Assembly (NCBI GenBank): GCA_038049695.1
Contig: CP142451.1
Coordinates: forward strand, 71,812,001-71,876,000
Reading direction: 5' to 3'
Origin: Cinnamomum chago
Lineage: Eukaryota; Streptophyta; Magnoliopsida; Laurales; Lauraceae
Length of the DNA: 64,000 nucleotides
Shown: positions 1-64,000 of the stretch, in pieces
Position numbering within the stretch: position 1 is the stretch's first letter
Layout of the letters: each line of letters begins with the position of its first letter
Translations under genes and position numbers: made by a program
The notes under the pieces: model-generated
Database searches by the model: none
Told to the model about the DNA's origin: nothing
What the model saw: the letters and a program-made list of their open reading frames with translations, nothing else

Positions 1-515
1 GATAAAGATGGTAGGTCTTAGGAAGATTGGAAGTCCTTGCTTGGCTTGGAAATCCTTGGAGAACTTAAGCTTGGTGATGGGAAGGTGGTGAAGAAGTAGA
101 AAGTAGAGGAGAAGAGGGGGTGAAATGAAGTGAAGGGAGAAAGGAATGGTTTAGCCTTCTTTTTTAAGGTTTGTGAAATTACAAAAGGGACTTTAGGGAC
201 CTAAGTGAGAATAGGATTTTTTATGGGTTTCAGGCCGCTGGATCGCGAGGAGCCTAACATGAAAGATGGCGTGCATGATGACGACTACTCGATGCATCAA
301 CTACGTTAAGTTTCTGAAATTATTTCCAACCCCTTCTACTTTTCTTAAATTACAAAATACCCCCTATTATACTCAAACCCACTCCGATCACCCCCAAAAC
401 TCACCAAAACCATTCTTAGCACTAAAACTAATGCATTAAGCTGCTGATCCCAATTAACTAATCTTAGTCCTAATTAATTACTCTAATCCACCAAATTAAG
501 GCCAAGGGCCTTACA
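1..515 (-). mobile_element. Ty3/gypsy chromovirus LTR, 5' (U3) part, cut by window edge
   Basis: Read on the minus strand this begins TGTAAGGCCC at 515 and resembles the start of the 2.95 kb LTR at 57954-60907. Both share the opening TGTAAGGYCC, a stretch like GGGGGTAWTWTGYAATTTAAGAAAA, and a CTCSTCGCGATCC motif further in. The rest of the LTR lies left of the window. Polypurine sequence follows directly on the minus strand, as expected upstream of a 3' LTR. No gene is seen in it. Family assignment rests on this by-eye homology. Confidence 0.65.
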
Positions 516-550
516 ACCTACTTTCTAACCCCCCCCCCTCCCCCCCGGAA
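516..550 (-). other. Polypurine tract next to the minus-strand LTR
   Basis: The plus strand is a C/T run (mostly C from about 530 to 546). On the minus strand this is a G-rich polypurine tract abutting the LTR that starts at 515, the place where plus-strand DNA synthesis is primed in LTR retrotransposons. The run is longer and purer in G than the other tracts in the window and may have expanded by slippage. Confidence 0.5.
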
Positions 551-562
551 ATAGAGCTGTCA

Positions 563-881
563 TTGCCTCTGATACTAATTGTTATAGCCCCGCTCAACTC
601 AGCACGTAGCACTACTTATGCCCGAGCATGCTTAGCTTTAGAGTTCTTATGGGATATAAGGCCACACGGCTTTGAAACATATTATGTTGAAGTAAGACGA
701 GATTTGACTTATAAGCCCAAGGTTAGGACTTGAATATTTTCAATGTGGGTCTTAGACTAAGCCTCACAATGCTAACTGAAGCACTCCACCTTTACCTCAG
801 CGGATTCCCTTTTCTTGGCTCACATGATCACTTGACATGGTCTTGCCTCAAGGGATTACCGAGGCAGATTGGAGCCCCACA
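563..881 (-). mobile_element. Candidate small LTR with antisense primer-binding site
   Basis: On the minus strand a segment running from TGTGGGGCTCC (881) to GGGCTATAACA (580) has TG...CA ends. It is followed by ATTAGTATCAGAGGC (577-563), close to the TGGTATCAGAGGC primer-binding site complementary to initiator-Met tRNA. This suggests a roughly 300 bp LTR of a minus-strand element whose internal region was almost wholly lost, since a polypurine tract of a different LTR lies only about 13 bp further on. No second LTR copy is visible, so the right boundary is a guess. Confidence 0.4.
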
Positions 882-1105
882 AATTATCCATCCATAAACA
901 TCTAACAATTCAAAATCAAAACCGCATTATCTCCTTCTCTATTAACATTCCACTTCTTCTTATCCAGTCCACCCATATCCATGTTTACACATATTTAAGA
1001 AAAAAAAAAGGTTTGGACAATGACCTAGCATATGACCAAGGTTCTTCCAACAAAATATTAAGTTCTGGGTTTTTATAGTGTTGAGAATTCATGGCAGGTT
1101 TGTTG
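882..1105. other. No gene seen
   Basis: AT-rich sequence between the candidate small LTR and the solo LTR. The open frame at 869-1078 has low-complexity composition and no family resemblance. It may belong to an LTR that the solo LTR at 1111 interrupted, but I cannot show this. Confidence 0.4.
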
Positions 1106-2487
1106 TTATGTGTAAGACCCAAACCCCTAATTTTCGCGATTAGTGTGTGTTTAGCTATGGGTTAGTTCTCTAAGTGAGTTTTAAGCCTAATCGAGTTGGT
1201 TTGTGGTTTAGAATAGTTTTCTATAGCTTTTGGGAGTTTCAAGAGCTGTTGGACCCAGTCTAGCAGCCCAGGGATGCCCTGGGTTGCACTTGTTAGCGTA
1301 GGGGGATTGTTCTTAATTTTGAAAAAATCCAATTTTGATTTCTTTTGATAAGTCAAATTAGCCCCAACAACTTTTGTGTTTAGCCCAATCCCATTCGAAA
1401 TTCAGAAAATCAATTTTTCAGCTCTAGGGGCAAAACAACCTTTTCACATTTAAATCTGAGCCCAAATTTCGAAATTCCTAAACCATGTCAAAAATATATT
1501 TTTTTGAAAACTAGATTTTGTAAGGATCATTTTAATATTCTTCGTCGATTTCATCCGAAGCCCAGAAAGCCCAGTTCCGAGCCCATGAAGAACTATTAGT
1601 GTGGGCTCCACTATCATCAACTTATATAAGCCCATCTTCTTTCTTTCTTCCCCATTTTTCTGCCCCAAAAGAGACTTGTTGCAAAGATCCCAGCTGAGCT
1701 CCTTCTCCTCTCCTCCTTGCTCATTTTCTCTCTCAAAACCTCATTAAACTCTTCCAAATTGAAGATTGATCACCACCACTCTACTCCATGCATTAAGAGC
1801 TTCCTATTGGCGCCATTTTCTCGTCGTTTCGTCGCCAACAACCTCTCCAACAGCCAATAGAGTTGCAGTATGGCTAACTTAGAGTAAGCCTCTTGCTCCC
1901 ATCTTTTAACAAGTTGATCTAGGCCATAGATGAGCCACTAATTCCAACATGCATGATCAGATTCCATGTCCTCGTTTGTTTTCTAAATTTTGAGCCATTT
2001 TGGATATTTCTTTGAGGGTTTTCTTTAATAGGTGTGCTATTGTCTATTGGGTGAGATCTAGGAGTGATCTTGGAGTGCTAGAGGTCAAGGCAAGTGATCT
2101 CTTTAGTTTTTCCTTGTGCATGTTAATTATGGAGACTATTTTGATTTCAAGTATAAGATTTTATTTACTAATCATGCATTTATATTGATATCAACAAGGT
2201 TGGGTTGTTTTGAAATCTACTTTTAAGCTAGCATGCATATGTTTCTAGTATGGCTTGAAAATCCTTCATTTAGTCAAGTTTGAATTCTGTTTTTGGTTGC
2301 AAATTACTTGTTTTGAATGGTTGGGTTGATGATCTCTAATGATTGGAAAAATGAAAATGTGAGATGCATGGATTATTTGTGAATGAAATCTTGAAAAGGA
2401 GGAGCTTGTAGGCTCAGTTTATTGCAAGGAATGGAGAGAAATGTTTGGTGAAGAGAAAGGGATGAAAACAACTTCAGAAATGTATTT

Positions 2488-2735
2488 TCGCATAGAGTCG
2501 GTCAGCTGTCGATTAAATAACAGGTGACCGAACCAGTTTGGCTCCAATTCTAGAGAGTTGCAAATTCATGCTTTTAAAGTGTCAGCTAACCGACAGGTGA
2601 CCGACACTATTTCGGTTCTAATTCCAGTAAGTTGTTTTCCATGTTCCTGATGGGTCAGCTAGCTGTCGGTCATTGTCTGCTCACCGACTTAACCATTGTC
2701 GGCTAACCAACAACCAACCGACAGGTGACCAAATT
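2488..2735. repeat. Cluster of GTCGGT/ACCGAC inverted motifs inside the LTR
   Basis: Repeated words such as GTCAGCTAACCGACAGGTGA and GACAGGTGACCGA occur in both orientations within about 250 bp, in an otherwise AT-rich LTR. A comparable cluster sits in the related LTR at 54816-55230. Confidence 0.7.
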
Positions 2736-2983
2736 TTACCCAGATTTTTAGAAATGAAGAGAAAGATGGAGTTTTCTACCTGGTCGATGTGTTCATCTTG
2801 GTATCTTTAATGTCGATGAAAAATGGGCACCATCTAAACGAATGAATGACATGGGATCTCAATGTGTGTACTAACTCGACGGTTACGATCCTAAGGTATT
2901 GATGAGGATGTGTGACATGAACTCGTGATTTTTAAACCAAACTCTTGCTTTGCGATTTGTATCATCTTGAAAAGAATGTTTCC

Positions 2984-3091
2984 AAGGTTTTGACTTGAAA
3001 AGGCATTGGTTTGCAATAATTTGGAATTGTAAAGGTTTTGACTTGAAAAGGCATTGGTTTGTAATAATTTGGAATTGAAAAGGTTTTGACT
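2984..3091 (+). repeat. 48-bp tandem repeat, two units plus a partial third
   Basis: The word AAGGTTTTGACTTG recurs at 2984 and 3032, and AAGGTTTTGACTT again at 3080, an exact 48-bp period; the two full units differ by only one or two bases. The minus-strand reading frames here (2883-3161, 2891-3100) are products of this repeat and not genes. Confidence 0.9.
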
Positions 3092-4421
3092 TAGTGCCAA
3101 CTGTGGATTTCGTGTGGTTCGCTACTTCGTGTGTACTTTTTGATAGGGCTACTTGTCTCATTTGCTCTCGTGTGTGTGTGGCTATTTCCAGTGTACAGAG
3201 TAGTCCCTTATCAATTCAAGAATACAGTTGTGATTTGTAAAACTTCATGTGGATTTTCGTATGGATTTTTGTGTCGATACCATTCAGTTTGGATGACCTT
3301 GCCGGTTTGATCAACCGCTTTGGGTCCTTAAATCTCCATGCCAACCTGCAGCTTGGAATATCGTGCATGTTATTTAGCCCGTTTCGCGGCGGGACTCGTG
3401 TGTGATGCCCAACTATACTGGGTTACTATAATTATATGATCGTGTCTCCTTTCACTTTATGTGATGGAGAATTATTATCATGAGTGCTCTTGTCACTTCG
3501 GTGACGGAGAATATAGCTTCATGTGGTTGCCATCTGCTCAGTCAATTTTATTCCCATGGTTTTTATCTTGTACATTGATTTCAATGTTCTTATCTTGCAA
3601 ACTTTGTATGATTTCTCGAGGACTTTCAAATGTGCTTTGGTATTGAAAAATGGTTTTACTAATTATGATATTATATGTATTCATGCTAGTTTCGTTTCGT
3701 ATATCGTTCATGGACTTTCGTTTCTTCGAAATGTATCTTAGTCATGTATTTATTTTAAATTCAGTAAATTGTTTCAAATATTGTTTCTTTTAAACTTTAA
3801 TTTTGTTTATGTTCTTGCCTAAATTGATCACCTGCCAGACTGTCGTGTCTGATATACTATACTTTGGTGCCTTAGGTAGCAGGTTATCGTTTTGAGCTAG
3901 TACGTGTGCAGATGGCTGTGAAGCCACAAGTTTTGCAGGTTGGTTGTGTCAATGATGTCATATAGATGTCGTACTTGTCTCCGGAGTTACGTTACACACT
4001 TTGGTAGCATTTGTTCTTAGCTGGTTATTTTGTACGGCTTTTGTTTGCCTTTTAATTTAGGATTGTAATTAACGCACTTGTTAATTTATAACTTGAATAT
4101 GCTTGGGTAATGACTAACCTGTTACTGTCAGCTCTGTATGTGTTATTATCTTGGTTTGCTCCAGTCTGAGTTTGAGCATTGCTATGATAGCTTTCCGCTG
4201 AGAGGTTGAGTGCGACACAGAATTCGTGTCGCATTCGATGGCCACGGACTCCGCGTCGCAACGCCACGTAAGCTTCCATGAAATGTTCTTAATGTGTTTG
4301 GAAATTTTGTCTTCCTCACACACGTGGATTCTAGGAAAGTAAAAATTTTAATTATTCCAAAAATCACGCCCCCCAAGACTGGACTGCTGCAGGAGTTCGG
4401 TTTTGGGGTCGTGACATTATA

Positions 4422-4766
4422 GCTGCATAAAACTGTGAAATATTAACTATGTAATTGTAAATCATAGTTCCATTATAATATATTAAGCTGAAAGATTTTA
4501 GATCTAATTTTGACTTTACTTTTTAATTTTGACCAGGCGTTATCTTTGGAAAGTTATTTTCAGTTTCTACAACCACTGACATACTATCCCTCCACTTTCC
4601 ACCAATATACTTTCCCTACTTAGATTCCCATCTTCCCCTTTTTCACATACATAGAATCCTATCTCTTCATGTATATCCATGATTACCACGGATTTTTGTG
4701 CTAATAACTTATTAATTGGATGCAAAAATTATTAGCAGAGCAAACCAACTTAATACACGGTGTGAA
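4422..4766. other. No gene seen
   Basis: AT-rich spacer between two solo LTRs. No open frame, structural RNA or terminal repeat is recognised. Confidence 0.5.
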
Positions 4767-4771
4767 CATCC

Positions 4772-6980
4772 TGAAAGTCCTTGGGATCCTAACCCTAGAG
4801 GGGGGGTGAATAGGGTGTGCTACAACTATGACCAATTTAGAGCAATTTTAACTTTTTAAAGCAAACTAGTCACATGTGATGATTAATCAAACAATATGCG
4901 GAAGCTAATAAAAGAATCACCACAAGCAAGCACCACAACACCAAGGTTTATAGTGGTTCGGCCTCAATGCCTACATCCACTACCGGCTTGTGAATCCAAC
5001 ACCCCATCGGATTTCCACTATTTATGCTTTTTCAAAGGCTAAGCAATAACCTATACAATATGCTTTCCAAGGCTAAGCAATAACCTTACATTGATGTTTT
5101 TCAAGGCTTAACATCAACCTATACACTATGCTTTTATAGGCTAAGCAATAACCTCTTCAACCACAAGGTTGGTTATCTCACAAAGTTAGTGTCTAACATA
5201 CACTTGATGGAGATACAAATAAGCTCATTACATTGCCTCTTAATTAGGCGGATATGGAAGTGAAAAACTAATACACACTCACACTATGGATGCAAAGATG
5301 AAAGTACATGAAGTGTGTGTGTGTGGTCCTCAATCATTTTGAAAATGAAAGTTCATAAATGTATGCCTAAGGCTTTTGAAAGTTTTAGCTCAAAAACATT
5401 TATGATTGAGGAAGTGATGCAATCACATGTTAAAAGTAACAACTTGTTAATGATATCAAAGTTACACAAGTTGTATGAAATGGATTAGCTCTAAACATGT
5501 GATGCATAGGGATGTCAATCAAATCAACAATGAAGATCAAAACATAAAAATAGATTTGATTGAAATGAGGGGACAAATCATATGTAATTATAAAGACAAC
5601 TTGAAAATGATTTACCAATCAAAGTAAGGCAAGTTGTGAAACTTTAAAACAATAATACACATATGATTTGTAATGATGTTGGATCCAAAACATAAGATAC
5701 ATTTGAGAGAGATTTTCTTATGATGGAAAAACAACAACCAATGATTCAACAAAGTATATGAATCATGTTACATATTTCATTAACATGATCTACTTAGATT
5801 TACCAAAGATAAAGTACTACTTTGATGAATCAATGGTGATGTATCCAAAACAATAGATCTATTCAAAATATAACACATGCTAAGGATACAACACATCATA
5901 GGTTAACATGTTACTAAGATTTACCAATGATAAAACAAAACATGAAAACATATGATTTGTAAAGAAGTTGAATCCAAAACATAAGTTAGTTTTGAAAAAG
6001 ATGTTCTTATGATGGAAAACAACAACCAAAGATTCAACCAAGTATATGGATCATGTTACATATGATTTCAAAGGTTTTTTCATTAACATGATCTACTTAG
6101 ATTTACCAAAGTTAAGTACTACTTGGATTGAATCATATGGTGTTGTATCCAAAACAATAAATCAACTCAAAACATAAAACATGTTAAGGACACAACACAA
6201 ACATAGTTTAACATGCTAGAAATGATTTACCAAAAATAAAACAAAGCATGAAAACATATGATTAAGGAAGGAAGAGCCTACTTGGTGGTTTAACTTCATT
6301 AATCCAAGCTTTAGCTTTCCTAATGCTCCCCTTCATCCCTTGGTTCTTTTCCCTTTTGATATGCCTCAATACCTCTCAAGGAGGGGCTAAAAATTCCCAA
6401 CTTTTGGCAAGGGAAAGAACTCATATTTATAGCAAAAAGTTGCCAACGGCTAGTCCTCGGTCGACCTAGACACAGGTCTCGGTCGACCGAGAACACACAA
6501 CGGTCGTATTTCTGACCATTGGTGCTCCCAGGCAAATTTTGCCTGCAGTTGTCTCGGTCGACCGAGACCTGTATCTCGGTCGACCGGCGACACTGCCGGG
6601 ACAACCCCCTTTTGACAAAAAATCCAACTTTTGCCATTTCAAAGTTATTTCTTTGGGGGACCTTTTGGCCACTAAATCAAGCTTGGAAAACATGTTTTAA
6701 AGATTCTAATGGTTTTTAAAACATGACATAAAAAGCCTAAAAAGATTCAAAACTTTTAAAACAAAGGCTTGCTTGATTTCTTGAAAACTCTTTTCTAAAA
6801 CAAATGCATCCAAGATAAAAAGACAAATCATGCATAAATCAATACTTTTACAAATCTTAAAAGCAATGCATGAATAAAACAAGATTTCAAGATTTCTTAA
6901 ATCAATGCATGTGTGTGTGAATCAAATGATGCTAATATGAAAATGCATCCATCAAATTGCAATCTACAAAATTCCTAACA
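4772..6980 (-). mobile_element. Solo LTR of the Sirevirus-like hairpin family
   Basis: This is the reverse complement, diverged, of the LTRs at 39258-41459 and 44198-46365. On the minus strand it starts TGTTAGGAATTTTG and ends in the CTCTAGGGTT...GGA region. An exact 5-bp duplication CATCC flanks it (4767-4771 and 6981-6985), proving insertion as one unit. At 2209 bp it matches the 2202 bp intact LTR. The inverted-repeat arms described in the intact copy are preserved here, for example TCAATCAAATC/GATTTGATTGA near 5516-5566, while loops differ. No second LTR or internal sequence is present. Confidence 0.92.
6424..6431 (-). promoter_or_regulatory. LTR TATA box (TATAAATA on minus strand)
   Basis: TATAAATA read on the minus strand, directly downstream of the CTCGGTCGACCGAG palindrome cluster (about 6455-6590). 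The same arrangement is found in the two intact LTRs of the family. It is the likely core promoter of the LTR. Confidence 0.55.
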
Positions 6981-6985
6981 CATCC

Positions 6986-7745
6986 TGTCATGTAATGACT
7001 TTAAGTCTTGTCAGTATGTTGATCTTAATGGTTCTTTTAAAGTGTTAGAATTGAAAATAAATCTTATTAGAAAAATAACAATAAGGCAGAGATTGTACAA
7101 TGGTTTTCCCAGTTTCATCCAAAAATGTCGGTCGTTCATGGTTGATATGGTGGTGAATTACGATCTATTTAGGGAAGACATAGTTCTGGAGTCATGCTCT
7201 CAAACCAAGTCTAGTAGAAAGATATATAAATCATTGGTTCCATGATGAGTGACTCGGGAATGTCATTTGAGGGGTGTGGGCCTATTAAGCTAGTTTGGTT
7301 TTGGGGGCAATTTGAGGATTTTTTTAGTAGCTTTTGAAGGTAGACCCACGATTTTTATTGAATTTTCGGAACTGGATCCAAAACTTTCATATAACTTTTG
7401 AAAGTGCACTACGGCTTAACGGGTGTGACTGCACTGCACCCATGTGACTCTACTTGGGTCCACCCTTGGTTCCATCATAAGAAAATCATTGTTTTATTTG
7501 TTACTAATAATAATATATGTTGGTGACGGTAGCCTCGCTTCTCATCTGGTCATTGCCGATCTCAATCACTATTGGAGTTGTCTTGGCGTCATTTGCATTG
7601 ATCTCGAGCTCTTTAATTGATATTCCTCCATTGATGGGAAATTAATTAATACATGTGTAAAAATTGTGATGTAGGGGAATAGCAACAAATGGTAGTCATG
7701 TAGGGTACTAAGTAACAAATGGCAATATGTAGGTAACAATTTGAA
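6986..7745. other. No gene seen
   Basis: Spacer between the solo LTR and the MULE. The frame at 7042-7245 (67 codons, ATG start) has no recognisable domain and no splice or promoter context. I do not call it a gene. Confidence 0.45.
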
Positions 7746-8085
7746 ATAATAAAGGGTGTTGCTATTTGGACACCAAATTTTTCTTTTCAAACACAAGGAA
7801 ACTTTTTTTTTTATTACATTCATGCCCCTTGATGAAATGACCAAAATGGACATAATCCAACAAAAACTCAAAACCTATTTTCTTTTCACACACACATGCT
7901 GCTCTTCTTCCTCTCTCAGTCATCTCATTCTTCACTTTCTCCATCTTCTTTAGGCAACTCATCTTCACTCACATTCCTCCATTTTCTTCTCCTATTCCAC
8001 CCATTTACTTTCCACTTCTCACTCTCTACTTCCTCCATCTACTTGTCTACTAATCTTCACTTACATTCCTCTACTTTCTAGTGCA

Positions 8086-9675
8086 ATGAAGGAAGAAAGC
8101 AACAATCAAATTGGACCTTTAAACCAAAGTAGTAGTGGAAAGGTCAGTTCCTTTGTTTGTTTGTGTTTTTTATTTTTTTTACCTCTTTTTTTTAAGTTTT
8201 TCTCACCTGGAACGAGTTGCAGGGTCTCGATATGTACGAAATTTCAGGTCCGAACATATGCCATATGTTCGGAAATTCAGGTCCGAACATATGGCATTTG
8301 TTCGGATGTTTCATACCGAACAGTGACATATTATTATGTACTTCCTGCAGGTCTCTACGCAGGAAAGTCAGGTTGGATCGGAGTTTGTAATGGATTATAC
8401 CAGTGAGTTTATAACTCAAGAGGTATGTCCGATTGTGAATTTATTACTCAAATTACAAATATTTGTTACTAAATTCATATTAAAATTGTTTACTGTAGAT
8501 ATTTCACAGTCGCGATTCGTTGATCAGTTGGGCTCGTGTTGTAGGACGGAAAAACGGGTTTGTCATTGTGGTAAAGGTTTCAAATGCTGCTCGGATAGGT
8601 GTCAAACCTAGAGTACTCCTTGCATGCGAGAGAAGTGGACAATATAAGCATGAAGAGGGCCAAAAGCGAAAAAGGGTCAAACAAACCGGTTCAAAAAAAT
8701 GTGAATACCCTTTCGCATTAAAGGGCATAAAGTTAGACTCAAATGATGATTGGATGTTGGAGGTCATATGTGGTGTGCATAATCATTCGGTAGCAGAACA
8801 TTTAGAAGGGCATTCTTTTGCAGGCAGATTATCAAAGGAGGAAACTCAGTTGCTGGTTGATATGTCCAAGAGCATGGTTAGACCAAAAGAAATTTTGGTT
8901 ACGTTGAAACAAAGAAGTGAATTAAACGTAACCACAATGAAGACAATATACAATGCACGCTACAGATATAAAGTTAATGATCGGGGTGGAAGAAGTCAGA
9001 TGCAACAACTGCTTGGGAAGCTAACAGAGCATAATTACATTGAATGGCATAAGACTTGTGAGGACAACGATACTGTAACTGACTTGATTTGGACGCACCC
9101 AAGCAGTTTAGATTTATTACGTGCATTTCCACATGTTTTGATAATGGACTGTACTTACAAGACCATCGTTATCGCATGCCTCTATTGGAGGTTGTTGGAG
9201 TCACATCCACAGACATGACTTTTTCTGTATGCTTTGCATACCTTCATGCAGAACGTGAAGATAATTATGCATGGGCATTGGGTGTATTACGTTCTATTAT
9301 TGGTGATGGTATTCTTCCTGACGTCATTGTGACGGACAGAGAACTGTCACTCATGAACGCCATTAACAGAGTATTCCCGAGTGCAACTCATTTATTATGC
9401 AAATGGCATATTAATAGAAACGTATTGGCGAGATGTAAAAAGTTGTTTGAAACTAAAGAGAAATGGGACAGGTTTATTATGAGCTGGAATATGTTAGTGT
9501 CTTCATCAACAGAAGAGGAGTTTGGTGAACAACTACATAAGCTAAATCAAGAATTTAGTACGTATCCTGATGCACTCAATTACGTGAAGGGTAATTGGTT
9601 AGATGCTTACAAGGAGAGATTTGTGTCCGCATGGACAGACAATAGTATCCATTTTGGGAATACTACTTCGAACAG
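8086..9675 (+). pseudogene. MULE transposase with FAR1-type DNA-binding domain, frameshifted and 3'-truncated
   Basis: Exons can be placed at 8086-8142, 8351-8422 and 8499-9675 with GT-AG borders, all phase 0. The second exon ends in ITQE and the third opens with IFHSRDSLISWARVVGR, the start of the FAR1/WRKY-GCM1 zinc-binding domain. Its ligands are visible as LLAC, KKCEYP and CGVHNH. The MULE transposase core follows: first catalytic Asp in LIMDCTYKT, second in VTDREL, then LCKWHINRN. A one-base deletion just after TYKT (about 9165) moves the rest into another frame. A donor at 9676 and acceptor near 9742 would add only a few codons before a stop, so the C-terminal part (catalytic Glu region, SWIM finger) is gone. 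Family identity is firm; activity is very unlikely. Confidence 0.9.
8243..8324. repeat. Left subterminal cluster of TCCGAACA/TGTTCGGA palindromes
   Basis: Two copies of a hairpin-like word (GGTCCGAACATATG followed by the inverse ATATGTTCGG) plus a partial third, lying in intron 1 of the transposase gene. They use the same core as the right cluster at 10003-10130. Confidence 0.8.
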
Positions 9676-9785
9676 GTACTTTTAAAAAGATACCAATTAT
9701 TTGATTTATGCCTATTAATTACTGTGTCTCACCTCTTAACAGGATGATGATAATTATCCGAGGATGTGCATAATTATCGGATACT

Positions 9786-9953
9786 TTATAACGACCTATC
9801 TCGTGGCCCATGAGATGGTTGCTCTTCCATCTCTGGTTGTTCTTCAACGTTCTCCTCATGAAGAACAGGTTCTTCTACAACCTCTTCCACTGGGTGGCGA
9901 CGCCTTCTGTTTGAAGCAGTAGGTCGCACCCTAGAAGAGCTCGGTTGGTCCAT
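9786..9953 (-). CDS. Short minus-strand frame in the MULE, 55 codons, unknown
   Basis: An ATG at 9953 opens a 55-codon frame ending TAA at 9786. The peptide starts MDQPSSSRVRPTASNRRRR and continues as a very acidic tail rich in E-V-E-E and E-E-Q-P. The basic-then-acidic composition is not random-looking for this AT-rich region. It converges on the transposase gene, a position where some MULEs carry a second gene, and it could be the first exon or the remnant of one. I recognise no family. Confidence 0.35.
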   Translation of the reverse strand: MDQPSSSRVRPTASNRRRRHPVEEVVEEPVLHEENVEEQPEMEEQPSHGPRDRSL

Positions 9954-10002
9954 ATCTGAAATAAAAATACAAACATTGTAGGATTATGGTTTTTGCATCA
10001 AA

Positions 10003-10130
10003 CTGTTCGGATGTTCAGGTCTGAACAAAGTCCATTTGTTCGGACCTGAACGTCCGAACAAAATCATTTTGTTCGGACCTGAACATCCGAAAAAAATGAT
10101 TTTGTTCGGATGTTCAGGTCCGAACAAACC
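10003..10130. repeat. Right subterminal array of TTCGGA/TCCGAA palindromes
   Basis: Four copies of a near-palindrome of the type TTCGGATGTTCAGGTCCGAA, about 33 bp apart and alternating in internal orientation. They sit about 500 bp from the right end of the MULE. With the left cluster they form subterminal repeats that could be transposase-binding sites; that function is inference. Confidence 0.8.
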
Positions 10131-10639
10131 GTTGTTTCTGTGTGGAAAAATGGTGGCGATGATGGTGTACAAACCAGCCCAAATGCATGGAAAACGTCAG
10201 CATTGTTTGTAAAAACTTACATTGAATGAGAATCTATCATCATAACAAGTTTTCATGAAAAAAAAGGTAATCTAAGATAGATAAAATGGTAAAGAATGAA
10301 TGGTGAAGAAAAATGAAATGACAATGGTGGAGATAGAGATTTACCTTTGAAAGAGGAGATGGTCTAGAGGGTTGTGAACGCCGGAGAGAGAAATGACGCC
10401 GGAGAAGTGGAGAGAGTGGGAAGAAAGAGGGATCGGACGTGTGTGTGGGAAGAAAGAGGGAAGAAAAATGAAGATCGTGTGTGTGGGAAGAAAGAGGGAA
10501 ATGGAGAGAGGGCTAAAATGGGAATTTTTGCTGTGTGTGGAAAGAAGTAATGTAATTTTTAAATTATTGTGATGTGTGTGGAGAGAATTTGTGGGGGAAA
10601 AGCTATATTTTGTGTGCCAATAGCAAGACCCATAATAAA

Positions 10640-11492
10640 TGTGAAGATCCATAAATGGCCATTGTCTTATCCGATGGAAAATCAATAAGCAGTCATGTAG
10701 GTAACTAATACAAGTGACCACATACATCATCTATAGTTTGTTTCTCCAACATGAACCAAGGGGCTGAAGTAGGTTGCATGCACTTAATGTACTTGCTTTT
10801 TTTTTTAAACACTAGAATATATTGAAATATTTTACAATTCTCAAACACTAAAAGTAATAATTTGTTAAATCTACAAAAATCAAACAACAGAAGCAGCAAA
10901 GTATTATAATATGTCAATGTTATAATATATGCACAAAAAAATAAATTAATATTTAAATCTACGTATATTTTAATTTTCTTGTGGCTAACACCCTCTAAAA
11001 CATCGCTGGCGATTTTTATTTTATTTTATTTTATTTTTATTTTTTTTTAGGAGAAGGAGAATAAGATGAATATATAGCGCCTACTAAATAGTGGAAAAGA
11101 AGAAAATGCATTGGACAAGCTAAGAAATAAAGAGATAAGAAGGGAGAGAAATGAAATTTAAAATGAGGAAAGAAGAGGGAGCTCATACCTAATAAAAGGA
11201 GAGTAAACTTAGAGAGAGAGAGAGAGAGAAAGAGGGCTTTTATGCGATGGAATGAGAAAAAGACTTCTTGATAGAAGGATAAAAATAGAGAAGTAGACAA
11301 AAACCATATTGCCAGCTGCCGGCAAAGCCAAAATTCTTCCCTCCCCGTGTTTTGAAATATTGGATTATTATAGAATCTACAATATTCTCATCTCCCCTAA
11401 AGAAAGCAATATCCACATTGTCTAAAGAACTTATATTGTAAATCATAATATACTTTTTTATAACACTAATAAATGAAAATAGAATATTATAA
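10640..11492. other. No gene seen; simple repeats
   Basis: AT-rich intergenic sequence with a TTTTA-type run (about 11015-11048) and a GA microsatellite (about 11210-11232). The minus-strand frames here are low-complexity F/L/S-rich readings of these runs. Confidence 0.5.
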
Positions 11493-12454
11493 GAGGATTT
11501 TACGAGAAAAATCCCGGTACTTGGCCATTTCTCGGGAAGGGACCCCGTAGTTTGTGCAACACAAATTCGGTCCTCCAGCCAGTTTTTTAATTTTTTTTTT
11601 TTACTTTTTTCTGATCAATGATAGCGTCGCCCCCAGAAAAATTTCCTCACTTTTTTCTCATCTCCTTCCTGTTTCTCCGTATCCCTCACTCCGTTTCTCG
11701 CCCAACCCACCACCTATAATACTTCCATCATCCTCGACACCCGCAATGGAGCAACGCCGGAACTCGTGCCTCCGGATCTCTGCCCGGCCGCATCCGGCTT
11801 GGGAGCACAACCTCAGCCCATTGCCTACATTCCTCAAACCACACTCACAACTCAGCATAAACCCATCTCTATGTCCCCCCCCCCCCTCCCTATTCCTCTT
11901 TCTCTCTCCATTACCCTCGCTTTCCCTGCATTGTTGACTAGTGTAGTGAAATGGCACTAACTTCGTCAATGTTGAATATTGGTGAGAAAGTGTTCCCAAA
12001 ACCACAGAAGGTGGCGTAGACCCCGTTTGATTGCCACCCATTGTCATTGTGCCGCCTTGCAACTCTAATAAGAAAGGTAGAGAAATGCTGCCTGGATCCA
12101 TTAATGCTTGCAAGAAGAAAGGGAGGAGAACATAAAGGGTCTGGGTTCTATCGATTTGTGGAATCAGAGGAAACAATCCTGATCATAGATAGGCAAGCTT
12201 GCAGTTGTCTCACCCCTGGAGAAGAAACACCAAAACCCGCTGCCATAGTGACATGGTTGGAGAAGGAAGGGACGATCTCATCTCTATCGTTCATAAAGAA
12301 GCTTGGTCGTTCTCACCTGCAAAGACGAAGGACGAGGAGCGACGCTAGTCTCTAACTAACAAAATCGGGATGACGGACCCCGTTTGCAAGGCCCAACTAT
12401 GGGGTCCCTTCGCGAGCAATGGGCAACTATCAGGTTTTTTCTGGTAAAATCCTC
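11493..12454. mobile_element. MULE-like element with about 65-bp TIRs, possible captured DNA
   Basis: The left end (GAGGATTTTACGAGAAAAA...) and the reverse complement of the right end (GAGGATTTTACCAGAAAAA...) match over about 65 bp, through a shared GAAGGGACCCC block (11493-11557 and about 12390-12454). A clean target duplication is not visible. The interior is far more GC-rich than its surroundings. It has a 172-codon minus-strand frame (11658-12176) and overlapping plus-strand frames, none of known family. This fits a non-autonomous MULE carrying foreign sequence (Pack-MULE type), but no parent gene is recognised. Confidence 0.6.
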
Positions 12455-12500
12455 GTATAATAATCTAGTATCATGAAGATTATCTTAAAATCTTGGGAAG

Positions 12501-14674
12501 ATTTCAAAAAAGGCCCGAAGTTTCTGTCTTATTTCAAAAAAGGACATAACTTTAAAAAATTTCAAATTAGTCTATGAGTTTTCTAGAAAGTTTTCAATTA
12601 AGGATATTTGTCCATTTAAAGATATTTTTCGGAAACTCTTTTTCCCATTTGAAAAGAAAAAAACATATTACCCTTCATTTAAATAAACTTCTCATTCTTA
12701 GGCCATGTTTGGTATCTCTACTCTTAGTCTGACAGACCCAGTAAAAATAGAGTCATTAAAAAAAGAGCCATAGAAAGAAGAGGCTAAATAAAGGAACATG
12801 TTTGGTAATGCACAAATCTATTTTAAATAGACCGTTTGGTATTCCCTTTTGCTTGCCTCTTTTTAGAAGGATTTGCCTCTTACTAGAAGGGTATTCATGT
12901 CATTATCTAATACTTGTTCTTAAGTGTAATTGTTCCAATCAGTCAGAGTTGGAACTCAATGTTAGGTTGGCCATAGTGTCAAGCACTTGATAAGCTCCAA
13001 GGAAATAACATAGAAGTCCACAGCAGCATCGCTGGTGGAACAAAGAGGTATCTGTACGGAAATAGATAAAAATATCTCCAAAGGTTTTATTTGTTAAAAC
13101 TAATCTCATCAAGCTTAAGATCCATCTGTCATAGGAATTAAATTTGGAAAGGTAAGTATGAATGCAAAAGGCACTCGAATTTAAAACACCAGAAGAACCC
13201 AGTTCAGCAAAATGACTTCAAATACATCTCTCTGATCTAGAATTGATCAGGAATCTGAATTACAAGTATCAACATGGACCCATTCAAAAACACATCTATT
13301 ACCTACACATATATCATCATATTATAACAACCTGTCATCAAACATTTCCATTAAAGGTTTGCAAACGATTATCACGTCCATATATCTTGTCTTTTTGCAT
13401 TCAAATGTAATTCATTCAATATTGCTTCTTGTATCCTCACATTACAAGGATCACTTTGATATGAACTCTCTCTCTCTCTCTGATTGGAACCACAACAGAG
13501 AAGGAGAAATAAAAGTTGGATTAGATTTTTCACAAATTGCAAAAGCAAAGTTGTGTTCTTTTGCCTGAAGGATTTTGATACTAAATAATTTCCAATGAGA
13601 GATCCATGAAACTGCATATAGAAAAGAAGGGGAAAAAAGGGCAAAACAATCAATAATATCAAATAAAAACAGAATGAAAATCAGTTGCAACCTTGTCCAA
13701 ATGCCATTCCTCTTAACTCCATTTACCACACGGTCTCCCAAATCAGCAAAAATCCAAAGAACACGCATCTAGCGTTTGGAATGGGTGTGAAGATGAGAAC
13801 GGACTTTTGCAATTGCTAAATTAACAAACAGGCCCTTAGGGTTTCGGTAGCTATTAGGGCTTTCGATTGATAGAGAAATAGGGATTAGGGTCCTCAGTGA
13901 GAGAGATGGAGAGGATTAGGGATTAGAGATTGGGGAAGGATATCTAATATTTTGGTTGAGAAAGAGAGAAGAATAACACCTGCTAAGTGAGGATGCTGTA
14001 TAATCTCTGCTTTTCGAAGGAGAAGAGGGAGAGTTAGGGCGTTTCGGAGGGAGAATAAGGAGAGTTCGAGTTGGAAGAAAGCTCTGGGTCATGGCTATTC
14101 AACGAAAAGGGTTTTTGTTGAATGGATTTTCGGTGCCAATAAAACACCGTCCAGGGCTATTCTTGTCCTAAAAAATATTCTCCGCCTCTATGTATTTTAG
14201 AGGATTTGGCTCTAATTCTCATCTCCCCATATTGGGGCATTTCAATTTTAGAAGATTTGGCTCTACTTCCCTAAAGCGGGCAGAGGGTAAAATCAGATAC
14301 CAAACACTCTAATTTTTCCAATCTCTATCCAATTTAGACATTTAGACAAGTAGAGGTAAGAAATAGATATGCCAAACATGCACTTATATTCTCCTCATTT
14401 CCTTCACTGGCCTCACGGTGATCAAGGACAATCAATGTTCCCACAGCGATCGACTACATGTAGTGGCTACTGAAACCACGTCATCGTTTTAAATGAATGG
14501 TAATTTGGGTATTTTAAAGATCTTGAGGGAAAAAGTAACCAGAAAAAGACCTTTAAATGGCTGGATGTTCTTAATTGAAAACTTGCCGGAAAACTTAGGG
14601 ACTAATTTAAAAAGATTTAAAACTTGTGTCCCTTTTTTAAATAAAGTAAAAACTTAGGCCTTTTTTTTAATTCT
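12501..14674. mobile_element. Non-autonomous element with long (about 190 bp) TIRs, split by a nested transposon
   Basis: The sequence from about 12501 (AAAAAAGGCCCGAAGTTT...) to about 12690 matches the reverse complement of about 14480-14674, through shared words such as AAATTAGTC, AAGTTTTC, TTCAATTAAG and CATTTAAAG. Once the inserted element at 12701-14383 is removed only about 490 bp remains, nearly all TIR. That is a MITE-like architecture such as long-TIR MULE derivatives have. The exact termini and a target duplication could not be fixed by eye. Confidence 0.65.
12701..14383. mobile_element. PIF/Harbinger-like non-autonomous element with TTA target duplication
   Basis: The left end GGCCATGTTTGGTATCTC and the reverse complement of the right end GTGCATGTTTGGCATATC form short TIRs. 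The trinucleotide TTA sits immediately outside both (12698-12700, 14384-14386), as in PIF/Harbinger insertions. The word TGTTTGGTAT also recurs inside near both ends (inverse copy about 14297-14312), so nested or decayed ends are possible. No transposase is found; the frames at 13359-13768 are unrecognised. Confidence 0.6.
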
Positions 14675-15819
14675 CTCCGGCTTCTTTCAGCCTACTATCT
14701 ACCTATCCCTTAGAATTATTTAACTCTTCCTATCAAAAATTCAAAGCAATGGAAGTATCATAGAACAAATTTACCAAAAGATAAAAAAAAAGTCTCATAG
14801 AGCAAACTGCAGACATATAATTGGCTGACGGTGGGTAATTCTAACAGTTCATATTTTAAAATGCTTTGACTGTCTTAATTAAAGAATAAGATTTCAATAG
14901 GAAATGAGTCAGACCAGTTTGCATGTTTACCCCATCACTCTACCCGTCTAGAACTTTCTATCATTATGTACTAATAAAAAATCTGATGATTCAATCGAAA
15001 TTTATTCTCATTAAAAAATTCAAGAGACACCTACTCCGCCCACTCCCATAGTGACAATTTGTTTTAGTTTAGATGCTCCATATAACCATGGGCAAATTCT
15101 AGATGTTGCTTTTTTGCTGTTGTTCGCAGGAACCTCACTTTTTTTTTTTCTTTTTCTTTTTTTTTCCATGTTTGATTAGAAGTGGTGTTTCATTAGTAGA
15201 TTTCGTTCTCTCTCAATAAACCCAACGACCGTCGACATGGTTGCTTGCCAAACTGCCTCAGCATAAAGATTATTTAGTCTCGTACACATACAAAATCATT
15301 AATATAAACACCTACAAGATGGGAAATCAATAAATTAGTCATTGCACTGGCAGTTTATTTCTTATTTTCTTTTGATTCTATTTTTCTAAAGAAAATATTA
15401 TTTGATACTTACTTTTTGAAATTCAACCTTGATCTTCATTTTTTAAGTACGACTCCGATGTATTCTAGCTCTATGTGTTTCCTTTACCCAAAAAAGAAAA
15501 AGAAAAGGTTTTATGTGTTTTTATGCAAACAAACATTCCATTAGGGTTAGCTTGTTTGCATTTGTATGCATAAGAATTGAATACATAACCATTCAAAAAA
15601 GAAATCGAATACATCGGGCAGTTAAAAATAAAGATAAAAGGTGAATTTTAAAAAATAAACATTAAATAACATTTTCCTTCTTGAGAAATAGAATAAAAAG
15701 AAGATAGTATTTGATGCTCATTTTTTAAAATTCACATTTGATCTTCATTTTTATCCACCCTATTTAGTCAATCTATATGTATTTTAATGAAAACAAATAT
15801 GGCCTTAGTGTAAGTGAAT
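14675..15819. other. No gene seen; diverged direct duplication
   Basis: AT-rich. Two diverged direct copies of a segment containing TATTTGAT, AAATTCA and TGATCTTCATTTTT are seen at about 15400-15460 and 15705-15765. No coding sequence is supported. Confidence 0.5.
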
Positions 15820-16440
15820 TCTCAAGAATTCTAATACTAGTAACTTTAAAAATTAAAAATGAAGAAACAAAGGAAAGTAGCCATAAATGACGATCCATTT
15901 ATCTACTCTTTAGTGTTAAATGAATCAAGGGAGGTGAGAAATGGATACACATCTAACTCAAATCATATGAAAGTCAAGGTCTCATTGCATGTCTACCTCA
16001 TTCCTTCATTCCTCAAGTCTTTAATAATTCCTTGTGGAGCCCACTTGATAATGAATTCCTATGTATTCAACTCCGAGCAAATAAAATTGAAGAAAAATTA
16101 AAGGAATTCTAATACTATTAATTTTAAAAGTTAAAATTGAATGAATTCTTATGTATTCAACTCCGAGCAAATAAAATTGAAGAAAAATTAAAAGAATTCT
16201 AATACTATTAATTTTAAAAGTTAAAATTGAATAAATATTTTTAATAACAGTAAATGACCATCACTTAATCTCCACTTTAGCATAAAACCAAAAAAGGGAG
16301 TTGAGAAATGAATATGCATTTAATTTAAATCCCACGAAAGTCAAGGTCCATCTCATCTCCGCCTCTTTTTTCACCCGTCGTGTATTTAATAATTCCTTTT
16401 GGTTTCAAAGCAAATAAATGAGCCTGAAGTATAGAATTGG
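15820..16440 (+). repeat. Diverged direct repeat region containing an almost exact 90-bp tandem pair
   Basis: Segments with TAAATGACSATC, AGAAATGRATA, GAAAGTCAAGGTC and TTTAATAATTCCTT occur twice in the same order (about 15880-16050 and 16250-16420). Between them a 90-bp unit is repeated at 16051-16140 and 16141-16230 with only two differences (ATGAATTCCT against ATGAATTCTT, and AAGG against AAAG). The 80-codon frame at 15859-16101 is a reading of this repeat. Confidence 0.85.
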
Positions 16441-17159
16441 GCCAACCCTATCAAGTCTATATGCATGTCCTGGCTTATCAAAAAATTGATATCCCAATCA
16501 GATTTAGGCCAACTAACAACCTCCTATGTACTTTAATTTTGGATGATTCAATTGCCTCGGGATGATGGCCTACAAACATCAAATAAAATAGATAGAGAGG
16601 ATGGGTCAATGGCCTTTAGATTGATGGTGGGTCAGGATCAGATGAATTTAAAAGTGAAGTTGTTGGTGTATGTGGGCCTCGTGATGGTGATAGCTTTAGC
16701 TGTCATAAGCATACTTTTGAAAGTTCAAAGAGCAAGAGAAACACCCTCCGTATGAATATGACCATATTTCTTCTCCTGGGGTCGTTGTACTTCTTGTCCC
16801 TGTCCTTCCACTGTTCCACATCACCCCACCACTCTCTTTCTCCCAAATTCCTAATACTCCAAAGATTACCTCCCAATTCATGGTTATTTCCAACAGTATC
16901 CGACGATCAGCTAAACCTCATCTTCTCTCCTGCAATAATGGTCTTGGTCTCCTTTTTCACAACTCCTCTTGCATTTGTTGGTTGTGCATTTGAGGTGATG
17001 GGACCGATCCTTCACCACCAGCGTTAATGGGTGGACGACCCATTTGCTATCTATCGCTTCCTTCAGTGCGTTCTCCTTCATTTTCCTATTTGGGTTTTGG
17101 ACAGGGAGGAATAAAGAGGAGCAGAAAGTGGGTGTGGGTGTGGGTGTCGGTCTGGAAGG
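16441..17159. other. Upstream region of the F-box gene; no gene confirmed
   Basis: An ATG-started frame at 16543-16755 (70 codons) contains a hydrophobic stretch (LLVYVGLVMVIALAVISILL) that could be a membrane helix, but it matches no family I know. A C/T-rich tract at about 16770-16880 could be 5' leader sequence of the downstream gene. Neither is secure. Confidence 0.3.
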
Positions 17160-17760
17160 TTTTTCTGAGATGGGTTTTTGATATATGAGGTGGTTTGTGG
17201 AGATGGTGACTGGGTGAGGTCCAGTTTGTTGTGAACTTGAATTGGAGTCTTGATTTGTAGCAGTTTCAGATTGGGGTTCTGTGGTGTTTTCTGAAGTTGG
17301 TTTTTGTGATGGGTTTTGGAGGTGTTGAGGGGGTGAGGTTCTGTCTATTGTATTGGGCTTTGTTGTCTTGATTTGTAGCAAGTGCAGAGAGGGGTTCTGT
17401 GGTGTTTTCTGATGCGGGTTTTTTCCTTTTTTTCATTTCTGAGGTCTTTTGGAGGTGTTGAGGGGGGTGAAGTTAGGTTTGTTATGGGTTTAAATTGCAG
17501 CATTAATAGAGTGTGGTTCGCTGGTATTGGTTTTTGAGGTGGGGGCTTCGGAGATGTTGAGGGCGTGAGGTTCTCTGTTGTAAATTGGGTGTGTGCTCTT
17601 TTTTTATAGCATTTGCAGAGAGACTTCTCTGGTGTTTCCTGAGGTGGGTTTTGCAGGTGGTGGGGGGTGAGGTTGGGTTTTTTGTGAATTAGATTGTGTG
17701 GTTTTTATTTGTAGCAGTTGCAAAGAGGAGTGCTCTAGTGTTCAATGAGGCGGATTGCAG
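17160..17760 (+). repeat. Degenerate tandem repeat, about five units of 100-125 bp, upstream of SAGL1
   Basis: A word like TTTGTAGCAGTTGCAGAGAG followed by GGTTCTGTGGTGTTTTCTGA recurs with decay at about 17253, 17367, 17491, 17604 and 17705. Each is followed by a GGTGTTGAGGGGGTGAGG-type segment. The array ends about 75 bp before the start codon at 17833, so it lies in the promoter or 5' leader. The minus-strand 156-codon frame (16911-17381, rich in P/T/Q/S) is a by-product. Confidence 0.8.
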
Positions 17761-17832
17761 TTTTTAGCTGTGTTTGTGGTTCTGGAGTTTGACAAGTTAA
17801 TGTGTGGATTGAAGCAGCTGGTGTTAGAATAG

Positions 17833-20639
17833 ATGAGCATCGAAAGAGGAACTCAACCTCCTTTGGTAAGTTGTTCGAATTGTCGTCTTTCTCTGAGATT
17901 TTCCACTGAAATTTTTTTCTATTTATTCTTTTTGATGTTGTTGAGATAGAGATCTTCACATTCTCTTCAATCAAGCATAACTGCTGTTTCCCCATAGCTG
18001 TGGAAAATGCTTATTCACAGTATGCCTAAAATTGAAACAATACTATGAATAAGGACTTACATAAAAGGCATTTGGAAGAATAGCATACAAGTTCTTGAAG
18101 AATTGCATTATTCACAATCTTGTACTTGGGGCACCTCTCCTGCTTTGAGAATTGTGATTCCTACTTCCTAGTTGTTCTATTCCACCTCACCTGCCCTCGA
18201 GCACTCCCATTACATTTATTAAATAAAAAATAAATAAAGTCCAAGTCAATAATCTTCATTTCGTGTGCATTTGCATTCGGATGCATCCAAAAAAACAACC
18301 GAGTTTTGAATTTGTTAGCAAAATCACGTTGGTTTTTTTCTCTGCTGTATAGATCACAGTTGGATGTAATTTTTCACTTATTCCCCACCTCATGCGTATA
18401 GCAGATTGAAAGTAATTGCAATTCAGGTTGCATACTGTCAGACCCTTGACAGTTCTGAAACTTTGTTATCTGTGAATTTTCATAGAACCCCATACTCTAC
18501 GGTAACTGATCTCGCCCAAGATGTTGAACTGTCTTTATATGCGCGCGCGCACGCACACACACACCCCACCACCACCTTAATTTTGGCTGAAGAATTGCTT
18601 CATACCACGTGATCTCTGTGGTTCACATCTCTCAATATATATGTCTTCTCCTCAGTTATTGTTGACCATATTTTCATTTGGGAGTTGTAGATTCTCTCAA
18701 AAGATGCTTTACACATGACCTGGTTTAGATTCTACGGATTCTATTACAACTGTGGAAATGAATCTTGTGCCAAAAAAGAGCAGGGGTTGTTGAATTTGTG
18801 ATCCTAGAATTTTAAAATTTCCTTGCATACCATTTTCAGAATTATACTTGCGGTCAAACATGAGTTAACAGTACACTTACCTTGATCAGTGGGAGGCTAG
18901 GGTAACAGCTTGAAGCAGTAAACCCTTCAATTGTCTAAGGATCCCAGTTTGATAGTAAGAGAAGCTATTAACGACTAGGACAAAAAATGTCAGTAGGGTC
19001 CACACAATGTTTCAGATGTATTCTCATATTTTCATCAGTTTCAAAGGCTTTGAGGAGCAAGTGATCAGATTACGTGATCTTGAGGAGCACTTTTTCTGAT
19101 TACAAAATTGGTTTAGGAAAAGTGGACCCAGGAACACAGCCCATATGTCTTCTATCCCGGGTCCTGTTCCCTAGAGAGATAACACATTAACAATCACCCT
19201 AGCTGCTTGTTTGGCTCCATTTTTTTTTATCGCACAAAGTGGAATTGAGCAGCTTTTTTTCGAATAGCATGTTCTTGCAATCACGCTGTAGAGTAACTAA
19301 TCTCTTGTTCCCTTAGGAAAATTATTTCTGTCTTTTATAATATGATTTTCAAGATGCTCTTGTTTAAAACAAAAAATTGCAGGTTGACACAACATGTCTC
19401 TGTAGAGTTGAGGCGGGCCTGAAAACCGTTGCTGGGGCACGGAAATTTGTCCCAGGATCAAAGATCTGCACTCAGCCTGACACTAAGCCTTATGTCCATC
19501 CAACCAAGCACAGGACAGGACGATGCAGCAGGAGCAGGAGCCGGAGTCAATGTCCTCTGTTACCCGGCCTTCCTGATGACCTTGCCATTGCTTGCTTGAT
19601 CCGGGTCCCACGTGTCGAACACAGGAAGCTGCGGCTAGTTTGCAGGAGATGGTACCGGCTCCTGGCAGGGAACTTCTTCTACTCTCTCCGAAAGAGCCTT
19701 GGAATCGCAGAGGAGTGGATCTATGTCTTCAAAAGAGACCGGGAAGGCCGGATTTCATGGCATGACTTTGATCCCATACACCAGCTTTGGCAACCTCTCC
19801 CACCCATCCCGGTAGAATATTCCACAGCCGTTGGTTTTGGGTGTGCAGTTCTCAGTGGTTGCCACCTTTACTTATTTGGTGGCAGAGATCCACTGAAAGG
19901 ATCAATGAGAAGGGCCATCTTTTACAGTGCCAGGACAAACAAATGGCATCGAGCTCCAGATATGCTTCGGCGGCGGCATTTCTTTGGCTCCTGTGTCATC
20001 AATAACTGCCTATATGTTGCTGGTGGTGAAAGTCAGGGGTTCCAGAGATCATTGAGATCAGCAGAGGTCTATGACCCAAATAAGAACAGGTGGTCTCTCA
20101 TAGCAGATATGAACACTGCAATGGTACCACTTATTGGAGTTGTCCATGAGGGGAAATGGTTCCTTAAAGGGCTTGGCTCACATCGACAAGTCGTGAGTGA
20201 GGTATACATCCCCGAGTCTAATATCTGGTACCAGGTGTATGATGGGATGATCGCAGGCTGGCGGAGTCCCAGCATCTCTTTGAATGGTCAGCTCTGTGCA
20301 TTGAATTGCAAAGATGGATGCAAGTTGAGAGTTTACGACAGTGCCAGAGATTCTTGGAGCAAGCACATTGATAGCAAATTGCACTTGGGGAACTCCCAGG
20401 CAATGGAAGCAGCAGCCCTTGTCCCTCTCAATGGCAAGTTATGTATTGTACGCAACAACATGAGCATTTCGCTGGTGGATGTTTCTAGATATGATGGTTC
20501 AAAGAGTGCAGATGAGCTTTGGGAGACCGTTGGTGGAAAAGGGCAGGGCAAGTCCTTTGTTACGAATCTCTTGTCAAGTCTATCTGGTCGGAACCGTCTG
20601 AAAAGTCACATTGTCCACTGTCAGGTTCTTCAGGCATAG
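17833..20639 (+). CDS. SAGL1: F-box/kelch-repeat protein, SAGL1 orthologue, two coding exons
   Basis: Coding exons are 17833-17865 and 19383-20639, giving 429 residues, close to the 434 or so of Arabidopsis At1g55270 as I recall it. Exon 1 is only 33 nt (MSIERGTQPPL) and ends CTTTG|GTAAG; the 1.5 kb intron ends TTGCAG before GTTGACACAACA. The join gives QPPL-VDTTCLCRVE, the conserved N-terminus of this protein. The F-box lies around residues 68-114 (LPGLPDDLAIACLIRVP, KLRLVCRRW). Kelch repeats run from about 124 to 365 (LYLFGG, LYVAGG with following Y-D-P and W). The tail LKSHIVHCQVLQA is conserved. In Arabidopsis SAGL1 is an SCF E3-ligase adaptor linked to wax (CER3) and phenylpropanoid control. 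The frame looks intact, so this is a functional host gene. The frame opening at the TTG at 19377 is artefactual: its first two codons are intron. Confidence 0.95.
18539..18565 (+). repeat. GC/AC microsatellite in SAGL1 intron 1
   Basis: Alternating GC changes to AC, followed by CCCCACCACC. It lies within the long intron and outside coding sequence. Confidence 0.85.
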
Positions 20640-21969
20640 GCCCAGAGCGAAGTGGTTATGGCTAGCATTTGAGAAGCTGGCTTCTCCTGCTATCAATTTG
20701 ATCAATTTGACTCTGACCCAATGGCAACATATTGTTCAAATCTACCTGAGTAAGAGGTGAACTTTTTCAATCACTCTTCTGCTTTATTTCAAATTTCATG
20801 TTTAGTCTAAGTTTCTTATTTGATTTTAGACCTATTTCAGGGTCCTGATGGATCAGGACATGTTTCCTATTGCATGCATTTATGAACCAGTGGGACCTGT
20901 TGTTTGATGATCCAGAGAACTGATGATGGGCCTCAACGTGGATGGGGTTTCTTAAAGTCTTTACATATATTCTATAAATTCAGCATTTGGGCTCTTTTCC
21001 AGGCTAATGGTGTATCGTTCCCCAAACCATCTATGCTTATACTATAAATTGAACTACTAGGATGCTCAAACAATGAATATTTTCGAGGCACTCCCATGCA
21101 TTGAGAGCCCCATCATATGAATGATGATGGACATGTACAGGATGGGCAGATTAGTATGCACGTCCTGATACATCAGGGCCCTACAATTCTGTGTTTGTTG
21201 CCTCTGTTATCAAACACTTGTACAAGTATGAAGAATATTGTTGATCCTGTTCTACAGGCAGGGAATTGAGTTTTAACATTATAATGAAGCTTTTGTTGTA
21301 CATAGTATTGCACAGGATTGGTTAATTAGTAATTTGTTAAACTGATAGCACATGGAGATATTCGTTTCATGGATAGCAGCCTATGATACACATTACATCC
21401 ATGCCCTTCATCATGTGGGTCAACACAAGTTGAACCATCATCATTGAAGCTGTATCCTATCTATCTGGGCCCCCAAATCTTACCATCTTAGCCAGAGGCC
21501 ATACATCATTCTTTTCTGGTTCACTCATCAGCTGACCCTTATGTGTGTTGAATCTGAACAGTGCTCTTTCCCCATTCTATTTTTTCCTCTTTTTTGCTCC
21601 TTTAGTATCAAATCACCAGATTCTTGAGCACAGGCATATGGATTTTTGTTTTTTTTTCTTTTCTTGGGCAGTGAAACCATAAGAATTCCATTACATCTAG
21701 TAAAAGGAATAGCAGTAAATGCAAAAGGGAGCATCTTGTTATCCATCAAGGAAGTGCTTGAATCATGGTTTTAATTATCCATAGATACACATACTGACTG
21801 ATATTAATTGGGTTTTTAAGAAACAAATATGGGAAACCAAAATGAATCCCATTTCACATGGGTATCATTGATAAGGCCATTACGTATAGCTGTACAGTTT
21901 ATTGTTTTTATTTTTCTGCCACACCGAATTGTCACACTAACCCTATCACTATTTGTCATAGCTTTTTAT
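20640..21969. other. SAGL1 3' region and intergenic sequence; no gene seen
   Basis: The 3' UTR of SAGL1 must start here, but the cleavage site cannot be placed with confidence. No coding frame of known family is found; the minus-strand frame at 21528-21749 is not recognised. Confidence 0.5.
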
Positions 21970-22300
21970 CCAGACCAGTGATGTAAAATGGGTCGTTCAA
22001 TGGCCGGCCCAACTGTGCCTGGGTGTTGCGGATGGGCCATGCCCAGGCTGGCAGCGCCTCAGCCCACAGGAATGGTGCTGGGTCGTGCCGGCCCATTTTT
22101 TCAATTGATTTTTAAAAATCAAAATAAAGTTTAAAAAAATATATAAAAAAAAAAACATTAAACTTGAAATAAATACCAATTGAAGCTTGTATGAGGGCTA
22201 TAAAGATCACTCTGTAACACTTCTATAAGGCCATAAATAGTATACTTGTATGAGGGCTATGCTTGTATGAAGGCATAAATACCACTCATTAAGATTTGAG
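21970..22300. mobile_element. hAT-like remnant
   Basis: Starts CAGTGATGTAAAATGGGTCG and runs into a GGCC/CCGG-rich stretch (ATGGCCGGCCCA, GTCGTGCCGGCCCA). This is the typical layout of plant hAT ends (CAGGGATGTAAACGGG followed by GGCCGTGCCGGGCC words). Short repeats with GTATGAGGGCTAT follow at about 22190-22265. No matching right end was found, so only one terminus is supported. Confidence 0.45.
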
Positions 22301-22430
22301 TTGTTAAATTTTTAAATCTTCATACCATAAGCTCTTGAGTAATATCAACTTCACCAGATATTTCTAATCGTTTGTTATAAAGACTTGAAATGAATGGTTG
22401 GCGGAGGGGGGATTTTGTTCCAGTTGTCGA

Positions 22431-22490
22431 TTCCAAGCCTGCAATACGATGGGAATGGGAATCCAAGCCTGCAATACGATGGGAATGGGA
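22431..22490 (+). repeat. 30-bp tandem duplication
   Basis: A 30-bp unit containing CCAAGCCTGCAATACGATGG occurs at 22431-22460 and 22461-22490 with one difference at the first base. Because 30 is a multiple of three, the minus-strand frame at 22364-22780 stays open across it; that frame has no recognised homology. Confidence 0.9.
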
Positions 22491-22639
22491 ATTGATGTAT
22501 GATGAAATCGATTTTTTGCACACTTTTTTAAGTCTAGCTGAATTTGGACACATTGAAAATCCATAGCTAGTCTCTTTCCAGACCGATAAAATTGGAATGA
22601 TATAGAAAATCCATAGTTCCTTTTGAATCTCCTTAAGCC

Positions 22640-23160
22640 AATGAGTCCGAGTACCATGCCGAGCACTCGCTTTGGAAAAGATGAAGAATTTCGAGAGGCA
22701 AATATTTGGATAAATTCATCATAAGTTTTACTCACGCAAGCATCCGATTTCCTCATCTCTCTCCTTTCCTTTCTCAACAATCTATCTTAATTTTAAGATC
22801 TTGACACCCTCCTAATATCACATGGTTCTTTCCAAACAAACTAGATTAGACACGTCATATTCTATTAATAAGATTTGGTGAAAATGACGAGATCATAAGA
22901 CTTGATAAATACATGACGTGGAAGGATGCCTGTTTTTATTAAAAAGATGACGATGAGATCCAAGAACATGAGCGACCTCATAGTAATTTTGAGAGGGAAT
23001 GTATTTGGATAAATTTCACTGTAAATTTTTTTGACACAAGCTTCTCTATGAATAGAAAGATAACAGCAATTTGAACTCTTCCCCATTTCTCTCCTCACTT
23101 CTCTCAACCATCACTCTATTCTTTCAACTACTCTTATCTATCTTAATCCTAATAATATCT
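22640..23160 (+). repeat. Diverged direct duplication, about 200 bp units
   Basis: The segment with TTCGAGAGGCAAATATTTGG, a TCACGCAAGC-type word and a CTCTCTCC...TCTCAAC tract (about 22690-22800) recurs in diverged form at about 22988-23150. The minus-strand frames 22364-22780 and 22865-23107 share a similar stretch (ACVSKTYDEF versus ACVKKIYSEI) for this reason. Origin unknown; possibly an old repeat or gene fragment. Confidence 0.5.
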
Positions 23161-23181
23161 TAACAAAAGAAACATAATTCT

Positions 23182-25465
23182 TGTGTGGGATATTTTTATA
23201 ATACCGAGATTATCCTAATTTTGGTAAGAGTATCAGTTAGGCACATCTTAATCTTGGCTTTTTTCATCTCGACAATAGTGCTAGGATGCTTCCATTCCGA
23301 GGTCACACCTGACCTCGGCATCATCTTCGGTTCGGTTCGGTTAACCAAGACAGGCATTGACTCTTAGTCAATCGTGACTTTACTCCCATAAGACTCAACT
23401 ACGTTACAGAACGTGTTGATTAATGGTGACATACCTCAGATCGAGATAATAAGTTATCATTATCCGGCGGTTACGTCTATATCAAGGTAAGGTCCGATGG
23501 CAATGAGACTCTACTCCCAAGACGTCAGGATAAGATCTAATGGGACCCCACCCACAAAAGTCAACTCTTGGCTTATATGTACAAGGAGCAAATCCAGAAG
23601 AGGTACGCAACATGCAACGTTTTACACCCATACTCTAAACTCTCCATCTTTCTTCACTCACTCATCATTTGTCTAGTTGCTGAACTAAGTAAGGCATCGA
23701 AGTGCCTTTGGATGACTGCAGTCAGGGTCTCTGACCTTTGCCTCTCATTCCCTTTCAAGTCTCAGGCATTTGATCATTCCTAAGAAGTTCTATATCCATA
23801 TAATCAATCTCGTAAATATTTAGGAACTTACAATCGGCGCCGTCTGTGGGAAAAGAGTCAAACTAGATTCACAAACACCATGCCTCAAAAAACCAGAAAC
23901 TGCGAAGGACCATCAAAGACCCCGTCACTACCACCAGCATTACCAACGCCATTGTCGCCGGCCCCTCGCCAGAGGAGAACTGGGGCAAGATCTGGTGCAG
24001 TGAGCGTGGAGGGACTTGTGACTTGGTCGGGTTCATCGTCAAAAGGGGTGACAGCACCCTCTCGGCGAGATAACCCTATGTTCGAGCATTCCCGGCAAGG
24101 TGATCCTCCATCACAGCGTCCCCGACGAGACAAATCTCATTGTCAGGTCGATGCTGACGACAACAACAACCCACTCCTCGCGGATATCAAGGCCCAAAAC
24201 CTTGTTATCCAAGAGCAAGGTGAGTTGATTCGTCAACTCCAACATCGACTCCGGGAGAAGATGAAGGCCCCGGCTCCACCCCCTACACACAGCCGAGCTT
24301 CTTCGGTCGATCAAGATTTGAGGCAAATCCTGGATAACAAGAGGCGCGACCGAGCTTACGACGAGGGCTCGAGTAGCAGCCACTTGAACGAGGACTCAAA
24401 GAGACAAAGACCGGAGGACAATGACGACCTGAGAGAATGGTTGGACCGACAAGTCAAACAAACAATCCAGAGGATCATGGAGATCGTCGGTTTCACCCGA
24501 GACCAGGTAAATGCCTACACACTGAGAATCTCGGCACATCTCCTTTCTCTTCCTGAGAAGTTCAGTGTCCCGAGGTTCGTTCTTTACGACGGAACCTCGG
24601 ATCCAGCAGCACATCTACGCCGCTTTATTTAGAGAATGTCAGTTTGGGGTGATATAGATCACCTAAACTGCAGAGTATTCTCCTTGAGTCTATGGGATCT
24701 TATCCTAAAGTGGTTCTGTGCACTTCTAGAGGGATCAATTTCGAGCTGGCGGCAGTTACGGAATTCCTTCGTGGAGAAATTCCAGGCCCATAGGGTCATC
24801 CCCAAAACGGATGATGACCTAATGGTGATCAGGATGAGGCGGACCGAAAATATCACTTAGTTCGCCAAAAGATTCTTGACTGTATATAGCCAAATGAGGA
24901 TGCCACTGATAGGGTGGCCATCAGGTCCTTTAAACAAGCTCTATTGCCAGGCAACGAGCTTCGAAAGGACTTGGTTCGGTTCCCGTGGTCACAGTGAAGG
25001 CACTGATGGCCAGGGTAAACCAGTTTATTGAGCAAGAAGAAGACAAAACCCTAGCTAGGGAAAGCTTCGGCCTCTGGCAGGAAGACAGACCCCCTAAGAA
25101 AAACAAGAAATCGTCTTGGAGGGAGGAGATGGACCGAAACAAGGCATCGACAAGTTTAGCGATGGCCTCGACTCCCACCTCGGGGGGCAGCAAGAAGTCT
25201 AAGCCAGTTGTCGCCTCCTACAAAGCCGTGAACACGATCTTCAAGGAGTCAATCTATAAACTCATAGGCAGGATCAAGTCACAGCCGTTCTTCAAGTGGC
25301 CGCAGCCGATGAAGGGTGATCCTTCCACTCGAGATAAGAATAAGTTATGTGCTTATCACAAGCAAAATGGGCACAGGACCGAGGACTGCATGGCCTTCAA
25401 GTCACACCTTGAAAAGCTCGTCAAAGACGGGCACTTGAAGGACTACGTCAAAGAGGAAGGCAGAT
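23182..25465 (+). mobile_element. Ty3/gypsy (Tat-like) 5' end: LTR, PBS and gag, truncated
   Basis: A 5' LTR (about 23182-23832, TGTGTGGGAT...GAACTTACA) is followed two bases on by GGCGCCGTCTGTGGGA (23836-23851), a primer-binding-type sequence seen in many plant Ty3/gypsy elements. A gag gene follows. The element stops at 25465 where the copia element begins. No pol or 3' LTR is found in the window. The lineage (Tat-like) is inferred from the gag motifs. Confidence 0.75.
23880..25465 (+). pseudogene. gag of the Tat-like element, with stops and frameshifts
   Basis: The ATG at 23880 opens 250 codons with a variable N-terminus and a coiled-coil-like QGELIRQLQHRLREKMK segment. The Ty3 gag core starts at YDGTSDPAAHLRRFI. 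TAG codons at 24630 and 24858 interrupt the frame; RRFI*RM and NIT*FAKRF are both places where this family has Gln, consistent with C-to-T decay. Further frame changes occur at about 24890 and 24985. The C-terminal region contains the gag zinc-finger-like CAYHKQNGHRTEDC. The protein would package RNA in virus-like particles; this copy cannot make it. Confidence 0.8.
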
Positions 25466-26600
25466 TGTTGGAAGTAAGTGGGCCTCGTGGATACGTTTTT
25501 TAAAACTTTTGACCCACTTGACTCAGGGATTAAGTACCCATAAACCACATACAGGATGCAATCCCTCCATCTAATCAATCATGTACAGCAATAAAACCTA
25601 TCTAAAGGATAGAAATCAGCAACACCATGCATCCAAAATAATCCAGAACAAATAGAGAAGTAAATTATACATTTGGAGCCCAGTAGTGCTCTAATGGAGA
25701 AGAAAACTTGCTAGTTGAAGAAACTCTTTCTTTTAAGCAAACTTAGGATCTCCAAGACCTCTTAGCTTTCCACGCTATGACCCGTATCAGATCTCTTTTC
25801 TTAAGAAGATTGGTGGAAACTTCAAGAGAAAACTCAACTAGAAACTCCAAGAAACTAGAAGAGAAAGAGAGAGAGAGAAGAAAGAGGTGTGCAACTCTTG
25901 CACAAAGGGGGGCTGGGCGAAAATTCCAAGGTTGGACATCCAACCCTCTTATGACTCCTTTTATAGCTTTTCAAACCTCTTCTTCTTACTAATTAACTAG
26001 AAGTCCTACTTCCAAAATAATTACTAACTTTCTCCTTTCTAATTATTATAGAAGTCTCACTTCCACAACAATTAGTAACTTATTATTACCACTATTAGAA
26101 GTCATACTTCAAATAGAAATAGTAACTTTTAATTCATTCCTTTTAGAGTTCAAGTAGGATTTGTATCTTTCTAATAACTTGAACTAGCGTGGGGACCACT
26201 AGAGATTCCATAGAAAGCTGGCTCCAACTGGGACACTGCGACCCCACATCTCATGTGCAATCCGGGCCCACAGTTAATTGCAAATAATACCACTATATAA
26301 ATGCAATTGCACTCCAGTCTTAGGAATAAATTATGAAAAAGACCCTAAACTTTTCAATTACCGCAAGTAGGCCCCTCTATCAATATCCATGGATCAATTG
26401 GAATAAATCTGTCTCATCCAATCTTATATCCACATCTTATTATCATTGAGCCCCAGTTAATCACAGTGATCATCAGTACCATCCAATTAACTCTTAATCG
26501 AGATGGGTGCGCACTTACTAATGACAAATCCATTAATTGGCATAAGAGGATAATATAGATAGATTCCATCATATTGCTAATCCCTTTACTGAGCCTTTGA
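25466..26600 (-). repeat. 3' LTR of copia element A, 5'-truncated
   Basis: It starts TGTTGGAAGTAAGTGGGCC and matches 31999-32920 up to 26382. It then continues with sequence homologous to 49790-49966 (TACCATCCAATTAACT, ATTATCATTGAGCCCC) that the right LTR has lost. Near 26575-26600 it joins the end of the RNase H region. Confidence 0.8.
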
Positions 26601-29600
26601 CTATTCCATCTTGGTAATGACAATATCACCTCTCTGCACAATCTCTCTAACTAAATGATATTTCCTCTGTACATGCTTTTGGCTTTTATGGCTTCTGGGC
26701 TCCTTGGACTAAGCGACTGCCCTGCTGCCGTCACAGTATACTGTGAGCGTCTGTCATGCCAAAGGTACCACCCCAAGTTCCATAAGGAATCTCTTACTGT
26801 TTCCGTAGCTGCTTCACAAGCCACTACATATTCAGCCTCCGAGGTGGAATCAACAGTACATTCCTGTTTAATACTCCTCCAGCTGATAACTCCGCCACTA
26901 AGCATAAATACATAGCTAGAGGTGGATTTCCTGGAATCCTTATCTGACTATGAAGTCAGAATCTGTGTAACCGACTAGAATCAGTTCATCACTGTCATAA
27001 ATCAACATGTAATCTCTAGTCCTTTTCAAGTATTTGATAATACAATTTACAGCAGTCCAATGTTCAAGTCCTGGATTAGACTGATATCTGCTAACTATGC
27101 CCACTGAATGACAGATATCCGGTCTAGTACATAGCATAGCATACATGATGCTACCAACAGCCGAAGCGTATGGTATCAATCTCATCTGCTCATTTTCCTC
27201 ATGTGTCTTAGGACACTGATCCTTGGAAAGGTGCACTCCATGCTTGAAAGGTGTAATACCCTTCTTGGAGTCTTGCATAGCAAACTGTACCAGTACCTTA
27301 TCTATGCATGCAGCTTAGGATAAGCCAATCATCCTATTTTTCCGGTCTCGATGAATTTTGATCTCTAGGATGTAGCTAGCTTCTCCCAAGTTTTTCATAT
27401 CAAAAGTCTTGGCCAACCAAACTTTCACTGTTGACAGCAATCTTATGTCTTTCCCAAGGAGTAGGATGTCGTCGACATATAAAAGTAGAAAGACTACCCT
27501 GTCACCTTCAATTTTCATGTACACACATGACTCATCCGGATTTTGACAAAAACTAAATGACTTGATTGCCTGGTCAAAATGAATGTTCCAGATTCGGGAT
27601 GCCTGATTTAGTCCATAAATAAACTTCTTCAGCTTGCAAACTTTTTGCTCTTGGTTTTAGATACAAAATCGTCTGGCTGATAGATGTCTTCTTCAGGATG
27701 ACCGTTGAGAAACGCCGTCTTGACATCCATTTGCCAAATCTCGTAATCGAGACGAGACACAATGGATAAGAGTATCCGGATGGACTTGAGCATGACTACC
27801 GGCGAGAAGGTTTCCTTATAATCAATACCCTCTTTCTGAGTACACCCTTTCGCAACAAGCCTGGCTTTAAAGGTCTCCACTCTACCATCTGGTCCTCTTT
27901 TTCTCTTGTAGACCCACTTGCACCCAATATGTTTAATATTGGTAGGCAAGTCTACAAGTGTCTAGACCTGATTGGAGTACATAGACTCCATCTCTGCTTT
28001 CATAGTATCTTGCCATCGTCCCGAATCTATGTCATTAATTGCTTCATCATAGTTACAGGGATCTTGTTCCGGTTCTTCTAGGATTGCCTCATAAGACTCT
28101 CCCAAGAACGAGAACCTGTCAGGTGGTCTGACAATTCTCCCACTACGACGAGGCATTAGTGTAACTACTAGGTCCGGTAAGGGTGGTTCTTCCTCAAGTT
28201 CGATCATACTTCGATTTGGAATTGATTGCTCTTGAATTTCTTCCAAGATCACATTTTCTAAAGATTTTCGGTCCATCATATAATCTTCCTCCAGAAAAAC
28301 TGCATTAGTGCTCACCAGCACTTTCTGCTCACTGGGATTATAGAATAACCAACATTTATATCCTTTAGGATATCCTACAAACGTGCATACTTCCGACTTT
28401 GTTTCCAATTTATCCGTCTTAACCTTGAGCACGTGTGCCGGACAACCCCAAATGTGTAAATGATGTAGACTAGGCTTTCGCCCGGACCATAACTCTCGGG
28501 GAGTCTTAGGTACAGACTTAGATGGTACGAGGTTTAGTATGTACATCGTAGTATTCAAGGCGTATCCTCAAAAGGATATAGGTAATCCTGAGAAACTTAA
28601 CATAGACCTGATCATGTCTAAAAGAGTCATGTTCCTTCTTTCTGCTACTCCATTCTGTTGAGGCATACCAGGAGCAGACAACTGGGATAGAATCTCATTC
28701 TCTGATAAGTATCCCATAAATTTAGCAGAGAGATATTTCCCTCCTCGATCTGATCGAAGAGTTTTGATAGTCTTACCTAATTGCTTGTCCACTTTCGGTC
28801 GAAACTCTTTGAATTTTTCAAAAGCCTCGGACTTGCGGTGCATAAAGTATATGTATCCATATCTTGAATAATCATCTGTGAAAGTGATGAAATACTCATA
28901 TCCTCATCTGACCTTGACATTAATGGGTCCATACACATCAGTATGCACTAATTCCAATAAATCTTTGGCCCTATTGCCCTTAGATGAAAAGGTTCTTCTG
29001 GTAATTTTGCCTTCCAGAAAGGACTCGTAGACAGGCATTGGTTCTACCACCAATGAAGGCAAGATACCATCTTTCACTAGCATGTCAATCATGTTTAGGT
29101 TTATATAACCTAGCCTTAAGTGTCAAAGTTTTGTTGGATTAGATGAAGGTGACTTCTTTTTTAATGATGGTCTAGTAATTGTTTCAGTATCATGTATCTC
29201 ATACATCGTGGGAGTTAACAAATAAAGCCTATTGGTTACCTTGCCAGAACATATAAAAGTACAATTCCTCTTTGTAACAACTTTAGTACCAAAAGAAATA
29301 GAATAATTTTTATTCACCAAACTAGAAACTGAAATTAAATTACGCCGTAAAGACGGTACATATAATGTGTCTGACAAAATCAATTTATTATTTGAGAAAC
29401 ATAAAGTAATGGCCCCCATTGAAACAGCCTCCGCCTTAGCGTCAGATCCTAGGTTGACAATGATTTTTTCGTCACTAAGCCTCCTGGTTTCCATGAACCC
29501 CTGCAACGAATTACATATGTGATTAGTTGCACCGGAGTCAACACACCAGGATTCTGAAGTACCAATTGCAAAACTAACTTTAGAAATAAGTGACTGAATC

Positions 29601-30395
29601 ATACCTGAAGTCTTTTTCTTAAACAAATAATCTGGACAATTCATTTTCCAATTTCTGTCTTGCCACAATGGAAACACTTTCCTTTTGTCCCTGATCCCTT
29701 AGCCTTAGCCACGCCACCATTAGGACCATTCTCCATCTTAGGACATTTCGGAATTGATTTCTTTTTGCTTTTCCGCCCTTTGCCTTTCGGCTTGGACTTG
29801 GCATCTGACTTTCTATCATCAGGGCAGTTGGCTTCTTTTTCATAATCCCTTCAGTCACTACCGGCTGGCTAGACAGCTCAGCTAGAGTCAGATTCATCTT
29901 ATTCATATTATAATTAACCTTGAAATTGTTGAATGACTCTAGCAGTGACTCAAGGATTATGTCAATCTGCGATTCTGCATCAATCGCAGCCATGAGTCCA
30001 TCATTTTCAACATGTGTTCATGTACTGATGTACCTTCAGCTATCTTAGTGCTAATGAGCACCCTCATAACTGCTTGCCTAACAGGCCTGCTCTGTTCCGC
30101 AAACATCTCTTTTAAGTTTGATATAATATCATATGCAATCTTATAGGATTGATGTTGGTGTTGCAAAACACTAGACATGGATACCTTAATGTAACATCTG
30201 GTCATCTCATCGTCTTTGGCCCATTTGGTGTAAAGTTCATTTTTCTTCTTCCGATGCATCTTTGGTAAGGACATATTTATATCCTGAAACAGTCAGGTCA
30301 ATATCCTGATTCCGTTTCCAGTCTACAAAGTTGGATCCCATCAACTTATTCTGGTTGAGGATGGTTATAAGTAGATTGAAAGTATTCGAATTCAT
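26600..30395 (-). pseudogene. gag-pol of copia element A, multiple stops and frameshifts
   Basis: Read right to left. gag starts MNSNTFNLLITILNQNKLMG at 30395 and ends with a damaged zinc knuckle (CFHCGKTE near 29670). Protease has CVDSGATNHIC near 29550. Integrase shows LVHTDVYGP and SDRGGKYLS (catalytic Asp residues) and a QQNGVAERRN segment. Reverse transcriptase has WQMDVKTAFLNGHPEEDIY near 27720 and the catalytic YVDDILLLG near 27480. RNase H retains STSEAEYVVACEAA near 26850. The order PR-IN-RT-RH defines Ty1/copia. At least ten frame changes or stops break it, so it is dead. Confidence 0.9.
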
Positions 30396-31998
30396 GCTTG
30401 AAATACTGTAGCACATAACCATACATTCAATTAATGAATTTTAAATGACATTAGGGTCTAGTATTCTACCAAATTTATGTAGGAATCCTCATAACCACTA
30501 AATTCAGACTATATCGGAATCCCAATCCCCTGGGGCATGCCTCCTTGGGGAGTGCGAATACCGATTGACTCCCGATTAGCTTCAGTTTCTAAAATACAAG
30601 AGGCAAATACTTGGGGATATTATATCATTATTTTAGTTAAGTGTGACCCACCAACTAGCATTGCATGACAACCGTTGCGAGCAACTCCTCCTTGGGGAGT
30701 GGGCCCCCACCCCGTCTCACCAACACTATCCATAGGAGATCCATATCTAGTAACCAGACAAGTAAAAGCCCTCCGTGGGGAACGGTCATTCTCAAGATAA
30801 CGCGAGGCTAATACTTTCTTTACAATGGACCGATGGTAGAAAACCATGGGGATTTCTAAATATAAATGCCCCTCTCCCACTTAATATTTTAGAATTGATT
30901 ATTTCTTTATAGGTATATGGGCCCACATATATAGACATCAAATCATGTCATGATATGACCAATTATTGGTTCCAACTTCCAAGTCAAGTTATTTTAAGGA
31001 AAGTCCAGTTTCTAAGACTACTGTTACCAATGGATCCATCTCATGGGTCCACCAACACTAATTAGAACTATTTCCAAAAATTAATTTGATTTAATCAATT
31101 TTGGAAATTGTTATGTTCGGATCAGATTTGGAAACTTTTTAAAACAAGCATTCATCAATAAATAAAAAGTGCTAAAATTAGAAACTAGGCATCTCCTCCA
31201 CATGGCCCAAGTGGAATAGACTTCTTGGACTTTTAGACTTTCCAAAACTTTAAAATTCCTCAAACTCTTTGGGCATCTCCAAAATGCTTTTGGTAATCTT
31301 CAAACTCTTTAACTAGGGGTCCAACTTCACTTTCCTTCTTCGTCTCGGACATCACCAGAATTTACAAATTTAGAAAAATTACATAAATTCATATGCCTCA
31401 ATTATGAGACTTACATGATAATCTAAATATGGAAATAAAAGGGTTGTAAGGAAATTCACCATGCCTTGCCCTTTCATGGGAAACCAAGGAAACCATTATG
31501 CCATTTACATGTTGCCCAAAATAACCATCAACCATATAAAGAAGGTAAAAGACTTGTGGGTCACATGGAGAGGACAAGATCACCTGCAAGTTGGTATCAC
31601 ATACAACCAAGCAACTCACAAAACTAGGCTGCCAAACCATAGTGGAAAGATAGGATTCCAAAAGAAAATTCGGATTAAAAATTAGAAATTTTCTGTCTGC
31701 AGTCGGTGGGCCGACCTGACGAAGACCCAAAATTTGGGTTTTTCCAAGTTTTAGCCAACTGATCTTAAACTCTCTCTAATGATTCCAAATACCATCTAAT
31801 GGCTTCCTACCATCCGTCCATCATAGTTAAACCCTTTTGTGACATTCCAAACATGGATCTACTACAAAAAATTAGCAAACCCAGCCATAACTAATCCTTA
31901 CATCACCCTAGGTCTATCCTCTTCGCATCTCATACAAAGATTAGATCTAGAATGCTGATCTAACATGATTAGAGATGAGGTATGGATTTGATACCAAT
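30396..31998 (-). other. 5' leader of copia element A
   Basis: 1.6 kb of untranslated leader between primer-binding site and gag, homologous to 50869-52706 of element B. It lacks the GC-rich island that element B has at 51208-51312. A frame of 86 codons (30620-30880) is also open in element B, but base differences between the copies look neutral. Confidence 0.75.
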
Positions 31999-32920
31999 TG
32001 TTGGAAGTAGGTGGGCCTCGTGGATAGGTTTTTCAAAACTTTTGACTACTTGACTCAGGGATCAAGTACCCATAAGGCCATAAGCCACATACAGGATGCA
32101 ATCCCTCCATCTAATCAATCATGTACAGTAATAAAATATAACTAAAAGATAGAAATCAGCAACACTATGCATCCAAAATAATCCACAACAAATAGGGAAG
32201 TAGATTATACCTTTGGAGCCCAGTAGTGCTCTAATGGAGAAGAAGACTTGCTAGTTGAAGAAACTTTCTATTAAGAAAACTTAGGATCTCCAAGACCTCT
32301 TAGCTTTCCACGCTATGACCCGTATCAGATCTCTTTTCTCAAGAAGATTGGTGAAAATTTCAAGAGAAAATTTAACTAGAAACTCCAAGAAACTAGAAGA
32401 GAAAGAGAGAGAAGAAAGATATGTGCAACTCTTGCACAAAGGGGGGCTAGGCATGAATTCCAAGGTTGGACGTCCAGCCCCCTTATGTCTGTCTTTATAG
32501 CTTTTCAAACCTCCTCTTCTTACTAATTAACTAGATGTCCTACTTCTAAAATAATTACTAACTTTCTCCTTTTTAATTATTATAGAAGTCTCACTGCCAC
32601 AACAATTAGTAACTTACTATTACCACTGTTAGAAGTCCTACTTCAAATAGAAATAGTAACTTTCTAATTCCTTCCTTTTAGAGTTCAAGTAGGATTAATA
32701 TCTTTCTAATAACTTGGGCTAGCGTGGGGACCACTAGGGATTCCATAGAAAGTTGGCTCCAACTGGAACACTGTGACCCCGCATCTCATGTGCAATCCGG
32801 GCCCACAATTAATTGTAAATAATACCACTATATAAATGCAATTGCACTTCAGTCTTTGGAATAAATTACATAAAAGACCCTAAACTTCCTAATTATCACA
32901 AGTAGGCTCCTCTATCAATA
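31999..32920 (-). repeat. 5' LTR of copia element A, 5'-truncated
   Basis: Matches 25466-26382 throughout (TGTTGGAAGTAGGTGGGCC...CTCTATCAATA), including the GA-rich tract and the CTAGCGTGGGGACCACTAG block. It then breaks off into chromovirus LTR sequence. Confidence 0.85.
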
Positions 32921-33835
32921 ACTCAAGCTAATCCAAAGACTACAAAACCCATGAAAACCAAGCAAAACTCACTCAATCTTGAAAACAAGGAACTCATTTT
33001 CACAAAAGGGTTTGCAATATGAAAAATAAGATCTTTATGAACCAAAAATGCTCCATTAAAGAGATGGGTTGGAGCTCTTACCTAGAAAAGGCCAAACAAG
33101 AGAGAAGGAAGAAAATGGAGCTCTTGCCCAACTAGAAACTTCAAAAACTTTGCATCAATGGAAAACTTAGGATGAGAGGAAGAAGATGATGGTCTTGGAA
33201 TTCTATTTGGAGTCTTCTGGCTTGATCATTCAAGAGAAATAAAGTGGAGAGAAAATGTTTCTCCTCTTGGTTGCTCTAGGGTTAGGGTTTGAGAATGAAA
33301 AGAGTGAAAGAGGGAAAGAGTTGACTTAAAACCTTAGCAAATGGGGCCCAATGGCCAAATCTTGTATCAATGAAAACATGATCTTGCGGGCCTTGAATGA
33401 ACTCGATGAAGAAGGATAAAATAATCTTCGAAATATCTAGTTTCCAAAAAGTATACTTTTGACATGGTTTTGAGATTTCAAAATTTGTGTCCAGACTTGT
33501 GTATAAAAGACAACTTTACCCTTTTTGGGCCAGAACTTGGGTTTTTGGGCTTCAAACATGGATGGGCTGAAAACAAAAGTTGTAACACATGGTAAAATCA
33601 TTCAAATGAAATCAAAATCACAATTAAAAACGGAAACCGATACTATCCTCCCAAGCTTACACGTGTACTCAGGCCTTCCTGAGTGTGTCTGACTAACACT
33701 AAACGTCCTCAAAATTCCCAAAGCTACATCCAGGACTAAACTAATTATTTCTAACCAGACGATAACTAAAACCACTTAGGACTAAACACATACTAATCGC
33801 ACACTAATCGAATTAGTCTGGGCCGGGGTCTAACA
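32921..33835 (-). repeat. 3' LTR (partial) of chromovirus A
   Basis: TGTTAGACCCCGGCC start on the minus strand at 33835, homologous to the minus-strand start TGTATAAGACCCCG of the LTR at 56586. Only the first 0.9 kb of an LTR family that is about 3.3 kb long remains. Confidence 0.75.
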
Positions 33836-36800
33836 TCCTCCACCCCTTAGGATATTTGGTCCACCAAATAAAACAAACATTTACCTCTGGTAAAAGCTGT
33901 GGATACTTCCTCTGCACTTGAACTCTCAATTCGTAGGTGGCTTCCTCTGGCTCTTGATTTTCCCAAAGTACCTTGACCCATTGAATATTCCGATTTCTCA
34001 ATTCTTACTCTTTGGTATCAATGATCTTGATCGGCTTTTCCACATATGAGGCATATTCTTAAATCTCCAAAGGCTCGTGCTGTAGTATATGCGAAGGACT
34101 AGAAACATATTTCTTGAGCATAGAAACGTGAAATACATTGTGCACCCCGGAAAGTTCCGGCGGTAACGCAAGTCTATATGCGACATCTCCAATCTTTCTA
34201 AAAATCTCATACGGACCAATAAACCTCGACAATTTGCCTTTCTGACCGAACCTCAAAGTTCCTCTAACTGGTGAGATTTTCAAGAATACCTTGTCACCCA
34301 CTTGAAACTGTAACTCTCTCCGGCGAGTGTCCGCATAACTCTTCTGCCTACTTCGGGCAATCTTCAAACATTCCTGAATCAGCTTGACCTTGTCACTTGT
34401 CTCTCCAACTATGATCGGTCCATGAAAACTACGTTCACCGACTTCTTCCCAACAAACCGGAGTTCTGCATCTTCTACCATAGAGTGCCTCGAAAGGTGTC
34501 ATACCGATGCTAGAGTGGTAGCTATTGTTATAAGAAAATTCACAAAGCAGTAAGCACTCACCCACTGAACCTTGAAATCCAATACACAAACACGCAACAT
34601 GTCTTCGAGAGTCTATATCGTCCTTTCTGACTGACCATCGATCTGAGGATGATATGCCGTGCTGAACTGAAGTTTGGTACCCATAGACTCATGAAGAGTT
34701 TTCTAAAACTTTGAAACGAACCTGCTGTCTCTGTCTGAAGTGATGGAGACGGGCTAATCATGTTTACTAACAATCTCATTAACAAATAACTTTACAAGTG
34801 GTGCCATGTGCATCATATTCCTTGTCTTCATCGGAATGAAATTAGCAGACTTTGTCAGACGATCTACAATAATCCAAATTGCATTATTTCCCTTCTTTGT
34901 ATTCGGCAAACCGGAAACGAAATCCATGGTGATGTGCTCCCATTTCCACTCCGGAATCTCCAACGGTTGTAGCAAACCTAGGGGCTTTTGATGTTCTGCT
35001 TTAATCAACTGACAAGTCAGACAACGGGACACAAAAGTTGCTATCTCTCTCTTCATGTTGTTCCACCAAAATCTATTCTTCAAATTGTGGTATATCTTCG
35101 TGCTACCCGGATGCATCGAGTACCTTCTGTTGTGAGCTTCATTCATTATTTCACTCTTCAAGTCATCCACATTTGGCACACACAACCGGTCATGAAAATA
35201 CAATACCCCATTCACCATCTTGAAATCTGGACATTCTGTGATATGCTCTACTATCTTTGCCAAGTCTGGGTCTTGCAATTGACTTTCCTTGATCTTCTGG
35301 ATGAAGGTAGGTTCTGATATTGTCATGTTTGCTAACATTACACCCAGTTTCAGGGTTTGTACTTCTACACCCGACTCTTCAAACTGTTGTAAGACACCAA
35401 TTCCTCTCAAACTGGCCATGACCACTGATTTTCTACTCAATGCATCAGCTACAACATTCACTTTGCCTGGATGATACTTGATTGGGAAATCATAGTCTTT
35501 GATGTACTACATTCACCGTCTCTGTCTCATGTTTAAATCCTTCTTCAAGAACAAATATTGTAAACTTCGGTGATCTGAATGGACCTCAAATTTCTCTCCA
35601 TAGAGATAGTGTCTCCATATCTTTAATGCAAAAACAATTGCCGCCAATTCCAAGTCATGAGTCGCATAGTTCTTCTCATGGTCCTTCAACTGTCTTGAGT
35701 CATAAGCAATCACCTTGCCATCCTGCATCAATACACAACCTAGTCCCACATTCGAAGCATCTGTAGAAACAATAAATCCGTCGTTGCCCGATGGTAATGT
35801 AAGGATTGGAGTTGTGGTTAACATTCCCTTCAACTCTTGAAAACTTGTTTCACACTGTTCGGTCCAAACAAATGGGACATTCTTCCTGGTCAATTTCGTC
35901 AATGGTGCTGCGATGGATGAAAAACCTTGGACAAACTTTCTGTAATAGCATGCTAACCCCAAAAAGCTTCTGATTTCTGTCACACTGCTTGGCCTCACCA
36001 AATTCACAACTGCTTCTATCTCTGCTGGATCGACTACTAAACCTTTTCTGGAGATGATGTGGCCTAGAAAAGCAACTTGCTCTAACCAGAATTCGCACTT
36101 ACTGAGTTTTGCATAAAGCTGGTTGTCCCTCAAAAACTGTAACGCTGTCCTCAAATGTTCTTCATGCTCCTTCTTACTCTTGGAATACACCAGGATGTCA
36201 TCAATGAATACTACTGTAGAGTGATCCAAATAGGGTGCAAAGACTTTGTTCATAAGAGTCATAAAGACTGTTGGTGCATTTGTCAAACCAAAGGGCATCA
36301 CTAAGAACTCGTAGTGCCCATATCTTGTTCTAAAAGCCGTTTTTTGAACATCCGAGTCTCTAACTCTCAACTGATGGTACCCTGATCTCAAGTTTATCTT
36401 GAAAAAATAGGCTGCTCCTTGCAATTGATCAAATAATTCGTCTATCCTTGGCAATGGATACTTGTTCTTCACGGTCACATGGTTCAATTTCCTGTAGTCA
36501 ATGCACATTCTCAAACTTCCATCTTTCTTTTTTACAAACAACACTAGTGCTCCCCAAGGTGAAACACTTAGCCTAATGAAGCCTTTACTCAACAATTCCT
36601 GCAATTGGAGTTTTAGTTCACCCATTTCTGCTGGAGCCATTCTGTATGGCGCATTGGAGATCGAAGTTGTCCCAGGTAGGAGTTCAATTGTGAACTCAAC
36701 TTCTCTAATTGGTGGTAATCCCAGGATTTCTTCTGGAAAAACATCCGGAAATTCACACACAATGGGGATATCCTCCACCCCTTGGGACTGTTTATCCTCC

Positions 36801-36986
36801 GTGATAAATGCAATAAAGGCCTGACACCCACTCTGAACTAATCTGCTTGCCTTCAAGACTGAAATAAATCATGCCTGAGTTTTCCTCTTGTTCCCCTGAA
36901 ATATCAATTCTGCATATGGTCCTTGGAATTTGAATGTTATGGTTTTACTAAAACAATCCATGGTGACATGATATGCTTCTAACATC
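33836..36986 (-). pseudogene. pol of chromovirus A (protease tail, RT, RNase H, integrase, chromodomain)
   Basis: A 447-codon open stretch (36856-35513) has the late protease linker ([17 protein letters not shown]), reverse transcriptase with [11 protein letters not shown] and an intact catalytic [10 protein letters not shown], and RNase H with [26 protein letters not shown] and HSDHRSL. Stops follow at RQRR*M*YIKDY. Integrase resumes at 35461 with the H2C2 zinc finger (ending CLTCQLIKAEH) and the core MDFVSGLP. It is broken again near 34750 and 34590, then continues through SYHSSIGMTPFEALYGRR and the GPYEI/HNVFHVSMLKKY tail. The chromodomain-like end VKVLWENQEPEEATYE points to the Tekay-type chromoviruses. 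RT-RH precede IN, as in Ty3/gypsy. Not functional. Confidence 0.9.
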
Positions 36987-38643
36987 ACGATCGGAGGTCG
37001 GGAAGTGATGTAAAAACTCAGATTATTGACCCAGCCTATATTTTATTGGAAATGAGATTAGTAACTTAGGTTTGGGCCTTAGATGTTGGAAACCATGAAC
37101 CTGCTATCAGTTGACCATTAATGGGGATCAAATCGTAGCACGTGGCTTGGTGTGCTTCGATTGGGTTGTCTAGGTATTCGTGTATTACACATGGTTTAAC
37201 CGAATGCGTATGAAATTGTTTCGACAGATGCCTAACATGATTGTACACCAAGGAATTTCCCTAGAAGCATCGTTGATTTAATTTCCACACGTACTTCGCT
37301 AAGCATGTAGAGTACAGGGATGACACCACTTGCCTAGGTTTGGATTGCAATTCCTCCTTGACTTGTGAATTGTATCCGTTGTTATAATTCCTTGTACACT
37401 CTCTCTTAGCATAAAACACTAAACTAATTATGAAACATAAATCCTTGTAGGACTATAATATGGACCTGACTTAGAGTGTATTGTAGGAACCTTGTGTTAT
37501 GCATTTGATAAACATGACTGGCTAGTGGGAAAGGGGTTATCAAGTGTTTGACTTGTCCTGTATTGTTTTGAATAAGATAATCCCTATGAACATGTCTTGT
37601 ACATTGATCTAGGCAGACTTGCTTGTCGTGGTCTATTCTCGTGTCAACACCACTTTATTATTATTTGCATGTCATAGCCATCTGCAATTTGAGGTTTTAC
37701 TTGATGGGCCGGTTACTCGGACATCGGGATGGGCAGTCGGCATTGGACAACGTCCATGGCGTTGAATAGCTGGGAGCGGGCTTGGACCGTGCTACTATTT
37801 CCAGGACCGGGAGCTAGGATCCCACTGGAGCCAGACTTTGGTATCAGTAGTCTGGTCTGGATTGTTACTGGTACCCCAGGAGGTGGCTTGGACATCCTCG
37901 GAGTCTCCCTCTTGTTTCTTGCATTGCATTGTTTGGATGAGTGGTTATTGCTAGATGATGTTAGGATTTCTGTCATTGTCTCACATGATCAGTATTCATG
38001 CTTTATGCCTAGTTTTGTTTTCCTTGTATTCACGTGATATTACACTTGTCCTTATTCTATATTTGATGCATGTCATGACATTTATACTTTGCTTATCTAT
38101 TGTTCAGCATGTCATTGACTCTGTTCCTTGGTGTGCAGACACCTCAGGTGAATACTACTATGAGGAGCAAGCAGGTGAGGAGATCCCAGAGGATCTCCAA
38201 CCGGCTGAGGAGGAACGAGAGTGGCGTGCCGATGACGTAGAGTAGCGTCATTGATCCTGGCACGAGAGAGATTCATTGGGACTTCTTTATATTCTTTTAT
38301 TCTTTATCTCTCGTTGAAACTTTCACTTTATTGACTTCAATATTGTTTTTGATGGCCTTGATTAGTGGGATGGCCATTGTAATAAGTTAACTTTCTTGTT
38401 TAAGTTTTATTTTACTCCTTGTTCAACTTTAACATTTATTGAGATTCATTATTCTTTACTGATATCCAAATATGCCTAGAATTGTATGAGTTCCGCAAAT
38501 TCTTATTATATTTGAGGCTTAAAATATTATATCCTCACAGCAGACTTACGATCCTTGGGTCTAAAGGACAAAAATTTTAATTAGTCCTAAATTTCACTCC
38601 CCGAATCCGATTTATTCTTTAATCGGGTTCGGGGGACGTGACA
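36987..38643 (+). repeat. 5' LTR of chromovirus B, 5'-truncated
   Basis: Begins abruptly at ACGATCGGAGGTCGGG (the matching point in the 3' LTR is 59251) and ends GGGTTCGGGGGACGTGACA at 38643. The first 1.3 kb of the LTR is missing. The frames at 37729-38245 are duplicates of those at 59995-60499 and reflect LTR homology, not genes. Confidence 0.88.
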
Positions 38644-38646
38644 GAA

Positions 38647-38657
38647 TGGTATCAGAG
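38647..38657 (+). other. Primer-binding site of chromovirus B (initiator-Met tRNA)
   Basis: TGGTATCAGAG, complementary to the 3' end of plant initiator-Met tRNA, four bases after the LTR end. It sets the start of minus-strand DNA synthesis. Confidence 0.85.
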
Positions 38658-38794
38658 TAATGGATGGTTTCTCAAGGTAAAAATTATAGAAACCATAGGA
38701 CGCGCGTGAGGATTCTGTTAGTTAGTAGGCTGATTTCCTAGTTCTATTTCTAGCATTGTGATGTTAGATTGAGGCATATTGGAACTAACCTTTA

Positions 38795-39257
38795 ATGTTT
38801 TACAGGACAATGGTCGGTAGACCCACCCGATCTAATAACGGACCACCACCTGAGGGTAGTTCTTATCAGAATGGCCCTAAGAATCAATTTCATCAATTCA
38901 TGGCAGCATTCATTCAGTCCCATAAGGACTTGGGTGAACAAAGTCAAAGGCAGAATGAGAGTCAGACTGTATTCTAGGCCCAGATGCTTGAAGTGGTGCA
39001 GAAAGTGGGCCAGCCACAGCCCAAGGAATATGATCTCAACGAGCTGGTTGAGAAGTTTAGGAAGAGGTTTCCACCAGAGTTCCATGGTATAGAGGACCCC
39101 GCTGTCGTTGATGAGTGGGTTGTCCAAATGGAAAAGATTTTTGAGGTGTTCCAGTGCACAGGTGTTCAGTAGGTGCAGTTAGCTGCCCACATGTTCCGTG
39201 GGGCAGCAGAAAGATGGTGGAAGACTATTAAGAACCCCTACGAGAAGATCACTGAAG
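38795..39257 (+). pseudogene. gag of chromovirus B, N-terminal part
   Basis: The likely start is ATG 38810 (MVGRPTRSNNGPPPEG). The frame reads into the gag core PPEFHGIEDPAVVDEWVVQMEKIF and AAHMFRGAAERWWKTI. TAG stops interrupt it after SQTVF (about 38975) and after FQCTGVQ (about 39170), both where Gln would fit (CAG to TAG). The frame is then cut by the Sirevirus-like element; the last five bases TGAAG are the target duplication. Confidence 0.85.
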
Positions 39258-39630
39258 TGTTAGGAATTTTCTATATTGCAATTTGATGGATGCATTATCA
39301 TTCAAGCATCATTTGATTTACACACTTGCATTGGTTTTAAGTAAACTTGAAATCTTGATTTTTTCATGCATTGTTTTTAAGATCTTGTTTTATGCATGAT
39401 TTGTTTTTTAATCTTGGATGCATTTGTTTTAGAAAAGAGTTTTCAAGAAATCAAGCAAGCCTTTGTTTTAAAAGTTTTGAGTCTTTTTAGGCTTTTTATG
39501 TTCATGTTTTAAAAACCATTAGAATCTTTAAAACATGTTTTTCAAGCTTGATTTAGTGGCCAAAAGGTCCCCCAAAGAAAAACCTTCAAATATGCAAAAG
39601 TTGCAAAGGGAGGCTGTCCCGGCAGTGTCG

Positions 39631-39776
39631 CCGATCGACCGAGAGGCAGGTCTCGGTCGACCAAGACAACTGGAGGTAAAATCTGCAGTTTTGAACTGAA
39701 ACCTCCAACGGTCAGAAATCTGACCGTTGTGCCTTCCCGGTCGACCGAGACCTCTTTGTCGGTCGACCGAGGACTA
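39631..39776. repeat. CTCGGTCGACCGAG palindrome cluster in U3
   Basis: Four blocks around the palindrome GGTCGACC (one changed to GATCGACC, one followed by AAGAC) sit in the 160 bp upstream of the TATA box. The same cluster is at 44571-44716, and on the minus strand at about 6455-6590. Confidence 0.9.
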
Positions 39777-39795
39777 GCCGTTGGCAACTTTTTGC

Positions 39796-39803
39796 TATAA
39801 ATA
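39796..39803 (+). promoter_or_regulatory. TATA box of the 5' LTR
   Basis: TATAAATA about 20 bp downstream of the last GGTCGACCGAG palindrome, conserved in all three LTR copies in the window (second at 44736-44743). Likely RNA polymerase II core promoter for the genomic transcript. Confidence 0.6.
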
Positions 39804-39976
39804 TGAGTTCTTTCCCTTGCCAAATGTTGGGAATTTTTAACCCCTCCTTGAGAGGATTTGAGGCATATCAAAAGGGAAAAGAACCAAGGGATGAAGGGGA
39901 TGATTAGGAAAGCTAAAGCTTGGATTAATGAAGTTAAACCACCAAGTAGGCTCTTCCTTCCTTAATCATATGTTTG

Positions 39977-40900
39977 CATGCTTTTGTTTTATTTTTGGTA
40001 AATCATTTCTAGCATGTTAAACTATGTTTGTGTTGTGTCCTTAACATATTTTATGTTTTGAGTTGATTTATTGTTTTGGATACAACATCACATGATTCAA
40101 TCCAAGTAGTACTTAATTTTGGTAAATCTAAGTAGATCATGTTAATGAAAGAACTTTGGTAAATCATATGTAACATGATCCATATACTTGGTTGAATCTT
40201 TGATTGTTGTTTTCCATCATAAGAACATCTCTTTCAAAACTAACTTATGTTTTGGATTCAACTTCTTTACAAATCATATGTTTTCATGTTTTGTTTTATC
40301 ATTGGTAAATCTTGTAACATGTTAACCTATGATGTGTTGTATCCTTAGCATGTGTTATATTTTGAATAGATCTATTGTTTTGGATACATCACCATTGATT
40401 CATCAAAGTAGTACTTTATCTTTGGTAAATCTAAGTAGATCATGTTAATGAAATATGTAACATGATTCATATACTTTGTTGAATCATTGGTTGTTGTTTT
40501 TCCATCATAAGAAAATCTTTCTCAAATGTATCTTATGTTTTGGATCCAACATCATTACAAATCATATGTGTATTATTGTTTTAATGTTTCACAACTTGCC
40601 TTACTTTGATTGGTAAATCATTTTCAAGTTGTCTTTATAATTACATATGATTTGTCCCCTATTTTCAATCAAATCTATTTTTATGTTTTGAGCTTCATTG
40701 ATGATTTGATTGACATCCCTATGCATCACATGTTTAGAGCTAATCCATTTCATACAACTTGTGTATCTTTGACATCATTAACAAGTTGTTACTTTTAACA
40801 TGTGATTGCATTCTTCCTCAATCATAAATGTTTTATGAGCTAAAACTTTCAAAAGCCTTAGGCTTACATTTATGAGCTTTCATTTTCTAAATGATTGAGG
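39977..40900 (+). repeat. Hairpin-tiled part of the LTR
   Basis: Successive inverted repeats with arms unique to each unit. Perfect pairs: CATGCT 39977/40011, GATCATGTTA 40135/40171, GTTGAATC 40191/40255, ACAACTTG 40591/40625, TCAATCAAATC 40665/40703, ACAACTTG 40754/40782, CCTCAATCAT 40816/40891 enclosing TCATAAATG 40822/40867. Two pairs match 9 of 10 (40031/40078, 40335/40382). Loops repeatedly contain TTGGTAAATC (six copies: 39995, 40119, 40156, 40302, 40422, 40610) or TATGTTTTGR-type words. The same region recurs in the 3' LTR. Confidence 0.85.
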
Positions 40901-41461
40901 ACTACACACACACACTTCATGTACTTTCATCTTTGCATTCATAGTGTGAGTGTGTATTAGTTTTTCACTTCCATATCCGCCTAATTAGGAGGCATTGTAA
41001 TGAGCTTAATTGAATCTCCATCAAGTGTATGTTAGACACTAATTTAGTGAGATAACCAACCTATGGTTGAAGAGGTTATTGCTTAGCCTATAAAAGCATA
41101 ATGGATAGGTTGATGTTAAGCCTTGAAAAACATCAATGTAAAGGTTATTGCTTAGCCTTGGAAAGCATATTGTAAAGGTTATTGCTTAGCCTATTGAAAA
41201 GCATAAATAGTGGAAATCCGGTGGGGGTGTTGGTTCACAAGCCGGTAGTGGATGTAGGCATTGAGGCCGAACCACTATAAATCCTTGTGTGATGGTGATT
41301 GCTTTGTGGTGATTCTTTTGTTAGCTTCCGCATCTTGTATGATAAATCATCACATGTGACTAGTTTGTTTTAAAAGAAGTTAAAATTGTTAAAATTGGTC
41401 ATAATTGGAGCTCACCCTATTCACCCCCCCTCTAGGGTTCGGATCCAGGTGGAATTACAAG

Positions 41462-41473
41462 TGGTATCAGAGC
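41462..41473 (+). other. Primer-binding site of the Sirevirus-like element
   Basis: TGGTATCAGAGC, complementary to initiator-Met tRNA, two bases after the 5' LTR. Confidence 0.92.
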
Positions 41474-41601
41474 GGGTTACTCCATTTTAGGGCTTAACAA
41501 CTCGGAGTTGATCCTTGCTAGATTTGAACCCTAGTGTTGTGATTTATTGCATATCTTTTTAAAGATTTCCACTATGATTGGAAATGATATTTTCCCTAGC
41601 C

Positions 41602-43440
41602 TCTTTGCACCACTCTAAGACTTTTGCAAGTTATATCTTCTAGAGTTGGTGAGTCCTAAAAGTGATCTCTCAAGGACACCTTTTCAAGGCTTTAGGTGAA
41701 TTTTCAAAGGTAAACTATTTGAGTAACCTTAGGCCTTGATCCCTCTAGACCAACCTTTTCTTTTTAGTTATATCTATTTGTTGGTCTTGTTACATTTGCA
41801 TTTTGTTGCTTTATAGTCACATCTTTTAAAATGCAATGTTTCTTTGTGATCATTTGATTTTGTCTTCATGAACTTTTAAAGTTATATCTCATGGTTTTCA
41901 AAATCCTTTGATTGCAACTTTGGAAAATGTTCTAAGCTTTATTAGTTATATTTCTAGAAGCATTTTCCTTGAAATTTGTTTCCTTGTGCCTAATTATGAT
42001 TATATCATTTGAAAGGAAATAATTTTTACAAACAATTTGCATCTTTGCTCTATTAGTTACATTCTTTATGCAAATTGATTTTGTTGACTTACATTGCATG
42101 GTTGGATATGTTTCATTGATTTGCATGTTTGTGCCTAACTTGGTAAATTCTCATTAATGCATTTTGATGATTGTTTATGAGCTTTATAGTAAAATCTTGT
42201 ATTTGAGCTTTTTAAGTACATATGTGATTTTATGTGCTAAGTTCATTTGGTATAGACCTCATATCCATTTTCCATTGCATTGTAAGCTTTGTACATTTGC
42301 TAAGAGTGGAGATGTTACATGATAGCTTAATGAATCATTTTAGATGAATTGGAATTAAACCATTGTTCTTAATAGGTATATCCATTTATGTGGTCCATCT
42401 TCATCTTTATGTGATTCATGATGTCTCTCTAACTTCATACCTTCTTGTGCTTACATAGTTATATTCTTTTGATGATATGGTATGAGTTAGATCTTGAGTG
42501 TTGATTGATCCTCTCTATGCAAATGTCAAATTGTTCTATGTATGGTTGTGGTATTGATTATATTTGTTGAAACCATACTAGAACTCAAATCCATCCTCTA
42601 TGCCTTATAGTCATATCTTTATGGATGGTTATGATGTTGATTCATGTAGATTTTCTTGGTGTCATCTTTATACATGTTTCAACTTCATAAGTAGTGTTCT
42701 TAATCATATGAAACTCTTTGAAACCCATTTCTCATATTTCTATATGTTTGATGGATATCTTAGATGTTGAATTCATATGATTTTGACACTTTGGAAATTG
42801 CATGCATTACATAGTAATATCCTTTTGCATTGCAATTTACCTTGTTCATCACTATGCTCAATAGTCATATTTTTAAAAGTGATGAATATGCATTTATGAT
42901 GCTTGATGGAATTTTGTCACATTCTTGCTCTTTATCATGTTATCAAATTCAATTGGATTCAATTGGTATAATGTTTTGATTGATTTGATTTCTTGTGAAT
43001 GTGATAAACTTTGTGTGCATTGGATTGAACTTGATAAGTAATATGATTGTTCCTTGTCACACACCATTAGCATCATAATGCTCATGTTGCCACCTCTCTT
43101 TTGCTTTTATAGGTATATCTCATGACCACCATGTTTATGTGTTCATAATATTGGTTGGTTATTAGTTGAGGTTGGCTTCATGTTTGAATTTCATTTCACT
43201 CAATTTGCACTTTAATAAGTCATATTTATTGATTGAATGAAATGATTTTCAAAATCTTACATAGCATATGATTTTCATAAGTAATATTGATTGATGCTAT
43301 GTTTGAGTAAACCCCATATCATGGATAGCTCTAATTTGGATTTCTCATAATAGTTATACTTTTAAATCCATTTTAGAGTGATTGATTTATTAAGTCATAT
43401 CCTAAATCTCAATTGGTATTCTTTGTTTGTCCAATTGATA
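41602..43440 (+). repeat. Internal array of stem-loops with shared loop motif
   Basis: About 20 occurrences of a loose motif around TATAGTTATATCTTT, often preceded by TGCTT or TGCCT, at irregular 50-110 bp spacing. At least 14 are flanked by inverted repeats unique to each unit. Examples: AGACCAAC 41747/41780; TTGCATTTT 41796/41828; GGAAAATG-TTCTA 41922 with its one-bulge complement at 41955; TTTCCTT 41979/42013; CAATTTGCAT 42033/42068; CTAACTTCATACC 42429 with a one-bulge complement at 42479; TTCTATGTATGGTT 42534/42571; AAATTGCATGC 42795/42827; TTCATCACT 42845/42878; ACATAGCAT 43259/43294; CTCTAATTTGGATTT 43329/43364 (13 of 15). Loops are mostly 20-27 nt. Confidence 0.85.
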
Positions 43441-43609
43441 TCCATGATTGCTTTTCTCTTTTGACCTAGCTCTCTTTTGGTAATTTGATCATATGAGCTT
43501 TATAGTTAAATGAATCTAATCCTTTCTTTGAAGTTGACCCTCACTTGGTTAAACCATCTTCTTCTTGTACCTAATAGTTAAATCTTTGTCAAGAGTTTGA
43601 CAAAAGGAG

Positions 43610-44197
43610 AGAATGGATTGAGGGGGAGTGTAAACCTTCATAGGAAGTATTAGTTTTGATCAAATTGACCCTTGGATTGCCTTTAAGCCCTTAGAGACTA
43701 CTACCACACATGATAGCCTGTTATGTATTTCATTTTCGATTTCATTTGTTAACAGGTGCTACTAAAGGTATTTTCTTTGTTTCATGTGTGTAGGTACCTT
43801 TGCAATTTAATGGCAAAGGGGGAGAAAATATGCAAGTTCTCAAAAGGGTGAAGAGAATGTCTAAACTTCCTAAGGGGAGAGTTGTGTATGATCTTCTACA
43901 AGGGGAGAGAATACATACCTTGCCAAAGGGAGAAAGAGGCATGGTCAAAGGGGGAGAGCTAATAGAAGAAAGAAAGCTTGGAAGCTAAAGAAGATGCTTG
44001 GATAAAGAGAGAAAGAAGAAAGAAAGCTTGAAGGTTGATCAAGCTCCAAGCATCATGAAGATTGAAGTCCAAGAGCCCAAGCTTTGAGAAGAAGCATCCA
44101 AGAAGATTTCAAGCCTTGTCCAGCTGAGGGGGAGCTGAAGACTAAGTGTGTATTTTCAGTGGTGAGTGTGTTGCCATCAAATTGCAAAGGGGGAGAT
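43610..44197 (+). other. Multiplied polypurine tracts before the 3' LTR
   Basis: Words like AAAGGGGGAGA occur at about 43621, 43814, 43873, 43900, 43926, 43946 and 44124, and finally GCAAAGGGGGAGAT directly before the LTR at 44198. Only the last is in the classical priming position. Tandem extra copies of the tract are, as I recall, a reported Sirevirus feature. The 62-codon frame at 43800-43988 is a reading of these G/A-rich words. Confidence 0.85.
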
Positions 44198-46365
44198 TGT
44201 TAGGAATTTTCTAGATTGCAATTTGATGGATGCATTATCATTCAAGCATCATTTGATTTACACACTTGCATTGGTTTTAAGTAAACTTGAAATCTTGATT
44301 TTTTCATGCATTGTTTTTAAGATCTTGTTTTATGCATGATTTGTTTTTTAATCTTGGATGCATTTGTTTTAGAAAAGAGTTTTCAAGAAATCAAGCAAGC
44401 CTTTGTTTTAAAAGTTTTGAGTCTTTTTAGGCTTTTTATGTTCATGTTTTAAAAACCATTAGAATCTTTAAAACATGTTTTTCAAGCTTGATTTAGTGGC
44501 CAAAAGGTCCCCCAAAGAAAAACCTTCAAATATACAAAAGTTGCAAAGGGAGGCTGTCCCGGCAGTGTCGCCGGTCGACCGAGAGGCAGGTCTCGGTCGA
44601 CCAAGACAACTGGAGGTAAAATCTGCAGTTTTGAACTGAAACCTCCAACGGTCAGAAATCTGACCGTTGTGCCTTCCCGGTCGACCGAGACCTCTTTGTC
44701 GGTCGACCGAGGACTAGCCGTTGGCAACTTTTTGCTATAAATATGAGTTCTTTCCCTTGCCAAATGTTGGGAATTTTTAACCCCTCCTTGAGAGGATTTG
44801 AGGCATATCAAAAGGGAAAAGAACCAAGGGATGAAGGGGATGATTAGGAAAGCTAAAGCTTGGATTAATGAAGTTAAACCACCAAGTAGGCTCTTCCTTC
44901 CTTAATCATATGTTTGCATGCTTTTGTTTTATTTTTGGTAAATCATTTCTAGCATGTTAAACTATGTTTGTGTTGTGTCCTTAACATATTTTATGTTTTG
45001 AGTTGATTTATTGTTTTGGATACAACATCACATGATTCAATCCAAGTAGTACTTAATTTTGGTAAATCTAAGTAGATCATGTTAATGAAAGAACTTTGGT
45101 AAATCATATGTAACATGATCCATATACTTGGTTGAATCTTTGATTGTTGTTTTCCATCATAAGAACATCTCTTTCAAAACTAACTTATGTTTTGGATTCA
45201 ACTTCTTTACAAATCATATGTTTTCATGTTTTGTTTTATCATTGGTAAATCTTATAACATGTTAACCTATGATGTGTTGTATCCTTAGCATGTGTTATAT
45301 TTTGAATAGATCTATTGTTTTGGATACATCACCATTGATTCATCAAAGTAGTACTTTATCTTTGGTAAATCTAAGTAGATCATGTTAATGAAATATGTAA
45401 CATGATTCATATACTTTGTTGAATCATTGGTTGTTGTTTTTCCATCATAAGAAAATCTTTCTCAAATGTATCTTATGTTTTGGATCCAACATCATTACAA
45501 ATCATATGTGTATTATTGTTTTAATGTTTCACAACTTGCCTTACTTTGATTGGTAAATCATTTTCAAGTTGTCTTTATAATTACATATGATTTGTCCCCT
45601 ATTTTCAATCAAATCTATTTTTATGTTTTGAGCTTCATTGATGATTTGATTGACATCCCTATGCATCACATGTTTAGAGCTAATCCATTTCATACAACTT
45701 GTGTATCTTTGACATCATTAACAAGTTGTTACTTTTAACATGTGATTGCATTCTTCCTCAATCATAAATGTTTTATGAGCTAAAACTTTCAAAAGCCTTA
45801 GGCTTACATTTATGAGCTTTCATTTTCTAAATGATTGAGGACTACACACACACACTTCATGTACTTTCATCTTTGCATTCATAGTGTGAGTGTGTATTAG
45901 TTTTTCACTTCCATATCCGCCTAATTAGGAGGCATTGTAATGAGCTTAATTGAATCTCCATCAAGTGTATGTTAGACACTAATTTAGTGAGATAACCAAC
46001 CTATGGTTGAAGAGGTTATTGCTTAGCCTATAAAAGCATAATGGATAGGTTGATGTTAAGCCTTGAAAAACATCAATGTAAAGGTTATTGCTTAGCCTAT
46101 TGAAAAGCATAAATAGTGGAAATCCGGTGGGGGTGTTGGTTCACAAGCCGGTAGTGGATGTAGGCATTGAGGCCGAACCACTATAAATCCTTGTGTGATG
46201 GTGATTGCTTTGTGGTGATTCTTTTGTTAGCTTCCGCATCTTGTATGATAAATCATCACATGTGACTAGTTTGTTTTAAAAGAAGTTAAAATTGTTAAAA
46301 TTGGTCATAATTGGAGCTCACCCTATTCACCCCCCCTCTAGGGTTCGGATCCAGGTGGAATTAGA
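44198..46365 (+). repeat. 3' LTR of the Sirevirus-like element
   Basis: 2168 bp, identical to the 5' LTR apart from about five substitutions and loss of one 34-bp GGTTATTGCTTAGCC unit. The terminal CA is changed to GA (ATTAGA), after which the TGAAG duplication follows. Confidence 0.95.
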
Positions 46366-47036
46366 TGAAGATGTAGCCTGGAAGACCTTTATTGAGCAGC
46401 TCTAGAAGAAATTTATCCCCGAGCACTACAGGGATCAGAAGATGGAGGAGTTTGAGAGATTGGTGCAGGGTGATCTGCCAGTGCAGGGTGATCTGCCAGT
46501 GCAGGAGTATGAGATCTCCTTCACACATTTATCCAGATTTGCAGAGGCTCTGATTCAGCCTGAATCAGAGAGGGTTCGAAGGTTTATCAAGGGACTGCGA
46601 GTAGATATTAAGATGCAAGTTCAACGCAACAAACTGATCGACTATGATGATGTGGTCAAAGAAGCATATTGGGTTGAAGAATCCCTGAAGGATGTGATTG
46701 CCTTGGAGCAGCAGAGGATCTTGGCGTTGATACCTCAACCCAAGTCACAGAGTTCATCATCCCATCACTTTCAGCAGCCAGCACCTAAAAGGCTACGGTA
46801 CGAGCCAGTACTTCGACGGTTGCCTCAGCGGATCACTTGTGCTTATTGTGGGGGAAATCACCATGCTCGCGATTGCAGGAAGCGGTCTGGGGTGTGTTTT
46901 CATTGTGGAGACCCAACGCATAAAGTTCGCAACTGTTCAGGGAAGACAGGAGTAGCACCATCAGCATTCCCAGCTCCGGTGCCAGGCCTCCACATCCTCG
47001 CAGCCGTTGAGACAGGTGCCACCTGCACAAGCTAGA
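46366..47036 (+). pseudogene. gag of chromovirus B, C-terminal part with two zinc knuckles
   Basis: gag resumes at EDVAWKTFIEQL, has a TAG, then reads from MEEFERLVQG (46442) to 47036. An in-frame 18-bp tandem duplication yields VQGDLPVQGDLPVQEYE. The retrotransposon gag core continues with FTHLSRFAEAL and RFIKGLR. Two CCHC-type zinc knuckles follow (CAYCGGNHHARDC, one residue short of the classical spacing, and CFHCGDPTHKVRNC), which bind the genomic RNA. The frame then shifts in a Q/P-rich linker. Confidence 0.88.
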
Positions 47037-47244
47037 CCCCAGCAGCAGCAGATGATTGTCAGACCACTACAGGCACCGCAGCAACGTCCTCACATACCAC
47101 AGCAGCGATTTCAGCAGAGACCTCCAGCACCACCCAGACTTCAAGCTCGTGGTCCTAGGCCATAACAGCAGTATTACCAGCAGCGTCCCCAGCATGCAGG
47201 GAGAGCTTATGCTCTGACGCACAAGGAAGCAGAGGCTGCGGGCA

Positions 47245-49176
47245 ATGTTATAGAAGGTACACTTTCAGTTTGTGGATTTAATACTAAAGTTCTATTTGAT
47301 CCTGGATCCACACACTCATTTGTTGCACCAGCATTTGCACTTCACTTGGGAGAGGATAAGGACACACTACCATATGATTTGATAGTAGCCACCCCTGTGG
47401 GTAGATCAGGTCCTTGTAATGTCATCTACCTTAGATGTAATGTTCAGATTGGAGAAGTTCATCTGACCGCCAGTTTGATCATCTTACCAATGTCGGAGTT
47501 TGATGTGATACTTGGTATAAATTGGTTAGCAGCGAACCGAGCGGTGTTAGATTGTTTTAACAAAATCGTGAAGTTGCAGGGTGCAGACTGTAGTGTTGAG
47601 TTTGTTAGCTCTGAAAAGCCCACCTCCACTCGGTTAATTTCTGCATTGAAGGCAAAACGGTTGATGAGAAACGGTTGTGAAGGTTTTATCGTGTTTATCG
47701 CAGAAGACAAGGAGTCCAAAATTGTTGATGAGATTCCAGTGGTGCGAGAATTCCCGAATTTGTTTCCGGATGAGATTCCTGGTTTGCCACCTGTCCGTGA
47801 GTTGGATTTCACGATAGAATTGCAGTCAGGTACAACACCTATTTCGAAGGCCCCGTATAGAATGGCTCTGACATAATTGAAGGAGTTGAAGACTCAAATA
47901 GAAGATCTGTTGGATAAAGGTTTCATTAGACCCAGTGTTTCACCGTGGGGAACTCCGGTGATATTTGTGAAGAAGAAGGACGAGTCAATGAGGATGTGCA
48001 TAGACTATAGACAGTTGAGTCAGGTGACTGTTAAGAACAAGTACCCGCTACCGAGGATTGATGAGTTGTTCGATCAGTTATAGGGAGCTCAATTCTTTTC
48101 GAAGATAGATCTGCGTTCTGGTTATCACCAACTGCGACTTAGGAAGGAGGATGTTCCTAAGACTGCATTCCAGACAAGATATGGCCATTTTGAGTTTCTT
48201 GTGATGCCTTTCGGGTTAACGAACGCACCAGCAGTTTTTATGGCATTGATGAATAAGGTGTTTGCCCCTTTTCTAGATCAGTTTGTGGTCGTCTTCATAA
48301 ATGATGTGTTGGTATATTCGAAGACTAAGGAGGAGCATGACTAACATTGAGAACATCGTTACAGCTTCTGAAGGATAACCAGTTGTATGCTAAGTTAAGC
48401 AAATGTGAGTTTTGGCTGGAGCAAGTGACATTTTTTGGCCATATTATTTTTAAGGATGGACTGACAGTGGACCCTAAGAAGGTAGCAACAGTCGTTAATT
48501 AGGGTAGTCCACGGAATGTAGCGGAGGTTCGCGGTTTTCTTGGACTTACGGGTTACTACAGGAGGTTCGTGAAGGGGTTTTCTACCATAGCATCTCCACT
48601 CACTAAGTTGACAAATAGGGATATTCCATTTGTGTGGACAGAAGAATGTGAGAAGAGTTTTCAAGAGTTGAAGACCCGATTGACTTCAGCACCCATACTT
48701 GCTTTACCCTTAGGAAGTGGAGGATTTGTGGTTTATACAGATGCATCAGGGATTGGTTTGGGTTGTGTTCTCATGCAGAATGACAAGGTGATAGCCTATG
48801 GATTAAGACAATTGAAGGATCATGAGAAGAAGTATGCCACACATGACTTGGAGTTAGCAGCAGTGGCTTTTGCATTGAAGTTGTGGAGGCATTATTTGTA
48901 TGGAGAAAGATTTGAGGTGCATACAGATCACAAGAGTCTACAATACCTGTTTACACAGGGTGATCTGAATAATAGACAACGGAGATGGATGGAGTACATA
49001 AAGGACTATGATTTCCCGATCAAGTACCATCCAGAGAAAGTGAATGTGGTAGCAGATGCTCTTAGTAGGAAGGCAGCATTCAATGGATGTGTAATGCCTG
49101 AATGGAGATGGATGGAGCAGTTCAGAGATATGGATGTGAAAGTATGGTCAGTCAAAGAGAAAGTCCTAGTTGCTAT
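47245..49176 (+). pseudogene. Protease, reverse transcriptase and RNase H of chromovirus B
   Basis: Protease has FDPGSTHSFVAP (active-site Asp) and SEFDVILGINWL. RT begins after a TAG at 47874 (RMALT*). It shows [20 protein letters not shown], another TAG at 48081 (FDQL*GAQFF), [15 protein letters not shown] and [11 protein letters not shown], where the first catalytic Asp of the usual I-D-D is Asn. A frameshift and stop lie near 48344, and a TAG near 48500. RNase H is cleaner: [33 protein letters not shown] and [10 protein letters not shown]. After [10 protein letters not shown] the reading is cut at 49176 by copia B. Inactive. Confidence 0.9.
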
Positions 49177-50868
49177 TGTTAGATTGTATGGTCTCAATCC
49201 ATTAGTTGATGTAATAAATTGATTAATTTCTTTATTCATCAATAAAATCATGCTTTCCTTTCATGAGATGAATGGTGTTTTATTACTTAATGCACATAAC
49301 CAATACATATGACAGAATGGTTCATGAGATGAACCAGGTCCCATTAGTATATTAAATGTGATATATGTATATGGATGAGATCCACATACGGGAGACATGT
49401 GTCACAAATCTTATACTTAAAATATCTTCACAACCAGTGATGAGACTGAGCATCTCATCTGATAAGGTTGCAGTACTTTGATCACTATGAGATAGTGTGA
49501 TTTATCTCGATCATCAGAATGGAAGATTCTGGATCACGGTGCTGGTACATTGGATGTATTGAAGGACCATAAGAAGCACCTTATGAAACACTGTCTCGAT
49601 TTGAAGGTCTGCTCTCATGATTCCCTAGCAATAGGCTCTTAATCCTGAGACATTGATGAACTCAAGTTTCTGTCTATTCATTTGCTTTGAGTCACCAATG
49701 AGTGAGGCCAACTGTAGGTCAACACATCGGTGTCTTGGGTACGTGGTAGTAGGACTGTGGGAATATACAATGTTCAAGATGGAATCTATCTATATTATCC
49801 CCTTGTGCCAATTAATGGATTTGTCATTAATAAGTGCGCACCCATCTTGATTAAAAGTTAATTGGATGGTACTGATGATCAATGTAATTAATTGGGGCTC
49901 AAGGATAATAAGATGTGGATCTAGGATTGGATGGGACAGATTTACCAATTGATCCATGGATATTGATAAAGGGGCATACTTGTGGTAATTGGGAAGTTTA
50001 GGGTCTTCATTGTAATTTATTCCTAAGACCTAAGACTGGAGTGCAATTGCATTTATATAGTGGTGTTATTTGCAATTAACTATGGGTCCGGATTGCACAT
50101 GAGATGTGAGGTTTCATGTCCCAGTTGGGGCCAGCTTTCTAAGAAATCCCTAGTGGTCCCCACGCTAGCCCAAGTTATTAGAAAGATTCTATTCTTACTT
50201 GAACTCTAAAAGGAAGGAATTAGAAACTTACTATTTCTATTTGAAGTGAGACTTCTAATAGTGGTAATAGTAGCATGAGAAGTTACTATTTTGCATGGAA
50301 GTGAGACTTCTTATGCAATTAGTAAGAGAAGTAAGAAAAGGAGGTTGCATGAGGACTATATAAGGGGAAACACCCCTTGGATGTCCATAACAAGTATCCC
50401 ACGCCCAAGAGCCTCTAGTGCAAGTGTTGCACAACTCTTCTTCTCCTCTTCTCTCTTCTAGTTGTCTTCTAGATCCTTAGAGTTTCTAGTAGGGTCTTCT
50501 CTTGGAGATCCCACACATCTTCTTGAGAAAAGAGATCTGATAGAGGGTCATAGCGTGGAAGACAACAAGGTCATGGAGATCTCTAATTGCTTTAAGAAGA
50601 GTTCTTGATCAAGTTAATTGTCTTCTCCTCGATTAGAGCACTACCGAACTCCAAAGGTATAACCTGTTTCTCCTCTTGTGGTAAATTATTTTGTTGCAAG
50701 TAGTTGCTGATTTCTATCTTCTAAATAGGTTATATTGTTGTACATGATTAATGAGAATGAGGGATTGCATCATGGATATGGTTTATGGCCTTATGGATAG
50801 TTGATCCTTGAGTCAAGTGGGTCAAAAAGTTTTGAAAACCTATCCACGAGGCCCACCTACTTCTAACA
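49177..50868 (+). repeat. Complete 5' LTR of copia element B (1692 bp)
   Basis: TGTTAGATTGTATGGTCTC...CACCTACTTCTAACA, followed two bases on by the primer-binding-type TGGTATTAGAGTC (50871). It is the only full-length LTR of this family in the window and shows what both LTRs of copia A have lost. It contains the CACGCTAGCCCAAG and AGAAGTGAGACTTC blocks also seen in A. Confidence 0.88.
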
Positions 50869-52706
50869 ATTGGTATTAGAGTCATACCTCATCTCTAATC
50901 ATGTTAGATCAGAGATTTAGATCTAATCTTTGCATGAGATGCGAAGAGGATAGACCTAGGGCTATGTAAGGATCAGTTATGATTGGGTTTGCTTACTTTT
51001 TATAGTAAATCCATGTTTGGAATGTCACAAAAGGGTTTAATCATGATGGAAAGATGGTAGGTACCATTAGATGGTATTTGGAATCATTAGAAAGAGTTTG
51101 GGATCAGTTGGCTATGATTTGACAAAAACCCAAATTTTTGGGTTTGTCAGGTCGGCTAGCCGACTGCAGACAGAATTTTTCTAATATTCTTTGATCCGAA
51201 TTTTTTGGTTCGGGGGCGCTACCCCGAGCCCCCGCCGGGTGCGCTGCCCCCTGGGCCCCCGCGAGCTGACCGGGCAGCTCGACCCCCGCCGGGGGACACC
51301 CCCGGACCCCCTCTGTGAAGTGCATGTTTTAAAAATGTGGCAACATTTGGCATCTTGTTTTTCTATTGTGGTTTGGTAACCTGGTTTTGTGAGATGCTTT
51401 GTTGTATGAGATATTAACTTGCAGGTGATAATGTCCTCTCCATATGGCCCACAAGTCTTTCACTTTCTTTTTATGGTTATTGGTTTATTTGAGGCTAAGT
51501 GTAAAAGGCATCATGGTTTCCTTGATTTCTCGCGAAAGGGCAAGGCATGGTGAATTTCCCTATAGCCATTTTATTTTCATGTTTAGATTACCATGTAAGT
51601 CTCATAATTAAGGTATATGAATTTATGTAATTTTTATAAATTTGTAAATTCTGGCGATGTCCCAGACGAGGAAGGAAAGTAAAGTTGAACTCCTAATCAA
51701 AGAGTTTGAAAATTACCAAAAGCCTTCTGGTGATGCCCAAAGAGTTTGAGGAATCCCAAAGTTTTGAAAAGTCTAAAAGTCCTAGAAGTCTATTTCACTT
51801 GGGCCATGTGGAGGAGATGACTAGTTTCTAATTTTAGCACTTTCTATTTATGGATGAATGCTTGATTTAGATAGTATCCAAATCTGATCCAAACATAGCA
51901 ATTACCAAAATTGGTCAAATCAAATTAATTTTTGGAAAGAGTTCTAATTAGAGTTGGTGGGCCCATGAGATGGATCTATTGGTAACACTAATTTAAGAAA
52001 CTGGACTTTCCATAAAATAACTTGACTTGGAACCAATCATTGGTTATATCATGAGATGATTTGATGTGTATATATGTGGGCTCAAATACCTAAAAAGAAA
52101 TCCTCAATTCTAAAATATTAAGTGGGAGCGGGGCATTTAAATTTAGAAATCCCCATGGTTTTCTACCATAGGTCCATTGTAAGGAAAGTATTAGCCTCGC
52201 GCCATCTTGAGAATGGTCGTTCCCCTCGGAGGGCTTTTACTTGTCTGGTTACTAAATATGGATCTCCTATGGATAGTGTTGTTAAGACGGGGCGGGGGCC
52301 CACTCCCCAAGGAGGAGCTGCTCGCAACGATTGTCATGTAATGCTAGTTGGTGGGTCACACTTAACTAAAATAACGATGTAGTATCCCCAAGGATTTGCC
52401 TCATTTATTTTAGAAACCGAAGCTAATCGAGAGTCATTCATTATTTGGTATGAGATACCTAGATAATAATGAATGAAGGGGATCATGGATAGTCAGTTTT
52501 AATCCTAATTTTGACCGACTTTGATCCGCACTAATCTAGGTGGTATTCGCACTCCCCAAGGAGGCATACCCCGGAGATTGGGATTCCGATGTATTCTGAA
52601 TTTAGTGGTTATGAAGATTCCCACATAAATTTAGTAGAATACTAAACCCTAATGTCATTTAAATTCATTTATTGAATGTATGGTTATGTGCTACAGTGTT
52701 TCAAGC
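50869..52706 (+). other. 5' leader of copia element B with GC-rich island
   Basis: Untranslated leader homologous to 30396-31998 (minus). It differs by a GC-rich, partly palindromic block at 51208-51312 built of CCCCGCCGGG- and GGGGGCGC-type words in an AT-rich setting. The short frames over the island are composition artefacts. The 86-codon frame at 52122-52382 starts at GTG, not ATG. Confidence 0.75.
51208..51312. repeat. GC-rich palindromic island
   Basis: About 105 bp, nearly all G and C, with repeated inverted words (GGGGGCGCTACCCCGAGCCCC; CCGCCGGG; CCCCCGCCGGGGG). Flanking sequence aligns to copia A, which lacks the block. Confidence 0.85.
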
Positions 52707-53223
52707 ATGAATTCGAATACTTTCAATCCACTTGCGACCATCCTCAAACAGAATAAGTTGATGGAATCCAACTTTATAGACTAGAAAAAGACCCTGGATA
52801 TTGTCCTGACAGCTTCAGGATGCAGATATGTCCTTACCATACTCTCCCTTTCTGAGCTTGAGCCTCATGCACCTCAGTATGAAAAGGACCTTTACACCAA
52901 GTGGACCAAAAACAATGAGGTGCTAGATGTTTTATACAGGCATCCATGTCTAGTGTTTTACAACACTAACATCAATCCTATAAGTCAGCATACGATATTA
53001 TATCGAACTTAAAGGAGATGTTTGCGGATCAAGTTAGACCTGCTAGGCAAGCTGCTATGAAGGTGCAGATAAACACTAAGATTGCTGAAGGAACCCCAGT
53101 ACAAAAACATTTGTTAAGAATGAGTCTCGCACTGAATGAGTTAGATGTACTGGGTGTTACAATTGATAAAGAATCGGAGATCGACATGATCCTTCAGTCA
53201 CTACCGGATTCTTTCAATCATTT
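52707..53223 (+). pseudogene. gag of copia element B, first part
   Basis: The ATG at 52707 gives MNSNTFNPLATILKQNKLME, then a TAG where copia A has a Trp codon. Frame changes follow; the core resumes with MFADQVRPARQAAMKVQINT and ends LPDSFNHF at the nested LTR. It is homologous to 29890-30395 (minus). Confidence 0.85.
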
Positions 53224-56200
53224 TGTCGCGACCCCGGACCGGGCCCGAAGGACTAATCCGGGATCGGGACACTAATGATGATATGATGAGTGAATGGTTA
53301 ATAAGTAGAGTGTGTCAACAAGGTGCACACACTTATTTAATTTCCCACAGGTGTCCACGGTGAAGATATTACAACCATATATGAACATTTCTATTAAGTG
53401 ATGAAGCGTGTAGCAAATCAAAATTTCAATCCATCTCTAATCATAAAGATAATAACACAAGTATAGTACTGTATCAAAATGAGCAATGATCATTAGCATG
53501 TTACCCAAAAGTAAGTTAGAGTTTATACAAAGATCATTTAATTACATTTCTCCAAAAATAGAGGCCAACAAAGGCCAATATAAACAACATATTAATCCCC
53601 AAAAGAATGGTTAAAAGTTCTCCCAAAATGTTATCTCTCTCTAGCAATCCAATGTCTAAATGACATCATCAGCATGCCACTCGACTAACTGTATGTTGTT
53701 CTTTGACCGCCTCCTCGTGCTCCTCCTCGGGATAACCAACAATGGGACCTGAGTACTAAAGAGTGGGTCAAACACGACGGTTTGGCAAATGGGTAAAATA
53801 CAATGACAATATGATAATAAATGAATTTACCTTCAAAAGCATTTAAACCTGTTTAAATAATAATTTCTATAAACGAGATAAAACATTTATTCAAATACAA
53901 GTAGGCATTGTAAAACATGTAAGGTAACCAAGGAAACGGGAAACAAGCAAGATGACAACCACACGAAGATAAGTCCTCTATCACTAAAGTGACAGAGCAA
54001 TAACTAGGCACTAATCTCAGTCACTCGAGGTGAGGAGAAACAGTGGATCTTATAAATACATATACATATACTATACATGACCACGGTAGCGAGCCGGGCA
54101 TCGGGAACCATAGTAGCAATCTGCGGCATCGTGACAAGACCACTGTAATAACCGGGTAGCGAGATCCAAACTGCAGCTGGCGGGACAAGAGGGGGATCTC
54201 CAAGTCGGTGGATCAGACCAACAGGGTTATCCAAGCTTAGTGGTGCCGACTAATAGGCCAAATAACAAATCGAGACATGTGCAAGTAAATCAAGTACAAA
54301 TAAACAAACGGGCAGGACAGGAGTGCTCAAGGGCACACTGTCGTTTCATGTGGTGCAATGCACTTTAAGACAAGTAACCATTGTAAGTGTACTTCAATGC
54401 TTTCGGGAGAACAAGGCATGTAGTATAAATCTCGAGATCGATAAAGTACAATAAACAATTGAAATTTCGGGTAAAGTATCGGGTTCAAGATTTATTTAAA
54501 GTGAATAGAGATCCCGTATGTCGATCTAATAATAATTTGGTACTCTTAGAGTTTGGGGACATCTCGGGCTCCTTATACACTTTGAATTTTCAAAACTTCG
54601 AATGACATCTTCGTGATATGGTTTCTTTCTCAAATGGCCTCATACATTGCTTAGTAAATCCCCTTGACATAGAGGGGCTCTAAATGAATAGTCCCAAAAT
54701 GTTTAAATAGTTCATCATTGTCCCAAACATAGTCTTTGACCGACAAAGTTCATCGCTTGAGCGAACCGGAGAGTTCGCTCGAGCGAGGAGCCTGCTGGAA
54801 TGGTTGTCTGGGTGATTTCGGTTACCTAGCGGTCAGATGGCGGTTAGCCGCTGGCTGACCGCGCGACTGACCGTGGTTGGCCTAATAGAAAGACAGGTTA
54901 CTGGAAATGTAACCGAAATGGTTCGGTTGGCTGGCGGTTAGCTGCCGCTGGGGTAGGTGGTTAACCGCTGGCTAACCGTGAGGCTGACCGTGTCTTCGGG
55001 TGGAAAATGTTGCTCTCTGGAAGAGTAACCGAAATGGATCGGTTGGTTGGCGGTAACCAGCCGCCGATGGGATAGGCGGTTAGCCGCTTGCTAACCGTGA
55101 GGCTGACCGTGTTTTCAGGAGGAAAATGTTACTCTTTGGGAAAGTAACCGCGACTGATCGGCTAGCTGGCGGTTAGCCACCAGTCACCTGACGGCTAGCC
55201 GACATGTGACCGCTAGCTGACCGCCAGGTGCGGGAAACACCCACTGTGTTCAGATTTGATCCATTTTCCCCCCTCAAAACCACTCTCCTCACTTCCATTT
55301 AATCCCTGCAATAAAACTGAGCTAAGAGCTCCTCCAATGCATCTATCTACACTTCTCCAAAACCCCAATATGTGTTCATTCCATCACCTCCTTCTTAACC
55401 ACAACAACCACAAGAGAAAAGAGAAACCAAATCACAAACATTCATTTAAGATATATCCAAAAGACAACAAGTACCAAACCAATAGGTTTCCAAAAACAAT
55501 AAATGACTTAGCAAGGTTCATTCCAAGCATTTATTTCAAAATCAATGCAAGCTAATAAATATGAATGGAAATGACAAATCAACCACATTCCTCATGAAAA
55601 CCATTGAAAGCTCATAATATTAACTCATCCACTTGCCTTGGGTCTTCTAATCAAGAAAATCAAACTCTTATACTCTTCCAAGCCAAAGATCCAAGCTATG
55701 AACAAAATCCCCAAAAACAAACCCTAAAATGGTCAAATAATGAAATAAAAAGGGAAACCTTACAGTAAAGAAAATGGGACCTCTTCAAGATCAAAGAAGC
55801 ACAAATCTAAGAGATGGGGAATGTTGCTTACTTGTAGGTTCTCCAAATGGGCAAGGTGAGCTCAAAGGAAGTCTCAAAGTTGATAGGTTTCTCAACAAAT
55901 GGTATCAAAAGATAGCCTTCAAGATGAGGAAGATAATGATGACCTCCATTTTGATGTTAGTGCAAGATTAGTAGGAGATTGAGATGGAGAGAGCAAGAAG
56001 AAAAAGAAAAGTTGCCAGAGCAAACCCTAGGTTCTTTTTGTGCTGGAAAAGGGAAATGAGGAAGATGGGTTCTCCTTATATAAGCAAATGGGAATGGATC
56101 CCACTACTTAAGACATTCAAGGGCTGAAATCTTGGCTTTCGGGGCTTCTAATGAATTCGACGAAGAAGAGAAAAGTGATCGTCGAAATATCTAGTTTCCA

Positions 56201-56586
56201 AAAAGTATATGTTTCGCGGGTTTCGGGAATATCAAGTTTTGGGTACAGATTTAGTGCACAATGACTGTTCTGCCCTCAAGGCTATGAAATCGGGTTTCGG
56301 GATCTCGAACGGGGACGGGATCAACATAAAACTCGTAGGGATTAACAATATAAATAAAACAAGATTAAAACAATGAATGCAAGAATCTTCGATAAATCCT
56401 CAAGCGCATGTAAGGTCATAAAAAGGAACCCCCAAAGGACCCCACTATCACAAAGCAATCAAAATTCCCCAAAACTATTTCAAAAGCTATTCCAAGCCCA
56501 ACCTAGTCAAAGACTACTAATCACGCTTAAGAATAACACACAACTTAATCAACACTAATCGGGTTCACTCGGGTCGGGGTCTTATA
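53224..56586 (-). mobile_element. Solo chromovirus LTR nested in copia B gag
   Basis: The plus strand starts TGTCGCGACCCCGG and ends GGTCGGGGTCTTATA. The pentamer CATTT precedes it (53219-53223) and follows it (56587-56591), so removing the insert plus one copy restores gag continuity. On the minus strand its start (about TGTATAAGACCCCG) matches the chromovirus A 3' LTR. It holds no gag or pol. Length 3363 bp. Apparent short frames inside (54004-54234, 55256-55555, 56373-56558) are not genes. Confidence 0.85.
54816..55230. repeat. Tandem array, about 118-bp unit, of GCGGTTAGCCGC-type palindromes
   Basis: Units start with TAACCGAAATGG or similar at 54910, 55026 and 55145 (spacing 116 and 119 bp), with a partial unit before. 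Each contains GGCGGTTAGC, a CGCTGGCTAACCG-type complement and GAGGCTGACCGTG. It is GC-rich against an AT-rich LTR background. Confidence 0.88.
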
Positions 56587-57089
56587 CATTTCGAGATCAA
56601 TTATAATAAATTGGAAATGACCATAACTGTGCTGTCTCGCCAGCTGGTAGTGACTAAGAAAATCATAAAGAAAGAGCAAAATCCCCTCATGATAGAAAAG
56701 TCATTTACTAGGACCAAGCCGAAAGGCAAAGACCGAGATAGCAAGAAGAAATCAGTCATCAAGGGTCCTAAGGTGGAGAATGGTTCTACTTGTGGTATGG
56801 CCAAGGCTAAGGGTACGGGAGTAAAAGGAAAGTGTTTCCATTGTGGTAAGACAGAACATTGGAAAAGGAATTGTTCAGATCTTCTATCTAAGGAAAAGAC
56901 CTAAGGTATGATTGAGTCACTTATTTCTGAAGTTAGTTTAACAACTGGTACTTCAGAATCTTGGTGTATGGACTCCGGGGCAACTAATCACATATGTAAT
57001 TTGTTGCAGGGGTTCAGGGAAACCAGGAGGTTTAGTGACGGAGAAATCATTGTCAACCTAGGTACTGATGCTAAGGCAGAGGCTGTTTC
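56587..57089 (+). pseudogene. gag end and protease start of copia element B
   Basis: After the nested LTR gag resumes with EINYNNKLEMT and reaches a zinc knuckle CFHCGKTEHWKRNC (C-X2-C-X4-H-X4-C), then ends KEKT with TAA at 56902. A second frame at 56908 opens the protease: SWCMDSGATNHIC with the catalytic Asp, then a deletion junction into chromovirus sequence at about 57089 after DAKAEAVSV. Confidence 0.85.
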
Positions 57090-57931
57090 AGTCATCTATG
57101 GGTACTCAGTTGAAGTTTAGTACAGCTTACTATCCTCAGATAGATAGACAGTCAGAGCGTACCATTCAAACTTTAGAAGATCTCATCGGAGCATGTGTTT
57201 TGGATTTCAATGAGAGTTGGGATGAAAGTTTGCCTCTGTGTAAGTTTGCCTATAATAACAGTTATCATTCAAGCATTGGTATGACACCATTTGAGGCATT
57301 ATACGGACGAAGATACAGGACTCCGGCATGTTGGGAGGAAGTAGGAGTTCGGAGTTTTCATGGCCCCTCAGAGATTGTTGATTCTAGTGAGAAAGTTCGG
57401 ATTGCTCAGATGAGAATCAAGGAGTCTCAGGATCGTCAGAAGAGTTATGCAGATAAGAGATGGAGACCTTTAGAATTCCAAGTGGGGGATATGGTGTTTT
57501 TGAAAGTCTCTCCGATGCGAGGTGTTGTCCGATTTGGGCAGAAAAGGAAGCTTGCCAAAAGGTTTGTCGGACCGTTTGAGATCAAGAGCAGGATTGGAGA
57601 CATGACCTATCGTTTAGTGTTACCGCCAGAGTTAGCCGGTGTACATGACGTTTTTCATGTCTCAATGCTTCAGAAGTATATTCCAGATCCTAGTCACGTG
57701 TTGCAGTACGAGCCACTTCAGCTACAAGCAGATGTGACTTATGTAGAGCGACCGACGCAGATCATCGATACAAAGGAGACAGTACTGCGTACCAAGACCA
57801 TCTAGTGGGTTAAGGTACAGTGGGAACATCATAGTGCAAAGGAAGCTACGTGGGAGCTGAAGGACCAAATCCAGAAGGCGTACCCTTATCTTTTTCCGGA
57901 TGAGATATCTTTAGGCATTTGGAGGACCTAA
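57090..57931 (+). pseudogene. Integrase C-terminal half and chromodomain of chromovirus B
   Basis: Starts at SSMGTQLKFSTAYYP with the integrase core end (QSERTIQTLEDL), then SYHSSIGMTPFEALYGRR, the FVGPFEI and GVHDVFHVSMLQKY tail, and the chromodomain-like end VKVQWEHHSAKEATWE up to TAA 57929-57931. The zinc finger and first catalytic Asp of integrase are deleted. A TAG at 57803 (TKTI*WVKV) breaks the chromodomain. The open frame 57068-57805 begins in copia sequence and is therefore a chance fusion. Confidence 0.88.
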
Positions 57932-57953
57932 TGTTCTTTTTAGTTGTGAGAGA

Positions 57954-60907
57954 TGTAAGGTCCAGGACCTTACTGGGTCAGTTGGGCCCAATAGTACGCC
58001 CGTTGACCCGTTTATTTTGTTATTATTATAATTATTTGTATTTTAGATATTTAAGTGGGTTTAGATCATGAGTGAGTTTCTTCTGATGTTAGAGTAGTGT
58101 CTGCGAAGTTTCGTGCGACTCCGAGTGTGTTTGACCCTAGTAAGGGGGTAATATGCAATTTAAGAAAAATTGAGTGTTTTTCCGAAAATTCCAAACGCCA
58201 TGATTTTTGGGTCCATTGGGAAGGTCTCGTCGCGCTGATCATTTTTGTCTCCTGGCTCGTCGCGATCCGACGATCAGAAACGCTTCAAGTGGCCCATTTC
58301 TTCATCGAACCCACTTAAGGGCAATTTAGTCATTTCTCCCTCCCTTCTTCTTAAACAGGGATTAGTCCTAATCTCTTAATCATCTCTGCAACGAACGAGA
58401 GCTACAACAACCCTTTTTCTTCCCTTCATCTTCTCAAAGCCCATAACTCCGTCTGGAGGAGATCATCTCGAAGATCCGAGCCGCACATCTTCTTCCTTTC
58501 GATCTCCTCTCTCCATTGATATAAGTTGGTAAGCCTTTTCCCATCATTAACTTTTTCATTCGTCTTCTCTTTTGTTTAGATTAGGTTGAATCTTGATCTT
58601 TTCCCTTTCTTTCTTTTTCTCGGTGTTCTAGATTACGTTTGGTTGGGTTAGATTCATGGTTTCTACGGTAGTAGGTTTCTCCTCAAATTTCCTAATTTCC
58701 AATCATCTTTTTGGTTGAGGCAAGTAGATATGCAATTTATAATTGTTCATTGTTTGTATTGTTTACTATTGATTGCAATGATATTCATGTTAGATTTCCC
58801 TAAATTCCAAGCTTGTTGTTGATATGGTATTGGGATTGACATTGTTAGGTTATGTTTGGGGATTTGGGTTTAAATTAATTTGTAATTGGTAAACTTTAAT
58901 GTTTAAATTGTTATAATGGATGTTAAATGATGAATGTGGTGAAATGGGAGCATAGAGGCTCGTTTTTTGCAGATTAGTCATAGATTGGCCAGAGGAAACA
59001 GGAGAGAAAAACTCATTTTCGGAGGTACAGGTCTACAGTGTCGGTCGATCGGACCTGCAGATCGATCGATCGGATTGAAATTGGTCTCAGTTAACTGAGA
59101 CGGATCTCAGACCGATCGATCGGATGACATTTTTCTGACAGCAATTGGAAACTTTGAACACTTGTAACTTTTAATCCGCCCGTTGGATCTCTACATATTA
59201 TATACCGTTGGAAAGCCATTGAGACGTAGAATCCAATGATTCTAGTTTCATTACGATCGGAGGTCGGGAAGTGATGTAAAATATTAGATTATTGACCCAG
59301 CCTATATTTTATTGGAAATGAGATCAGTAACTTAGGTTTGGGCCTTAGATGTTGGAAACATGAACCTGCTATCAGTTGACCATTAATGAGGATTAAATCG
59401 TAGCACGTGGCTTGATATGCTTCGATTGGGTTGTCTAGGTATTCGTGTATTACACATGGTTTAACCGAATGCGTATGAAATTGTTTCGACAGATGCCTAA
59501 CATGATTGTACACCAAGGAATTTCCCAAGAAACATCGTTGATTCAATTTCCACACGTACTTCGCTAAGGCATGTAGAGTACAGGGATGACACCACTTGCC
59601 TAGGTTTGGATTGTAATTCCTCCTTGACTTGTGAATTGTATCCGTTGTTATAATTCCTTGTACACTGTCTCTTGGCATAAAACACTAAACTAATTATGAA
59701 ACATAAATCCTTGTAGGACTATAATATGGACCTGACTTAGAGTGTATTGTAGGAACCTTGTGTTATGCATTTGATAAACATGACTGGCTAGTAGGAAAGG
59801 GGTTATCAAGTGTTTGACTTGTCTTGTATTGTTTTGAATAAGATAATCCCTATGAACATGTCTTGTACATTGATCTAGGCAGACTTGCTTGTCGTGGTCT
59901 ATTCTCGTGTCAACACCACTTTATTATTATTTGCATGTCATAGCCATCTGCAGTTTGGGGTTTTACTTGATGGGCCGGTTACTCGGATATCGGGATGGGC
60001 AGTCGGCATTGGACCGCGTCCATGGCGTTGAATAGCTGGGAGCAGGCTTGGATCGTGCTACTATTTCCAGGACCGGAAGCTAGGATCCCACTGGAGCCGG
60101 ACTTTGGTATCAGTAGTCTGGTCTGGATTGTTACTGGTACCCCGGGAGGTGGCTTAGACATCCTTGGAGTCTCCCTCTTGTTTCTTGAATTGCATTGTTT
60201 GGATAAGTGGTTATTGTTAGATGATGTTAGGATTTCTGTCATTGTCTCACATGATTATTATTCATGCTTTATGTCTAGTTTCGCTTTCCTTATATTCACA
60301 TGATATTACACTTGTCCTTATTCTGTATTTGATGCATGTCATGACATTTATACTTTGCTTATCTATTGTTCAACATGTCGTTGACTCTGTTCCTTGGTGT
60401 GCAGACACCTCAGGTGAATACTACTATGAGGAGCAAGCAGGTGAGGAGATCCCAGAGGATCTCCAACCGGCTGAGGAGGAACGAGAGGCGTGCCGATGAC
60501 GTAGAGTAGCGTCATTGATCCTGGCACGAGAGAGATTCATTGGGACTTCTTTACATTCTTTTATTCTTTATCTCTCATTGAAACTTTCACTTTATTGACT
60601 TCAATATTGTTTTGGATGACCTTGATTAGTGGGATAGCCATTGTAATAAATTAACTTTCTTGTTTAAGTTTTATTTTACTCCTTGTTCAACTTTAACATT
60701 TATTGAGATTCATTATTCTTTACTGATATCCAAATATGCCTAGAATTGTATGAGTTCCGCAAATTCTTATTATATTTGAGGTTTGAAATATTATATCCTC
60801 ATAGCGGACTTACGATCCTTGGGTCTAAAGGATAAAATTTTTAATTAGTCCTAAATTTTACTCTCCGGATCCGGTTTATTCTCTAATCGGGTTCGGGGAA
60901 CATGACA
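57954..60907 (+). repeat. 3' LTR of chromovirus B, complete (2954 bp)
   Basis: TGTAAGGTCCAGGACC...GGGTTCGGGGAACATGACA. Its right 1657 bp matches the 5' LTR remnant. Its left 1.3 kb has no partner in this element, but its start resembles the LTR at 1-515. A small cluster of CGATCGATCGG-type palindromes lies at 59040-59125. Confidence 0.9.
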
Positions 60908-61859
60908 ATGGGTAAGATGTATAAGAGTCGAACCTAACTCTGGTGGACTCAACATCTACTTAGTACATCACAAGTAGAAATGTCTCTTCCCAAGGCTATT
61001 GGAGAAATGTTTTTTCACAAAAAATAAAGTTTTGGCGAGTAGGAACAAAGAAGGGTGTTGTTTTTCACAAAAGATGGTTTTTCTTTTCTTTCTTTTTTTT
61101 TTCTTTCTATGGATTGGTTTTTGAATCTTACAAATGACCACTCATACTTCTAAGCCAATTACTCCTTTATGCAAATATGATATTTTCATGGCAAAGGGCC
61201 TCTTTTTTTTTTGCTAGAATTTAGGAAAGCATTATCAAATTAACCCAAGACTATTAAAGATGTGAGGGTGAAGGATATGTGATGAAGGGTGAAGAGTAGA
61301 ATATAGACATTTAGATGGGACCTTGACAATTGGATATCCGTTTGACATATTCCATCGATTCAAATTTCATTAAAAAAGAGGTTTTTGATGATTATTTTGA
61401 ATATTTATTATTGATCGTTCATTTTTAAATACTGATAAAAATACCGAGTCTTAGAATTCCTTGAAATTCAACTACATAAAATAAACACGCCCCCTGCATA
61501 AATAGTTACATTTGTAGATAGTCTATCCATCTATTTCCTCCCCCATATGTGAATTGACGTTACGATCAACTCAAGACTCATCTTACCATTACTCAAAGTA
61601 GGATTGCATCTTAAGAGATACTTTATTAAAAAGATGATTAGATTTTGAGGATATTAAATCAAGTATTAGGATAATCTAAACGAGCTAATTATTTGCATAA
61701 CGCTTATTTACAACAAGACATTTCCATCTCTCTACCCTTCCGTGGCATGCATGAACTTGACCGGATATAAAGAATATACAGTTCATTTGCAGGAGAAAAT
61801 TTTCCTTCACTCTCCTACATGAAAATCTCAACCATCCATATTGAACATTTGTTAATAGA
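60908..61859. other. No gene seen
   Basis: AT-rich intergenic sequence between the retrotransposon block and the Alba gene, with T-rich and CTTT runs around 61080-61110. No terminal repeats or coding frames are recognised. Confidence 0.5.
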
Positions 61860-62170
61860 GGTGTTAATGAGAAAGGATGGGCCAGGTTGAAGGTTGTGTA
61901 AGCCCAAACATCTAGTATCGGGCCTAATATTCAGGCCTTAAACATTCAAAGGCTCATTGTCCACTTAATTGCCAGGCTAGAAAATAGCGCCTAAGGCATT
62001 CTGGTGGGCCGACCGTTATGGACAAGTTGGCCCATGGCGTGCTGTGCCGAAATGGGCCCACCGTTCTAGATCCCTTGGCCGGGCCGTGCCGTGGGCCGTT
62101 GACCCATTTGACAGCCCAGTTGAGGCAAACGAGCGAAAATGGGCAAGAAGGGTCGGGTCGGGTCTGCCTG
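61860..62170. mobile_element. hAT-like remnant in the Alba gene promoter region
   Basis: Begins TAGAGGTGTTAATGAGAAAG, like plant hAT ends of the TAGGGGTGTAAA type, and carries dense GGGCC/GGCCC words (GGCCGGGCCGTGCCGTGGGCC). No matching right terminus was found. It ends about 75 bp upstream of the probable TATA box of the Alba gene. Confidence 0.4.
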
Positions 62171-62246
62171 TGTTAGCAGAAACCGCCTGTGACTTGTCCC
62201 AGCAAATCAAGCAAAGCAACCAACGAACGAATAAACACCTTCCCGC

Positions 62247-62254
62247 TATTTAAG
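62247..62254 (+). promoter_or_regulatory. Probable TATA box of the Alba gene
   Basis: TATTTAAG, about 30 bp before a purine/CT-rich likely transcription start region (62280-62320) and 183 bp before the ATG. Confidence 0.5.
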
Positions 62255-62429
62255 GACTGGGAGAGAGTGTGTGAGAAGATTCCTCCTATAAACCACGCAT
62301 TCAATCTCTCTCTCTCCCTTTCTCAGTACCCCTTCCATTCGGTCTTCGCTCTCTTTTTTACGTGATAAACTTTAGGGTTAGGGTTTTCATTATCTTCTTC
62401 TTCTAGAACTACTACTACTTCTTCTGGCA

Positions 62430-63336
62430 ATGGAGGTAATTACAGAGGGCGTGAACAACATCAACATCAGCAGCAGCACCGAATCTTACAAGAAGAATCG
62501 CATCCAAGTCTCCAACACCAAGAAGCCCCTTTTCTTCTATGTCAATCTCTCCAAGGTAATCCATCCACAAACAAAAATAACTCTAATCTCAATTTTTCTC
62601 TTTTCATTCTTTCTCTAGTTTCAAATCTCAATTCAAAACGCTCTTAGTTAGATTCTGTTGGAAATCCAGGTTGGATTTGGGTTTTGTATTTTCGTTTTAG
62701 GGTTTCCTTTTTAGGGTTTTATTGGTAGAATGTGCAATTGTTTCAGATACTTTGAGAAGAAGATTAGGGTAGGCTGCAAGTTTGACACTTTGAGAAGAAG
62801 ATTAGGGTAGGCTGCAAGTTTGTGATGTCTGATCATGGGCCCAAACGGTTGTATACACTGATTAGTTTCGATATAAAGACCTTCCCATATATATTATTGT
62901 TGTTGTTGTTGATGATGATGAGGCAATTATCAGATCTGTAAACTTTGACAGATGGTTATGATCAATATTACGTCATGCCCATATTGGCCTGCCCCTAATC
63001 TGGAAAACCAGCATCACTCAAATGATTGGTGTGAACGGATGTGGACCTCAAAGCCAAGATTTTCCTCATTATTAGATTTCCACTTGATTCTTGATTTTGT
63101 CACTGTTTGTTGTTGTTTTTTTTTGGAAAGGCATTAGTTATTTATTTTTATTTTGGAAAGGTGTCATTGTTTTTGTTGCTGCTGTTATTACTTTTATAGT
63201 TGAATTTGAGAAATGGAATGTATTTGTAGTCCATTCCTATTTATTGTATTAGTGAGATTCTTTTAATGTTTTGGGTTGTCTTTGCAGAGGTATATGCAAC
63301 AGCACAATGAGGTGGAGCTTTCAGCTCTTGGAATGG
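62430..63336 (+). CDS. ALBA: Alba-domain nucleic-acid-binding protein, exons 1-2, continues past window
   Basis: Exon 1 62430-62555 encodes 42 residues (MEVITEGVNNINI..., then KNRIQVSNTKKPLFFYVNLSK) and ends AAG|GTAATC. Exon 2 63288-63336, after TTTGCAG, encodes RYMQQHNEVELSALGM and ends one base into the next codon before GTACTC. This is the start of the small Alba proteins of Arabidopsis (At2g34160/At1g29250 type, about 130 residues); the VSN-KKPLFFYVNL and VELSALGMA segments are diagnostic. In Arabidopsis these proteins bind nucleic acids and R-loops. Exon 3 onward is not in the window: the following 660 bp hold no matching sequence. The reading frame is clean, so this is a live host gene. 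Confidence 0.93.
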
Positions 63337-63343
63337 GTACTCC

Positions 63344-63344
63344 T

Positions 63345-63403
<59 letters not shown>
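63344..63403 (+). repeat. CT then AC compound microsatellite at the start of intron 2
   Basis: (CT) about 12 repeats followed by (AC) about 17 repeats, starting only about 7 bp after the exon 2 donor. The minus-strand frame with V-C and R-E runs is its translation. Confidence 0.95.
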
Positions 63404-63404
<1 letters not shown>

Positions 63405-64000
63405 TCTTGAAAATGAGAGTTTCTTGGGGAGTTTATATCTTTGAAAGACAAATGTGTATATTCTAAATAGATGTTTTGTAGTTTAAATCTTAAGTTATTG
63501 TTCCTATTTCCATTGTGTACTAACAGTGAAACCCTTAGTTGCTTGTGTAATGCCGTGGTTTCTTTATTTTATTTGTATGGTTGTGTACTCTTTTCATAGA
63601 TTGGCATTTTTATGGTTTATCTGCAAAATGTATTCTCATTCTTGACAAGAGCCCATGGCACAAAGGAAGGTGCTCACTACTGCAACCTTCGGCTTGTGGG
63701 TGGGTTCAAGCAATGTTCCTCTTCGCAAATATTGAATTTTGAATGGAAAATCTTACAAGTTGCAATATTTTTGCATATTCATGTGGACATCTTAGTTATC
63801 TTAGGCAGCTATACTTGGGGAAAAATGCAAATGCAGTTGGAACTGTCCGGTTGTAGCTTTAACAAAAAGAAAAGGTGCAAATGTGTGAGAACTTGAGTCC
63901 TCCCATGCAGAAAAATGAAAGGGAAAAAAAAAAAAAATCTTGAAGATGCTCACTAAGGCTGAGCTATTTGAATTGACTAATTTTTGTTGGGTCCGACTCA
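63404..64000 (+). other. Alba intron 2, continuing past the window
   Basis: AT-rich with a poly-A run near 63926. The frame at 63612-63896 does not resemble an Alba exon. Confidence 0.6.

Follow-up and report, generated by a model that had tools for sequence, protein, structure and literature searches.

Hairpins with private stems and a shared loop core in a gag-less, Sirevirus-like LTR retrotransposon of Cinnamomum chago

The internal part of an LTR retrotransposon in Cinnamomum chago carries about two dozen predicted hairpins in a row, which have a degenerate loop core of about TATAGTTATATCTTT in common. Since the arms are private to each unit, the loops are shared and the pairing is conserved, the simplest reading is that many stems present one loop. 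Selection very probably preserves this hairpin RNA structure, and the hairpins are most likely repeated protein-binding or packaging sites on the RNA of a gag-less, Sirevirus-like Copia lineage, an interpretation that we hold with about even confidence. The element lies in a stretch of 64,000 nucleotides (GenBank assembly GCA_038049695.1, contig CP142451.1, positions 71,812,001 to 71,876,000, forward strand), here called the window, in which position 1 is the first letter.

An earlier sequence-only reading of this DNA had ended the array at 43440, but the hairpins continue to about 43621. It had also described the loops as mostly 20-27 nt long, which did not hold: lengths across 24 examined sites spread from 11 to 46 nt, and only 11 of the 24 fall in that range. 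The units are as follows.

41608..41651, + strand: hairpin with loop core, arm score 7.7
41684..41739, + strand: hairpin with degenerate loop core, arm score 10.6
41747..41787, + strand: hairpin whose arms are kept in families B, C and D (one G.U)
41792..41839, + strand: hairpin with loop core, arm score 9.9
41844..41917, + strand: hairpin with loop core; after 41915 an extra 320-367 nt is present in 20 of 23 other copies
41922..41968, + strand: hairpin with loop core, arm score 10.8
41970..42028, + strand: hairpin with loop core, arm score 12.0
42030..42080, + strand: hairpin with loop core, arm score 10.8
42331..42418, + strand: hairpin with loop core, inside a block of 93-94 nt missing from 13 of 23 other copies
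42428..42491, + strand: hairpin with loop core, arm score 11.6
42533..42584, + strand: hairpin with degenerate loop core, arm score 12.0
42582..42638, + strand: hairpin with loop core TTATAGTCATATCTTT, arm score 8.4; this pattern was also searched in the genome
42629..42690, + strand: hairpin with degenerate loop core, sharing part of its left arm with an arm of the preceding unit
42795..42838, + strand: hairpin with loop core, arm score 9.8
42843..42888, + strand: hairpin with loop core
43183..43253, + strand: hairpin with loop core, arm score 15.5
43259..43302, + strand: hairpin with loop core
43321..43386, + strand: hairpin with loop core, arm score 12.4
43549..43621, + strand: last counted hairpin, loop core AATAGTTAAATCTTT, arm score 10.9

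The retrotransposon that holds these units spans 39258-46365 and is bounded by the target-site duplication TGAAG. Its other parts are given here.

39258..41459, + strand: 5' LTR (TG...CA), identified by BLAST against the 3' LTR and by reading its ends, and preceded by TGAAG at 39253-39257
39738..39769, + strand: palindromic repeats CGGTCGACCG at 39738 and 39760 in the LTR, found by pattern count
39960..40640, + strand: LTR stretch holding six GGTAAATC sites, all flanked by arms (weak at two of them), downstream of a TATA-like box
41462..41473, + strand: primer binding site TGGTATCAGAGC
43622..44195, + strand: linker with five GGGGGAG tracts, at 43622, 43818, 43950, 44128 and 44189
44174..44229, + strand: inverted repeat CCATCAAATTGC / GCAATTTGATGG, flanking the polypurine tract and the AT/TG junction
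44198..46365, + strand: 3' LTR, ending in TTAGA and not TTACA, followed by TGAAG at 46366-46370

The two LTRs are 99.6% identical over 1914 nt (BLAST) and the window copy is therefore young. Its + strand contains no open reading frame of at least 130 amino acids and gag and pol are absent, in agreement with the initial description of a gag-pol-less LTR retrotransposon. According to the accessible text of PMC2829016, Sireviruses are marked by multiple polypurine tracts, an AT/TG junction, an inverted repeat at the last tract and CGG-CCG palindromes in the LTR. The window element resembles them in these marks. It has the five GGGGGAG tracts upstream of the 3' LTR (43622 to 44189), the last of which is the polypurine tract at that LTR; the AT/TG attachment junction with an inverted repeat bordering the terminal tract (44174-44229); and the CGGTCGACCG palindromes (39738, 39760) upstream of the LTR promoter, with the TATA-like box TATAAATATGAG following at 39796. 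The core of CGGTCGACCG is the same as that of the repeated motif given for a Vitis Sirevirus in the accessible part of PMC2829016. The gag and Copia-type pol of a Sirevirus are missing from the window copy, no pol was seen in the relatives scanned, and the accessible text of PMC2829016 does not describe a shared-loop hairpin array for Sireviruses. The window element is thus a non-autonomous relative of Sirevirus (Copia) and not a full member. Judged from neighbouring open reading frames, a Gypsy-type element seems to surround 39258-46365. The window element's family is also represented by a solo LTR at 4784-6981 (- strand), with GGATG on either side.

The repetition of the loop core and the private pairing of the arms both exceed what shuffled sequence gives. 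An iterative matrix search of 41458-44197, in which the 23 best sites were taken (a preset number), reached a summed score of 290.7 compared with 199.0 +/- 14.3 and a maximum of 234.4 for 60 dinucleotide shuffles put through the same procedure; the about 20 loose motif copies noticed at first sight are therefore real. Arms were compared at 22 sites, namely 20 of the 23 matrix sites (without 41658, 42482 and 43763) and two added by eye. When left arms were paired with the right arms of other units, own partners scored higher under all four settings, with z from 8.1 to 10.2 for alignment score and from -9.3 to -10.9 for duplex energy, and in each setting none of 20,000 permutations reached the observed mean. 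A second test used a fixed matrix and all sites above threshold. On the + strand of the array it gave z 9.3 for 25 sites, 14 of which had an arm score of at least 8. The corresponding values were z 2.2 on the - strand of the array, z 1.0 on the + strand of the LTR (10 sites), and 0.2, 2.9 and -0.3 in the rest of the window, where the set with z 2.9 includes one unrelated long palindrome near 10104. This inverted repeat, on the - strand, has an arm score of 24 within 30-nt flanks. Sites combining the motif with a stem (score at least 8) number 6.9 per kb on the + strand of the array, 1.0 on its - strand, 1.4 on the + strand of the element's LTRs, and 0.05 and 0.14 in the rest of the window. In the related family B, introduced below, own arms exceeded swapped arms in five of five arrays (z 6.9-8.3). 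Between units, left arms resemble one another no more than shuffled sequences do (4.20 compared with 3.94 +/- 1.26, at an own-arm score of 9.98 in 19 units), and loops score 7.44 compared with 5.57 +/- 1.24, a figure that is partly due to the choice of these 19 units for the motif. The claims of the sequence-only reading that arms match within a unit (here z about 8-11 above swapped partners) and that they are unrelated between units have thus stood, and shuffled controls, which it had named as a possible refutation, fail to reproduce the motif and arm pattern.

Folding energy by itself was rejected as evidence for the array. The stretch 41602-43640 folds at -488 compared with -350 +/- 13 for 40 shuffles (z -10.8), but this is not specific since the - strand (z -9.0) and the LTR (z -10.5) fold comparably, and the part with the open reading frame of a family B copy, L042, reaches z -6.0. 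In that coding part (internal region 86-1690) own arms at motif sites gave z 2.2.

It is very improbable that the region is a decayed ordinary repeat array or a set of chance AT-rich palindromes without function. The region is indeed AT-rich, several of its direct repeats are copies of the loop, and many stems are broken on one side (see below). Against this, neither shuffles nor swapped arms reproduce the pattern, the array has no tandem period of unit size, arms pair within units though their similarity between units is that of shuffled sequence, and paired bases are conserved.

The genome searched for relatives was the window's own (1.06 Gb, 14 contigs). The window's family, A, has many copies, with pieces 90-97% identical among the best 40 of 6812 candidates scored. 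Compared with 20 of the 23 other aligned copies, the window copy lacks a segment of 320-367 nt after 41915, which holds five or six more hairpins in the folds examined, and a block of 93-94 nt over one hairpin (42333-42425) is missing in 13 of the 23. The exact pattern TTATAGTYATATCTTT had 484 matches in the genome and its reversed control 7. Among 20 stretches around such matches three are gag-less (L034, L036, L046) and the others match as family B, in which a zinc-knuckle open reading frame is followed by the hairpin array and then the linker. An open reading frame of 468-536 amino acids with a CCHC box was present in 14 of 16 loci with an excisable internal part and absent in 2 of 16; no frame of pol size lies behind it in L042 and L030, the two copies scanned. 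A pattern of 20 nt from the 3' end of this frame had 3503 exact matches in the genome and none for the reversed control. The window element thus belongs to the branch without gag in a lineage that is very abundant, with copies in the thousands. Families C (L050, L051, L058) and D (L055) have the open reading frame or its end, and six or seven hairpins (so that the array is shorter in these two related families); they also have palindromic repeats, and a second open reading frame starts in them. The arms of their first hairpin are nearly those of 41747-41787, with one G.U variant in L055, and its loop core is another version (CATAGTCATATG, CATAGGTATATG). In three regions copies are regularly spaced, at about 5.3 kb (G000:C6:41997422-42043055), 5.1 kb (G000:C5:36730334-36806000) and 6.0 kb (G000:C1:77728981-77794834), which suggests tandem LTR-internal arrays of these elements.

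Conservation within these families points to selection on the RNA structure, one of the two origins that had been offered for the pattern. The array alignment comprised 37 rows. It excluded the partial copies L008 and L021, L041, which misses the start anchor, and L029, L034, L038 and L043, whose internal part was not excisable; tandem copies were mostly entered once. Folds were minimum-energy predictions with a pairing distance of up to 110 nt. In comparing paired with unpaired columns the reference copy was removed, columns in which it differs from the rest were dropped, and columns were treated as independent. In all 12 reference folds, drawn from families A, B and D, the variation of paired array columns was 0.45-0.78 of that of unpaired columns (largest p 0.0026). 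The linker behind the array, a control available for A and B only and not for D, showed no difference between paired and unpaired columns in eight of eight. In each of A and B, loop positions that are alike between units varied about 2.5 times less than the other loop positions. Between A and B, changes at these positions were only somewhat rarer than elsewhere in the loop (16 of 118 compared with 34 of 167), and change was greater in loop cores (15.4%) than in sequence outside (12.0%) and in arms (9.9%).

Compensation gave a divided answer. Over the whole array, compensated double changes between A and B numbered 11, 13, 7 and 15 in four reference folds, compared with 0-5 for shifted pairings, but most of them are supplied by the 5' part of the array, which is more divergent, and one-sided breaks (48-50) outnumber them. 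In the 17 clearest stems of the window 15 one-sided changes broke a pair, 3 kept it and 1 double change was compensated, which is no excess over shifts, so that the expectation of compensated arms holds for the whole array and not for its clearest stems. For families C and D, 22 loci were aligned; L049, L056, L057, L063 and L066 were dropped (short or without match), as were L052-L054, which are tandem copies of L051. Of 34 double changes under the L055 fold, 26 were compensated, a share above that of shifts, and 12 pairs showed compensation where shifts gave 7-18; the L051 fold showed no excess. Family A alone (24 rows) had 33 compensated double cells compared with 4-30 in shifts, which is too little signal to count as evidence. 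Stem mismatches are mostly U.U and G.U and hardly ever A.A or A.C (26:0 and 9:2 in L003), which points to the sense RNA as the folding strand. Variants within families likewise favour T.T over A.A (37:12 in A) and the strand is T-rich, and part of this strand bias may be mutational. Selection for structure is thus supported by the conservation of paired columns and core loops within families and by A-B compensation above shifts, and the second proposed origin, a mechanism that makes palindromes around one core, is not needed but keeps a small probability.

A second layer of hairpins, with GGTAAATC as a second loop core, lies in the transcribed part of the LTR. All 12 occurrences of GGTAAATC on the + strand of the window fall in the two LTRs of the element (39960-40640, 44900-45580), and 5 of 7 on the - strand fall in the solo LTR. 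The stretch 39960-40640 contains a tandem duplication and its GGTAAATC sites are not all independent. In an alignment of 18 rows, which includes both LTRs of some elements, the ratio of paired to unpaired variation was 0.43-0.64 in the hairpin stretch (p < 0.05 in four of five references), and 1.01, 0.56 and 0.55 in the part of the LTR after it, the last two also significant. One LTR hairpin occurs with two sets of arms in family B, one in the group L033/L038/L039 and the other in the group L042/L044/L045/L047, around a similar loop and within the same outer stem, and family A has a third version.

This hairpin bears on an explanation by copying and not selection, in which snap-back or template switching of a polymerase or reverse transcriptase at the loop core would write inverted copies, and palindrome correction would keep the arms alike. 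We regard it as unlikely. Arms unrelated between units, entire hairpins present or absent as a block, the joint difference of both arms between the two family B groups and the lack of compensation excess in the 17 clearest stems are all consistent with it. Copying alone leaves the lower variation of paired columns, the conserved core loops and the bias towards U.U and G.U mismatches unexplained. Since whole hairpins are gained and lost and the arms of the LTR hairpin change jointly, there is still room for recombination or template switching within the selective interpretation: new stems may arise in this way, and selection would then retain those that pair.

The open reading frame of the relatives, about 470-530 amino acids with a zinc knuckle, offers a candidate reader of the loops. 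The CCHC box is present in 14 of 14 family B frames, and the frames look constrained by their median dN/dS of 0.46 (91 pairs of 14 frames). A Pfam search with one family B frame gave only matches below the cut-off, to a coiled-coil family and to zinc knuckles, and no capsid domain. Two database proteins (P0001 and P0002) were the only relatives before and after a profile search, in each of which about 8000 candidates were scored; they have a similar length, are 75% and 64% identical and come from ENA and JGI contigs. The protein database, including the profile search, yielded no sequence link to Sirevirus Gag. The second protein, searched against the window's own genome, gave 8307 first-look candidates, the best 85 of which were scored; the resulting 130 match rows all lie in frames of 451-534 amino acids, and neither an autonomous partner nor a longer gag-pol frame is among them. 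IMG/VR contigs had no match with one DNA pattern or with P0002. The second open reading frame of families C and D begins with MARTKQTARRPPKK in L058 (L058:1368-1763) and reads the same in L050; L051 reads otherwise, and L055 (L055:1502-2395) has MARTKQTSRRP. Residues 2-9 of MARTKQTARRPPKK are identical to the beginning of the histone H3 tail, ARTKQTAR. The L055 frame matches Pfam PF20167 'putative plant transposon protein' (E 7e-13) and the L058 piece has no Pfam match. Titles and abstract openings among the literature matches listed for histone mimics include none on plant elements.

For the reading as binding or packaging sites, we propose that the sense RNA would fold and that the feature kept would be a loop of this kind on a stem, repeated many times. 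Stem sequence would be free provided that pairing holds, and stems could thus diverge between units while loops stay alike. The loops would be repeated, cooperative binding sites for a protein, for which the zinc-knuckle protein of the relatives is the first candidate, and the loops may favour uptake of the RNA into the particles of a putative autonomous helper, in the way that dispersed packaging signals work in small RNA viruses. Host proteins or the Gag of the helper are alternative candidate readers. A more specific version, which we consider possible but doubtful, is a satellite lineage with a two-part packaging module: a zinc-knuckle protein without capsid or pol, and the two to three dozen hairpins that it would read, with copies competing multivalently for helper particles and the gag-less branch keeping the hairpins only and parasitising both.

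The same anatomy would be expected if the hairpins were a platform for host RNA-binding proteins in export, stability or translation control and not for packaging. As the array persists in the gag-less branch, where the open reading frame is missing, the reader may come from outside, and the LTR leader has hairpins too; nothing indicates a particular host protein or known RNA element, as Rfam had no match at E <= 1 within 39257-46365, and we judge a host platform unlikely. A role in silencing, in which the hairpins would be sources of small RNAs or a compact structure preventing double-strand synthesis, has in our view a small chance of being correct. It would fit an abundant element with many short, perfect stems, but it does not predict a shared loop core, and stems of about 8-20 pairs would be short for plant Dicer substrates.

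Sireviruses, LARDs and TR-GAGs each account for a part of the anatomy and none covers it in full. LARDs (large retrotransposon derivatives) of Triticeae have long LTRs and a non-coding internal part with conserved RNA structure, and are Gypsy-type elements of grasses; we know of no unit-wise hairpins with one loop core in them. The window copy likewise has a non-coding internal domain between long LTRs, but its non-coding marks are those of a Copia Sirevirus and not of Gypsy, and families B-D carry an open reading frame instead. TR-GAGs are terminal-repeat retrotransposons with an open reading frame for a gag domain and without pol between their LTRs. Families B-D may be akin to them, with a putative gag-type frame and no pol in the copies scanned; they differ in that the frame has no recognised capsid domain (in family B the zinc knuckle lies below the Pfam cut-off) and is followed by the hairpin array, and the window copy has no frame at all. 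In RNA viruses and hepatitis B virus, dispersed packaging signals are stem-loops that share a short recognition motif for the coat or core protein, according to the accessible parts of PMC7612645, PMC6281560 and PMC3593212. The likeness is several stem-loops along one RNA with a common loop motif, here predicted from sequence; binding and assembly were shown there, whereas the likeness here is one of anatomy and conservation, and the hairpins of the present array are adjacent to one another in RNA that does not code. Cassandra TRIMs are also non-autonomous, with predicted RNA hairpin structure and tandem LTR-internal-LTR arrays, but form one super-hairpin from two LTRs with 5S sequence and not an array of small hairpins, as far as the accessible text goes (PMC7215508). 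The literature searched, which covers few subscription journals and was accessible in part, contains no array of hairpins with shared loops and private stems in LTR retrotransposons.

To our knowledge, how RNAs of plant LTR retrotransposons are chosen for packaging and why gag-less elements succeed in numbers are poorly known. With about two dozen hairpins per RNA in several families, the effects of stem and loop can be told apart. The array makes multivalent RNA recognition in a retroelement open to test, and stem evolution can be traced from unit to unit. If the two-part module were true, thousands of copies would compete multivalently for helper particles.
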